This document shows, one piece after another, positions 1-64,000 of a stretch of 64,000 bases of DNA. How positions within the stretch are numbered: position 1 is the first letter of the stretch; every line of letters begins with the position of its first letter. The notes beneath the pieces are model-generated. The model worked only from the letters and a program-made list of their open reading frames with translations. It was not told the origin of the DNA and did no database searches. The stretch is from Climacium dendroides (Eukaryota; Streptophyta; Bryopsida; Hypnales; Climaciaceae). The DNA lies in contig OX467092.1 of NCBI GenBank assembly GCA_950106755.1, forward strand, positions 27,046,582 through 27,110,581. Direction: 5' to 3'. Position numbers and translations under genes: made by a program.

Positions 1-234
1 AAATCTCATCTAATGCACCAATTGAAACTATAGACTATCTAACATCTATTTCTATTCTGCTTGTATCTATTTTGCTTGTACTACAACCAATCCTCCCAAA
101 TGTAAAGAATGTAGACATGCAATGTATTGACCATTCTAGGGAAGATTATTTTGCTAGTTAAGAATTCCTTTTGCAAAGGAGAGATTCCAACTGTAATGAG
201 ATTGTAGAGGACAAAATCCTTGAAGACCCTTTTT

Positions 235-339
235 CAAGTGAATCGTTACAAAACTTAGAAGAAAATTAGTGGCCACTTGAGCTCCTACATTCCATTAAAT
301 GGCCATTAATTTTCTTCTAAGTTTTGTAAGGATTCACTT
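235..339. repeat. Foldback (hairpin) repeat, ~40-bp arms
   Basis: The arm at 235-275 and the arm at 300-339 are reverse complements with about two mismatches over 40 bp, separated by a loop of about 25 bp. A third partial arm follows at about 340-357. This is typical of a small MITE remnant. No clear target duplication was seen. Confidence 0.75.
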
Positions 340-510
340 AAGAAAATTAGTGACCATTTTTCCATTTGAATATGTAATGTAGATTACTAGTTCAATTGCA
401 AAGAAGAAGGGAAGTAATTTATTGAAAAGGGAGGGAATGAAGTTTTGTATAAGACTGTACACAAAAAAGAGGCCCACTAGAGAAGTCAAGGAACTGTTGA
501 GTTGCCGTTG

Positions 511-588
511 AGTTCCATTGCATTAGAGGCCTTTCATTGAATGGCACCTAGTTCCATTGCATTAGAGGCCTTTCGTTGAATGGCACCT
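511..588. repeat. Two tandem 39-bp units
   Basis: Units 511-549 and 550-588 both start AGTTCCATTGCATTAGAGG and differ at one base. This is a simple recent tandem duplication without coding capacity. Confidence 0.85.
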
Positions 589-1300
589 AGTAGGACGGAA
601 CACTAGGAAGAGAGTTGGGTGTTGAGGTCAAAGTGTGTCAACATTTTTCGATGAGGCCCAAATCTCTAAATATGAAATACAATCTTGCAATCTACATTAC
701 ATATTCAAATGGGAAAAATTTCTATACATTTACATAGGAATCTCTACATTTTTGTAGAATTGAATTTTCCATTTTTTTTTCCATTTCATTTTTGCTCAAT
801 GCTTAAAAAAATTGGCAATTTTGGATAATTTTTGAATATGAGCTTTGAGATCCAATTACCTACTCTTACAACAAATGGTCTGCCTGTCAGTTTCGAAGAT
901 CAGTGATTCAGTGTGGCAGACAGCCCTTCTTTCACATGAAAGATTATTAACTTATGGATGGGAGAGTGGGAAACAGCGAATGAAGGAGACAGAAAACGGA
1001 TGAGAAACAAGAGAAGGGATGGATGGTTGGACGGATGAAGACCAGCCATGTCTGTCCGCAGAACTTTGCTTGGAATGCCCTCGCTTGTTTTGTTTGCTGA
1101 CTTCCCACTTTTGCTTCCTGCTCCCGCCCTTGGATTGATTTGTTTGCACTTGCTGCAGCTGCTGCTGTATCCTACGCTTCGTTCTCCGCTCATTTCAGTG
1201 TTGATTCTTCTGCTTCAAATTTTTACCTCCAGGCCAAAGCGCTACCGCTGCAATTTCGTTTCACATATTTTTATACACATATTTTTTCTTCATCGTCGCT

Positions 1301-3731
1301 ATGAGGATCCGTAAAGGCCATCGATGCTTGCCGCTGCCGCATGCTAATGGTTTTTCTCTGCACGGCGTGCTTGATGAAGCGAGGGACGATGCGAATCAGG
1401 CGTTGCTCAACCTCGTGGCGCTTGCAGACAATTTAGTTGATGGTTCTCAGAACATTCAGGTACGCTTAATTTGTAGCCTTGTTATATTACCTCATGAGCG
1501 TCGGTGCGTGTGCATATGTCATACTGTATGAATTCGACTCTAGAATGTTTAAATTACAGTGCGCGCAGTTTTTTGTTTTTTTTCTCTTGATGAGATGTCG
1601 GCTGATGCAGCGTAGTTACTTTTAATCTCGAATTGTTGCAAACCCCGGGGTCTCGACAAATGAGGGAAGCAATGTCGGTGTGTTTGATTGCTTGGCTTTC
1701 TGTGACTGGAACTACAATGTTTATTATAGTTTGTGAACTTGTCCTCAACATACTGTCCTTGTAGTGGTCCATATACGGTTTATTTGGAACACTATTAGTG
1801 ACTTGATTTTTTAATTTTGAGGCAGGAACATGCAAAAGATACGTCTCCGGAGAGGAAGAAGTTCCCAGAGCGTGAGCCTGAGGAGAACAGGCATATTCTC
1901 AACCGTACGTAGAGTAATTTTTACGTCAAGTATTTGTTGGAGGAAATCCCACTGACTCCTTGACTGCTTTAGATGCCATGGTTTTGGCACAATGACTGAA
2001 GATTTACTCAAATATTTTGCTACTCCGACTAGCTAGGTGGATGCTGTTCGCAAGATGTTAAGCTCTCTCGACAATACATTAATCCAGAGAAACGCACAGT
2101 TATCAACCTTATCGGACTTCATGCATGAGCTGGTGTCTCTGACCTATGGACATGGATTGCTGATGGCAGGGTTTCAGCCGACGACAATTTCAACTACCGC
2201 TCCTCACTTTGCAACGCTGGTATTTCTCATCTGCACAAGTATATCTAAGGAAATATCTGAGACATGCAGATTGAACGCACGCATATTCGTGATGCCAATT
2301 CTGACATTTCTTTATATTGGTCGAAGGGGCAATATCGATATCATTTCATCCCTTTTCTGATTGCCTCACATCGATCTGTTCTCCTCTCTTACATTTTGAT
2401 TCTACTCTGTTTAGAATTTTCTGGTGCGTCGTTATCCTATGATACCAGTTGAATATAGGAGTCTACACACGAACCGTTCGCAGGCAGCTCATCTTGAATC
2501 CCTTGTGTGATAAAGTGTACACAGAGAGAAGATGGTCCCACATCAATCGTGCGACCGTGTACCCTCTGTGTACATTTTTCGGACAAGGGATTCAATATGA
2601 GCTGCCTGTGTTAAAAGGCGTCTTTCAAATCCAAGTAAATCACAATGAAAGCCTGTTATGAAGTTTCTTGGTAGCAGTTTGATCTTGAGGTAGAGTGCAT
2701 GACATGCAATGTGAAGTGGAGAGGTTACTGAAGAAAAATGATTTGGAGTCTCCATTGTCATTCGGGTGTGTGTCTGACCGGGAGGGATCCGACGGGGGCC
2801 TCGCATGCGCGAGCCTTTCGGCACAACTGGGACAACTTCCAGCAATCCTTCCACCACAGAAATTCAACACAAGCCGGATTTATTAGAACAATCACTTTGC
2901 CGTATCTGCTCAAGAGCTGGCATGACTGGTTTTAGTGTTCGTGATGCAGTTTTCCAGATGATAGAGCAAGGATTACCGGGGTTGAGCGGAGTAGGTGAAA
3001 GATTGGTCGAAGAAGTGGCACAGTCATTTCGAAATAGCTCTAAATTTGTGGAATGCAAGGAGCGTGGAACATATTGCTTACAAGATCTCCCGGCAGGTAA
3101 AGAAGAAAAGTTGCTGATGAAAGGAGATTCGGAGTTTCATCACGAGAAAACGGTTTCAAGCAGCGACATGCTAGGAGCTGCGAAGCAGTTACAACATCTG
3201 TATAAGAGCTGTTCGAACTCGCTTGGTTTTGGCGTCATTGAACCTATTGAAACTTCATCCGTCCGTGCCAGCAAGCGGAAGGTAGTCCAGAACAATCCAT
3301 ATGTTCGACAGTCCAAAGTTGCAACGGTTCACAAAGACATTACGGTGAGGACACACAATTCCATCTCAAGCGCCTCCAGGTCGCTGAACCTCAAGCAAAT
3401 GGATCAAATTGTAACTCTGTGCACAAGGGATGATGGAAAAGGTTGGAAGTGCCCCCGACCTGCACAAGTTGGGTTCGCTATGTGCACATATCATCGAGAT
3501 CTCATCAACCAGGGAAAAGAGCGTCGAATGAGAGCGAGATTGGAAGCGGGACCAAATCCTCAGTTCAGATATGTCGCCAATGCACGCGTTATGAAGAACG
3601 CCATCATGACGGATACCTCTTGGAGTCCGTTTTCGGACGACGAATTGTCATATGATGAACACCGACAGTTTGTGAAAGCGAAGACCATTACGTCCTTATT
3701 ATTGAATAGTGATGTGCAGCCCCGACATTGA
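1301..3731 (+). CDS. WRC zinc-finger domain protein, multi-exon, possibly partly decayed
   Basis: The last exon (about 2805-3731) is a long open frame ending in TGA. It contains a WRC-type finger around 3420-3490: Cys, 9 residues, Cys, 10 residues, Cys, 2 residues, His, preceded by DDGKGWK. This is the spacing of the DNA-binding, nuclear-targeting WRC motif of plant growth-regulating factors. No QLQ domain is visible, so it is not a standard GRF. Probable upstream exons are 1301-1459 (ATG at 1301, donor CAG/GTACGC), 1826-1904 and 2037-2219, plus a remnant at 2484. The phase between 1904 and 2037 does not fit, and a frame change is needed near 2870 to join the segment around 2700-2865. Either an exon was missed or the 5' half is broken. 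The C-terminal exon is solid; the complete product is not. Confidence 0.6.
2481..2608. repeat. Inverted duplication of a short exon
   Basis: The arm at 2481-2526 and the reverse-complement arm at 2564-2608 share about 45 bp with few mismatches. The plus-strand arm follows a splice-acceptor-like CAG and would encode AAHLESLV but then hits TGA and TAA. The inverted arm, read on the minus strand, gives the uninterrupted AAHIESLVRKMYTEG. An exon of the WRC gene therefore seems to have been duplicated in inverted orientation, and the forward copy has decayed. Confidence 0.6.
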
Positions 3732-4074
3732 TTTCTGACAAAGCCGGAAGACAGTTGGTCTCTCACGATTCTTCTCCAGCGCTTGTACAATTGTTACTTA
3801 TACGTTTGTAATCGATAATTATAGACATTTGCTTTCTTCACTAACATCAGTCGATAGCAAGATACTACAAATCTAATCTAGTTAAGTAGATAGAGTGAAA
3901 AATAGCTGACAATGTCGAAACAATAGATTACAAATGGGGTGTCTATATGTACACGAGCATCGTACACAGCAAGGCATTCTGGTAGCGCTCCTGAGAAATC
4001 TACACCCATGATTACAATCTGCACGAAACGAACGTTGCTCCAACTGCCAAAGACCCAAAAGACTGGTCCGTAAC

Positions 4075-5839
4075 CTATCGTTTCCTCTTTCCATTATCGT
4101 TCTGAATGTTGTCTAGTGCTCTCTTTACTCCAGAAGCGAGGTCGTCCAGAATCGCTCCAATTTCAGCCCTAACATAGGAAGGGCAACACGAAGGTCAGGA
4201 CTCTCTTGAACCCTTAGTGCCACTTTGGCAGTACCTTGCCAAATATGGTAACCTTCAAACGTAGATTGACTGTTCCAAAATGTAGGTCGTAGTTTCTTCT
4301 TTCCGCTGATATATTTTACTACCTTCCTTGAAGCTTTCTCAATGATACGTTTGAACTCTTATAGATATAGAAGGGGTTAAGGTAACTGAAGAAGGGCATT
4401 TCTGAACTGGAACGTTGAAGTAACGAAACCAGCAAGAGACTTCCTTGGTTTGTAAATTCGCAGGAAGTAGTATAGCTGGCTGGAGTGGAGATTACACGTG
4501 AAAGTAAATGGACATTAGTTTCGGAAGGAGAGAAGGGACACAAGAGAGAACCAAACTCACCCACTAGAGCCAGCAATGTTAACACCCGAACGTTTAGAAA
4601 GCCTTCCCACGTTACTGTGCGTGCCATTTTCGTCATAAGCTTTGCCTTTGCCCAAGCCGTATCCAAACCCCACTCCCACACCACAGCCTGCTCCTAATCC
4701 AAACCCGAATTGCAAACCCGGGAATCCTAAGCCAATTCCTGCACCTACATTGCCAAAACACCAAATGAGACTAGGCGGCCAGATTAGAGTTCCCTGTGTC
4801 TATACATGCGCATGCACTAGCACGGGTATTAGCAAGGCAATAATTAAATGCAGAATCAAATACATGGGAAGATGATCTGGATTGTTTTTCACATCCACTC
4901 GTTTTAATAAGGCTAACCCTAAACATCCCGACATACGACTCGAAAAGAGTACAAGCCAGCACCGACGCTGGACACGAAGTCCGTTCAATCATTGGTCAAG
5001 TAAAGCATCAAACAACATAAAAAATTCACTGCCAATGGGAGAGACATGAGGAGGAAAAGCACTCTTAAGAGACAGAAAATCATCTCTTCGTCTGCGACTG
5101 GCACTTCCATTACCATTATTGCATGCGAGTCAAGTTCATTTGGCTGATACAATTACCAGCCAATCAATAAAGTGCGTGGAATCAAGCTGAACTAGGTTTT
5201 TGGAAATATTATCAATTCGCTTTTTGAGGATTCTGCATTTGATTCTACCAGAGCTCGTTTTGGTAGAGAATTACTAAGCCTTGAAGATTAGAACAATACG
5301 TAATCAGCAAGCAGGTTGTGAGGCATCACATCATGTTGTCTGAATCAATCTACAACGTTCAGATTTTTACGTGTTGTTCAGATCGAATGGCTCACGCAGA
5401 GGAGATCAAAATGTGCTTGCTGGCAAAACCTCTAAAATATTGCAATTCATTTCAATTTCAGCAGACGATAGGCTACGTCCAAAACAGGATTTCGGCATCC
5501 TTCTGGTTTCCATACAATACCAAACTGTGAAAAAAAATGTAACAATTGTCGAATTCTCAACTACTTCTTCTGCAGGGTGTAGACGTTCGCACCAATTGCC
5601 TTAATTTCGCGTCGCTGTTCAAGCGGTAATCCAAAATATTTTTTACAGCAATCGCCACAAAGGAAACCCTAAAGCCGAAAGAAAAACGCCGAATTACCTC
5701 CTACGATACCGGCACCCAGACCAACGCCACAACCGATGCCGAAGCCGAACGCCGGGCCCAGCTTGCCCCAATCCTTCGTCTGGAGCTTCGGTAGCCTCCA
5801 CAGAAAGCCCTTCTCGTCATCGTCGTCGTCGTCCCTCAT
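4075..5839 (-). CDS. Small glycine-rich protein, TGD5-like, 139 aa, 3 exons
   Basis: Exons on the minus strand are 5839-5698, 4744-4561 and 4168-4075. Phases match (142+184+94 = 420 nt) and the frame ends in TAG. The product starts with an acidic run of aspartates, then WGKLGPAFGFGIGCGVGLGAG, a second Gly-rich block (FGFGLGAGCGVGVGFGYGLG), a KGKAYDENG motif and a charged C-terminal helix ending KRKR. Alternating GxG blocks of this kind resemble TGD5 and related small glycine-rich plant proteins; Arabidopsis TGD5 is a chloroplast-envelope factor in ER-to-plastid lipid transfer. The Gly-rich blocks could form membrane segments. Structure and phase are well supported, but the family match is by pattern only, so localisation and function are inferred. 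Confidence 0.72.
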
Positions 5840-7420
5840 TGCGGCGGATCCCGAGGCTTACAATACCGGCAGGTTGAAATCCACGAAGCGTGATCCTGCA
5901 ATCCCCACTTCCCCACAACTGAAGGCATTCAGAGAGTCCACGCTCTGGGTGGCGAGGGGTTGCCAGGGATTGCCAGCAGTCGGGGGACTGTGCGTGCACG
6001 GCCACCGGAGCCACAACTCATTGTTCTGATTGGTCGGGGGCGTGGCCACATCAGCATGCCAGGTGGCAACTGATTTTATTCCTCAATTTTTTGTAAGATT
6101 AAAAAATGGAGGAATATATAGTTGCCCACATGAGAGATGCACACGTTACTAAGTTCAGTGAAATCACTTGCAATTTGTTAATCACCCTTTCAGACAAGTA
6201 CACTCTTGATGAACTCACTTGGGTCATGTGTGACTTTCCCTAATGTCACACAAGAATAAAAGTATGCAATAATTAGCATCCAGTAAAACCTACAACTATC
6301 AGTACCTTAGAAAATAAGGGCCTTGAGTATGCAATATATATTAACTTTTCCAATAAACCCCACAACTATTCAAGATAGCAAGAGTATGTAATGCAAAGAA
6401 TTCAAAGCTTAGCAACATTACTCTAAGGCTTGAAGTTTGCCTTCAATATATAAGGCAAATTATCCCATTCCAAACCAAATGGGAGTAAGCACATTGTCAA
6501 CTAAATTATGTTAATATTATACAATCAAGTTTCGAAATGTACACTATTAGTATAATTTAGCCTGCAATAGGGTTGCTCCTATTTGGTCTAGAATAGGATG
6601 GTTTATTTTACTATCACTATTAATATCTTCAAGTTTCTTCAAATAAATCTAAGAGTGAGAAGTACAAAGTCCAAGCTAATAGAGAGAGATTGTCCATAAA
6701 CCAATCACTGGATTTCAAACTATTGTTCCAATCAACAAATCTTAAACAAAAAGACACATTATAGGTGGTCAATAGTATTATTTCCCATTATTGTTCTTAG
6801 GAGAGACTATTCTTGTTCTTTAAGATGTTATTGAATGTCATTCTATTATTCTCTATGTAGTTGCAATGGTATTCCAAAAAGATCCCTAAAGATTGAATAA
6901 TAATGTATAAACCTTTTGTTGTGTATAAAATTGACATGGTGGTGTTAAAATTCCTAAAATTGTCTTTTTTCAACCATAATCTATATCTTTCACTTCATTA
7001 GAAACCTAGTTATGTTTGTGACAATTTGTGAAGTCAAGTGAGATGTTCAACAATCCAAAAGATAGAAAATATACTTGCAAAATTTCATTTTTCTAGAATA
7101 TCAATTTTAGAAGAATGACAAACTCAAATGTAGCCAATTTTTTTTAATCAAGTACCCCCCAAAAATGATTTTATACTAATTAATTTTTTTTAATCTATGT
7201 TATATAATGTTCCATCAATGTCTGTTTCAAAATCTTTTGGCAATATATATTGTCCTTCACGGATCATAAAATTCATATTGTTGAAAAAATGAAAGAATTT
7301 TTTTTGTACCTCATTCAACTATTCCCTCCTTTACTATTACTTAGCTCTATATACCTTAGCTTCCTTTGAAGTTTCAAGTTGAATAATTTTCTAGATAATT
7401 TTCTAGCATGCTCCTTGTTA

Positions 7421-7440
7421 AGGGTTTAGGGTTTAGGGTT
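7421..7440. repeat. Short telomere-like run (AGGGTTT x3)
   Basis: Three consecutive units of the Arabidopsis-type telomere heptamer lie in AT-rich spacer. It is probably an interstitial remnant and too short to mean more. Confidence 0.6.
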
Positions 7441-8949
7441 TGTTCATCTTATCACAAAAAGTATACAAATTCGTATTTTTAGTAAAGATTTCACTTTCAC
7501 TTACTTGAAATTGAATTTGTAAAAATTGTCTCAAATTCTCAATTGTTCATGGTTTATATTGTTGGTCTTCAAGAAATCAATTCAATCTTGAATGAAATAT
7601 AACATACATTGCATAATTATTGGAAGTAACCTTAGCTTATGGTCTTTAGTAGAAAAGAAGCCCTTGAGTAACAAGCTTCAAGGCAAAAGCATGACCAATA
7701 TAAATACTAGCTCGGTGCTCACATGGGCCTTTAGAACTATGGCTTTGCTTTGCAAATTAGTTCTTTATACCTTCGTTTAATTTCTATTAGTTTCACAAAA
7801 ACCAAAGTGGTTTGAAAATAAATTAAGATTTGACTTGAAAAGCAAAGAATTTATTGAATGGACAAAAATATTACTACTTTAAATTAACTTGTGTGTAGCT
7901 CAAAGAGTATTCTTACAATTTTTAGGTAAAGAATATCATCACACACTTTTAGATAGCTAATGGTAATTAGATTTTAAGTTTCATTGGTGCAGAAATAATA
8001 ATATGATAAGTTGTCCATTAATCTTGTAAAGATTAAACCAATGACCATTGAGTCAAATCTTTAAATCCTTTATGCTAAAAAGGCTTCATTTTGCTTGTAT
8101 AAATGAATAGAACTATGCATTTAAAAAATTCTACAAGATGATATCACATGTCTTTAAAAATACAAATTTGTTAAATTTAAAATTATTGTAATTTTTTAAA
8201 TTAATTATATATATATAATCCAAAAATCTAGAGATTTTACTATAGGTATATATTGTTGTATAAAACATTATAACATATAATATTATTATATCAACAAAAA
8301 TTTTATAATATTTATTATCTAAAAACATGATTATGAATTTTCAACTTCAAACCATAATTAAAATATTTATTCTTAGGATGTTTTTCAAATTTCTAGATAG
8401 TGGAGTAGTTACATTGAATATGCTTCATTTTGCTAATTTTTCTTTTAAAAAACTCACCTTTAATTCCTTAAGGATCAGGGCATAAGTTCAACTTTCCAAA
8501 ATTGTGAAGTTAGACTAATAATTTAATGATGACTTCCAAATAATAGTTCTAAAACATGATCTATAGATCATATCTATATGATTAGATCAACTATAATACA
8601 AACTAGTATTATCCAATAAAATTTGAAGTCAAAATTTGAAAATTCCTTCTAAAATCAAATGTAGATTGAATACTTGTGATTTTCACAAGAATTTTTTTTT
8701 AATTCAAAATGATAAGTTCAATTATAGTGTTTTTTGAAGATTTTTATTTTATTTTTTTATTCAAGTTTTTTTGATAGATCTTTTTTTGAGTTGAAGAATT
8801 TATTTTTTAAAGCCAAACCTACCAATATCCTTTAAGTTATAAAATATTCACAAAGCAAAGTCTTTAGAATGTATACTACACAAATGTTGAAGAACTAACA
8901 CAAGAATCTTGAAAAACATTGATGGATAAAAAAATGCATTTTTATATGT

Positions 8950-9512
8950 GGGAATATATTTACATTCATCCATTGTTTGAAATTTGAATGTCTAGTCTTT
9001 AACCCCTAAATGTCCAAGGCCTTTTTTGAGCTTCTTGGAATTTGTTCTAAATTGAACAAAATGCCAAATTTTTGATAAATTTTATCATTTTTTAAAAATT
9101 GTGATTGTACAAATTCAAACTAGATATGCTAAACATCACATTAGATAGAAAACACAACAATTTCATTTATAAATTAAAAGATTATAATGTTTGATCATGA
9201 GGGTATTAAAATTGTAAAAGTGATTTAAAGTTTTTCAATCCTCTTTTCACATATCAAATCTAAAAAATTGGTCACCAAATAAATATGAGGTTAAAGGGTA
9301 CAACATGTATTACTCCAATCAATTTACAAACTCTCAAGATCTTCTCTATAATTTTTTAAAAATAAATTTCTAATGTGATTTTCCCTCCAAGATCTAGTGT
9401 ACTTGAGATCCATTTCTAAGAAGCCTAAACACTAGAAAATCAAGATTTGCAACGGACACCCTTGCACAAAATCTTGAATAGAAAAATCATAATCAATCAT
9501 TTTCAAAATCAG
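8950..9512. repeat. Dispersed repeat, inverted relative to 28700-29265
   Basis: The reverse complement of 28700-29265 aligns by eye with this stretch over several hundred bases. Shared landmarks are the CTAAATTGAACAA segment, the GGTCACCAAA...ATATGAGGTTAAAGG segment and the CCCTTGCACAAA segment. One copy lies in ordinary spacer and the other inside the hAT element. Divergence looks like roughly 20-30 percent, so these are old copies. No coding capacity was seen. Confidence 0.6.
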
Positions 9513-9643
9513 ATTTTCCATGCTAAAACTAGACTTCAAAGAGAATTCTTCAAAAATATGAACCATATAAAATAGCAACTTGGTCAAGTTTTATTTAACT
9601 TCAAAGTATTGTCAACATTGGAATTTGTTGCCTTGGGCCTTGG

Positions 9644-10197
9644 GAGGGTCACTTAGAGTGTCCATTAAAAACCACGTGCAAACAAAATTTTGGCCCCCCT
9701 ATATACTTTTTGAATCTTAAATAAAATTAAATGAAAAAAATATGAATAGATATTTTTACTTTGAAAGTTTATATTTTGAATTATTGATAATTTTATTTAT
9801 TAATAATAATTAGTTACAAATTTTTGAAGTAAAAATATACACTGTAGAACTGAAAAATAATTTTCACACCCATATATTATATTGAAAATTTTTCCTAAAA
9901 AATGAACAAAAAGTTTCTTAAAACAACTCTCTATAGAAAGCTCATTTTGAGTTGAATATTAATGCAATGGTCATCTAAATGTGTTCTTTAAAAATATTTG
10001 AGTTAAAAAATATGCCATTTAGTGCATTTTTAACCTCTTCTAGAAATCATTTCATATTTTATTTGAGTTTGAAATTTTGGGAGTAGGATCCTATAGTCAT
10101 TAGTAAACAATGCTCAAAACTTGAAGTTAAAATTATAGTTTATTAGAAACCACTTGTTCGCACGTGGTTTGTTGTAGTAGAACTAAGTGCACCCCTG
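9644..10197. mobile_element. Non-autonomous hAT-like MITE, ~554 bp
   Basis: The right end, read inward, is CAGGGGTGCACTTAG, and the left end is a diverged version (GAGGGTCACTTAG). The arms stay related for about 45 bp through a shared ACCACGTGC block. Flanks GGCCTTGG and AGCCTTGG match at 7 of 8 bases, consistent with an 8-bp target duplication. CAGGG termini with 8-bp TSDs are the hAT signature. No ORF is present inside. Confidence 0.55.
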
Positions 10198-11137
10198 AGC
10201 CTTGGGCATATAGGAGTTAAAGGGTTAAAATTTTAATATTCAAAATAGTCAATTTTTAAAATTAATTAGCGATGATAGTAAGAGAACATTAAGGTTTAAG
10301 CACTTGTAACCAACACTTTAGGCAATTTCAAATCTATTAGAATGGAATCAATAAATGGGACTATTTTTTAACACATTAGCAATTTAAAATCATGAATTTT
10401 TAAAATTATATTTTTTCTATTTTTTGAATATATATAAATATATCATGAATTATTTACGTTCAACTACAAGATGTATCCTAAACTATTTTTTATTTTTTTA
10501 TATACCAATTATCAATGATGCTAGTGTGTGAATATGAAGTTGCTATTATGTTATCCTAGGAGCGTAAGTCCATAAGCTTAGAAGACTAAACACTTGTGTT
10601 ATAGGTGTCAAAATTAACCTCCTTCTCTTTAGGTGTACAATTAACACATCTTAAAATTCTATCTATACAAAACATAAGCAAAATTGTTATTTTTATGTCC
10701 CTTTGGATTTAAGATGAACCTCTATATTTTTATAATAATTCAACATGGACTATTTCATTCTCCTAGTCCATAAATTGCCTACTTTTATTGCAAGTTTAAA
10801 TTGGGCTAATAAAAAGGGACCTTATAATACTGGAATGCATTGATAAAGGAATCATAATTCATACTAAGATTTCAACGTCATACGAGATTTTCAAATGAAT
10901 CTCTGAGAAAGGGGACAATTTGAAATATTTACTAATAAAACCAATTAATATTAATTGATTGGATAGATTGATACCAATACAGAAAAGTCTGAATCAATCT
11001 ATCCAGAATGATGAAAATTCACAACTGCAAAGATAATAGTTGCCGTGTCAAAAAATGCATCAAAGCACATGTAACATTATTTACAACCTGCCATAAGATG
11101 TTCCTTTTTTAAATTGTAGAAAATCAGTATGTAAAAG

Positions 11138-11300
11138 AAACTGAGGGCATGTGGACACCCAAAAACTTTTGGTTGGAGCCCAAAGAAATGAAGTATTTTG
11201 ATTGGGTCATTACTTTGATCCATAGCTTTCTTTCAATCAAAACACTACATTTTTTGGGCTCTAATCCAAAACCTTTTGTTAGTGTAAACAAGGGGAAGTG
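11138..11300. repeat. Foldback repeat
   Basis: The two halves are imperfect reverse complements: the block with TTTTGGTTGGAGCCC pairs with GGGCTCTAATCCAAAA, and TATTTTGATTG pairs with CAATCAAAAC. As a result both strands show similar short peptides, which are artefacts of the palindrome. It is probably a MITE remnant. Confidence 0.6.
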
Positions 11301-12086
11301 GCCAAACTTCCTTGGGTCACACAAAAGAATATCTTCTAATTGAATTATTCTTGGATCCACATAATCAAGTGTTGGGGGGACCCATGCCACCTGGCTGAAT
11401 TGGCCACGTAGGATAAGTACTGATAACCGAGTCAAAGGCACCACGGTGACCGTGTCAGCGTGCATTATGAACGTAGTTCGCTAGCATACTCGTCTTCATC
11501 TTTCCTGCTCTTCTTCATCGGCGCCCTTGTTCCCGCTTCTGCTGAAGCTCTGCCCGCCGTGACCAACTTCCGGCACCCCTGAACGCGCGCCTCTCTCGCA
11601 TCGACTTTTCGTTTTTCCTTCCGCCTTGGGTTAGTTCATGAAAGCTTCACTCTCGTGCATTTCCGGTTGCCTCTTGGAATTTTTCTGTCTTGAGCTTGCT
11701 GCAGACGGGGTTTTCGTTTCTCTCGTTTCTCGGGATTTAGAAAAGTACGAGTTTTGTGCTCTGAGTCCTCAGTCACTCAAGTGCTCGTCATAGAACACTG
11801 TGCATTTAAAAAAAAATCCATTTAGGTTTTTTTCTTCCATTTGAGGAATAAGTTTTTTTTAATTTAAAAAAAATTAGGATGAAGTTGGTGATGGTGTTAG
11901 GTTTTGGGAAATGGACGGGTAGTGATGGTGTTAGGTTGCTGGGGTTGTCTTTGGACGGGTGCAGCTGTGGTTTCGTAGAAGTCTCTTAACTTTATTATTG
12001 TGGGCATTTGTGTGAAATAGAGCCGGGGGGTAGTCATTTCGATGGGGATTTAAATTTAGAGGTGGTGGAAAGTCACTGCAGAAGCT

Positions 12087-15000
12087 ATGGGGAGTGTTGA
12101 TGCGGAGGTAGAAATGGATATGGAAATTTCGGACGACGAGCAGGAAGGGCGTGCGGTGGCGGGACAGGTAGTGGATGGTAGAGTGGTCAATCAGAAGTCG
12201 TCTGGTGGTCCAATGATAACAGATAGTATCCTCATCTTCTTGTTTTTTATGATCTTGGTGCACTTGGTTTTGGGAGTGTCACATTACTAAGTGATCTTTG
12301 GAATGGTAATGGGCTTGTGCAACGAGAGTTTTTTTTTTTAGCTATCATTAATAACAAGCTGGTTTCCGCCTTTTATAAGCTTGTACAGCCATTTTTGGAT
12401 ACAGAGAACAACTCTTCAGGAACCGTCTTCGCTGAATCCAACGAATAACCCCTTATCACATTATTTCGCTGATGCATGTAGTGCGCGCATTGTAGAATAC
12501 AAACTCTTGGTTCATGAGAAGTTTGTAGAATGTGTTAAGAGCTTGTAAAATGGTGGCACCACTTTCTGAGCGAGGAATCCTTGACTTTGTTTAAGAAGCT
12601 GATTCCAGTCGCAAGCGGAAACGTTTCTCTCCAGAGGAAACAAGCCCTTCAGTTCGCGTCGAATACCATAATCTTTCCAGGTAAAGAAGCTTATTTGATT
12701 GTACCGTGTTATGCTGTGTGAGAATTGGTTGAGGCAGTCCCTCTTCAATGAATTTCTTAAAGTCTAAACTCCATTCTCATCCATTTTTAGGAGGAAAATA
12801 GTCTTGTCGAGTTATCTTCTGTTGGTTAGTCTCGATAATGTTGTAATGTATTTAATGTGATTTCTGCCTGCTTGTAGGGAGAGCCGAAGGAAACTTCAGG
12901 ATCTTTTGCGGGATTGGTCTTTGTGGCAAGGATACCATAGCCGACATTCCTCCTCAGAGGTTTGAACTCACTTCTTGTTGCCTTTTCCTTCTGCACAGCC
13001 CGCAGTCTGAAGAATGCATTTATAGGGAGAAAAGTTGCTGTGGGAGACTGAATATATAATATATTGTTAGTTTGGACAGGTACGCAAATTTAGCTGCCTT
13101 TTCTACTCTGGAGCATTTTACATGGATAATAGTTATTTCAAGTTCCATGGGCAGTGCTAAATCGAACATTTTGCTATTCGATTGCCTTCCAAACTAACTT
13201 GGCTAACCTAGGGGAGGTTTAGTTTGTCTCATCTTCTTTGCGGTTTTAAGGGATAATATCAATGATATATAAATGGGGTTGAACACGATGGCGGTTACGC
13301 ACGAGTAGAACATTCGCATTGTGTTCAGTTTTTGCTGATGTGTATTATAGTCCCGAGGGTCAGTGGGTCTGCATGGGATCATCAAAAGACTACGATTAAA
13401 CGTAATCAATATATTAGGGTAAGAGTTTACGTTGTAGCAATTTTTTTTAATAGCGTTCTTGAAGATTCACCTTTACGAAACGCATCTGTTGCAGATAAAA
13501 GACGATCTTGTGGAGAGTGGCGAAGAGCAATATTATCCAGCTTTGCAGGTCGGCCCCGTAGGTAGTTCTTTTAGTGTGGTAAGCACTGACCTAAATGCCA
13601 TCATGCCCGCACGCGTATCTTTCATTCTGTCCGCTTGCAATGATAGAGAGTGGTTGACAGATTTCTTCTTGTGCAGTCATTTTGGGTGGATAAGCCTGCA
13701 AAACAAGGTCGCAGGAACGAATCTGGTGACAGCCGAGGAATAGTTCGGACGAGCAGTCAAGATCTTAGAGAGAGCGAAGCTGATGTTCCCCTTTACGATC
13801 GAGTCACGCCCTCGCTATCGACGCCGGAATCGCGCAAAGATGGGTGAGATTACACTGCCATCAGCACCATTCGTAAGATTCTTCATTTTTTGAGGATGCG
13901 TTTTTCTCCTTTAAAAGTAGTTGCTTGTCTTTCTCATGCGTCAAATTTTGCCATGCAGGCGCGTAGAGTTAGAACGGGAGGCGATAAGGTGTTTCAATTG
14001 TGGGTCCTATAGTCACGGCCTCAGAGATTGTCGGAGACAATTGAACTATGATGCTATTAATTCTGCTCGGTCTAACCATGCATCGAAGAGAACTTTTTCT
14101 TCTGGACCCCGTTCTGTTACCAGATATTATGAAACGCATCCTAGTAACGAGGTATAGTAGCTGTCTCCCTTTTTTCTACCACGCGTTTTGAATATGACTC
14201 ATTCTTTGAATTAAACAGTAAGACTCTCTTCATACCTAGCTCATAGTTTTACTGTATAACATATTTTGCACGAGTGTATTTGTTATGGTTCAAAGTCAGT
14301 GCAGAGATCCGTACACCTATTGCCATTTCTAAAAAAATGTAACCTGAATCAGGAACCTGATCGAGCACCTTGGCAACTCCATCAATCTTCCCCTCCTGGT
14401 TATCCTTCTTCCAATCCTGGTACGTATGCCTGTTCCCTTGCCTTTCACAGCAAGCAAATACAGAGAGTTCGTGATAATCTATTTTTGCTGGTTAAAATGA
14501 CAATAACCCAGGTGGGGAATATACAGGGAAAGAATCTACCAGAAGCTCCTCGAGCTCTGAGAAGAAGGATGAGAAGAACAACTATAAGCTTCCAAGTACG
14601 GAAGATAACGAAGAAGGCGAAATAGTTGATGGTGTAGGGTCCACTTGCGTTGAGGAGGAGCTGTACATTGCGTTTAGTCCAGAACCTGCTCCTCTGGCGG
14701 ATAGAACAACTCCCGACAACTCTGGAGCTCGTGTTTCGTACAATTCCGTTCCTGAGCGAATGTGGAGAAGTCCACCAGCATTTTCCCCTCCCATTCAAAT
14801 GCACCCGAATTTTCACCATCAGCGTTCTTTCGCTTACCCTCCACAGAATCCGGTGTATTCTCACACTCCCTCGCCAGTGCAGCACCACGTTGGGATGAAC
14901 CCTCAAAGATCATGGTCCGACGAAAGGCATCACCCTCAGCGACCATGGGATGGAAGGAATCTGTATTATCCTGAGAACACCGGTAGTCCTGCTCAAGTGA

Positions 15001-15428
15001 ATGGCTCAAGTGCACCTACAGCAGCTCCAGCCGCCAAGAAAGAGGATGACGATTGGGAACTGAACTTCGAATCTAGTGTTAACCAATCTTCGGAGACTTC
15101 ACGATCGACTTTTGCAGCAGAACCTGCGGCAGCTACTGAACAACCTTACACTCCAGTGTCAGTGAGATCATATACGGCGTTGACAGTCAATACAATATCT
15201 GGATTCTCTCCCCCTGATCCTTCGCAGCTGTCGCCAACTGGTAGTGGCTATGGTGACAGCTTCCGGCCATCTCCTGCTCCTCAAACATCAGTTCAGTACC
15301 CCATACCGGTATCATACCTTAGCCCACAAGTGAGGGAGCCTGCTTATTCTGCTGAGGCGTGGGAAAAAGCGCAGGCTGCTCTGTCGTCATTGCAAAAAAG
15401 TGATGAAAAAGGGGTTCCAGGTTGTTGA
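12087..15428 (+). CDS. ZCCHC8-like CCHC zinc-knuckle / PSP-family protein, 576 aa, 8 exons
   Basis: Exons are 12087-12225, 12599-12680, 12878-12959, 13495-13578, 13677-13843, 13959-14151, 14353-14419 and 14512-15428. They total 1731 nt in one consistent frame and end in TGA. Key segments are a conserved SRRKLQDLLRDWSLWQ helix, SGEEQYYPALQVG, VPLYDR, and a zinc knuckle CFNCGSYSHGLRDC (CX2CX4HX4C form) followed by the ARSNHASKR stretch typical of plant proteins related to human ZCCHC8. In animals ZCCHC8 is the scaffold of the nuclear NEXT complex that feeds RNA to the exosome. The expected PSP proline-rich segment is poorly conserved: only a short EPDRAPWQLHQSSPPGYP exon is present and the usual block before it is absent. 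The C-terminus is long, low-complexity and Pro/Ser-rich. Family assignment is good; RNA-surveillance function is inferred from homologs. Confidence 0.8.
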
Positions 15429-16929
15429 GTTCTTTGTAGTTCGAAGCTCTGACTTCAAGAATTGAGGTAAACAAACCATCAATGTGCTTTTGAACCGGAT
15501 GATATGTGTTCCTTTGCTTTTGTACTAATATCTGAATGTGATGATTCAGATGCTCTATCTGGACATGGCTCTGTGCCTTCCCCGTAGACATTGCTAATAT
15601 CGCGATCGAGTAGCCCAGTTTTTGTTACAGTTGCCATGATTTTCAGTCTCATTAGTTGGAGCTGGTGAATTTAGTTGAAGAGGCATCATGGCTCTGAGAT
15701 GACTATTTTGTGGCACTTGGGAATCTGAGCCATCAATTGCAATTGTCTTCTGCGATTTTCTGATTTTAGGTTTGCTATCGTTCTAAAATATTTCATCGTA
15801 TCAACTATCTTGAAAGTAGCATGCACCGTTTGGTTTCTGGTTCAGCAATTTATGATGCAGTTCTGAAGAAAAGTTGACCGAGTTCAAGGTCATTTGCCAA
15901 TGAGGTACCTAGATCTAGTAACCTATCGCGTGTGTGAACGTGCTAGAGCTTTTTCCATGCCGCTTGTGTAAAAAAGCTGCAAAACCCACTGTTAGAAATA
16001 GCGCTGGTTACAAATCTACAAGGTGTTCCATTTACTGGATTGTACTGGCCAATTTTGTACAAGGAGCTTGGCTTGCGGAGTTGAGGTTCCTTTTTGCGTT
16101 TCAAAACAGTTGTTTTTCTTTGAAAGGTAGTCTTCCTGGTCCTGCGCACTTAGTTTTGGGACTCGTTGATGCCCAAGGGTTTGATGAAGGCATGTCTTAG
16201 AAGTCGCTTTTTGGAATGTTTACTACAGAACCTAACTTGAGCTATGATCTTTTAAACGTAGCTGATCCACTTGTGGCAATGAGATTGTCAATTGGAAATG
16301 ACACTTTGAAGTGTACATGTGTATTTGTTCACTTGGTGCATTGACTCATTCCTTGCAGAAAGTGTCAAACGTCAGAGTCTGACGAGCTGAGAAATCCAAA
16401 TGGAACTGTGTAGGCTGGATATCATGGTTGCAGGCTTTGCTAAAACCAACTCCCGTAAATTATGTGTTGCAACTTTTACTTTCGAAAAACATGCACTAAT
16501 TTGCATATGCTTTCATTTGCACTTACTGATCTTCAAAAAGCATTGAAATCTTACAATATATAAGTAGTGCAGCAGAAGTGCTCCATTTAGTTACAATTAC
16601 CTGAAAATTTGTTAACTCTCATATAGCAGGATTAATTTAGAAAGTTTTGATATAGAAAATCAAAACAAGGTAGCAATGACAATATTCTCAATTCACTGAA
16701 AGACTTTCGAAAGATGTGCATTCACTGTGTAAGGGCCATTTGAACATACATTAAACTCAGTGCAAGCCACTTGTGCCAATTTAGGGTGCATGTTATCTCA
16801 GATTCACTTGAATGCATACAGTATCACGAATGTACAGTACCTTTTAACCAATTCAACACATGTAGCTTCTCCTCTGCAGCAGAAATCAATAACACATGCT
16901 GATATGCAGCAAAATCACAACTTCTACGC
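15429..16929. other. 3' flank of the ZCCHC8-like gene and spacer
   Basis: No convincing coding exon was found. The first few hundred bases are probably 3' UTR. The short frames here show no recognisable domain. Confidence 0.5.
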
Positions 16930-17386
16930 TGCAGAGAATCTGATTTGCGATGCGATGCTGAATCGTACGGGTACGCTTGCAGATGCTATAGGGTTGCCAT
17001 TTGCTCTACTTCGAGACAAGAAGACCAAGAAGTATCTTTTCGAACTACACACATTCTCTATTGCTCCCTCCTTGCGAGTAGTGCAGCACTGTAAACTGCG
17101 CCTACATGACCTCGAGAACTTCCCATTGAAACGAGAGTGTACTTGGCCGTCGGAAACCCTGCCTATGCTAATGATGATGAGCTTCTTCCTGGAACAGGGA
17201 AAGAACTTAAGCATCTCCGTGAGTGTTTTCCAGGTCGCGTGAAGAGACTTAAGAAACAAGAGGCCACACGATCAAAGTTTTGGAGCTTGGTGAAGGAGGC
17301 TAGTTCTTCTGAAGACAGACATGTCTTCGCATTCATGCACCTGGGAATCCATGGCTACTGGAGCGAAGCCGAGTCACATAAGGCAG
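16930..17386 (+). pseudogene. CHAT-domain protein, 5' fragment (catalytic His side)
   Basis: This encodes the middle of a CHAT (caspase HetF-associated with TPRs) peptidase-like domain: LPFALLRD, FSIAPSLRVVQ, then VYLAVGNPAYANDDELLPGT, ELKHLRECFPG, and HLGIHGYWSE with the putative catalytic His codon at 17350-17352. A one-base deletion near 17120 separates the SIAPSLRV frame from the VYLAVGNP frame. The exon stops at GCAG (17386), exactly where the 25.7-kb insertion starts, and the gene resumes at 43044. No start or N-terminal repeat region was found upstream. With the frameshift here and the lesions in the 3' half, this is a pseudogene. Confidence 0.75.
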
Positions 17387-17391
17387 GTATG

Positions 17392-17513
17392 GGCAATTTC
17401 GTTAAAATGGCGGTATTCCATGTGCCATTTTGACATGAGAACCGTTGAGGTGATTTTGTTTTATCGGCAATTTCGTTAAAATGGTGGTATTCCATGTCCC
17501 ATTTTGACATGAG
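17392..17513. repeat. Subterminal direct repeat of the outer element
   Basis: The terminal motif GGCAATTTCGTTAAAATGG followed by TATTCCATG and CATTTTGACATGAG occurs at 17392-17440 and again at 17466-17513, about 75 bp apart. Repeated subterminal motifs are often transposase-binding sites. The right end (42990-43042) carries the terminal copy and a CCGCCATTTCAATGG variant. Confidence 0.7.
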
Positions 17514-18294
17514 CGACCATTAAAGTGCCTTTGTATTGTGCTATGTACTAGTCGTAGGGCATAGCGCTGATGAGTGGCAAATGGGCCCCTTGCATACGAG
17601 TGCAAGGATTTCTATACAGGACTTGTGCGAAAGACAATGACTACAAATGTTGTTAGTGAAAGTCTTGGTAGACTAATAGGTAGAATGTGGAAATCTTGTC
17701 ATGGAGTTGTTGGTGCTTAATATGGGTGTCGTTGCCCATTGAAGTGGAGGGGGGGGGGGAATATTTGTGTTCATCATCATGATGGGCACAAGTTTGGGTA
17801 CTTGTTTAGATTTGCATCGTTCATGAGTACGTGGTCAGTGAAGTTGATATCTAAAATACGTCCTATTGGAATGGATGTAAAATAGAAGGGCAAAAACTTG
17901 TATTTCAGATTGAACAAAATGGAGGTTGCATACAAAGATCGAGGACCAGGCAACTTATGATGCCTATAGTCTATTCAAAATTGTACAATCTACTGCAATG
18001 TCATCGGATGAGAAAAACTATCACTACCTGTTGCATAATATGTGAAGGTCCACCTTCTACAATACAAAGGGGCATCGCAAGCATGAAATATGACTGTTGG
18101 AATAGTCGTCTCCCATGACTTCATATTCACCAACCTTGTTCTTCTTCAACAATTCGACGTAAATGATCCACTGCAAACTGCACTTGTTGACGAGGAGCAA
18201 TGAAACTATTTCCATCGTTCTTCTTTGGTTTCTATGATGCCATGATACTATTTGTGGAAACATAGTCAGCTTTGTTGGCTGTTCGGTCAATCTT

Positions 18295-20690
18295 CTATCT
18301 GAAATTAGGCTTTGTGTCCCACCTCGCATACAACCGTTGCACATCTTTGGATGTTCCACATGGGGTGTACCATTGCACTAAGACTTCGCGAAAGTGAATG
18401 GCCGTGGGATCAAATTGTGGATTGTCTACTACCCTCCTGAGCCATACGGGCTCAAGACAATCCAATCCTGGCCTCACAAAGAGGTAGAATCCCTCGCGAA
18501 CATCAGTGACTACGTTGTATGCTGGTGGCGGCCTTTCCTCTAGAGTACCAATGTAAGGATCTTCGGCCTCCAACTCTTGACGTGTCCTTCCATCTTGCAT
18601 GAAATCTGTCATAAAATCTCTGGGTTGTCGAGTCTAAGGCCAAAATCCTTGTTGCAATTCATTAGATTGGGGGGAGTCTTCTTTGCTTCCATGCAGTATG
18701 GCATTTCTCACGCGGGTCCAATACGTGACCAAGTTTGACATGCGGGTTTTGTACTCCACCGTCCCATCTTCGGATATGTCCTTCCAATGTTGGATGTATC
18801 CATCAAGTCCATGCAAAATCTCAGCTTCGTTTGTCATCTTCTTGGGGGTCACGCGCGGTGGATCACCTTGAGGAAGTATAGGTCTATGGTCGACATCTTC
18901 CTTCCATAGCTTCAACCCCCCTTTAGGCAACCATGGAATGTTTGTACACGCCAATTTGTATTGCATGATAGGCCATCCGTTGTCATCCATGAAGAATTTG
19001 TACTGTCTCCCATGAGAGTGGCCCACCAATTGTTTATTGTGCATCCCAATATAAGATTTGACATAGGCCTTGAAGTCGGACACTTCTTCAATTAGATGTG
19101 GGATGAACGGACCTTGTTTCATTTCCATGTAGGATTGCATCAATGATGGTAGGGTGGGATGGTCTTTCTTGCGGAGTTGCATGCTCCATCGCCCAAATGA
19201 TGCATCCATGTCATCATGGGTGTGACTCACTATCATGAAGGATACCACCACTTCTTTCACAATGCGTCTTGCCACCAACAGGGACCAAAAATAGAAGACA
19301 TACCTGTTTTTGTTTTCCCTCCAAGAGTTGTCCATTTGAACGTGTAGCACCGGTGGCAATGGTTGAGCTTCAATTGGTTGAGGAAGAACAGCTCTCAAAG
19401 AATCAACACAGATTTCGCTACCTTGCAGCAATGCTCGATATAGTTCCATGCTTCCGGCTCCTTCAAACAATGTCCGTGAAGACATTGCGGGGGGCCCTTC
19501 TAAATCTCGTAACAATTTGGCGATGGATCCCACTGTGAAGTTGCTGTCGCTGAGAAACACGTCCAAATTGTAATGTGCATATTTGCCATCCCTGTGTCCA
19601 TGTGCAAAAATCCCTGATACCTTCACGGGTAACTTCATGAACCCATCTAGTGCTTGTGTTTTTCTTGTCAATGCAGGACATGCTGTTTTTAAATGATCCA
19701 TTTTGTCGTGTATGATAGATAAAAGTTGCATAGGCCATAATTTGGACAACCATCTACTACGGTAGTAGGCATGTTGACAAGTTTCTTGTAGAAACAAGTG
19801 CTTCTCGAAACGCCTTCGGATTTGTTGATAGTCCTCTGATCCAGGAGCAAAAGAAGCTCGTAGTTGCTTTAGATTGTCACAAATGCTACATCTTGCGAAG
19901 GAATCTCCCCTTCCCTTCATGACGTACTCAGAAAAATATTTTGTTCGAATTTTACTAAAACATGATTGTGAGAGTGTCGATAGTCCGAGTTCTGCATTGG
20001 CCTACAAACAATAGAAACACGCCCACTTAGTCTGCGTATTCAACAAGCACTTCATTGGATGTTGAAGGACTCTATGAGCTATTGTGGTCGATGCGACAAT
20101 TCGACCATGTCCTTTTCATATGAATGCCATAGGTGACATTGCGAGCCGTACCTTGTTCACGGTGGCTAGTAATTGCCTCCATTCGGTACCGGTCGGAAGA
20201 ACTTTGAGGCAAACCTTTTCGCCAGTGGGCAAGGTGTGAGACAAATGGGGCATGTGGTCGGCCATTGCCTCCAATAATGAGCGCAAAGTCTCGATACCTT
20301 GAATAGTAGCAGTCCTTGTCTTTTTTCGATTGGAGTTCCCGTGTGGAGCGTCTCTGACACTAGCCTTGGCCTTGGCCCTGTATCTTTCGAATGTGCGGAG
20401 GGGATCTTGTGAAGAATCCTCCAAGCACATGGACAGACGTCTATACCTTCTAAGGTGACAACTTGCCTCCCCCTCGGGACAACTTTGTGCATTGTCCTAT
20501 GAACATCCAAATTTTTGCTAGATTTCACTTGAAATGTCTGTAGGTGCATTTCCGTGCGAAGCACACGGATGGTGGAAGGACGGAACTTACGAGTGCATTC
20601 ATTATTGCAGAAGATTTGTGTGAAGACCTCTGCAATGGATTCATGTGATACCATCTTCGTCTTCTTATCTAGTAAAGCGGCAGCTCAAGC
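18295..20690 (-). pseudogene. Transposase-like protein of the DUF7869 type, decayed
   Basis: Reading down the minus strand, an N-terminal block (20690-20405; SIAEVFTQIF, GIDVCPCAWRILHKI) shifts frame near 20405. It continues as PLRTFERYRAKA, HGNSNRKKT and ETLRSLLEAMADHMPHLSH, ends at a splice donor (AACAAG/GTACGG, about 20149), and resumes at 20001 (ANAELGLSTLSQ). The core has FARCSICDNLK, HVQMDNSWRENKNRYV and VSHTHDDMDASFGRW, the D-DN and HTHxDxD pattern seen in DUF7869 proteins of mobile elements (RNase-H-like, presumed catalytic acidic residues). An in-frame TAG at 18634-18636 separates the last block, which continues without frame change to 18295 (PVWLRRVVDNPQFD, VQWYTP). One frameshift plus one nonsense codon make it inactive here. 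A minus-strand frame at 20669-21020 may be another exon, cut by the 3.5-kb repeat. Confidence 0.65.
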
Positions 20691-21007
20691 TCTCCTATCA
20701 TTATGATACCGTCGCACGCCCCCATTTTTTCTACTCCCTTCCATTTTTTATCCAGAGCTTCTCGCTTGCGAGCGTGATCGTAAACACTGACGTACCCATT
20801 TTCGTCGTGGTGAAACACCTGCCGCATAGGCCAGCGCAAGCACATGTCTCCGACGTTGGGGTCCCCGTTGTACACGTCCAAAACAACAATGCCAACATCA
20901 TCTATCCCCAGCCTGCTCTGTCCATCAATGCATGCGTTGGGATTGGCATTGATAATGATCACTTCCGCAAAGTCAGAGCCGTCCGCATCTTTTGCGAGCA
21001 ATGCCTT

Positions 21008-24000
21008 TGTCGCAGCACAGGGTAAGTGAAATTCCCTATTATACTCACAAAAACCTCTTTAAAGCATAATAAAGTGACTCTAAAAATCGAACCCAAGAGA
21101 CTCTGTGAAGTGTTTCGTGTTATTAGGTGATTTGAGGAAAGTTTCCTAATTCCATTATTCTTAGTTATACCTCTCTCACCCTTTTTTCCCAAATACCGGA
21201 TGATTTCCTGATTCTCCTATAAATTAATCCGGTCCAGACTAACACTGATCCGATTCAAACTTAATTGACAACCTTCAAGAACCAACCCGGAATTCACACT
21301 TCCGACCGGATCTCGTACTACTTTAATCGAGGGCTTCCTTTCCTCAATTTCTATTCCGGTTCTGTTTAACCTCTGTTGGCACTTCAGAGGGATCTGTCAC
21401 TTATTTTCAGAGAGGTAGACACTCCTTTCTTTCCGGTTTTTATATAGTGATGGAAAATTCACTAACCCAATCTATTTTCCTATTCTAACAAGATCCGGTT
21501 TGATCTTTCACAGCAAACTGGAAGTAATCTCGGCTTGCAGGTCACACAAAGATCCCCCGTACGACCCTTTCTTACTACAACGACCTTACTATCTTTTGTA
21601 ATCCGTGCGAAACTAAGGTGGCTACAAGTGCGCCTGCTCATACCAGCATAATCTAAAGTTCTTCCGTTTACTTCTTCAGATGGTGAGACCTCTCAAGTGT
21701 TCGGAGGCTAATCCAGACATCCCATCTAGCAGCTCTAGCACAGTTTGAGAATTCTTTCTTTCACTGCCTAGCTTAGCACTGGCTATCTCATCCGGAATTA
21801 TAAACCTTAAACCTACTGAGGTGTCTTGACCCACTCCCAACACTTACAACCTATTCACATGCACCTGCAATCACAAAAAGGCAACAAGGGGAGAAGATCC
21901 TCTCACACTCTGCTCATCTGTACTCAATCTCTCCCTCCCTTATCTGGCCAATCTTTGGAAAGACAAGGAAAAACAATAGACAATACACAAGAAACAGCAT
22001 ATGCAAGAAGGAAAAACTCCCAGTCTCAGTCTTGAGACTTGAATTATATATATAATTTACAAAAAGGTCTCCCTAGAAATCCGGCACTGATCTGGCCGAG
22101 ATTTTCGGATCTGAACTTTTCCTAACTTTTCGGAACGAGATCCGGTCTAACAAAATTTCCTACTCCTAATTTCTAACTACCTATCCCTTTTGAGGGGGTC
22201 CACCACTATCTGGAGTAGCCATGGGGGAGAGCTCACTCAAATTTCTACTTTTATCCCCTCCTTCCGGAACTCGCTCCGGTTCTACAGGAGAAGTTACTTC
22301 TGTCCTCGTCCGTGGGGCTTCTGAAGTAGAAGTCCTTCCAGCCTCCTTCTCCTTCGATATTGGAGTTTCAAACTTCCCTTCCAATATCTCTATCTCATCG
22401 AACTCATCCGAGATTGAAATCCTAGATAAAGAGACTAACCCGCTCTGGAATTTCCGGACGCTATCTTCTAATCCCTTTGCGTCCTTCCGGAATTCCTTCA
22501 TCGCCTCTTCTAATTCCCGGCGAAGTCAGCCAAGATGCAAGCGATACGGGTATCTGAAGGTTTCAAATCCTTATGTATCCCCTCATCAAACAATTTGGCC
22601 TTCGCCATTACCTCACCGGATGCCCCCACTACTGTCGTCATTCGGTTGATGGCAGTCTTGGTCTCTTCCTACAGGGACATTGTGGCCTTCACCTGGTCGC
22701 AACAAGCATCCAAGTCCCTCCGATAGTTTTGGATTTCTCCTCGCAACCGGACCACCTGCTCGTCTATTTCCCGCTGGTTGATGTTCTGCTTCAGCAACCT
22801 ATCCTCCAACTCCTTCACTTCATTCGGGTTGCTGATGCAGTTTGCCACGGCTTTCGTCAGAGAACTGGTGGGAATACTTCCTACCAAATCCGCCACCTCA
22901 CGCAACGTCGTGGTCTTCACTTCCCAATCCGCTCTCATTGTACTGAGAATCCGGATTAGGTTGTTGTATGGACCTGTCAGGTCCATCAACTGGGACGATG
23001 GAACAGGTCTCAGTCTGACCGCTTCCACCGGCTCCTGTTTCTTCGGAATGACCAGTTCCACTACTTCCGGTCCCTTATCCTTCCGGAGCCCTGAAGGGGA
23101 CCCCCTCAAACTGGGCGTCCTCTTCCTTCTTCGGTGGAGAGGAATGTCCTCTTCCTCCTCTTCCTCCTCTTCTTCTTCTTCTTCTTCTTCTTCTTCTTCT
23201 TCCCAATTCCTCTTCTTAGGGTTCTCACCCTTCTCCTCCGGTTTCGGACTATCCGGTTTCGTCTCGGATTCCTCATCCGATCCTCCACACGTCCGGAGAG
23301 CCATCTACGCCCTCCACTCCTTGTTCTCCTCCGATGTCAGGAGACTCTGATTCTTGTATAGGTGGAAAAGGTAGGGGCTTACCGGAATAGCCCTACTCTT
23401 TCCTACATTTGAGACTAAGACATTCACCAGCGTTTGAATGAATGCTGCCTAATCTATCCGCTTCTCTCCGCTCAGAGCCCCAAAGATCGCATTTCCGAGC
23501 GTGGAAGTCACCCGGGTAGGTTTTTCCGGATGTAAAATTGAAACCAAAAACTCTAGTAGTTACTTGTGCCGCACATTGACGCAATCTTGGATTGCGTACT
23601 CGTCCTTGGAGTTAGCCGCTCCCCGGAACTTCCCTCGCACGAAATCTCCCTTCCGGCTGGCCTGTTCCGCGCCGCCTTCCTCCAGCTCGTACACTTTCCT
23701 CCAGACTTTCTTGGTTCACATGGGCGGAACCGGCCGAAGAGTGTTGTCGAACTGGTTAGGGGCTCCTTCGATGAGCTCCCTTACTATCGCCTCGTTCCGA
23801 AACCCCCAGGGTTTCCCTAGGAACCCTGCGCAACCCATGGCGGAGAGATCCTCCATCAATTCGACTCTCTCCCGTTCAGTACTTGGCTCTAATGGAGCCA
23901 CTTTCCTCACTCTAATTTCTATCCTCTGAGCGTTTGCTGGTCCCTGATTTCGACTACGCTTTAACTGTGGCATTCGTCTCTCTTTTAGCTCACTACCTCT

Positions 24001-24516
24001 CTTCTCTCCTAGCCGCACGTTCCGTTTCCTCACACGCTCCTCTCGACCTTGGCCGATTCGCTCAATGCACAAGTGCTGCGGCGCTCCCTTTCCCTCTCTT
24101 TCTCTTTCTGACTTTCCGCCTTGCTCACGCACTCAATTCTATTCTAATCTCTGCGTCCGTGTAAAGAAAACAAATGCGCTCACTCACAACTCTCAGACTT
24201 TGCACAATTCACACAAAACACACGCAATTTGCAGACACACACTCAAAGCATTGAGAGCGCGCCAAGTATGCTGGTGCTCCCAGGTGCAAATGACAGACAA
24301 ACCCTAAAATAGTCTCTTTTATACCCCGAAAACCTCATCATTACTATTTTTTTCGATTTTCCGGATGCGAATCCTGGATCCGTTCCTCCGATTAGGGGAC
24401 TAGACCGGATATGTTTTCGATATCCGTTCCGTTCTCTAATCTGGTTCATTCAGGGCTTATGTTTCTAGGCTTTCTAACCCTTGGCTTTTCTTTCCTCTTT
24501 CATGCTAATCCAGGTC
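21008..24516 (-). mobile_element. 3.5-kb dispersed repeat, copy 1 (retroelement-like), right end undefined
   Basis: This stretch is nearly identical to 60495-64000 in the same orientation. By eye there are only a handful of substitutions and one 3-bp length difference in the glutamate run. Identity starts at TGTCGCAGCACA in both copies and still holds at the window end, so the right boundary is unknown but at or beyond 24516. A terminal TG and a long minus-strand gag-like frame suggest an LTR-retrotransposon part. No polymerase, integrase or primer-binding site was recognised. It interrupts the outer element. Confidence 0.7.
22181..24132 (-). pseudogene. Gag-like coiled-coil protein frame with shared stops (copy 1)
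   Basis: A chain of minus-strand segments reads as one decayed protein: an Arg/Glu-rich N-terminus (24132-23716), a middle part with IQDCVNVRHK and VSPYLFHLYKNQSLLTSEEN, then a poly-Glu tract with basic patches and a coiled coil (23304-22669), and a C-terminal Lys/Glu-rich helix and Pro/Ser tail (22501-22181). Segments are separated by stop codons (after PVPPM, RHK, RRID, EWRA, TMSL) and one frame change near 22520. All these stops recur in copy 2. Protein family not recognised; a retroelement Gag is the best guess from composition and context. Confidence 0.4.
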
Positions 24517-24767
24517 TACTCCATCTGGATTCCGTGTTACAGAACACGATAGAGAGAAAAATCAAAAAGTTAGGTTGCGATAACCCTAATGAAATTTTAC
24601 CGGATCCGGAAATCCGGTTTTCCTAAATTAACCTAACTTCCTAGGAGAACTCAAAATTTTTTCTTTTTAAGGAGACAATTTTTGAATTTTTCCGTCATAT
24701 GCTAGTATTATGGGTCTAGCTTGTGGGATTACATTCCCATAGTACGCAAGGGCCGACAGGTGACTTT

Positions 24768-24838
24768 GATGGAGAAATAATTTTTTCCCGCCCTACCCTA
24801 TGATGTAGTCTAGGATGGGGAGAAATTATTTCTCCATC
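24768..24838. repeat. Short hairpin, ~21-bp stem
   Basis: GATGGAGAAATAATTTTTTC and its near-perfect reverse complement flank a loop of about 27 bp. It sits beyond the verified end of the 3.5-kb repeat and may mark that boundary or be an independent micro-MITE. Confidence 0.6.
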
Positions 24839-24839
24839 A

Positions 24840-27280
24840 AACACTCTGTTGCGCTCCATTTCCACTCTCAACATGTCCTGGGCTTATTTATGCCGTCATT
24901 GAACGGCCACTCTTGTCCGACTGACCCTCATGGTTGGCTTGTTGTGCAGGATCTTGGGTGCACTATTCACATTTGCGGAGCCGACCTCCTCCCGAAGCAA
25001 CCCACACAACGAATGAGCAAGTCGATGTGGAGGTTCGGATGCCACTACAAGCGGTTCAGACCGCCCGCTCTAAACCGGGGATGACATCCTCGACTCGTTT
25101 GCGGAGGTCAAGATGGAAAGTTGCGCGGAGCTTCCGCCTTGGATAGAGAATGTAGTTGAGCTATAAAAATGTAGATGAATATTGGAATCTAGAATCATTT
25201 TCATTTGATCATTCTTCTTTGCAATACACTCTAGTGAATCCCCCACATTGAATATAGAAATAAGAATATCCACGTTGTTATGAATAGTTTGGCTTTCCCA
25301 TCGCTGCATAGCATAGCACTCTTTCCCAAAGCATAGTGTCATTGGTATCATTGTAGCAAATCGGCCCCCTCTCAAATTGCATCGTCGGGGCTCTTGCAAA
25401 TAACAAGAAGCATCTACGGATCACCATTAATTTCTCCAATGCCAACAGGCATCTATTGTCAATCATGTCGTTGCGAGATCCATGCAGGGCACTATGAGAA
25501 CCTTGGACGCACGCTCGTCAATTGCGGTGCCGACCAATTCTGACATTGTTTGTGTGCCGGATGGATCATTGTTAAATTTGTGGCTTGTGTGGTGAAGAAG
25601 CGGAAACAGTGCCAGGCCATCCACATTCCTATCGGGAATATTCATAGGGGTAGTTAGCTTTACCTTTCAAGATTCCGTGATTGCGTATAACTGCAAGCCC
25701 TCTACATATGGATGGGTGCCGCATTGACAGAGTGGGTGTAGTGTTGACGGAGCTCGTTTGTACACAATGAGCAAGTGTTGAGATAGAATGATCCTCCTAC
25801 CAATACCGACAATAGTACATCATGTCCAATCAAGCTGACGGGCGCAAAGGGATGTGGCATAGAAAATGGATCACGGTCGCTCCCGTTGTCACATCTTGAA
25901 TAATATACGGTTCAGGCGTACCCTTGACTACCCTCCGTCATGCAAAGGAGCTCCGTCAACTCTGCATCCACTCTATCAATGCGGCACCCATCCGTATCTA
26001 GAGGGCCCGTAGTCATGCGCGCCCACGAAATCTTGAAAGATAAAGCTAACTTCTCCTATGAATATTCCTGATAGGAATGTGGCAGGCCTGCCACTGTTCC
26101 GACTTCTTCACCACACAAGCCACAAATTTAACAATGGTCCATTGGGCACAAAGACAACGCCAACATTGGTTTGCGTTGCTGTTGACTAGCATTTGATCGT
26201 GGACTTCACAGTGCCCTGTAGAGTCTTCTCAACAACATGCTTGGCAAATAGATACTTGCTGGTGTTGATCAAGCGGAAGACTCCCCACACGTGCGAGGAT
26301 ACGGTCGATTCAAGAGGCGCGGTCGAAAAAATGCGGAGTGCAAATTTGTCGACCCTACTGGTTAGCATATGGCAAGCTACTAGGCATTGGAAAGCTATGG
26401 ATCATAGTGCAAGCGTTGGCCAAATAAGGTAGGGATGGTCAAACCTCCTTTTCAGGAGGACACCTCTCCTTCCTCATCCCTCTCTTCCTTCCTTTCTGGG
26501 AAAGAAAGTTGGTGCACCATGTGTTTTGAGGGGAAGCTAGGAATGATGTAAACAATGGTGGATCCCTCCGAGAAATCCATGTTCAAATTGAATAAAGTAT
26601 TTGTTCTTCAAACCAAAATCGTGTTTTTGTATTCATGCACGCACGTTGATTTTAATGAACTTTTTTCTTCCCTGCTGTTTTATTCATCGTTTGTTTGTTC
26701 CCACAATGCACCCCCACGACTGACTCAATTGTTCGAGTATTGAATAAAACATATCACGTTATTAAGTGCATATCATGTCAAGATTGCCTTGGTTGGAGTG
26801 GTATTCAATGAAATTGAAACAAAAAGATTAGGCAAGTTGTAGGGGATCCTTCCGTTGGGGAAATTGTGATAGGCAAGTGACCGCGTAGATGCTAGTTTCT
26901 ATGTGAAGGAAGTAGCAAGCTGGCAATCAAATTCTATGGTCTATTGCAATCTTTTTGAAAATCTAATTCTTCCAAGGACTTTGCTCCCATGTACATTTGT
27001 CTACGCAAACTTCTTAGTGGCGATGGAGGAAATTGTAGCAAGTTCCATGAACGATGCTGTCCACTAAGGTAGGTGGCTGGAATTCCAACCCTCTTCTTCA
27101 GACCGTCCCCTAGCTAGCTTTAAAATGGACCTTAAGAGGTTGGTAAATAGGTAATCAATGTTCCTTTGATGATGAAAAAGAGGTTTATCATTTATCAATT
27201 ATTTGTTCATACTTTGATAGGGGACACAATTAGAGCCAATGTGGGTCCATTTCTGAAAACATGTGTGTGCATTCCAAAAA
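24840..27280. other. Internal DNA of the outer element, no gene recognised
   Basis: GC content is higher than in the spacers and short frames exist on both strands (for example around 24950-25080 on +, 25070-25645 on -), but none shows a known domain. Long diverged inverted arms occupy 25505-26205. The stretch may be remnants of cargo or accessory genes. Confidence 0.5.
25505..26205. repeat. Large imperfect inverted repeat, ~250-bp arms
   Basis: The arm at 25505-25760 and the arm at 25950-26205 align as reverse complements at roughly 75-80 percent by eye. Landmarks are TTAAATTTGTGGCTTGTGTGG with its inverse, the GGAATATTCAT/ATGAATATTCC block, and GTTGACGGAGCTC with GAGCTCCGTCAAC. The spacer is about 190 bp. 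The transcript would form a long hairpin. Confidence 0.7.
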
Positions 27281-27284
27281 AAAA

Positions 27285-27492
27285 TGCACTCAAACTTTGA
27301 ATGTTAATATCTTTTAATCCATGTGGTCAAACTTCATGAAATTTTTACCACATGATCTCATATAAGTAAAGTACACGATCCTATGGTTAGATTTTCTTTA
27401 AACTATTTTTTTTGTTGCCTTGGATGAATTGAGCAAAAATGGCAGTTTTGAGTGATTTTTGACCAGAAATAGGCCTTGGCACTTTAGGAGTT
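27285..27492. repeat. ~200-bp dispersed repeat; contains the hAT target site
   Basis: It aligns by eye with 57360-57575 and more weakly with 55675-55920. All share the order: AATRYTWATATCTTKCAATCC-like start, a TGGTC..A..TTCATGAAATTTT.ACCAC middle, a GGCAGTTTTGAGTG block and a CTTTAGG end. The last 8 bases (27485-27492, TAGGAGTT) are the left target-site duplication of the hAT element. Confidence 0.65.
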
Positions 27493-27603
27493 CAGGGTTG
27501 TCCCCGTCACGTCGTGTCCGTCCGTCAGGATCCATCCCCGGCGTCCGTCAGGATGAAATCCAAATGACAACCGGCGATAGAGGATGATTCAGACTACAGA
27601 AAT

Positions 27604-28080
27604 GGACGGACGAGCTTCGTCGACGGGCGCTCTGGACGGCTGCGATGGACGGTCGGATGAACGGTCGATGTGGACGGTTGGGCTGGACGGTCCGGCTGGA
27701 TGGCCGAGATGGACTGTCGACCTGGATGGTCGATCTGGACCGTCGATCTAGACGGTCTGGCTGGACAGTCGATTTAGACGGCCGAGATGGACGGTCGATC
27801 TGGACCGTCGATCTAGACGGTCTGGCTGGACGGTTGATCTGGACGGCCGAGATGGACGGTCGATCTGGACCGTCGATTTGGATGGTCTGGATGGATGGTC
27901 GATGTGGACGGTCCGGTTGGACGGTCGATCTGGACCATCGATCTAGACGGTCTGGCTGGACGGTCGATCTGGACAGTTGAGATGGACGGTCAATCTGGAT
28001 GGTCGAGATGGACGGTTTGGCTGGACGGTTTGGCTGGACGGTCGAGATGGACGGTCGGGCTGGACGATCGGGATGGACAG
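27604..28080. repeat. GACGGTCGAT minisatellite in the hAT left end
   Basis: Around twenty loosely tandem units of about 18-24 bp are built from GGACGGTCGATCTGGAC and variants (CGAGATGGACGG, TCTGGCTGGACGG). One frame stays open through it (repeating DGRSIWTVDLDG-like peptide), but this is a product of the repeat, not evidence of a gene. The position inside the left TIR fits a subterminal transposase-binding array. Confidence 0.85.
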
Positions 28081-28099
28081 GCTTTGAATTTGTTGCACT

Positions 28100-29600
28100 T
28101 AACCCCTAAACATCTGGACTCTTCTCCCAAAATGACAATTTGGAAAATACCATTATAAAGTATGATTTAGAAGAATATTTTGGAATTGGTATACAAACAG
28201 AAGTTGTAGATTTTGAGTTGTAGATTCCATCCGTAAGGTTAGATCCACCAATGCTATCACCAATCTTTTTCTATAAATTTTGAAAGGAAAAATTCAAAAT
28301 TCCTTCAAAATTCAATTACAAGCAAAATATTATCATTCCTTGATTGAAATTTGTTGGAATGGACTTAAAATGAGGTTGCGTTGACATGGTGATTTTTTGA
28401 AATTTTTATACTCTTTACATCTATGACCTCATTTTTGCAAATCCAATTTTGAACTAGGGTCAATGCAAGTTGACCACTTGACACACTTCCACATTTGTAA
28501 TTTTAGAAAAATGTGTATTCTAAGAACAACAAATTTAACCATTAGATAAGACATGAACTAGTCAACTAGATAAAGTATCACCAAAAATTAGGATGACTTT
28601 GATCCAAGCAAAAACCAAACTGAAATAGGAAGTTGAATTTGTTCATCGTCCAAAAAATGGTTAACCCCTACATGCCCAAGGCACCCAAATTTGGTGTTGT
28701 TCAAACTTTGAAGTTAAAAAGTTGTTCTTGAATTCTAGTTATAGCATCAATAGTCTGTTCTTAAAAATATGTGATAGTGATTTTTCTATTCTAAACTTTG
28801 TGCAAGGGTACCTATTGCAATCTTGACTTGTAGTATTGAGAGGTCTTGGAAATGTGCCTCAAAAACATTGGATCTTGGAGGAAAAATCACATTCAAAATT
28901 CATTTAAAATTAAAGAAAATATAGTATAGATTTTTAAAAGCCATAAATTAATTGGGGTTATACATATTAGGTCCTTTAACCTCATATTTGTTTGGTCACC
29001 AACTTTTTAAATTGGACTTGTGAAAAGAGGATTGTAAGACTTCACATCATTTTTTTAGTTTTAACACCCTCTTGGGCAAACATTATAATCTTTTACTCCA
29101 TAAGTGATATTGTTTAGGATTCCTTTTCTATAAGGTTTCTAACATGCCTAGTTCGAATTTATACAATTACAATTTTTTGAAAATTGATACACCAAATGAA
29201 AATGTTGACATGTTGTTCAATTTAGAGCAAATTCTACAAAGCTCAAAGCAAACCTTGGGCATCTAGGATGCTAAGGATAAGGGATTAGAGTTCGTTATTG
29301 AATTTCTAATTATAGAAGTTGCTAAATTGATTTTACATTGTTTGGCAAGAAATTAAAAAAAAATAATCCGTGAGGGTTCTACCATCTAAGTATATAAGAT
29401 TCTTCTACACTAATAGGAAAACGGCCAATGGATTAACCCAAAAGACAAAGGCAAAGCAACAATACACGAGGTGAAAAGAAAATGATAAATGTACAATGTT
29501 TTATAAATGCATCAAAACATGGTACATTGGTTTAGGCTTTACATTGTTCTACTTTGTACAACTTTAGAAATTTAATTCTATGCATCTATCTATTTGTACA
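28100..29600. other. AT-rich spacer inside the hAT element
   Basis: No gene was recognised. 28700-29265 is the inverted relative of the repeat at 8950-9512. The 3' flank of the RING gene lies at the right edge. Confidence 0.55.
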
Positions 29601-29619
29601 CAGCGTCATCCAAAACTAT

Positions 29620-31992
29620 CTATTCTACTTCTTCAATTACAATGCCTCGTGCTATGCTGCTTCTCAAAAATCTTTGCAACTCTTGTCTTAATTGCAAAGT
29701 CGTCAAAAGCTGATGTGCGTCACAATCGTATTTGTTGTGTAAATGGGAGAAAATGGCACTCACAAGTGCAGGCTCATGGAAGGTATTGTCTTCAATGTAG
29801 TTCATTTCTTCCTCAAAACTCAATTCACCTTTGAATCCGACAGGCATGCCTTGAGAGTTAAACATTATGCCTTGTGGATGTGGTGCACGCACAAAAATGG
29901 AGAGGTCCGGGTCCCAATGTCCACCAGCAATTTGACCAAAATATAATCGCCGCCCTGGATCACCATCTCCAATTACCCTCTTAATCACCTCTGTCACCGC
30001 GTCATCATTCTCCCAGTGTATCTCCGCGACCGTTCTTGCCGGGAGGTGTCGATTGTCGTGGCCCCACTTCCAAAGCCAAGTCATGTCCATCCCCCAATGC
30101 ACTCTATTCGCAGGTCCCGGTAAATTTTCTTCATTGTGCTCGTAATGTTCAGGCATGTGGGCTTGGAGGCCAAACATTTTGTACAGCCTCGGATGAAATG
30201 GAACCTTGCATTGTGCACATCTTTTTTGGGTGACCATGTATGGAATGAGGCACATGGGGTGGTATAAATGGCCACATGTACCAAGATGCCATCCACCCTC
30301 GGGGCCAAATGGTTCTTGGCACATAATACATGTGGTGCCGTCTTGTACAAAATCGGGAACCAAAGGCCACAGTAGTGGCCTAATCCCATCGCGGTTCGCT
30401 GGCTCGTATCAATAGCACTCCGTGTCGTATTGGAATTCCAAGTCTGGAGAACTATTCCAATCGATGCTTGCATTCTCGAGCTTCACTAGCAAATCATCAG
30501 TGAACATTTCTTCCACTCGAGGCCACAAGGTCAAGCCAAAATAACGTTCGCCGCCATCATTGAACTCCGCAGCCACTCTCTTCACTTCACGCTGCATCTG
30601 CTCAACCTCGCTTAGTGCTAAGCTGCATGTCAACTTCATGTTGCACATTTGAAGCAGCATGCGTTCCTTCTGCGGGTTTTGGACCAACCGCATATTTTGA
30701 GCACTTAATGCGGTCATGGTCTGCTCCAAGCCAGCTTGAGCTGTAGTAAGCACCACCACATCTGCCTCGGCTTTGTTAGCGCGAAGTTTCAAAGCCCGCA
30801 TAGCGTTTGTCAATTCTTCAACGTGGACTTTAGTACTTCCAACCTCTGCTTCAGCTCGCTCCGCACATGCACGCATAATATCCAACGTGGCACCTCCAAC
30901 ACTTGGAAACAAGGACCGTGACCGCACCCTAAACTCATTTGCATTGCTGGGGCTTGGTTTGTCTTCGTCTGCACCGTATGTAGCACGTTTGACCACTACA
31001 TCAAGTGGTGGAATTTCGTCCGTACTCAACCGCCTTTCACGTGCTATGAGGTCGGCCTCGCGTGCGATGAGTCTTGCATTCTCATCCATAAGGGCCTTCA
31101 CCCTAGCCCTTTGCCCTTCTAACTCTGCAGCATGTTGTCGTAATGCGGCTTCCTTTTCTGCTTGCAGCGTTTGGACTAATTGTCGCAAGCGAAGTACTTC
31201 ATCATCTTCGCCTTCCACTCCACCAATCGCATCTTCATTGGATAGGTCTTCTTCGGTGCCCATGCCACCCTCTACCTCCATCACCTCCATCCCGGGTTGC
31301 TCCACTTGCTCTTCCGGGTTTTCTTGCACATTGGGTACATTGTCCAATGGCACGGCAGGGTTTGGTGGAATGCTGCGAGGTCTATTTGGTGATTGACCAT
31401 GACGCATCTTGCCGAGGAAGGTTCTCCAATCCACATCTTTCTCAAGAAAAACTTCCGCATATGCCATTTGGCACAACGAAAGGGTCCCATCTCTTCTGGA
31501 TCTCAAACCCCAAATCGCCAATGCCACTTCAATCAATCTCTTCTTGAAGTGCGGATGTCGGCACTGGTCGAAATTTACAACCCCGCATTTCACATTTACC
31601 TCGTACTGGTCAGGTGCCCAATGGCGATTGATGTGGGCCCAATTTACGAACTTCCGACACGTCACTCTTGTCCACGGTGAATCTTCATTCATCCACCCCT
31701 CGTTTGCCATAATCTCCGAGGCATTGAGTGTGCCCCAATCCAAGGTTGCCCTGTTCCCCCTCTTCTTTTTACTTGGGGGCTCACATCCATGTCCTGAACC
31801 TCGTGCTGCATCCTCTCCGTCCATTCTGGATACCTGTCCCAAATTCCCTGTACCTGTAGTCTGTTTGCGGATATACTGACAATTTGCTTTGCTTTCTGTT
31901 GCGTGAAGGCAACTGAAAAGTGACAAAACAAATGCCAAATGTATAACACTTCCTCTCGAATTACAATGCAAAGCTTTCTCAAGCCAGGACAA
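29620..31992 (-). pseudogene. Coiled-coil / RING-H2 finger protein (hAT cargo), one in-frame stop
   Basis: Reading from the minus strand, the first ATG is 31992; a second ATG at 31824 starts MDGEDAARG close before a basic PPSKKKRG, a possible nuclear signal. Then come a conserved-looking Trp/Cys-rich block (WTRVTCRKFVNWAHINRHW), an acidic linker and a long coiled coil (about 31200-30540; repeated E/Q/L heptads). After YDTECY an in-frame TGA (30409-30411) is followed without frame change by a RING-H2 finger: CIMC, 14 residues, CGHLYHPMC, then CAQC. The frame ends at 29620. CGA to TGA would explain the stop. RING-H2 proteins usually act as E3 ubiquitin ligases; that role is inferred. Read through, the protein would be about 790 residues. 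Truncated at TGA it would be a coiled-coil protein without RING. Confidence 0.75.
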
Positions 31993-32019
31993 AGCAACTC
32001 AAAAGAGGAAGCGATTTCA

Positions 32020-32340
32020 AATGAGCCAACAAAACATACTTATACCTCCGAATTACCGACCCAATTACGCCCGGTGATTAGTACATAATCATGACGTCCA
32101 GCTCAAATCTAGACCGTCTAGGGACGTGGGACAGCCTTGGAATGGACGGTCAATCCGTCCACGAAGGTTCGGGACAAGTTTGGAAAGCCGTCCAGAGGTT
32201 CGGGTAAGGTTTGGAAAGCCGTCCGAAGGCTCGAGGCGCCGAAAAGAGGATTGGAAAATCATTATTGCGTCGTCCGCGAGTTCCCTCGACGGCTTGTCCG
32301 TCGATCTGGACGGCTTGCCCGTCCCCTCGATGGCTTGCCC
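32020..32340 (-). promoter_or_regulatory. Candidate promoter of the RING gene with GACGG repeats
   Basis: On the minus strand a TATAAGTA sequence (about 32036-32043) lies some 45 bp before the first ATG of the RING gene. Upstream of it, 32113-32340 holds many CCGTC/GACGG motifs (for example GACGGTCAATCCGTCC) and the 12-mer GTCGATCTGGAC shared with the hAT left end and the kinase-gene flank. The function is inferred from placement. Confidence 0.5.
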
Positions 32341-32424
32341 TTTATGGGTTCATGATTGAAATTTTCTATTGCTACGACTAAATGATGTGAAAAATTCATT
32401 CAATTGAAGCAATTTTGGATCTAA

Positions 32425-32554
32425 TGATGAGTGTGTAGCATAGCAAGCGCCAACTACTATCATCATCATACTACTAAAATCATAATGGCCTCTGGGATAT
32501 TACAAATGCTATCATTAATACTAGGGGCTTGTGCTTGCTATGCTACGCATTCAT
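32425..32554. repeat. Small MITE with GTAGCATAGCAAGC ends
   Basis: The left arm GTGTAGCATAGCAAGCGCC and right arm GCTTGCTATGCTACGCATTC are inverted complements, giving an element of about 130 bp. A third copy of the left arm, with the following ACTACTAAAATCA, recurs at 33151-33200. Confidence 0.65.
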
Positions 32555-33260
32555 TGTACCACATATTGATGAAATTTTGATATATTTGAATACAATGTAT
32601 GATAACGATTTCAATAAGTCTTTAAAATAATAATTTCCAATATATTGTAAAATTACTTCTAATCATGCATATATAAATATCATTGCTTCTCTTGGCTTTA
32701 CACTTCTTTGCACTTCTATGATTTTGTGTTTTTGTAAGCCTTGAACTTTTATGATTTTAAAATTCTATTGCTACTTCCAAATGATTTGAGAAATTTATTC
32801 AATTGAAGCGATTTTGGATTTCACAACAATTAAATTGTTCACGAAGTTTTGAAATTTACAAGTTCTTCTTTTCAATTCACCCAGTTTGGGGGGTGCCATT
32901 GTTTGTAACAACAAAGTCAATCTTGGAATGCATTATAATACATGTAGATCTTTTACATATTGCCCATTGCATATATTTTATTCATCATTCAATAAATTTC
33001 TATTGTACATTTCAATATATGCTTATTTATAAACAAAATTATATAAAGATTTTAGTAGTAAATGGAAGGTTTATTGAAACTTTTATTTGAAGGTTTATTG
33101 AAATTTGTGTTCTTTATTTTATCTAATACATAAAAATTCAATAAAATTCAAATGATGAATGTGTAGCATAGCAAGCGCCAACCACTACCATACTACTAAA
33201 ATCACAAGGTCCTTTGTAATACCATAATTTTACAGAGTGTGATATTACAAAGGCCCAATA

Positions 33261-33362
33261 CCTTTATAATATCACATTTTAACACCGTATTATAATACAA
33301 AATTGCAACAACCACTCCACTTCTGTAACATCACAGAGTGTTAAAATGTGATATTATAAAGG
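33261..33362. repeat. Perfect ~25-bp inverted repeat hairpin
   Basis: ACCTTTATAATATCACATTT at 33261 pairs with its exact complement ending at 33362. The spacer is about 52 bp. It is probably part of the MITE cluster starting with the arm at 33151. Confidence 0.7.
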
Positions 33363-33517
33363 TACAGGGAATATTATAGATGTTAAGGTATTCTTGGCTT
33401 CACACTTCATTCAACTTGCATGATTCTATGATTTTGAGAATTAACTAGCGGTTATATGAGGATGTCAATATTTCCATTTAAAGATTATATATTCTTTAAT
33501 TATCTACATTCTATTCT

Positions 33518-33683
33518 GTGAACCACCATATTGGTTCACTTTTAATGTAATAGGAAATAAGTAAAATATAGATATGAGTTTTAGATTCAAAAGTGTTAGT
33601 ATCCTAAATTAAACTAAAACCATTAGTTAGAAGACTTTTAGTATATAGGACAAGAAACTAGATCAAAATTTCAATCCAAAGGA
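33518..33683. repeat. ~165-bp dispersed repeat (partner at 58216-58379)
   Basis: It begins GTGAACCACCATA and ends at CAAAATTTCAA. Its partner in the right-hand spacer is in the same orientation with few differences. Non-coding. Confidence 0.8.
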
Positions 33684-33865
33684 CAAATGTAATATATTAC
33701 GATTTTAGGCGAAACATTTGTTAGAAAACTATATGAAATATTGGAATCCATTCATCTATTTTTGGATTTGGTCTTACTTCAATTTGAAATTATTTGCTAA
33801 AATCACATAAACTTGAGCAACATCAAATAGTCTTAAAAGGAAAATAAGAAAGAGCATTTAAGGTA

Positions 33866-34052
33866 TAGGTTTAGGATATAGGGTGTAGGGTTTAGGGTAT
33901 ATGGTACAAAGTATAGCGTATAGGGTTTAGGATATAGGGTATAGGGTATAGAATATAGGGTTTAGGGTTTAGGGTTTAGAGTATAGGGTTTAGGGTATAG
34001 GGTATAGGGTATAGATTATTAGAGTTTAGGGTTTAGGGTTTACTTAGAAACA
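33866..34052. repeat. Degenerate interstitial telomere-like array
   Basis: About 25 units of TTTAGGG and variants (TATAGGG, TTTAGGA) are mixed over 187 bp inside the hAT element. Arabidopsis-type telomere repeats support a plant-lineage origin. Their place inside a transposon suggests capture or local amplification rather than a chromosome fusion. Confidence 0.75.
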
Positions 34053-35115
34053 TAAGTCATAGTTGAAATTACCATATAGATGATCTTGGTTTTTTTAATT
34101 GGGATTATATGTTCAAAGCTCATTTGAATTGTAGAGTTTGAATTGAAGCAAAAATGGATTGTTGAATTAAATTCATATTCTCATAATGCATATTGAAGAC
34201 CAAAAATCAGAGTATAAGTTTATCTTTGAGCATAGATAGGGGAAGTCCCCTTTTTTTGGTGTATTGGATCAAATGCAAGAAGTAAGAATGTTTGTAATGA
34301 ATCAATGATTCTATATTATACATTTTTTTTTTGGAGTTTTTTAGATATCTTTTTTAATGAACGATTTTAAAATTAAGTTTACAATATTAGAGTTTAGCTT
34401 TTAGAGGGCCATTTTGTCTTTGATTCTGTATATTTGATATGGATTTAGTAAATTAGTGAATGTTTGTATGTTTGAATTGAGTACATGTAGGTTGAATATT
34501 CAAGAAATACTAAATAATTGTTAAATTGTTAGGTGCACTTACATGTAGGGAAGCTTGGAATCAAAATACAATAATCCCAAAGGTGAAATTACTCTATATG
34601 GAATTCTAAAATTCATTGCATTTAAATTTGATCCGTATAAATTATTTAAGTTGCGAGGGGATGCCTTGATGGCTTGATTGTTGTAATACAAACATTGGCC
34701 ACGACTTTCTTATTATGGGTGCAAATGAAATGATGCAATTTTTTATGTGAACATCAAAAATATTCTAGGACTTAAATTAAGATGTTTTGAATATGCCCTT
34801 TTGTAATTTTTGGGGTTGTTTTTTCCTTTATTTATGTGCAACTAAATAAAATTCCATTCTATTCGAGCCTAAACCCTAAATCCTTCATCTGCATTTGAAT
34901 GTCATTATTGGTATTTATTTCTACATCCATAGGAACAAACGTGAACATTTAATTGGCACTCCAAAACTTCCCGCCACCATAGACAATGTAGTATTTTAAA
35001 CATGGACACCTGTCCTGACAAGTCCCAGGGTGGAAAACAAGATAATTGAAAAATTCCCCGAACAAGGATTCGCAATTAATTCCATGCTTCCAGCACTTTG
35101 GGCGACAACTTGTTT

Positions 35116-35353
35116 CGACGGTCTTTTCGTCCCCTGGACGCCCGTGGATGGGGGACGGAGTCCGTCCTCTTGATGGCATGACCGTCGATCTGGACGACGC
35201 GACCGTCCACTCAACGGCATGTCCGTCCTGTCGATGGCCTGACCGTCGATGTGGACGGCATGACCGTCCTCTCGACGGCATGCCCATCGATGTGGACGGC
35301 ATGACCGTCCATCTCGACGGTCATGCCGTCGAGAGGAAATGGGTATATAAAAG
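35116..35353 (+). promoter_or_regulatory. Candidate promoter of the kinase-like gene with GACGG repeats
   Basis: A clear TATA box (TATATAAAAG, 35344-35353) lies about 185 bp before the ATG at 35538. Directly upstream, 35116-35335 is packed with CCGTC and GACGG motifs, including CCGTCGATCTGGACG and repeated GGCATGACCGTC units. The arrangement mirrors the other hAT genes. Confidence 0.65.
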
Positions 35354-35537
35354 GGGTTTGGATTCATTTCTGCCACAGTCTCTCTTGCTCTGACGGTGCT
35401 CGCTTGTCTTGGATTGGTTGCAGTCCTTGCTTGGGAGCGCGGGTGCTTGTGAGAGGCTGGTTTGAGGAATAAAGGGGCGGTTTTTCACTTTGTGGAACCC
35501 GAATTCCTAATTCCTCTGGATTATCACTACTATCGCA

Positions 35538-37199
35538 ATGGCTGGTCGCGATTTCTCGAAGAGGAAGGTTGATGCGTGGTTTTCAGGAGTTGGAGATGGA
35601 ACGAGTTTGGACCCGCTTGCAAAATCAGAAAGCCAGATTTCAGAGGCTGTAGCTGCAGAAGGAGCCATAGCAATTGTGGGTGCGGGAGAGTCTTCGAAGT
35701 CGAAGAAAAAACAACGGAAAAGGCACAAGGCCACAAATCCAGAGAAGTGGCCAAGCAAGGTTGCAACTCACAAATTGCATGAAGTGGCGTTGGGTTTTTT
35801 TGAGCAGTATTCGATTCCGCAGTTGAACACAACATATGTGTCGCGCGGATTACAAGGGGTGGATGCCATCAAACAAAAGTTCCACTACATGTTTTGGACA
35901 ACAATGAGCGAGGATGAGTGGTTGGAAGACCGCACAAAGGAATCCTTTAATCATTGGCTGGAGTCACAAGTGCAAACGTGCATCTTCAACCTTGCCCAAG
36001 TTGCGGAAAAAATCAAAGGCTTTCAAAAGAGTGTAGTTCCCAAACAACAAGCATTGAATTTGTTGCACAAGAAGGTGTATTGGTGGCATGAAGCAATGCG
36101 GGGACTATCTTCAAACAACATTCGTTCTGCTTCGTGGTTTCAACGAAGTCAAAACTTGGCCTTTGGTCAACAAGCTGCGGGTGGAGTAGTTTTTCTTGAG
36201 AGAGGAGTTGTGGTGGTTCCGTTGTCTGACCATAACAAACAAGGGGGGCACGGGAGGGTGCGCAAGGTTTGTCTTCAGAATTCGAACCATATTCCCAAGA
36301 ATATGGAATTAGCTGGGAAATCGGCCGTGCGCGTTGATGACTTGAAGAAGTCAAGGGAGAAGTTGTCCATTGAGGCATTGGTTTGTCCATGCGATCATCT
36401 AGGGGTCATCAAATTCTTTGCCATAAATGACATGACCATGGAGTGTTATTCTCAATGGTGGAATGGAGGTACTCTGGGCGCCATGTTTACCCTTGATGAG
36501 AAGACTCGAGATCCAGACGAAATTGGGGAGGTGGCTTACCATGCAACTCCACAAATAATGCAAGCCATGAAACGACTTATGGCATACAAACGCAAGCGCA
36601 CCGAACTTGCGTGGGCGTTGCTCTGCATTGTGGATGCAGTGCAACAATGTTCAGTACTGTACAACGACATCACACCGGAGAACATCATGCTTCACTTTCC
36701 GAATGACGATGGAAGAACCGTGTGGATTGGTCTATGTGATTGGGGAATGGGTAGCCGCATCTATGAAGAAATCCCTTCTCTTTACCAATTCAGTTGTGCA
36801 AATAAGTTGCAGGCAACTCGCAAGCAATGTTGGTAGGTGGCTCCGGAGTTGATGTACATGGTTGGAGAGACAGGAACTTCAACATCTCCTAGTCACATGG
36901 GTAAGCCACCATCTGTTAGTATACACACGGATGGATACTCCATAGGGAGATTGGCTATGAAGGTATGGAAAAAGGATCGCGAAAATACAAAGATGATTTC
37001 TGACCATACGGCATTTGGTACATTTCAAGTGACACTGGGTGAATTGTGCAAGGTAGAGCCACTACAACAACGCTCAGTGACATTTGCCGTGCAACGTCTA
37101 AGTGGTGCTCCAACGTTTTGGACACCACCCGTGGATTGCTACCGCGAGGCTCGGAAAGAACAAGACCTTCAAGATGAACAAGCGTGCAATGAGGATTAG
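35538..37199 (+). pseudogene. Divergent protein-kinase-like protein (hAT cargo), one in-frame stop
   Basis: The frame opens at ATG 35538 and runs to TAG at 36834-36836, then continues in the same frame to 37199, 553 codons in all. After an N-terminal region with no recognised domain comes a kinase-like fold: a glycine-rich stretch (GGHGRVRKV, about residue 235), a catalytic-loop equivalent LYNDITPENIML (Asp near residue 377, in place of HRDxxxxN), CDWG (Asp near 401, in place of DFG), VAPEL right after the stop (APE motif) and TDGYSIGRLAMKVW (subdomain IX). Metal-binding Asp and Asn seem present, but the HRD Arg is missing, so activity is uncertain. TGG or CAG to TAG would explain the stop. 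It could be a host kinase captured by the transposon. The role in transposition or host control is unknown. Confidence 0.72.
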
Positions 37200-37761
37200 A
37201 TGATAGTGTATTACCATATAGTTGCAAAATTAATGTTTTCTTATCAAATGTGGTTATTATAGTATCGGCTTGAGGACATCCATAGCAATGTAGCACACTT
37301 TGTGCCGTCAATCCATTTTGTACTCGTTTTTTTATATATATAAATGTATTTTATCTAAACATTGAGTGTATCTTTTTTTTATCACACCTCAAACACGTAA
37401 ACAACTACAACAAACACCTTGAAGTCAAATTTGACTATCAACCCAAATTTATCTTTTTATTCAAAATCAATAGAATATTTTAATATTTTTGGCTAGTATA
37501 AGAATCCATTTTCTAGTTATGCCTTTTTTAATTTAATGAAAAAATCTATTTATTTTGATTTTAGAAAAGTTAAACATGGAAATCAAATCATATTAGTTAC
37601 AATATGTATCAAAATAAATTGAAACCCTTACCATAAATGAAGGATAGAATGAAAGGAACAAAAGTACTTCATATTAATGCCGATTTCAATATGTAAGGTA
37701 TTGAGCCTCAAAATCCATTGCATTTGAAAACATGAATATCCTATTGTCTTTTGAAAAACAT
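37200..37761. other. AT-rich spacer between convergent kinase-like and transposase genes
   Basis: The 3' flanks of the two genes meet here. No further coding or repeat structure was recognised. Confidence 0.5.
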
Positions 37762-40700
37762 TCAACGTCTTCCATGTCTAAGAACGCGCCTAGAAGTATT
37801 GGCTGTTGCTTCTGCTACAATTGGTTCATTACCACCACTTTCTACTCGTGGACCTTGTCGAGGCACTGTCCCTAGATAATCACTATCTCCTGGAACCTCA
37901 CCATCTTCGCCTATACTAGCACCGATGGACTCGCCATCATCACTGGATGTTGCACTACCACTTTCGCTAAAGGCATTCGAATTTCGATTTCGTTGTGGTC
38001 GAATTATAGAAGACAATGTTCGAAGAAGCCGTTGGCCCGTTGCGTCCATAATGCCATCTATACTAGGCCCTCCTATGTGAACTTCTCTTGAAAATGGTTG
38101 GGATGCCGCTTCTTCTCTCGTTAGTCTTCTACGTGTTCTAGGACTCACACGTTGACTAGTAGTACCTTCATGTCGTGGATGCTTCCCTCGATTATTGGCG
38201 CGTGTAGGTGGGTGCAATGAAGTCGGGTTTGTAGTCGTACGCTGGGACACCATACTAGCTAATCGTGTACCTATCGTTGAAGTGGGTCCATGTAGGCGAA
38301 CTCCGGAATTAGATGGCCTGGCTGAATTTTGGATTTGTAGATTCTCTAGTATTGGTGTTTGACGTTGTAGTGCAACATCCCCTTGACTTGGAGGGGGCAT
38401 ATCTAATTCTCCACCATGAGGGGGCCCTTCTCCGTGGGTGGTCCTCGTAGGCAATGATTGTGGTACTACTACGTCTTGTTCACGTCCTCTTTCCATGTCA
38501 ACACTATCTCTTTCCATTGAGGCATCAACTTGTACATCGATAGGATCTGGATTTAGTGGTCTCGGTGCCACAATGTCTTCATTCGTATTTCCCCCGCTTG
38601 GCCCAACATTCCACCCTTGTGGCATTTGTGGTGGACTTCCATCATATCCCTCGTGGTCATTGTCGTTATTATCCCCCTCTTCAAAGTCAAATACAGATGC
38701 ATCAATTAGAGGACGCACTCCTCTCGCCCCCTGAAATCCATGGAATGGTGGGTCATCGCCATCATTGGAACTATCATCTGAATCGTCATCATTGGGGTTA
38801 GAGCGAACCGAACCACGGTCTAGACCATCCGATTCATCAGTCATGGAATCTTCTGACATCATGTTCTCGGTGTACCACCTTGTCGGATTTGCTGCAGCCC
38901 TTTCTCTAAGAGTTTTGGAATTGGTGTAAATGTAAACCAATTCCTGAGCACGCTCTGATGTCAGTCTATTGCGTGATTTGTTGTGGACAAACGAATACAT
39001 GCTCCAATTGCGTTCACACGACGATGCAGAGCACACTTGGGCGAGGATCTTTTTTGCAATTGGTGCAAGTGTATGAGCACCGGCTCCGAGAAGGTTCCAC
39101 CATTCGTGAGGCTGCAAATTTAAAGTGTTTACATCGGGAAGTCCACCAAAAATGCCCCGACGATCTCGAAATGCTTGGTACTCAGACAAAGTTGAAGCAA
39201 ATGCTTAATCTGGAACAGCCAATTTGCGCAATACTCTCAATATGCCTTCTCTTGCCTCGTCATCATCCATTAGCAAAACTTCGTCAAGTAAAAAAGGATT
39301 CAATAGAGCCCCAGCATAATGCAAATCTGTCCTTAGCATGCCCCAATGCTTGTAGAAATCATCGATGGCAGGAATTGCATACCGTGGTTCCAAAGAAAAT
39401 GGTGGATCCCGTAGAGATAAAACATGCTTTTCCACCTTTTTCATCACAAGCCATGCCTTGTCTAAGCATGGGTGCTTGCCATCAAACTCTCTAAGAGCAA
39501 CCAATACGGGCTCCACTATGTGCACAAAGTTTAAACATCTCCTCCAAAATTCATCCGTTCGTACATACCGTCGCACATCGTTGGCTTTTCTTTTCTTTTC
39601 TTCTGATGTCAATCTCTCTGTGTACTCATTCCATTGCGGATCGTGGACTGTTGATTCTATCGCTACCCTCACATGTACCAAACGCTCAATCATAAGGAAC
39701 ATGGTTGCAAAGCGTGTTTCAACGGGATTCTTCAAAATGAGATTAGGAGAATGTCGTCGAAAAATTACAAGTGTCATGTGATGTGTGCGAATGTATTTCA
39801 CAATTGACTTGGCTTTCTTGACCATACTTTTTATCCAATCTTGTTTGCCCCAATCTTCAAGTAGAAGGTCAAGTGCATGTGCTGAACACCCTTGAAAATA
39901 TAAGTGTGGAAATCGACGAAGTAACAAAGCACTAGCAGCCAACATGTTCCCTTCATTGTCTGTACAAACTTGTACCACATTTTGCGCCCCTACCCTGTCA
40001 ATATAATCACCCATGCAATTAGCCACATAAGTAACATCTTTGCGTTCGCTTGTTGTGTCTATGGATCCAAGAAACACCTCTCCACTTGTACATGCCAACA
40101 TGACATTCATCAATGGTCGATGGTTGACATTGTCCCATCCATCAGAGCATATTGTAACGCCGTACTTGTGGATTGGTGCCTTTGTCTTCTCCGCTACCAT
40201 TGCCGCCACTTCGTCTTTTGTAGATTTTATGAGGTTTGTACGAAGTGCATGGTACGCTGGAGGTTTGTAGCCAACTCTCGATTCTGATGTTGATTTCACG
40301 GCATCCAAAAAAACTGGATGCCTCGCTACATTGAAAGGTATATTGGCTTCATAGAAGAACTTAGCCCACTTTTTGTCTAGTACTTGCTTGTTTGATGTAT
40401 TCATTCCTTCTTGCACAGACAATTGCCTCATTGATCGACTGTGGGCCAAACTCGGGTTGGGTGTGTCTGATGATCGTACTTGAGAGTTTTGTCCCCTAGT
40501 GTTTTCTCCTCCATCGTTTCCTGAGATTGAGGCATCAGGTTCTTGTTCACCACGTACAACACTCGGAAGTACCATTGATGGAGATGTCACTTCCACATCC
40601 TATCCACTCCTGTCCAAAGTGCTTGCAGGTATATCCCCTCCGTAATTAAAAAACATTAGCTTCACGGCTGCACTAACTTTAGTGCAGGCTCTCACTCCAG

Positions 40701-40845
40701 GGAGCTTGTCCATTCGTCGGTACCCCAAATGGAAAAGCAACCGATCTTTTCGATAGCTTAGCAAAGCTTCGCAAAACTTACAAGCAACTTTTCCATCCAC
40801 TCGTAGTGTGTACCAAGGTTCCCAATGTGATCTTCCTCCACCCAT
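37762..40845 (-). pseudogene. hAT transposase (BED finger, DUF659, hATC), two in-frame stops
   Basis: From ATG 40845 the N-terminus has a BED-like finger (ACKFC then LLFHLGY). An in-frame TAG at 40600-40602 follows; the tandem second copy of this region has CAG (Gln) there, so the stop is secondary. The DUF659/RNase-H-like core is next: GVTICSDGWDNVNHRPLMNV (first Asp), VVQVCTDNEGNM (second Asp) and GCSAHALDLLLED. A TAA at 39205-39207 breaks the frame, but the same frame continues with the hATC dimerisation domain (PHEWWNLLGAG, SSCERNWSMYSFVHNKSRNRL). A long disordered acidic Ser/Asn-rich tail of about 350 residues ends at 37762, unusual for hAT. With both stops read through it has about 1027 codons. 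Both stops fit CAG/CAA to TAG/TAA changes. Confidence 0.85.
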
Positions 40846-42365
40846 TGCTCTTATCTATTCTTTCCTACTTGTCCCTACACAAGAAAGAAGATTAGTATTC
40901 TGTATGAAATGCGATGTAGAAGCAATACTTGTTGCTCTCACAACAAGTGCCACCACAACACATTCTTCTTGAATTTTGCTTTACCGCAATGGTTGTACTC
41001 CAACCAAGTTATGAAAGCCAAAATCAGTAAGGAAAAGTAATCTTGAATAGGCGTAAGTCCTTAATATACACCTTTCAGGGCGATCTTAAAACCCTAAAAC
41101 CCAGCTAGACGGACTGACGCAGGCGGCTGATGTGTCGACGGGTGGACCCTAAGCCCAACGGAAACGGCCTCCCGTCTTGGGGACGGCTTCTCGTCCTGGG
41201 GACGGCTTCTCGTCCTAGACAGCTTCCCGTCCTGGGGACGGCTTCCCGTCCTGGGGACAGCCTCCCGTCCTGGGGACGGCTTACTGTCCGGGAGGCCGTC
41301 CAGGAGGCCGTCCACAGCACGACAGACTTCATCTATGCTGAAACGGTCACGTCAGTATTGGTGACGGATCCTGACGACGTCACGACACGTCAGGACGGAC
41401 GCGTCATGACATCCGGACGTGAAAAGCCCACGTCACGTCCGGATAGACAACCCTGCCTGAGATTGAGGCATCAGGTTCTTGCTCACCACGTACAACACTC
41501 GGAAGTACCATTGATGGAGATGTCACTTCCACATCCTGTCTACTCTTGTCTGAAGTGCTTGCAGGTATATCCCTTCCGCAATTAAAAAACATTAGCTTCA
41601 CGGCTGCACTAACTTTAGTACAGGCTCTCACTCTAGGGAGCTTGTCCATTCGTCGGTACCCCAAATGGAAAAGCAACCGATCTTTTCGATAGCTTAGCAA
41701 AGCTTCGCAAAACTTACAAGCAACTTTTCCATCCACTCGTAGTGTGTACCAAGGTTCCCAATGTGATCTTCCTCCACCCATTGCTCTTATCTATTCTTTC
41801 CTACTTGCCCCTACACAAGAAAGAAGATTAGTATTCTGTATGAAATGCGATGTAGAAGCAATACTTGTTGCTCTCACAACAAGTGCCACCACAACACATT
41901 CTTCTTGAATTTTGCTTTACCGCAATGGTTGTACTCCAACCAAGTTATGAAAGCCAAAATCAGTAAGGAAAAGTAATCTTGAATAGGCGTAAGTCCTTAA
42001 TATACACCTTCAGGGCGTTCCTAAAACCCTAAAACCCAGCTAGACGGATTGACGGCTGATGTGTCGACGGGTGGACCCTAAGCCCAACGGAAACGGCCTG
42101 CCGTCCGGGGGACGGCCTCACATTCTGGGGACAGCTTACTGTCCGGGAGGCCGTCCAGGAGGCCGTGTACAACTGGACAGACTTCATCCATGCTGAAACG
42201 GTCACGTCAATATTGGTGACGGTACAGCTGGACAGACTTCATCCATGCTGAAACGGTCACGTCAGTATTGGTGATGGATCCTAACGACGTCACAACACGT
42301 CAGGACGGACGCGTCATGACATCCGGACATGAAAAGCCCACGTCACGTCCGAATAGACAACCCTG
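40520..42365. repeat. Tandem duplication of the hAT right end
   Basis: 40520-41455 and 41456-42365 are two copies of the same segment, each holding the transposase N-terminus, its upstream flank, GACGG repeats and a complete GACAACCCTG terminus. Copy 2 begins directly after the first terminus. They differ by point changes and by losses within the GACGG repeats. Copy 2 keeps an intact codon where copy 1 has TAG. Confidence 0.85.
41094..41430. promoter_or_regulatory. GACGG repeat cluster upstream of the transposase
   Basis: Regular GACGGCTTCCCGTCCTGGG units (41155-41320) and TGACG/CGTCA motifs (41345-41430) lie between the transposase start and the TIR. A TATA-like GTGTATATTAAG on the minus strand (about 41059-41070) sits between the repeats and the ATG. 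The same arrangement, shortened, is at 42040-42350 in the duplicated end. Confidence 0.55.
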
Positions 42366-42373
42366 TAGGAGTT

Positions 42374-42990
42374 TGGTTTAGTACACATCACATTTAGGAA
42401 CCTTGTCTACTATATTTTTGCATGCTATAGTACTTGTTTTCAGACCGCATGTGTGTGGGTTTTGCAAGGCCTAGGGATCATAAATAGGTACCTACGGCAA
42501 AATTCTTTGAAAATTCATAAGTAATTCATAAATGCTCTAACAAATATGAAACCACTTGGGTTAAATTCCAAATCAAATTTTCTTCAAGTGAAAAATAAAG
42601 TAAACTAATTTCATGCATCTAAAGACCATCAAAAAGGCCGACCATCCCGTAAAGGGTTGCTTCATGAGTCCACTACCTTAAACCGACCCTCAATGCCATC
42701 TTCCTCTGAGACCGTGGAGTGACTGGAGTCTAGTCCAAGACTCTAAGACCTATAGACTAATGAATAGCCTAAAAAGAATCCCGCATTACACTGTCTCTCT
42801 GCCTTTCCTATTTTCCAATAGGCGAAAATGCTTGAGTCTTCTATTGTATGATCCTCCATCATGACCTCAATCTGAGCTTCCGAGTCATGGAGGGGCCCAT
42901 TCCATCCCATGAGCGCTAAAAAACCAGTAGAGTATGCACTTTAGGAACCCTACAAGCCGCCTCTCAACAAGTTTCCGGTCTTCTTGGCTA
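42374..42990. other. Right-end DNA of the outer element
   Basis: This is what remains of the outer element to the right of the hAT insertion. No gene was recognised. The final ~50 bp belongs to the TIR region. Confidence 0.5.
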
Positions 42991-43043
42991 CCGGAAACCG
43001 CCATTTCAATGGAATTTCGCCATTTTAACGAAATTGCCCATAG

Positions 43044-45037
43044 GTTCTCTGCAGTTTGCGGCCCCTCCATCAGCAGGTGAGGTTAATCAATCAAGTACCC
43101 CTTCACAGTAATGTCAAATTTACGTCTGATGGTCTAGAAGACTCTGATTAACTCTTTGACGACTTTCTTCGTTTGCAGATATCAGCACCGGGCAACTGAA
43201 AACGGACCAATCTCATACTTCGGCACTGGATCAAGAATCAAGGGAAGAAACCATTTCTAGCGATGATGGCGAAAGACGCAGAAGTGCGTTTGGTGAGGTG
43301 GGTGCGATCACGAGGGCCGGGGGCTGGAGTTTCTCCGCTGCAGACTTGACCATGCTTCCATCAGAAGATATTATCAGGAGTGGCATCGAGTGGCCGACGC
43401 GTTTGGTGGTTCTTAGTGCCTGTAATTAGTCTCGAGGACAGGTGAATCATATTGTTGCGCAAGAGCTAGCGAGTTAAAAGACCTCTAGTTAAGTCTTAAG
43501 AACAGGCTTCCGCTCATTCGCTGATGTGCAAGAAATTCTGATGAAATAGACTGGGTAGGTAGTTTGTGAACAAGGGTGTCCGGACAGTCTCCATGTGCAT
43601 AATACGGTAATACCTGTGAAATTTGAACCTTTTGCGCCTAATACTACAGCCTGTTGCATTTCGGTCTGCAGGACTATTACGACGGTGAGGTCAACCTGCC
43701 TCGGGCTTTGATGATAGCAGGAGTTCCAGCTGCAGTAGTGTCACAATGGAAAATTGATGATGATGCGTCTCCGGTGTTGATGAAAGTGTTATATGAAAGA
43801 CTGAAAACTGGAGAAGGCTTCGCTTCAGCTCTCCAATCTGCTATGATTCACACCCAGCAGTGCACAGACTGCCGCTACCAACCAGACCACAGGAAGACCG
43901 GGAGGGCCTTACCGGGGGGTTTTTTTTTTGGGGGTATGTAACTATACCCCACCCCACCCCAAATTTTCTTAAATAAGAAAATTTGTGGGGGGGTGGTGGT
44001 GGTGGTATAGTTACATACCCCCAAAAAAAAAAAAAAACGGTAAGGCCCTCCCGTTCTCCCTGTCGACAGTGCACAGAATATTTTTCAGTGGGGTTCATTT
44101 GTTGTTTGGGGTTATCCCTCTGTCACACTACCCAAGGATCTTTATTATGATCATGTGAAGGCTCGACGCGCGGATTGGAGAAGACTGAACACCCTCCTGG
44201 CATCAGCGGACAACATACAGTATGTGCGCTTGACAATAATACTATCGATGATCATTTTTGCTGTGGAACGAATGGTGTCAAGTACTCGGAATCCTAAATC
44301 CTCATGGGTATCACAAATGGTATCACACATGAGGCTCACGTTGGTGCCTTTGGAAGATATAAGCAGGACTGAGCTCTTTTTTGAGACCAATGACAGGCTT
44401 GAAGAATTGTTTGCTTTCAGGCATGAAGCGTGTAACCTATATAAGGCTTTTCCTGAACCATCTTTCGATGTTCCTTTCTCATCCCCTTTTGACTTTGAAA
44501 GAAGTATGCAAATTAATTCCTACTGTGCAGTATCCGTTTAAAACATAATAGAATAATTCTCTTATTTTGAGCACATCTTTCACACTTGCAACAAAGTGAA
44601 CGAGCTGAATTCGAACCATTTTCTCTCGTAACATGTGTTTGATGATTGTTGGGATGAAGGCATCATCTGATGATCGCGCAAGCCATGAAGGGAAGTCATC
44701 AGAAAGCTCGAGAGTGTATCGATTGGATGATTATATATTTGCTAAATCATGGATTTCCATATGACGAATTACGCTTGCAAGCTTGCAGACAAGAGCGAGC
44801 GGTGATTTGTAGACTCATGGGTGACTGTGACATGGCTGTGGAAGAATTCAATGCATTATTGGCACTTGGAGAAGATTCCGAGTGTTTGACTCAGATGAGT
44901 CATCTCACACATCTGATGGAGGACACAAGTGGAGCATTGGAATATGCTCGCGAGCCAAATCCCTCATTTCTACAGCACTCATGACATTGGGCTTCCGTGC
45001 ACTCCCTGAAGAGTACCGCCGTTACGTTGGCTTGTGA
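43044..45037 (+). pseudogene. CHAT-domain protein, 3' part (catalytic Cys side), multiply broken
   Basis: Pieces are 43044-43076 (GSLQFAAPPSA), 43179-43441 (WSFSAADLTMLPS, LVVLSACN), 43672-43898 (DGEVNLPRALMIAGVPAAVVSQWKIDDDASPVL), then, after a MITE, 44054-44541 (WGSFVVWGYPSVTLPKDLYY and a C-terminal region), and 44670-45037 (helical region ending ALPEEYRRYVGL, TGA). SAC at 43415-43423 carries the putative catalytic Cys; TAG follows two codons later (43427-43429). A one-base deletion near 44953 is needed to reach the natural stop. CHAT proteins are caspase/separase-like peptidases. With nonsense, frameshifts and two insertions this copy is dead. Splice phases of the first three pieces agree with each other and with the 5' fragment at 17386. 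Confidence 0.75.
43899..44053. mobile_element. 155-bp palindromic MITE inside a CHAT exon
   Basis: The two arms are long near-perfect complements. The ends CGGGAGGGCCTTACCG and CGGTAAGGCCCTCCCG enclose a GGGGGTATGTAACTATACC arm and its complement, with homopolymer T and A runs of different length. It splits the CHAT coding sequence. No clear target duplication was identified. Confidence 0.8.
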
Positions 45038-45039
45038 AT

Positions 45040-48000
45040 GTTGATGACATTTGCTCAACGATGGTAAGAAGCAACCTTTGAACCATGCTTACAAGATATC
45101 ACAATTAGAATGGGACACATGAAAATGGGCAAAATTCGTGTATGGCATAGATGAAATGGTGGGTTTCATCTTATGAGTTTTTTCATAAATTGCATCCTCT
45201 TAACAAGAATTTTCAAAATGGTTGTTTTTTATATGTGGAATTGGGGTGTATATAAGCCTTGATCCATCCATGAATTTTAAACATATGGTAGGCATGAACA
45301 GTGACCACTCCATAGTTTAAATTTTAGCAAATTGTAGGTAATTATGAAAATTGGAACTTTTATGTACATAATAATGCATTTATTTCTTTACAAAAAATGA
45401 CTCAATTTTTTAGGGTAAAAATTGGGCACTTTTATTGCATGAAAAGGATATACATAATTGTATAGTAATTGTATGTTTATCCCATACATGTCTATTTAGA
45501 TAATCAACCTATGCATCTTTTTACCAAAACTTTCAACAATCATCTACTAAAGCTCTTTAATTTTCACTCCCATTCCCTTCAACTGCTTTGAATACTTTCA
45601 TCATCTCTTCAAGGTCTTCAACTTTTGTTCCCATTACTTTCTTGTCATTTCCATTTCTTTTCTATGATCAAGCAATCATGAACATTAGAATTGAATTAAA
45701 GTAAGCTTCAAAGAACATACAAGATTACATCAACTCATTGCATTCTGAACCTTTGCATAAATCTTTTAAGATTCTTAAAAGTTCCTTTTCTTGCATCTAC
45801 TCACCAATCATCTCCATGAATTTTTCTCACATTGTCTCTTATTTCTTCTTTGTCCTTTGTGAAATCCCTTTTTGAAAATAGTCATGCTCACAAGTTCTAG
45901 AATTTTTTTCTTCCTCCTCACTTGCAAAATTTTCAGAACTAAGCGTACTAGTATGTGATGATTGAGAGTTGTAATGCTAAGTGTATGTGCAATTACAAGG
46001 CCTTTGCAAAAACAAGCACAAGTGTTCAGTTTGTAGCAAAAAATGACATTAACAAGAAGCACCAATAAAACAAGAAGCACGTAGAAGACATAGGATATTT
46101 AGGTTTCTAAAAGTGAAAGAGATTCTTCTTGTGCCTCGGTTTAGAACTTGGCCTTAGATCAATCAATCTAATTTTATATAGTGTATGAGACACATTTTGA
46201 ACCAAGAAACTAATTCTTTAGTGGTTCTTTTGGTGCGTGATCCTTTTAATATGGTTGTTGTAAATGGTCAATTTTTATTTTATTTTCAATTAGTTTCTTA
46301 TTTTTTTATAAATTATAATGTCAAAGTTTTTTTGGTGAGGATTTACACTATCCTAAATCTATTATTCAAAAAATTAATTTGTGTCTAATCTTGTGTAACC
46401 TTTTCCTAAGGGTCCAAACATTAGCCATAGTTTTTGAGTTTTAAAAAAACATTTCTATTTTAAAAGTAATGGAGACAAAACCACATATTATAGTAAAATA
46501 CAGCAAATATTTTAGAGATTATTTTCTTGCAATCCTCTACAAATACTAAGGTATATAAAGTTTTTTAGAAGATGCAATTTAAGATACTAAATGGAAAAAA
46601 ATATTTAAAATTATAAACGATAAAGTTGCACTAGGGCCTTCAAAATATTTGACTTTCAAAAAGCTTGTATATAATATATAAACTTTCCATGAAAAGCGGA
46701 CATAGCCTCCTTGAAATCTTTAAATTAAGGTTTTCAACAAGTTGGTTAAATTATCCAATTAATCCAATTAATTTGAATTTTTTCATGATGTACAAGAAGA
46801 AATGGAGATTGGTGTGAAGATGTATCAATTAATTACTAGATCTTTGCATTGCTATATACAACTATTAATAATTATTTTGCAAAGAAGAGATATCTATTTT
46901 TATTTTTTATTAAAAATTTTTTTTGTCAACATCAATGAAGAAAGGGACGTTGTAAACATACAACACACTAAATTTTTTATTTTTTTTCTCCTAATAACAA
47001 CACCAATAATGGTAACCAAAGTTTTATATTTCAATCTGGATAAACCTTCTCTAATTTCAATATAATTGAAGAAATTTTTTTTTACACCTTGAATATCTCT
47101 TTCAATGACATTCAAGTCAAATGTCACTATCAAGCTAAATTTATCCTTTCATATAATTCATATCTAAATTTTTGAGATTTTTTGCTTGTGCAAGAATTAA
47201 TTTTTTTATTGAAGTTAAATTTTCAAAAATTTTGATGGAAAAATCAGATAATTGTGCTATTTAAAGTACATGATGAAAAGAAATTTATATCAAATATAAT
47301 ATGTATTTATTGAAAGAATTGTTGCAATTGCAATCTGTGTGTAATAAGATCCATATTGCAGAATATTGAGTGTAGTTAATTCATATTGTCTGTTTTTAAT
47401 TGAAAAAATAAATAAGTACAGAAATATGTTTCTCATTCTAACCATTAGTTATGGGAAAATTTTCATAACAGAGTAGAAAAAAACTTGTCAAAGTAACTTC
47501 ATTTTCTCTGTTCAATACAAATATTTGAAATGATAATTTTGAAACTTACAATTAAGGTTGACCAAAGGGACATCCATTTGGGGGATGGTTAGGGAGGATT
47601 GCCCCCCTTATTGCCCCATGTTTTATTCCAAGAGAAAACATTGAAATTTTTCATTTGTCACCCATGATAAAATTTGTAAATTTTGAATTCATATTTTCAA
47701 TTAGAAGTTCCAAATTAGCAAGAAGTGAAGAAATACAAATTTTATGGGGCACAAAGGGGACAATTTCTATCTTTACCCTTGGATGGGGCAATAAGGGGGT
47801 TAATCCTCCCTGGCATTCTTCTTCTTTTGGGATGCATGTACAAACTTAGGGGATAACCCTTAAAGGACGAGGTAGTCACCATGGAAATCATCTATTTGGG
47901 CACCATGTGAATTGTTGGCTTAAAAAAATGAAAAAGCTCACATTGGAAGACAAACTATTGTAGAAGACCTTCCCTTTTCATACCAAATTTGGAGGATGAA

Positions 48001-48690
48001 TAGTTGCACTTTTGTCCTACATGAAGATTCATTGTCATTCATCAACCAAAAAACATCTTCCTTGTCAATTAATGTGTTAGAACCTTGTGGAAAGGCCTGA
48101 GTTTATTCTATCAAGGGCCTAGAATTGAAAGGATGAATTTGGGATGAACAGAATTTGATGATTCTACTATAGCTATACGTCCGTCTCACTAGTGGGAAGC
48201 CGGAAATGCTTCTAAGCTTTGAAATAGATCCAAACATTAAGATAGGCTATTTGTTTTGTTTTTTACATTGAAATCTCCTAGACCGTGCATCCCCCAATTG
48301 TGTTCTTGGTACTGTCTGAAAGCTCTTGGCAAGGAAAGGTGCAGCACATGCTTTGTTTCATGGTGTGAAAGTTATTGATTTTGAAGTTTTTAGGAATCAG
48401 AAAAATTAGAAAATTACTTTTACTTTTATTTTGACTGTGAGGGCACAGGGGACACCGAATAGTTATTCCATTTTAAAACTTAAGTTTGATGCTTGCTATT
48501 TTGTGAAATTCCTTTACTAAATTTGATTTTATAATACTGAAATTGCTTCTGAATAACCAGGCAACTGAAAATGTGATCTAATTGGTGCCGAATAGAATAA
48601 TAACGACGGTATGGAATTGAGATACGAAGCTTTACTCCGTCGGTAATGTTGAAATTGGAGTGTGTTTGCTGGCCTTGATGGTGGGATGTT
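45040..48690. other. AT-rich intergenic spacer
   Basis: No gene or RNA was recognised. The only structured feature found is the MITE at 47591-47811. Confidence 0.6.
47591..47811. mobile_element. 221-bp MITE with ~28-bp TIRs
   Basis: The left end AGGGAGGATTGCCCCCCTTA and right end TAAGGGGGTTAATCCTCCCT are inverted complements with few mismatches, extended by TTGCCCCAT and ATGGGGCAA. The interior is non-coding. No convincing target duplication was seen. Confidence 0.75.
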
Positions 48691-48698
48691 TCCTGCAG

Positions 48699-48792
48699 AT
48701 TGTCAACATACGTATGCGCATACCTCGACGGAGCAGTATCGGCTGGTGCTTTCAGATGGCCTGCATCTTCAGCAGGCTATGTTATCGACGCA
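48699..48792 (+). pseudogene. Orphan RPA1 (RPA70) N-terminal exon fragment
   Basis: After an acceptor-like CTGCAG the sequence reads IVNIR in one frame, then EQYRLVLSDGLHLQQAMLST in another, ending at a donor-like GTACGT. This matches the start of the RPA1 N-terminal OB fold (pattern L-Q-V-V-x-I-R ... RYRLxLSDGxxxQQxMLxTQ). A frame change between the two halves and the absence of neighbouring exons indicate a decayed fragment of the single-strand DNA-binding replication protein gene. Confidence 0.55.
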
Positions 48793-49912
48793 GTACGTTG
48801 AATGGGAAAGTGCATAACAAATTGGTCGTAAAGGGTTCGATTGTGTAGTTACTCGAATCCATATGCAATACTGTTCAGAACAGAAAGTAAGTACTGCTGA
48901 AGAAGTTGGAAATGCATGCTGAGGTTTGTTTTAGAGTAGGTCGACCTAGATTGATGGTCATTGCGAAATGTCTTTCAGCAAAACTTCCGCTACTGAGTTT
49001 CATCATGTGGTGAGCATTATCTAGTTGCTTTAGAAATTCTTTGCTGCTGAATAGGATTTCTCTCTAGCGTTGGGAATTATGTTCATTCGATGGGCACTGG
49101 TGGTTTTACAGTGAGCCGTTTGAGGTTAGGGATTAAATACTCAGTTTGTCAGGATTCTTCATTGCCTACTTGTGCATTATATGCGCCTGGTTTTATGTAC
49201 CACCTGTTGCTATATTAAGTGAAAAGTTTCTGTGCTCTTCAGTTGGTTGATCAATGTTGCAGGATTATCATAGTGCTGAACATAGGAATTATGGAGAACG
49301 CAGGGAGCAGCTCTTGAGGATTTGGGTCAGACACCACCACACCTCCTTCTGTCTGTGACGCAGGCAGCGAACAGCGGTTGTGGACCGAGGGCTGCTGGAG
49401 GATTGAAGCTTTGAGTCCGGTGCGACTGCAAATGGGGCTGGACTGGAACATGGACAGCAAACGAACAATACGAAGCCAGTCTGCCCGTCACCACGGATAT
49501 GCAGTGTAGACATGCTATACTAGCCCCGTGAACTTTGCTCATTCTGTATCACTGCCATTGATACTGTACAGTACAATGGATAACAAACGTTGATCCATAG
49601 AACATCCCTTCGATGAAGTTTCCAACTCAAGCGGTAAGATTCAACAAATTGAATAACGAGAGGTAAAATGCATCCCATCGGTGTAATGTGATTCAATTTC
49701 ATTGCACAGATGTTGAACCAATCTCTAATCTCATGATTCCATAGTCTTGCCCATCCTCTTCCGTAACTTACCTCCCATGGATACCTCTAACGTACGCCAA
49801 ATGATATTTACATCTGTAATACATGATCTATGATGTCTAACTGAGTAGCTAAACATGATTCCAATAGCGTGCACCCTTGGTAACACAAGTCTCTAATGTA
49901 AGCTGAGAACCT

Positions 49913-52900
49913 CTAAAGAGCAGGGTGCTCATGCGGGCTATTGAGGTCCATCTCCACTTGCCGAATCGTCCACTGGATACCTTCCAATTTCTGCACCAAT
50001 AGCCACGACCGACAGTCATTGAACTCTCACTCTCACGAGCATCGAAGCACTGCTCTACATCCAAACCAAAAACCAAGTATGCAATAGCTGGTGAATCCTT
50101 ACAGTTACGAGATCATGATACCGCCTGGCAATTTCATCGAAGTCCTGGTCTACTCCTTGGTACTCGCGGAGTCTTGTTACCTGCAAAAAAAACATCCAAC
50201 AAATCCATCTGGCTGAGGAGAAACATCGTGGAGCTCACATGCAAAAATTATCCAGGGAAGCTCAACAAGTGAAGTTTGTAGTAAAAGAGCTGTTGGGAGG
50301 TTCCTGGTCTTATATGGTCACTCTTATAACAAGTTCAAATTGAGAAGAGTCGAAGCTCACTGCTTTATTGTAAGCCGCAGTTGCCTCCTCGTTTGCCTCC
50401 ACCAGATGTTGCCTGTGAAATGTCAGAAATTAGGTAATTCTCAAGTCAAGTCAAACCCAACAAGTAGCTGCTAAAATCAACTGGAAAACAATAACGATGC
50501 AAACTTTTGGAGGGAGTGTATTGAAACATCGTCCATTGACATAAGATTAGGCTGTGCTATATTGACGTTTCTACATTAATTGCTTTCAAAAACTGCAACG
50601 CACCTGATTTTGTGAAGAGCGGGAATGGATTCTTGTGTGTATGTGTCCCGCAGGAGGAGATGTTCCAAGACTCTGCATCATAACAGGGAAATTATCAACC
50701 AATTGCACTACAGGATCGGGAGGAGGAAACCAACATGCCATATGGTTTCTTCCCTCCAGGTCCAATGCTTTGAAGACCCTCATAAATCATAAACCCTACA
50801 GAGCAGAGCAAGTAAGGTTTGACATAAGCCCGGGACGGCTGCTACGCCGCGTACGCAGTCATGCTTAGGGTCAAATGAAAACAGGGGTCTACTAGCGGTT
50901 ATCTCATTAGCCTTAGATTTTAATAAACACACGAGGGTCCTCAATACTTAGGATAGGACTTCCCATACCCAATCGAACGTCGATTCTGCTATGGTACTCC
51001 TGTCCCGAAATATTATATTTCAGCAAATTGTTAAGAACTGGAAGAGTCACAATCGGCATGGAATGAGGGCGAGAACCTAAACCAATTTTTTTTGGTTCGT
51101 GCACTTCCAGGCTATTGCAAGAGCTGACTCTGGCTGTGAGTGTACTAAGTGGCACCACACATCGAAGACCATGAGACCATCATTGGCAACAGATTACCTG
51201 AGTTTCGTGTTCATGGTTTGACATCGTTTGCACAGCCATTGCTTCCGCATTCCATCCTGCCGTGGCAACATTTGTAGTCAGGCCCAGCACAATTAATTAC
51301 ACGAACTCGCGCATTATGCCACAAAGAAAGTGTTGATGCTACGAGATGCGCTTACATAATCATGTTGGTGTTGAAGTTTAAACTCCTTAACTAGTCGTAG
51401 AAGGACTGCAAGAATCTGCTCCAGCACCTGGAAAAGGAAAAAGGTCTTGCATAGTTTAGGGAACTTCGGAGAGTGTACTGAAAAGGAGAGAGGTCACAAT
51501 TCAACTGCACGCTGACAGGAACATAAAACCAAAATACAAAAGTCCACAAATGAGAGATACAGCAGGCAACGAAACAAGACGTTTTCCCCTACATTGTAGT
51601 ATTCTGAGAACTTTCGATCTGCTGCATATAGATCCTCAAGTAAGGCTGCCTCCTCTGCTTCTATGTCTTCAACAGCAAGTTTAACCCTGCCAGAGTAAAC
51701 ATGATGAGTTTAAACAGGCAGACACTTGAAGCTCGCATGACATACCATCTTCAAGAGGACTCTGCATGAACTGAATCTCCTCTCACCTTTCGGGGAGGCG
51801 TAAACTCGATGAGTGTGGACCTGCGATGTCTGCACAAGAACGCATCAAAATGTTTCCTTTCAGGCTATAACACCACTAAATACTTACACCAAAGGGAATC
51901 CCTAGAAGAAGATGCAAGTCCACCAAATGCAAGATCATTTGATTTATAGTGATCTACGACTCACACTTCGAATTTGCATAAAAAAATTCTTACATATTGT
52001 CAACTTTTTTTTATCTCAAAAAGATTTGGCTCATTTACCCAAAGATCTCTCCACAAGCTATACATCTCCCAAAAATCACACTCCTACATCTGTTAAAATG
52101 CATAATAAGACGCAAATGTTATTATCCTCTACCTTACAGCCACTCGATCAGCATAAGAAATTATTGATCCCTGATAAATATATGAGACACTCACCAGCTT
52201 CGTCAATCTCAAAAGCAGAGACCAGTCTGTCGCACTTGGCTTTCAAACGGGTCTCTATTTCAGGCATAAGTGTAATCTGATACCCAGTGCTGTCCTGTGA
52301 ACAAAAGACCCCGGGTAAGCCTTACGAAACTAATAGAAGCAAAGACATACGCCACCTGACGAAATCATAGAGAAAAGAAGAAGTCAGGACGAAGTCTGGA
52401 ACGCACGTCTGCGAAAGGTGCCCGTAAGAGATGCGTTTGCCGCAACCATGCAGGAGTGATCCCTAGAAAACGATTCACGACCCCTCCGACTCCAGGCTCC
52501 ACCGTCTCCGCCTGCGCACCCCCTCCAGACACAATGGTGGCACTCGCAGTGCTCGCCGAGGTGGTATGCACGGTCGTCGTGGTGCTCAGGCTCACACTCG
52601 TGGTGGTGCTATCGAATGAGCTTCTCGACACATTGCCCCATTCTTGGTTGTCATCGTCTGGGAGATCTCCATCCTTCGATGGCAATGGCAGTCGTAGCCG
52701 CTGCGACGCCTCTGCCACAACCAACCGCTGTTCCAGTGCATCATACACCTGAAATGGCAAGAACGAATTAATCTCCGACCTGAGAGAGCTAATTTTTCGA
52801 AGGGGTGATCCACACTGGTAAGAAAATGCCTCGTTGAGGACACTGAGGGAGGCTACCACCTACATGTCAAACGTCTCTAATCTTGCCATCATTTTCACTA

Positions 52901-53530
52901 CGCATCGTTTGAATGGATGGCAAGTGTGCAGGATAATGCTATAATGTCATTTCAGAGAGAAGGTCACAATAAAGAGGTTGAGTGTACCTGGGGTGACGAT
53001 CGAAGTCCGAGCTGGTCAAAAACGGTGTTCAAGTCGCGAATGCCGCCTACATTGGCAACAGACACTGCATGCTGGTACTCTTCCACAAGAGCCACAGCCT
53101 CGCCATAAACAGCCTACAAAATTCAAATCAACAAACATACAAACCATGTCATCTTGCCCTAATCCCACCATAGTTGACAATCTTTCCCACATTGTCTGAA
53201 TTCGGGAAAACGTGAAATGAAACAGAACTACCAGTACCAGAGCCTCCAGGTACCGCAAGCGCTCACGCGCCATCTCCTCTCGAGCCTGCGAAATCACGCC
53301 AACGCCATGAGAGTCCAGTCGAGTTGAGTCGAGTCGGACAACAAGCGTCGAATTCCCATCGAAAGCCAAGCCAAGGCCAAGGAACCCACCTGAAGAAGGT
53401 CGAGGTACGCGGGCTTGGAGACGAGCGAGGCGTCGGGAGCGAGGCAGTGGCGCTCCAGCTGGTCCAAGAGCGCAGGGACGCCCTGGCCCAGCGCCATCGC
53501 CGGAGCGGGCAGCAGCATGGCCTTCACCAT
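49913..53530 (-). CDS. AUG4: AUGMIN subunit 4 (HAUS4-like), 430 aa, 13 exons
   Basis: Minus-strand exons are 53530-53390, 53285-53238, 53113-52988, 52748-52407, 52294-52195, 51820-51787, 51686-51593, 51427-51356, 51256-51198, 50672-50604, 50412-50361, 50180-50103 and 49990-49913. They total 1293 nt in one continuous frame ending in TAG, with GT-AG borders throughout. Hallmarks are LLDQLERHCLAPDASLVSKPAY, AREEMARERLRYLEAL, EQRLVVAEASQRLRLPL, GVGGVVNRFLGITPAWL, DLYAADRKFSEYYNVLEQIL, WLCKRCQTM and VTRLREYQGVD. The length is close to known plant AUG4. Augmin is an eight-subunit complex that recruits gamma-tubulin to existing microtubules for branching nucleation in spindle, phragmoplast and cortical arrays; AUG4 is a coiled-coil subunit. 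No lesion was found, so this is the best-preserved gene of the window. Confidence 0.93.
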
Positions 53531-56500
53531 CGCAGCAGACAGAGTCACCCACAACTAAACTAATTTCTTCTCCAAGACCTTCGGCAGCGCACACGACGAG
53601 TGTCCACCGATTTTTCTCACACGCAACAACAAACCTCGATCGTCGCCACCGCCATCGCCATCGCCATCGCCGCAGCAAAACAGGTGACTTCTTCACATCA
53701 TCAAGGCAATGCGAGCAAGTCTTCACAGGTGTCGTGGTACACGACCCAACAAATTTCAATTTCAAATTTCAAATTACTAGAAGTTTTTAATCAAGTTTTC
53801 GTTTTGAAAATAGTCTACAACCTTGTTTTGAAAATATATTATTTCGTTAGACCTTTGCCAATGGAAAGCTCAGTTTGATTAAATTTTCAGTAGGGGTAGT
53901 CACACTTTCTTCACCCCATTCTTAATCTTCACAAAATGAAGAAGTGGCACTCTCTTGTTGTCTCCTCGTGGCTTGTAAAGGCCTCATTTTCTAAAGATTG
54001 AAAATGATTATTTTTCTCCTCTAAAGATGAAGAATGGATATGAAGAAGATTTGACTTTTGGGAGCTCACTTTCACCTTACCTACCACATATGAGCTTTCC
54101 TATTTTTCTAGTTCATCATGCATTTGCACATTCTACGCCAATAAGCTATTTCTTCATCCATTTTGTGTGTTCTACAAATTCATTGTGTTGTTTGTACTTT
54201 TTGCGACTTCATTGCAAGTTCTACACATGCTACATCAATCTGCATATTTTGTGCTTATTTGTGCATTTTTGATCTCGAGTTTTGCATATTAGTAAATCTC
54301 GTTCTATAAGTTCTCCATTTTCATTTTCTTCACCAACAAAAGGGGGGTTACACCTTTATGGTTTCAAACTCCTAATTCCCTCTTCTTTTTTCTCTTCAAC
54401 TTCTCATTCTTCATAGAAGTTTTGTTTTTGGAGAACGTGTGGCTACTCTAATTATAGCAAGGATCTAACTTGTGAGAATAATGTGAAGAGATGTTTCCCT
54501 ATATGGAAGGATAAAGCTTGAGCCAATTAATGTAATGAACTTCTTCATTTTATTTGAATTCAAACTAGTATAGTCCTATGCCATTGCCCAATTTTCCTCA
54601 ACAAATTCAACATAGAAGGAGATCCAATAGCTAGTGCAAATCAACCAAGTGAAATCAATAAATTATTCTTTTAATTTCAATATTGTAGGTCATATAATTG
54701 AACAAAAAAACTAGAAGTATAGGAAATGAATTGTTTATCAAAAAGAAACAATTATAGTTTTTCATCCTTTATCCATCAAGAGCAAGCAAATTTTAACCAC
54801 CCATGCAAGCTCTCATCAATTTTTAGCTGAGTAGCCTAAGATACATGTGATTAGATGTGCAATCATTCCAACACTCTAGTTCTATTAGGGTGAATGAAGG
54901 AAACATTGAAGGAGACAAATAGTGGCAAGCAAGCAAATTTGCAATTGGAATTCTTGGCATTCTATGTGCATTAGCCTCTAAAACCCTAAACTACATTTTT
55001 TTGGCAACGCAATGATTTTGGACAGTTCACTCTAAATGGAATTTTTATTTTTTTCCTTAAAAGTTTTCGCACAAGATATGCCCAAAGAATAGCTTTAAGG
55101 CCCAAAAATTTCATAACTTTTGACTATATGGTTAGAAAGTTATTGTATATGATATGTAGAATTCAATGATTGGTAGGCAACCCAAGTAGCTAAAAAAACT
55201 TCTTTAAAAATCACTTTTCAAGAAATCAAAATTTGAAATAAATTTTTTAGATTTATATATACATGGAAAGCTTCAAATCATTCCATTTTTATTAATGAGA
55301 TCAAAGTTATGAGGAGTTTTGGGTTGCAAGTAGTAATGAAATCTCTATTCTAATATAAGTTTTGAAATCCGTTATTTAACTCAATTTTCAATATTTTGCA
55401 AAAAAATAAAAAACAATGGTTGTAGATTGCTAATTATAGCATTAAAACCATTGGGTTAGGCATTTTTCAATTTCATTAATAAATTGTTAACAATTTAGTA
55501 TTTTGAATCATTCTCCACATCTTTCAACTTACTATTTTTTCCTATATGTTGTACAATTTCAAATGATTTGAAAATTAAAGCATATAGCCAACTTGCCTTG
55601 AAAAATGAATCCAAAGATTAACTACCATTTTGAACATTGTTTCATATAAATGTAACCTTGTGAAGTGCAACCACCCAAATTTTCGCAAGGCCAAAAAATG
55701 GATTTTTATCATTTCAAATGCTAATATCTTGCAATTTACATGGTGGAGAATTTTTTTTAAATTCCATATCTTTTCAAAATAGTGTTATGTAAGATTCTAT
55801 ATGGTTACATTTGTTCAAACATATGTTTTGTTTTCTAAAATTTGGTACTTGTATTAGAAATGGCAGTTTTGGAGCGTTTTGGGTAAAAACATAGTCAAAA
55901 CCTTTAGGGGTTAACCCCTTAGTACTCTAATGTTTAGTTTTTGAACAACAAATAGATTGAAATTGACATTTTTCTTTCAATTCTACTTAGATGAAATTCA
56001 TCCTAATATGTGGAGATACTTTGTCAAGTTGTTTTCCTATCTAATGGTTGAATTTGGTGTTACTAGAGTACATACTTTTTTAAAATTTTTAATGAAGAAG
56101 TATGTCAAGTGGTTGACCAAGCCAAAATTGCATAACTCTTGTTCAAAGTCAGATTTGCAAAAATGAAGTCACAAATTTAAAGAATACAAAAATTTCAAAA
56201 AATCACTATGTGAAGAAAACCTCACTTCAAATCCATTCCAAAAAAAACAACTAATTATTGTAGCATTCATCAATATTTTGAGTTGGAATGTAGAAGTTTT
56301 TGGGTTCAAGGAAATTAATAGTAATTGATTGGCATGTATTATTGGATTGGCTTGTATCATGGCAAATTAAATTATTTGCCAAATAACTACCCCGGTGCAT
56401 AATCTTTGTTTGTGAAGGTGAACTTAGGACATACACTCTCTCTTGTATTAAATGCAATTCGTGCCACAATTTTATTAGTCATGTTCACTATGAGAAACCC

Positions 56501-57359
56501 ACCTTTTTAGTGGCATTTTAACCCCTAAAGGACTGTTGTCCCCTCGGGGGACAATTTGGAGTTTAGGTAGGTTCTGGTGAGCTGAAATTTTACTTCATTT
56601 TTTTGAAACTTTTTGAGGACGTGTAGTTTTGTAGGAGCTTCGTGAATACATAATTTTTATTTCAATCTGACATTGTATGGAGAAGTTATAGGATTTTTTT
56701 TGTGAAACCAAACTCAAGGGGCAGGCTGGGCAGTCACTTTTATATTGATTGGAGAAGGGGGCAGGTTTGGGGATACTGGTGAATAATGGGGTGGGCCGCA
56801 AGTGAAGGCATAAGACCTTCTCCCATGGTCGGGCAACCTCCAGTTGCCATTTCCGCATTTCTAAGCCTTTCTGCCATGATGGGAAGGTTGATGAAGGAGA
56901 TCAAGGTCAGAGTTCCCAAAGGAGGGGAACATGTCAAGAACAGACCGGGAATGCAGGAGAACCCATTTTCCAATGGTTGCCCAAAGCCTTAGTCTACATA
57001 TTATTCACATTGTCCTTCTAAATTCTCTAGGAAGTAGAGAATTTGTTTTTTTCAAAAATTTGTTTTTGGACCTTGTAAATCATTAGTATCTCTTTACATC
57101 CACCGTTTGGATTTCTAAATTTCTAAATTATGTGGTAGAAAACGTGCTCAAAAATTTACATTGTGCATTGTGAACTTTTGGGCATTGTTGCATTGCAAGA
57201 TTTTTTTGGATGTCTTGTTCACATTTTTTTGACTTGAAATTTTTTGGAGACATCACTAACACCATTCTTGATATGCTAAAATTTTAAATTCAAAATCCAT
57301 AGTGCAAAATTTTCCACAATCAATGGTCAAAGGCATCTGAAATTGTCGGGCACAGTGGA

Positions 57360-57575
57360 AAAAAACCACTTTCCCTTCAAATGCTTATATCTTTCAATCC
57401 GTATGGTCGAATGTCACGAAATTTTCACCACTTGCTCTTCTACAAGTCTAGTTGAAGATCCTACGGTTGGATATTAAAAAAAATATTTCCTTAAAAGTTT
57501 TGATGAGCGCAGCAGTAGAGGCAGTTTTGAGTGGTTTTTCACAGAAAAATGACCTTCGTCCTTTAGGGGTTAAAG
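57360..57575. repeat. ~200-bp dispersed repeat, partner of 27285-27492
   Basis: It has the same order of blocks as the copy at 27285, ending CTTTAGGGGTTAA. A more diverged copy is at 55675-55920. The hAT element landed in the same terminal block of the 27285 copy. Confidence 0.65.
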
Positions 57576-58215
57576 GAATGGGCCATATTTTCATTGACTT
57601 CAATGTGTCATGAATTTTAAATCTATGGGAAGCAAACTTTTGGTCGATGTTGGGAAAGACATAGAGATGTTAGAGTAAAAATAAGTGGATGACACAGGGA
57701 CATTTATTAAAACATTCTAAAAAATATGGAAGTGTCACGTTAGTTGGAGGTTCTAAATTCACAATTGGTAATTTTTGTAAGTTATTGTGAGTTGAAATAA
57801 AATACGAACTGGATGTAAACAACATAGGAAAAGGGCAGCCACGTGGCATGCTTTGTAAAAAAAGGAGAATGGATGGATACACAATATGGATGAAAAAGGA
57901 GTTTCTTTATACAAGTGGGGGGGTAGGAGGTAAGACAACCCATATGAGATATGTTAAGCAAAGATTTTATTCAAAATAGAATGTCTAAAAAACATAGGTT
58001 GCATTCAAAATAAAATGTCTAAAAAACCACTATAAGAAAACTGCGTCTGCTTGGACATTCAGTCCAAAATGACGTATGTCCGCAAAAACACGATACGTTG
58101 CAGAAGACGTTGGGGTGTTAGGCCGAAAAAGTGAAGATTTTGCTCTGATGTCTTCGATAGCATTGCTAGATTTCAGTCACAGCATACTGATGCTACAAAA
58201 AACAATGATGCAATG

Positions 58216-58379
58216 TGTGAACCACCATACTGGTTCACTTTTAATATAATAGAAAATAATTAAAATATATATATGAGTTTTAGATTCAAAAGTGTTAGTA
58301 TCCTAAATTAAACTATAACCATTAGTTAGAAGACTTTTGGTACATAGGACAAGAAACTAGATCAAAATTTCAACCCAAA
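58216..58379. repeat. ~165-bp dispersed repeat (partner at 33518-33683)
   Basis: It is nearly collinear with the copy inside the hAT element, from GTGAACCACCATA to CAAAATTTCAACC. Non-coding. Confidence 0.8.
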
Positions 58380-58980
58380 AATATTTAAAAAGATGAAAAA
58401 TACAAAAAGAAAATTAAAAAAAAAAAGGATTAGAAGTTGAAAATGGACCTAAATATAAATCAAAAACCAACAAAAAAGAAGAAATATGAAAAGCACAAAA
58501 GAAGTTATCAAACTTAAAACTACTATGAGAAAACTAACATAGTGATAGAAACTTTAATTTAGGCAATTAGTAATGATTTAATGAAATTTCAGTAAATTAG
58601 CTTGGATGAAAGTGATTTAGAGTGTTAGTTAGTTAGTTGGTTTAGGGTTAGGAGTTTTTTTCTCCTCTCTCTCTTCTCTCTTGTAGTGCTTGTTTTTTGG
58701 GTCTCTTGTGTGTTGAGTGGGTATGTCTTTTTGGGGAGAAAACAATGAGTGCAAGAAGTTGATTGAGGATCTTAGGGTAATTAGTCGAGTAAGTTTTCAC
58801 CTTGGGAGGAAAAATGGGTGAAAAGAGGAGTGGTGTAAGGTTAAATGGGAAATTGGAAGAGAAAACATGAAGGAGAGTTAGGGTTTCGGAGCCTTGCACC
58901 AAACTGCCATCTTTGAAGAGCTACAAAGGGCGGACAGTAGCTTTGATGGGGCCGAAAATTGTGGGGGAGGGGCGCATTCA

Positions 58981-59600
58981 AGTTAGCTTTCCATGAAGAC
59001 AATTTTCATACAATTTGAAGCAAATTTGAAGAAATGGCGGCCGTTTTTGTGAGGAGAGGTCTACTGCCGCGGTGAATGGATAGCACCAACTTTGGCGAGA
59101 CACTTTGGACGATTGAAGAACGGGATGAAGCTGAATTTTGGGGAAGACAAGGAGAATCAAGTTAGCTTCCCAAAAAGTCAAAACTCAAGCCAATTGGAGA
59201 TGGTGTGAAGAAATGGCGGCTGTTTTTGTGAGGAGAGGTCTACTGCCGTGGCGAATGGATAGCACCGACTTTGGCGAGACACCTTGGACGATTGAAGAAC
59301 GGGATGGAGCTGAATTTTTGGGAGGACAAGGAGAATCAAGTTAGCTTTCCAAAAAGTCAAAACTCAAGGCAATTGGAGATGGTGTGAAGAAATGGTGACT
59401 GTTTTTGTGAGAAGAGGTCTACTGCTGCGGCGAATGGATAGCACCGACTTTGGCGAGCCACTGCGGACGATTGAAGAATAGAATGGAGTTGAATTTTGGG
59501 GAGGACAAGGATGATCAAGTTGGCTTTCCAAAAAGTCAAAATTCAAGCCAATTGAAGATAGTGTGAAGAAATGGTGACTGTTCTGTGAAGGCTGGTCTGC
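58981..59600. repeat. Tandem array, ~179-bp unit, about 3.5 copies
   Basis: Unit starts (AGTTAGCTTTCC or AGTTGGCTTTCC) recur near 58980, 59160, 59339 and 59518. Each unit contains GAAGAAATGGCGGC or a variant, GGTCTACTGC, ATGGATAGCACC and GACGATTGAAGAA. The similar 60-67 residue minus-strand frames in each unit are a by-product. It is a satellite-like local amplification. Confidence 0.85.
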
Positions 59601-60119
59601 TGCCTCTAGAAGGGGGAACAATTGGAGGTTTGGATGGGTTTTTTCCTTCTCAATTGTGGTTAAACAATTGTAATTTTAATTGCACATTGCTATAAAACTT
59701 GTGATGAACCAAGTGTATGTGGAGTGAATGGGTGCATGTGATGCTATGGGAGAGTGAGTGCTGGAATTTTCACTTGAACCTTACTTAGAGTCACATTGAG
59801 TGTCCTATTGGTAATTTTTAGGGCAAAATCATATACTAAAGTTAATCTACTAAATTGAGGATGAATGGCCATTGCTTGGAAGGCTAGGTAGTTAGGGGTC
59901 CATACACTCCTCACGGCCCAATTTTGTGGATGGATTTTGCTTCATAGTGAAATCCACTCACACAATATAAGACATCTAGGTGGACACCAGATGTTTCCAA
60001 GGATGTCTACAATAACATATTCAGCCACGTCACCATCTTTGGTCAAACTTAGCTCAGAAGTTGATTTAGAATTTTGTTGCGGTTAGAGGTAAAGTAACTA
60101 CCCAAGGTTAAAAAGAGGA

Positions 60120-60400
60120 CAACGGACAGGTGGTGACTCCTAAAAGCTTATGTGGCATCTGACGTGGCGTGATGAGGTGGAAATTGTGTGACATGACATG
60201 ATGACGTGGAAATTGTGTGACGTGGACATGGGTGATGACGTGGCATGCCACATCAACATACTTGGCCTGTCCATGTTCCAATCTTGGATGTCTCCGTGGA
60301 CGTCACAAGTGACGTACTGACGTCCACATTGACGTCACTTTTGGCATCAACATTTTGTACTTACTACGAATGTAACTTCAAACCACGTGCTATCCACTGT
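60120..60400. repeat. TGACGT-rich degenerate minisatellite
   Basis: Repeated GATGACGTGG, GGAAATTGTGTGACGTGG and TGACGTC motifs fill the stretch between the spacer and the second 3.5-kb repeat. TGACG is the core of plant TGA/bZIP sites, but here it is more likely a tandem-repeat by-product. Confidence 0.6.
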
Positions 60401-60494
60401 GCGTTTCATTACACTTGACTGGACGTGTGGGTGTTGTGGAAGCAATTGTAGGCGTCTTCTTTGATGTCAAAATGACTATAGATGCATGACATGA

Positions 60495-63400
60495 TGTCGC
60501 AGCACAAGGTAAGTGAAATTCCCTATTATACTCACAAAAACCTCTTTAAAGCATAATAAAGTGACTCTAAAAATCGAACCCAAGAGACTCTGTGAAGTGT
60601 TTCGTGTTATTAGGTGATTTGAGGAAAGTTTCCTAATTCCATTATTCTTAGTTATACCTCTCTCACCCTTTTTTCCCAAATACCGGATGATTTCCTGATT
60701 CTCCTATAAATTAATCCGGTCCAGACTAACACTGATCCGATTCAAACTTAATTGACAACCTTCAAGAACCAACCCGGAATTCACACTTCCGACCGGATCT
60801 CGTACTACTTTAATCGAGGGCTTCCTTTCCTCAATTTCTATTCCGGTTCTGTTTAACCTCTGTTGGCACTTCAGAGGGATCTGTCACTTATTTTCAGAGA
60901 GGTAGACACTCCTTTCTTTCCGGTTTTTATATAGTGATGGAAAATTCACTAACCCAATCTATTTTCCTATTCTAACAAGATCCGGTTTGATCTTTCACAG
61001 CAAACTGGAAGTAATCTCGGCTTGCAGGTCACACAAAGATCCCCCGTACGACCCTTTCTTACTACAACGACCTTACTATCTTTTGTAATCCGTGCGAAAC
61101 TAAGGTGGCTACAAGTGCGCCTGCTCATACCAGCATAATCTAAAGTTCTTCCGTTTACTTCTTCAGATGGTGAGACCTCTCAAGTGTTCGGAGGCTAATC
61201 CAGACATCCCATCTAGCAGCTCTAGCACAGTTTGAGAATTCTTTCTTTCACTGCCTAGCTTAGCACTGGCTATCTCATCCGGAATTATAAACCTTAAACC
61301 TACTGAGGTGTCTTGACCCACTCCCAACACTTACAACCTATTCACATGCACCTGCAATCACAAAAAGGCAACAAGGGGAGAAGATCCTCTCACACTCTGC
61401 TCATCTGTACTCAATCTCTCCCTCCCTTATCTGGCCAATCTTTGGAAAGACAAGGAAAAACAATAGACAATACACAAGAAACAGCATATGCAAGAAGGAA
61501 AAACTCCCAGTCTCAGTCTTGAGACTTGAATTATATATATAATTTACAAAAAGGTCTCCCTAGAAATCCGGCACTGATCTGGCCGAGATTTTCGGATCTG
61601 AACTTTTCCTAACTTTTCGGAACGAGATCCGGTCTAACAAAATTTCCTACTCCTAATTTCTAACTACCTATCCCTTTTGAGGGGGTCCACCACTATCTGG
61701 AGTAGCCATGGGGGAGAGCTCACTCAAATTTCTACTTTTATCCCCTCCTTCCGGAACTCGCTCCGGTTCTACAGGAGAAGTTACTTCTGTCCTCGTCCGT
61801 GGGGCTTCTGAAGTAGAAGTCCTTCCAGCCTCCTTCTCCTTCGATATTGGAGTTTCAAACTTCCCTTCCAATATCTCTATCTCATCGAACTCATCCGGGA
61901 TTGAAATCCTAGATAAAGAGACTAACCCGCTCTGGAATTTCCGGACGCTATCTTCTAATCCCTTTGCGTCCTTCCGGAATTCCTTCATCGCCTCTTCTAA
62001 TTCCCGGCGAAGTCAGCCAAGATGCAAGCGATACGGGTATCTGAAGGTTTCAAATCCTTATGTATCCCCTCATCAAACAATTTGGCCTTCGCCATTACCT
62101 CACCGGATGCCCCCACTACTGTCGTCATTCGGTTGATGGCAGTCTTGGTCTCTTCCTACAGGGACATTGTGGCCTTCACCTGGTCGCAACAAGCATCCAA
62201 GTCCCTCCGATAGTTTTGGATTTCTCCTCGCAACCGGACCACCTGCTCGTCTATTTCCCGCTGGTTGATGTTCTGCTTCAGCAACCTATCCTCCAACTCC
62301 TTCACTTCATTCGGGTTGCTGATGCAGTTTGCCACGGCTTTCGTCAGAGAACTGGTGGGAATACTTCCTACCAAATCCGCCACCTCACGCAACGTCGTGG
62401 TCTTCACTTCCCAATCCGCTCTCATTGTACTGAGAATCCGGATTAGGTTGTTGTATGGACCTGTCAGGTCCATCAACTGGGACGATGGAACAGGTCTCAG
62501 TCTGACCGCTTCCACCGGCTCCTGTTTCTTCGGAATGACCAGTTCCACTACTTCCGGTCCCTTATCCTTCCGGAGCCCTGAAGGGGACCCCCTCAAACTG
62601 GGCGTCCTCTTCCTTCTTCGGTGGAGAGGAATGTCCTCTTCCTCCTCTTCCTCCTCCTCTTCTTCTTCTTCTTCTTCTTCTTCTTCCCAATTCCTCTTCT
62701 TAGGGTTCTCACCCTTCTCCTCCGGTTTCGGACTATCCGGTTTCGTCTCGGATTCCTCATCCGATCCTCTACACGTCCGGAGAGCCATCTACGCCCTCCA
62801 CTCCTTGTTCTCCTCCGATGTCAGGAGACTCTGATTCTTGTATAGGTGGAAAAGGTAGGGGCTTACCGGAATAGCCCTACTCTTTCCTACATTTGAGACT
62901 AAGACATTCACCAGCGTTTGAATGAATGCTGCCTAATCTATCCGCTTCTCTCCGCTCAGAGCCCCAAAGATCGCATTTCCGAGCGTGGAAGTCACCCGGG
63001 TAGGTTTTTCCGGATGTAAAATTGAAACCAAAAACTCTAGTAGTCACTTGTGCCGCACATTGACGCAATCTTGGATTGCGTACTCGTCCTTGGAGTTAGC
63101 CGCTCCCCGGAACTTCCCTCGCACGAAATCTCCCTTCCGGCTGGCCTGTTCCGCGCCGCCTTCCTCCAGCTCGTACACTTTCCTCCAGACTTTCTTGGTT
63201 CACATGGGCGGAACCGGCCGAAGAGTGTTGTCGAACTGGTTAGGGGCTCCTTCGATGAGCTCCCTTACTATCGCCTCGTTCCGAAACCCCCAGGGTTTCC
63301 CTAGGAACCCTGCGCAACCCATGGCGGAGAGATCCTCCATCAATTCGACTCTCTCCCGTTCAGTACTTGGCTCTAATGGAGCCACTTTCCTCACTCTAAT

Positions 63401-64000
63401 TTCTATCCTCTGAGCGTTTGCTGGTCCCTGATTTCGACTACGCTTTAACTGTGGCATTCGTCTCTCTTTTAGCTCACTACCTCTCTTCTCTCCTAGCCGC
63501 ACGTTCCGTTTCCTCACACGCTCCTCTCGACCTTGGCCGATTCGCTCAATGCACAAGTGCTGCGGCGCTCCCTTTCCCTCTCTTTCTCTTTCTGACTTTC
63601 CGCCTTGCTCACGCACTCAATTCTATTCTAATCTCTGCGTCCGTGTAAAGAAAACAAATGCGCTCACTCACAACTCTCAGACTTTGCACAATTCACACAA
63701 AACACACGCAATTTGCAGACACACACTCAAAGCATTGAGAGCGCGCCAAGTATGCTGGTGCTCCCAGGTGCAAATGACAGACAAACCCTAAAATAGTCTC
63801 TTTTATACCCCGAAAACCTCATCATTACTATTTTTTTCGATTTTCCGGATGCGAATCCTGGATCCGTTCCTCCGATTAGGGGACTAGACCGGATATGTTT
63901 CCGATATCCGTTCCGCTCTCTAATCTGGTTCATTCAGGGCTTATATTTCTAGGCTTTCTAACCCTTGGCTTTTCTTTCCTCTTTCATGCTAATCCGGGTC
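60495..64000 (-). mobile_element. 3.5-kb dispersed repeat, copy 2 (runs off the window)
   Basis: It starts at TGTCGCAGCACA and matches 21008-24516 to the window end, with only scattered substitutions (for example a Ser/Pro change in the C-terminal frame) and one missing GAG/GAA codon in the glutamate tract. The left flank here differs from that of copy 1, which confirms the left border. Confidence 0.75.
61668..63616 (-). pseudogene. Gag-like coiled-coil protein frame with shared stops (copy 2)
   Basis: It has the same series of minus-strand segments as copy 1, broken at the same stop positions. The glutamate tract is one residue shorter (the 62788-62156 segment has 210 residues, against 211). 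Family not recognised. The shared stops show that the frame was already broken, or decoded in some other way, before both copies spread. Confidence 0.4.

Follow-up and report, generated by a model that had tools for sequence, protein, structure and literature searches.

A single hAT element of about 15 kb, of the cut-and-paste type, occupies positions 27493-42365 of the window, that is, of the whole stretch of 64,000 nucleotides analysed here, and it carries a transposase gene, a kinase-like gene and a RING/coiled-coil gene (Table 1). The sequence-only reading had proposed CAGGGTTGTC termini, a perfect 8-bp duplication TAGGAGTT and the RING and kinase-like genes lying between common termini, and each of these was found where it had been placed. 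The 10-bp end motif by itself is weak evidence of element borders (five sites in the window at up to one mismatch vs 3.5 expected); the borders rest on the exact 8-bp duplication together with the family data. A tandem duplication of about 0.9 kb of the right end (c. 40520-41455, repeated as 41456-42365) places a third terminus inside the element, at 41446-41455, and the duplicate includes a second transposase start with its ATG at 41781, a TATA-like box at -223 and 8 GACGG motifs. The earlier description of the genes as almost intact needs qualification: their frames are continuous, and premature in-frame stops, the sole interruptions, are present in all three genes (one in the RING gene, one in the kinase gene and two in the transposase gene), and therefore the window copy is dead. 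Rfam gave no match at the gathering threshold between 27000 and 43000.

Table 1. Features of the hAT element and its borders (window coordinates).
Feature	Position	Strand	Remarks
Left target-site duplication TAGGAGTT	27485..27492	.	exact 8 bp
Left terminus CAGGGTTGTC	27493..27502	+	motif search
Left subterminal repeats, GACGG/CCGTC-rich	27503..28080	.	repeat family D1, 13-bp register
RING-H2/coiled-coil gene	29620..31824	-	734 codons; premature in-frame stop at codon 472
RING-gene promoter region	32040..32340	-	TATA-like box ~220 nt before ATG, then GACGG cluster
Kinase-gene promoter region	35110..35400	+	TATA box at -194 from ATG, preceded by GACGG cluster
Divergent protein kinase gene (putative)	35538..37199	+	553 codons; premature in-frame stop at codon 433
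hAT transposase gene, DUF659 + hATC	37762..40845	-	1027 codons, two of them (82 and 547) premature in-frame stops
Transposase promoter region and inner right-end copy (terminus 41446-41455)	41050..41455	-	sequence
Right end, tandem duplicate	41456..42365	-	holds second transposase 5' part
Outer right terminus, CAGGGTTGTC on minus strand	42356..42365	-	motif search
Right target-site duplication TAGGAGTT	42366..42373	.	exact 8 bp

The transposase had been recognized as a DUF659/hATC protein, and both domains indeed score above their Pfam cut-offs in the window copy (DUF659, 7.2e-40; Dimer_Tnp_hAT, 2.1e-9) as well as in the unbroken relative L026, at 1725-4808 (DUF659, 9.1e-39; PF05699, E=3.4e-8, 33.6 bits vs a cut-off of 21.4). 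The 8-bp duplication, the short terminal inverted repeats and the C-terminal dimerisation domain, all features of the hAT superfamily, are present. By eye, a CxxC..H stretch is visible in the transposase, and SDGWD, CTDN and CERNWS provide candidate D-D-E residues in the translations, with similar residues in a further one; Pfam returned no BED zinc finger for either the window copy or the unbroken relative.

The RING and coiled-coil segments belong to a single gene, encoding 734 and 737 aa in the unbroken copies L027 and L021, and its N-terminal part has 84 matches in the genome. The zf-RING_2 scores are just below the Pfam cut-off of 27.3 bits in the window (E=9.3e-6, 26.3 bits) and below it in the relative P0011 (25.9 bits). 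A profile built from the RING alignment matches the sequence of the RNF24 structure (E=2.2e-5), and the C3H2C3 (RING-H2) metal-ligand pattern is found in 11 of 11 focal copies, in P0011-P0014 and in L029/L030. On the basis of this conserved motif, we refer to the protein as a putative ubiquitin ligase.

For the kinase gene, the Pkinase profile scores below its cut-off of 31.7 bits in the window (E=5.4e-4, 19.9 bits) and in family 3 (23.2 bits; see below), and above it in the relative P0001 (33.2 bits), for which NCBIfam gave weak kinase-like matches only. The motifs HN[DN]..N and CDWG are found in 31 of 34 relatives of at least 440 aa. Among 11 focal kinases, LAGKSA is present in all, HNDITP in 10 (the window being the exception), CDWG in 10 (all but L013) and VAPEL in 9. 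Profile and catalytic motifs together suggest a putative protein kinase. AlphaFold models of the RING protein and the kinase were poor (pLDDT 44.7 and 42.2) and unfit for fold searches. Relatives of both proteins were found in other data sets, and one source names the moss Ceratodon purpureus for a kinase relative outside this genome; viral contigs gave no match to six patterns derived from P0001.

The motif GACGG occurs 79 times in the window element vs 14.4 expected. In the focal family it is repeated at both element ends as well as in the promoters, where the three genes have a common plan: a GACGG cluster and, after it, a TATA box some 200 nt ahead of the start codon (at -194 for the kinase, about -220 for RING and -223 for the transposase). 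In the window copy, 14 GACGG motifs lie before the transposase ATG at 40845. The cluster precedes 11/11 kinase, 10/11 RING and 11/11 transposase genes of the focal copies.

Is the window copy a member of a defined family, as had been proposed? The kinase was searched in the whole genome. With 97 of 669 candidates scored, at least 87 matches had at least 61% identity and correspond to 75 places and their second pieces; 9 of the 11 remaining matches (29-37% identity) are family 3 kinases. We looked around these places for the two other genes, the limits being 45 kb upstream of the kinase for RING and 30 kb downstream of it for the transposase. For this count, 75 of 98 kinase matches were used (12 second pieces of copies and 11 matches at or below 37% identity omitted), 77 of 92 transposase matches (15 at 44-47% omitted) and 76 of 150 RING matches. 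Among the matches listed, 71 of the 75 kinase places, window included, have RING upstream and the transposase downstream, with constant gene order and strands. At 50 of these 71 places, the distance from the kinase is 5.1-6.2 kb for RING and 4.4-5.2 kb for the transposase; counted separately, RING is within 9.4 kb in 67 and the transposase within 5.2 kb in 67. The RING and kinase genes are thus not confined to the window copy, and the condition named beforehand as speaking against a family, their presence here alone, does not hold. The 76 bases of the left end have at least 41 matches in the genome, window included and two of them from one place (40 of 97 candidates scored).

Ten further elements, picked among the 75 kinase places mainly for full-length kinase matches, were inspected at their borders. 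Both ends are present in nine (for L011 this required tolerating as many as 3 mismatches), and 8-bp duplications were found in eight, six being exact and two having one mismatch; in L027 the 8-bp duplication does not match and in L019 the left end was not found. The proposed empty-site check gave one case: the empty site of one focal element has a single copy of CTTCCATG, and 78 of the 80 bases spanning the junction are identical. A single target copy shows that the element of about 14 kb inserted as one unit. Three short elements made of ends only (L005, L006 and L008), each with an exact 8-bp duplication, are as expected of non-autonomous derivatives. In unbroken copies the genes are single open frames, and trio relatives do exist elsewhere in the genome, as had been anticipated. 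The focal element therefore belongs to a family of giant hAT elements that span about 14-15 kb and carry three genes. Capture of host genes was the other possibility raised from the sequence; a recent capture is not supported: no kinase match lies between 37% and 61% identity (97 of 669 candidates scored), and the genes, single-frame in unbroken copies, have homologues in two other hAT families.

These two, families 2 and 3, likewise combine a transposase gene with a kinase and a RING gene, and their ends are similar, RING being seen in family 3 in one copy only (L033, three broken pieces). Transposases are 35-43% identical between the three families, and homology extends across them for all three proteins; the focal and family 2 kinases match over 85 aa (E=5.6e-7). 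In family 2, a head-to-head kinase is found at 43 of 50 RING places and both kinase and RING at 12 of 15 transposase places, counts that cover part of the listed matches, and one element of 13.4 kb has the duplication AGTTTTGC. In family 3, a kinase lies within 20 kb at 36 of 65 transposase places (86 of 87 kinase and 65 of 65 transposase matches used), and a span of 17.5 kb, known from its ends, has the exact duplication CCAAAAAT. Family 4 kinases are about half identical to the family 2 kinase, and a kinase is near 7 of 17 RING places, again from part of the listed matches. At least three related hAT families of this genome thus carry a transposase-kinase-RING trio. Family 3 seems to share the promoter plan of the focal family, whereas family 2 lacks it and has a GACGG cluster at the right end alone.

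A NIF/FCP1-like phosphatase (L034, 4465-5199, E=3.7e-15) and other genes were considered as family 3 cargo and rejected. Of the first 41 among 150 phosphatase matches, no more than 2 have a family 3 transposase within 10 kb, and the family 3 copy C41 terminates short of the phosphatase region; we therefore assigned these genes to another repeat.

Elements of the hAT superfamily are usually regarded as one-gene transposons, and Hermes of the house fly has one gene and is not known to encode a kinase or a RING protein. In the CACTA element En/Spm, TnpA both attaches to subterminal repeats and controls the promoter of its own gene; there the duplication is 3 bp and the transposase differs from that of hAT. 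The focal family has the hATC dimerisation region in common with Hermes, which the family 2 transposase weakly matches (E=0.0086) and whose BED domains bind subterminal repeats (PMC10368747). Among the closest known systems, Ac/Ds of maize, also a hAT, has an 8-bp duplication, 11-bp ends starting C/TAGGG, transposase-bound subterminal AAACGG hexamers and short non-autonomous derivatives (PMC3260210); the duplication, the subterminal repeats and the short derivatives are common to the focal family. However, Ac is 4.6 kb long with the transposase gene alone, whereas the focal family measures about 14-15 kb and adds a kinase and a RING gene; unlike in Ac/Ds, the focal repeats also precede each gene. 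The focal end is CAGGGTTGTC and not of the TAGGGATGAAA type of the Ac/Ds group, and AAACGG is not the main repeat (6 AAACGG vs 47 GGACGG in the element). Accessory genes are described in the Mutator superfamily for MuDR (mudrB) and VANDAL/Hiun (vanB, vanC), which thus resemble the focal family in having a second or third gene but differ in transposase superfamily; their products are described as having unknown, DNA-binding or anti-silencing functions and are not kinases or RING proteins (PMC6446971). Among the literature matches listed, taken as titles and abstract openings with subscription journals and preprints mostly outside, none described a hAT that carries a kinase gene or a RING gene.

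Given the trio families, the insertion as one unit and the common promoter plan, both accessory proteins seem to be regular components of this hAT lineage. The window element is a dead copy of such a giant hAT, and we lean moderately towards a model in which its GACGG regulon would be bound by the transposase, and the kinase and RING protein would be accessory factors setting transposition via post-translational modification. The zinc-finger-like N-terminal region of the transposase would bind GACGG-type repeats; at the ends, this binding would pair the termini for cut-and-paste transposition, and at the promoters it would make the three genes one self-regulated regulon. For the accessory step we favour first a RING protein that forms dimers through its coiled coil and may ubiquitinate a host silencing or repair factor, or the transposase itself, the target being marked by kinase phosphorylation. 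The complete picture, a giant hAT lineage with its own phosphorylation and ubiquitination module in one regulon, dismantling silencing or timing the lifetime of the transposase, is put forward more tentatively.

Alternatively, the host may be the main target of the accessory proteins, which would then counter silencing or block defence and be VANC-like in effect but not in sequence. Mobile giant multi-copy elements must evade silencing, for which an E3 ligase with a kinase would be a plausible tool, and VANC of Arabidopsis Hiun is a precedent (PMC6446971). Since the sequence indicates no host target and the promoter repeats are equally consistent with self-regulation, we regard this as rather unlikely.

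It is less probable still that both genes are passengers, host genes captured anciently and without a role in transposition. Gene capture is well known for plant DNA transposons (PMC6446971), but passengers are expected to decay or vanish, yet the trios occur in three families with transposases 35-43% identical (RING from one copy in family 3). Moreover, median pairwise dN/dS, which here blends a period under selection with post-insertion decay, is lower for the kinase (0.51) and RING (0.62) than for the transposase (0.76), with overlapping ranges (0.29-0.85, 0.37-0.92 and 0.43-1.65, respectively). In the focal family, the repeats found at the ends also stand in the promoters of the kinase and RING genes, and no closer kinase was found outside these families among the matches listed (97 of 669 candidates scored).

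Two genes acting together as an addiction or drive system, harming cells that lose the element, would suit the head-to-head kinase and RING genes of the focal family, of the 43 family 2 places and of one family 3 copy, but no toxin-like signature was seen and numerous copies with stops in either gene coexist, which makes it very improbable. Finally, a chance nest of a hAT with two unrelated genes inserted separately is refuted for the focal family by the trio linkage with constant order and strands at 71 of 75 places and by the whole-unit empty site, even though nesting does occur here, as in L025, where a focal copy lies within an element of family 3.

Kinase-like places of transposon origin number more than 200 across the three families (75, 65 and 86 counted) and could be mistaken for host genes in annotation. 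With the trio in three diverged families, a direct test of whether a transposon controls its host or itself by post-translational modification is feasible. Such control, if true, would amount to a signalling-type accessory system within a cut-and-paste transposon.

The element that the sequence-only reading had placed at 27493-42365 is indeed bounded by both termini and by a flanking 8-bp duplication, TAGGAGTT, exact at left and right. The terminal motif alone is unremarkable (5 near matches in the window against 3.5 expected); the striking evidence is the exact duplication together with the family data. Three genes lie between the ends: on the minus strand a RING/coiled-coil gene and a DUF659-hATC transposase gene, and on the plus strand a kinase gene. 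These had been called almost intact, which holds for the continuity of their frames but not for premature in-frame stops: the transposase gene has two of these, the RING and kinase genes one each. The right-hand 0.9 kb is present in tandem duplicate, producing a third terminus, so that in this copy the right terminus and the transposase 5' end each occur twice. We also observed, between the RING and kinase genes, a GGTTTAG/GGTATAG heptamer array resembling degenerate plant telomere repeats (TTTAGGG).

Features of the window element
Feature	Position	Strand	Basis or remark
Left terminus, CAGGGTTGTC	27493	+	motif match
Heptamer array	33860-34050		
Third terminus	41446-41455		
Right-end tandem duplicate	41456-42365		pieces 88-97% alike
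Right terminus, inverted CAGGGTTGTC	42356-42365	-	motif match

By searching the 412.6-Mb genome with the proteins of the element, we found that at 71 of the 75 listed kinase places (window counted) the kinase has the RING gene on its upstream side and the transposase on its downstream side, each on the expected strand. In 50 of these 71 trios, the distance from the kinase is 5.1-6.2 kb to the upstream RING gene and 4.4-5.2 kb to the downstream transposase; a few trios are spaced much wider, as nested insertions would give. Ten places besides the window were fetched. Both termini could be located in nine (in L011 only when up to 3 mismatches were allowed) and the right terminus alone in L019, while the 8-bp flanks were exact in six, differed by one mismatch in two and did not match in L027. 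The eight elements that could be delimited measure 13.8-15.3 kb. Unbroken frames were found for the transposase (1027 aa, L025 and L027), the RING protein (734 aa in L027, 737 aa in L021) and the kinase (547 aa in L011, L013, L019 and L023). The window element thus belongs to a defined family with three-gene relatives elsewhere, as had been anticipated, with the trio at 71/75 kinase places and duplications with at most one mismatch in 8/10 fetched elements.

The L025 element is inserted within another repeat, from family 3, of which L031 is an uninterrupted copy, that is, the empty site. Since the two L025 flanks, joined with a single CTTCCATG, match L031 at 78/80 bases, the ends and the RING, kinase and transposase genes were inserted together. 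Short elements with the same ends, of 691 bp (L005), 669 bp (L006) and 638 bp (L008), carry their own exact 8-bp duplications (CATTGCAC, AACGTTCT and CCTTAAAT, respectively) and look like non-autonomous derivatives.

All 11 of 11 focal copies retain the RING pattern C-x2-C-x14-C-x-H-x2-H-x2-C-x10-C-x2-C, as do two copies of family 2 and four relatives from other data sets. A single sequence scores slightly below the Pfam RING cut-off; the alignment profile matches RING structures, e.g. RNF24 (E=2.2e-5). For the kinase, each of four motifs sought is retained in 9 to 11 of the 11 focal copies, and HN[DN]..N and CDWG are present in 31 of 34 long relatives. One relative (P0001) is above the Pfam Pkinase cut-off, the window ORF and the family 3 kinase being below it, and a profile search gave 63 proteins, one labelled Ceratodon purpureus by its source. 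Structure prediction for the RING protein and the kinase gave no usable models. Among 11 copies (55 pairs), median pairwise dN/dS was 0.51 for the kinase (range 0.29-0.85), 0.62 for the RING gene (0.37-0.92) and 0.76 for the transposase (0.43-1.65), all descriptive values that combine selection and decay. Separately, five equal-score kinase matches about 44.6 kb apart at C39:4403943-4583066 of the searched genome suggest a large tandem array.

GACGG/CCGTC motifs number 79 in the window element, compared with 14.4 expected from 200 first-order Markov simulations (sd 3.9, max 27), and up to 15 fall within the densest 250 bp against 5 simulated. Across nine elements they form four clusters: one in front of each of the RING and kinase genes and one at each end, the right-end cluster coinciding with the stretch that precedes the transposase gene. 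TATA-like boxes stand at -194 of the kinase gene (11/11 elements), -219 to -222 of the RING gene (10/11) and -223 of the transposase gene (11/11), with the cluster mostly upstream of the box in the 11 elements examined; L021 has a divergent RING upstream region without box and motif cluster. In the window this layout precedes the transposase start at 40845 and also its duplicate at 41781. Family 3 has clusters near gene starts and at the right end, and family 2 at the right end only. Because the Ac (PMC3260210) and Hermes (PMC10368747) transposases bind subterminal repeats, it is reasonable to predict that the focal transposase binds the GACGG repeats.

Two other hAT families of this genome carry related trios. 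In family 2 (copies L029, L030 and L036-L040), kinase and RING genes are head to head and the transposase follows the RING gene on its strand; a divergent kinase lies within 15 kb at 43 of 50 RING places, and 12 of 15 transposase places have both genes. A family 2 element on contig C38 spans about 13.4 kb from CATGGTTGTC to GACAACCCTG with the duplication AGTTTTGC, and a C37 copy has a target duplication matching at 7/8. Family 3 comprises a transposase, a RING gene, a short protein equivalent to the N-terminal domain of the RING protein only, and a kinase, which lies within 20 kb of 36 of 65 transposase places. Its RING gene, in three broken pieces, and short protein are known from one copy, on contig C1. 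A place on contig C41, where kinase and transposase were positioned from the genome protein searches and ends and flanks were read, extends over 17.5 kb between CAGGGTTGTC and GTAAGCCTG, flanked at both sides by the duplication CCAAAAAT. Identity between families is 35-43% for the transposases. For the RING proteins, kinases and N-terminal domains the matches are at 23-35%, and the one between the kinases of the focal family and family 2 is confined to 85 aa. Copies read from each of the three families have the RING and kinase genes head to head; the transposase is found on the side of the kinase gene in the focal family and on that of the RING gene in the other two. Judged from these comparisons, the trio predates the focal family.

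The C37 copy (flank L039) apparently sits in another repeat, within a reading frame that looks like that of a phosphatase, recognised by eye from a DLNGILC motif. A separate repeat (L034 1-6746 and L035) carries several unassigned ORFs along with a NIF/FCP1-like phosphatase gene, and may be another large mobile element. Among 150 phosphatase matches scored of 1227 candidates, frames were mostly of two size classes (266-268 and 276 codons), and four matches at C3:15067612-15155427 stand at 29.0-kb intervals, similar to the kinase matches on C39.

A literature search, mainly of open-access titles and abstracts, found no hAT carrying a kinase or RING gene, and a 2018 survey of plant hATs reported none in Physcomitrella (PMC6027215). 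The giant three-gene hAT that the sequence-only reading proposed is real, and the finding is larger, extending beyond one family to the related trios of families 2 and 3 as a lineage of such elements. In the working model that we consider most likely, the transposase would bind the repeats at both ends and at the promoters, as the anatomy of the elements suggests, and the kinase and RING protein, judging from their conservation, would be accessory proteins that regulate either the host or the transposase.
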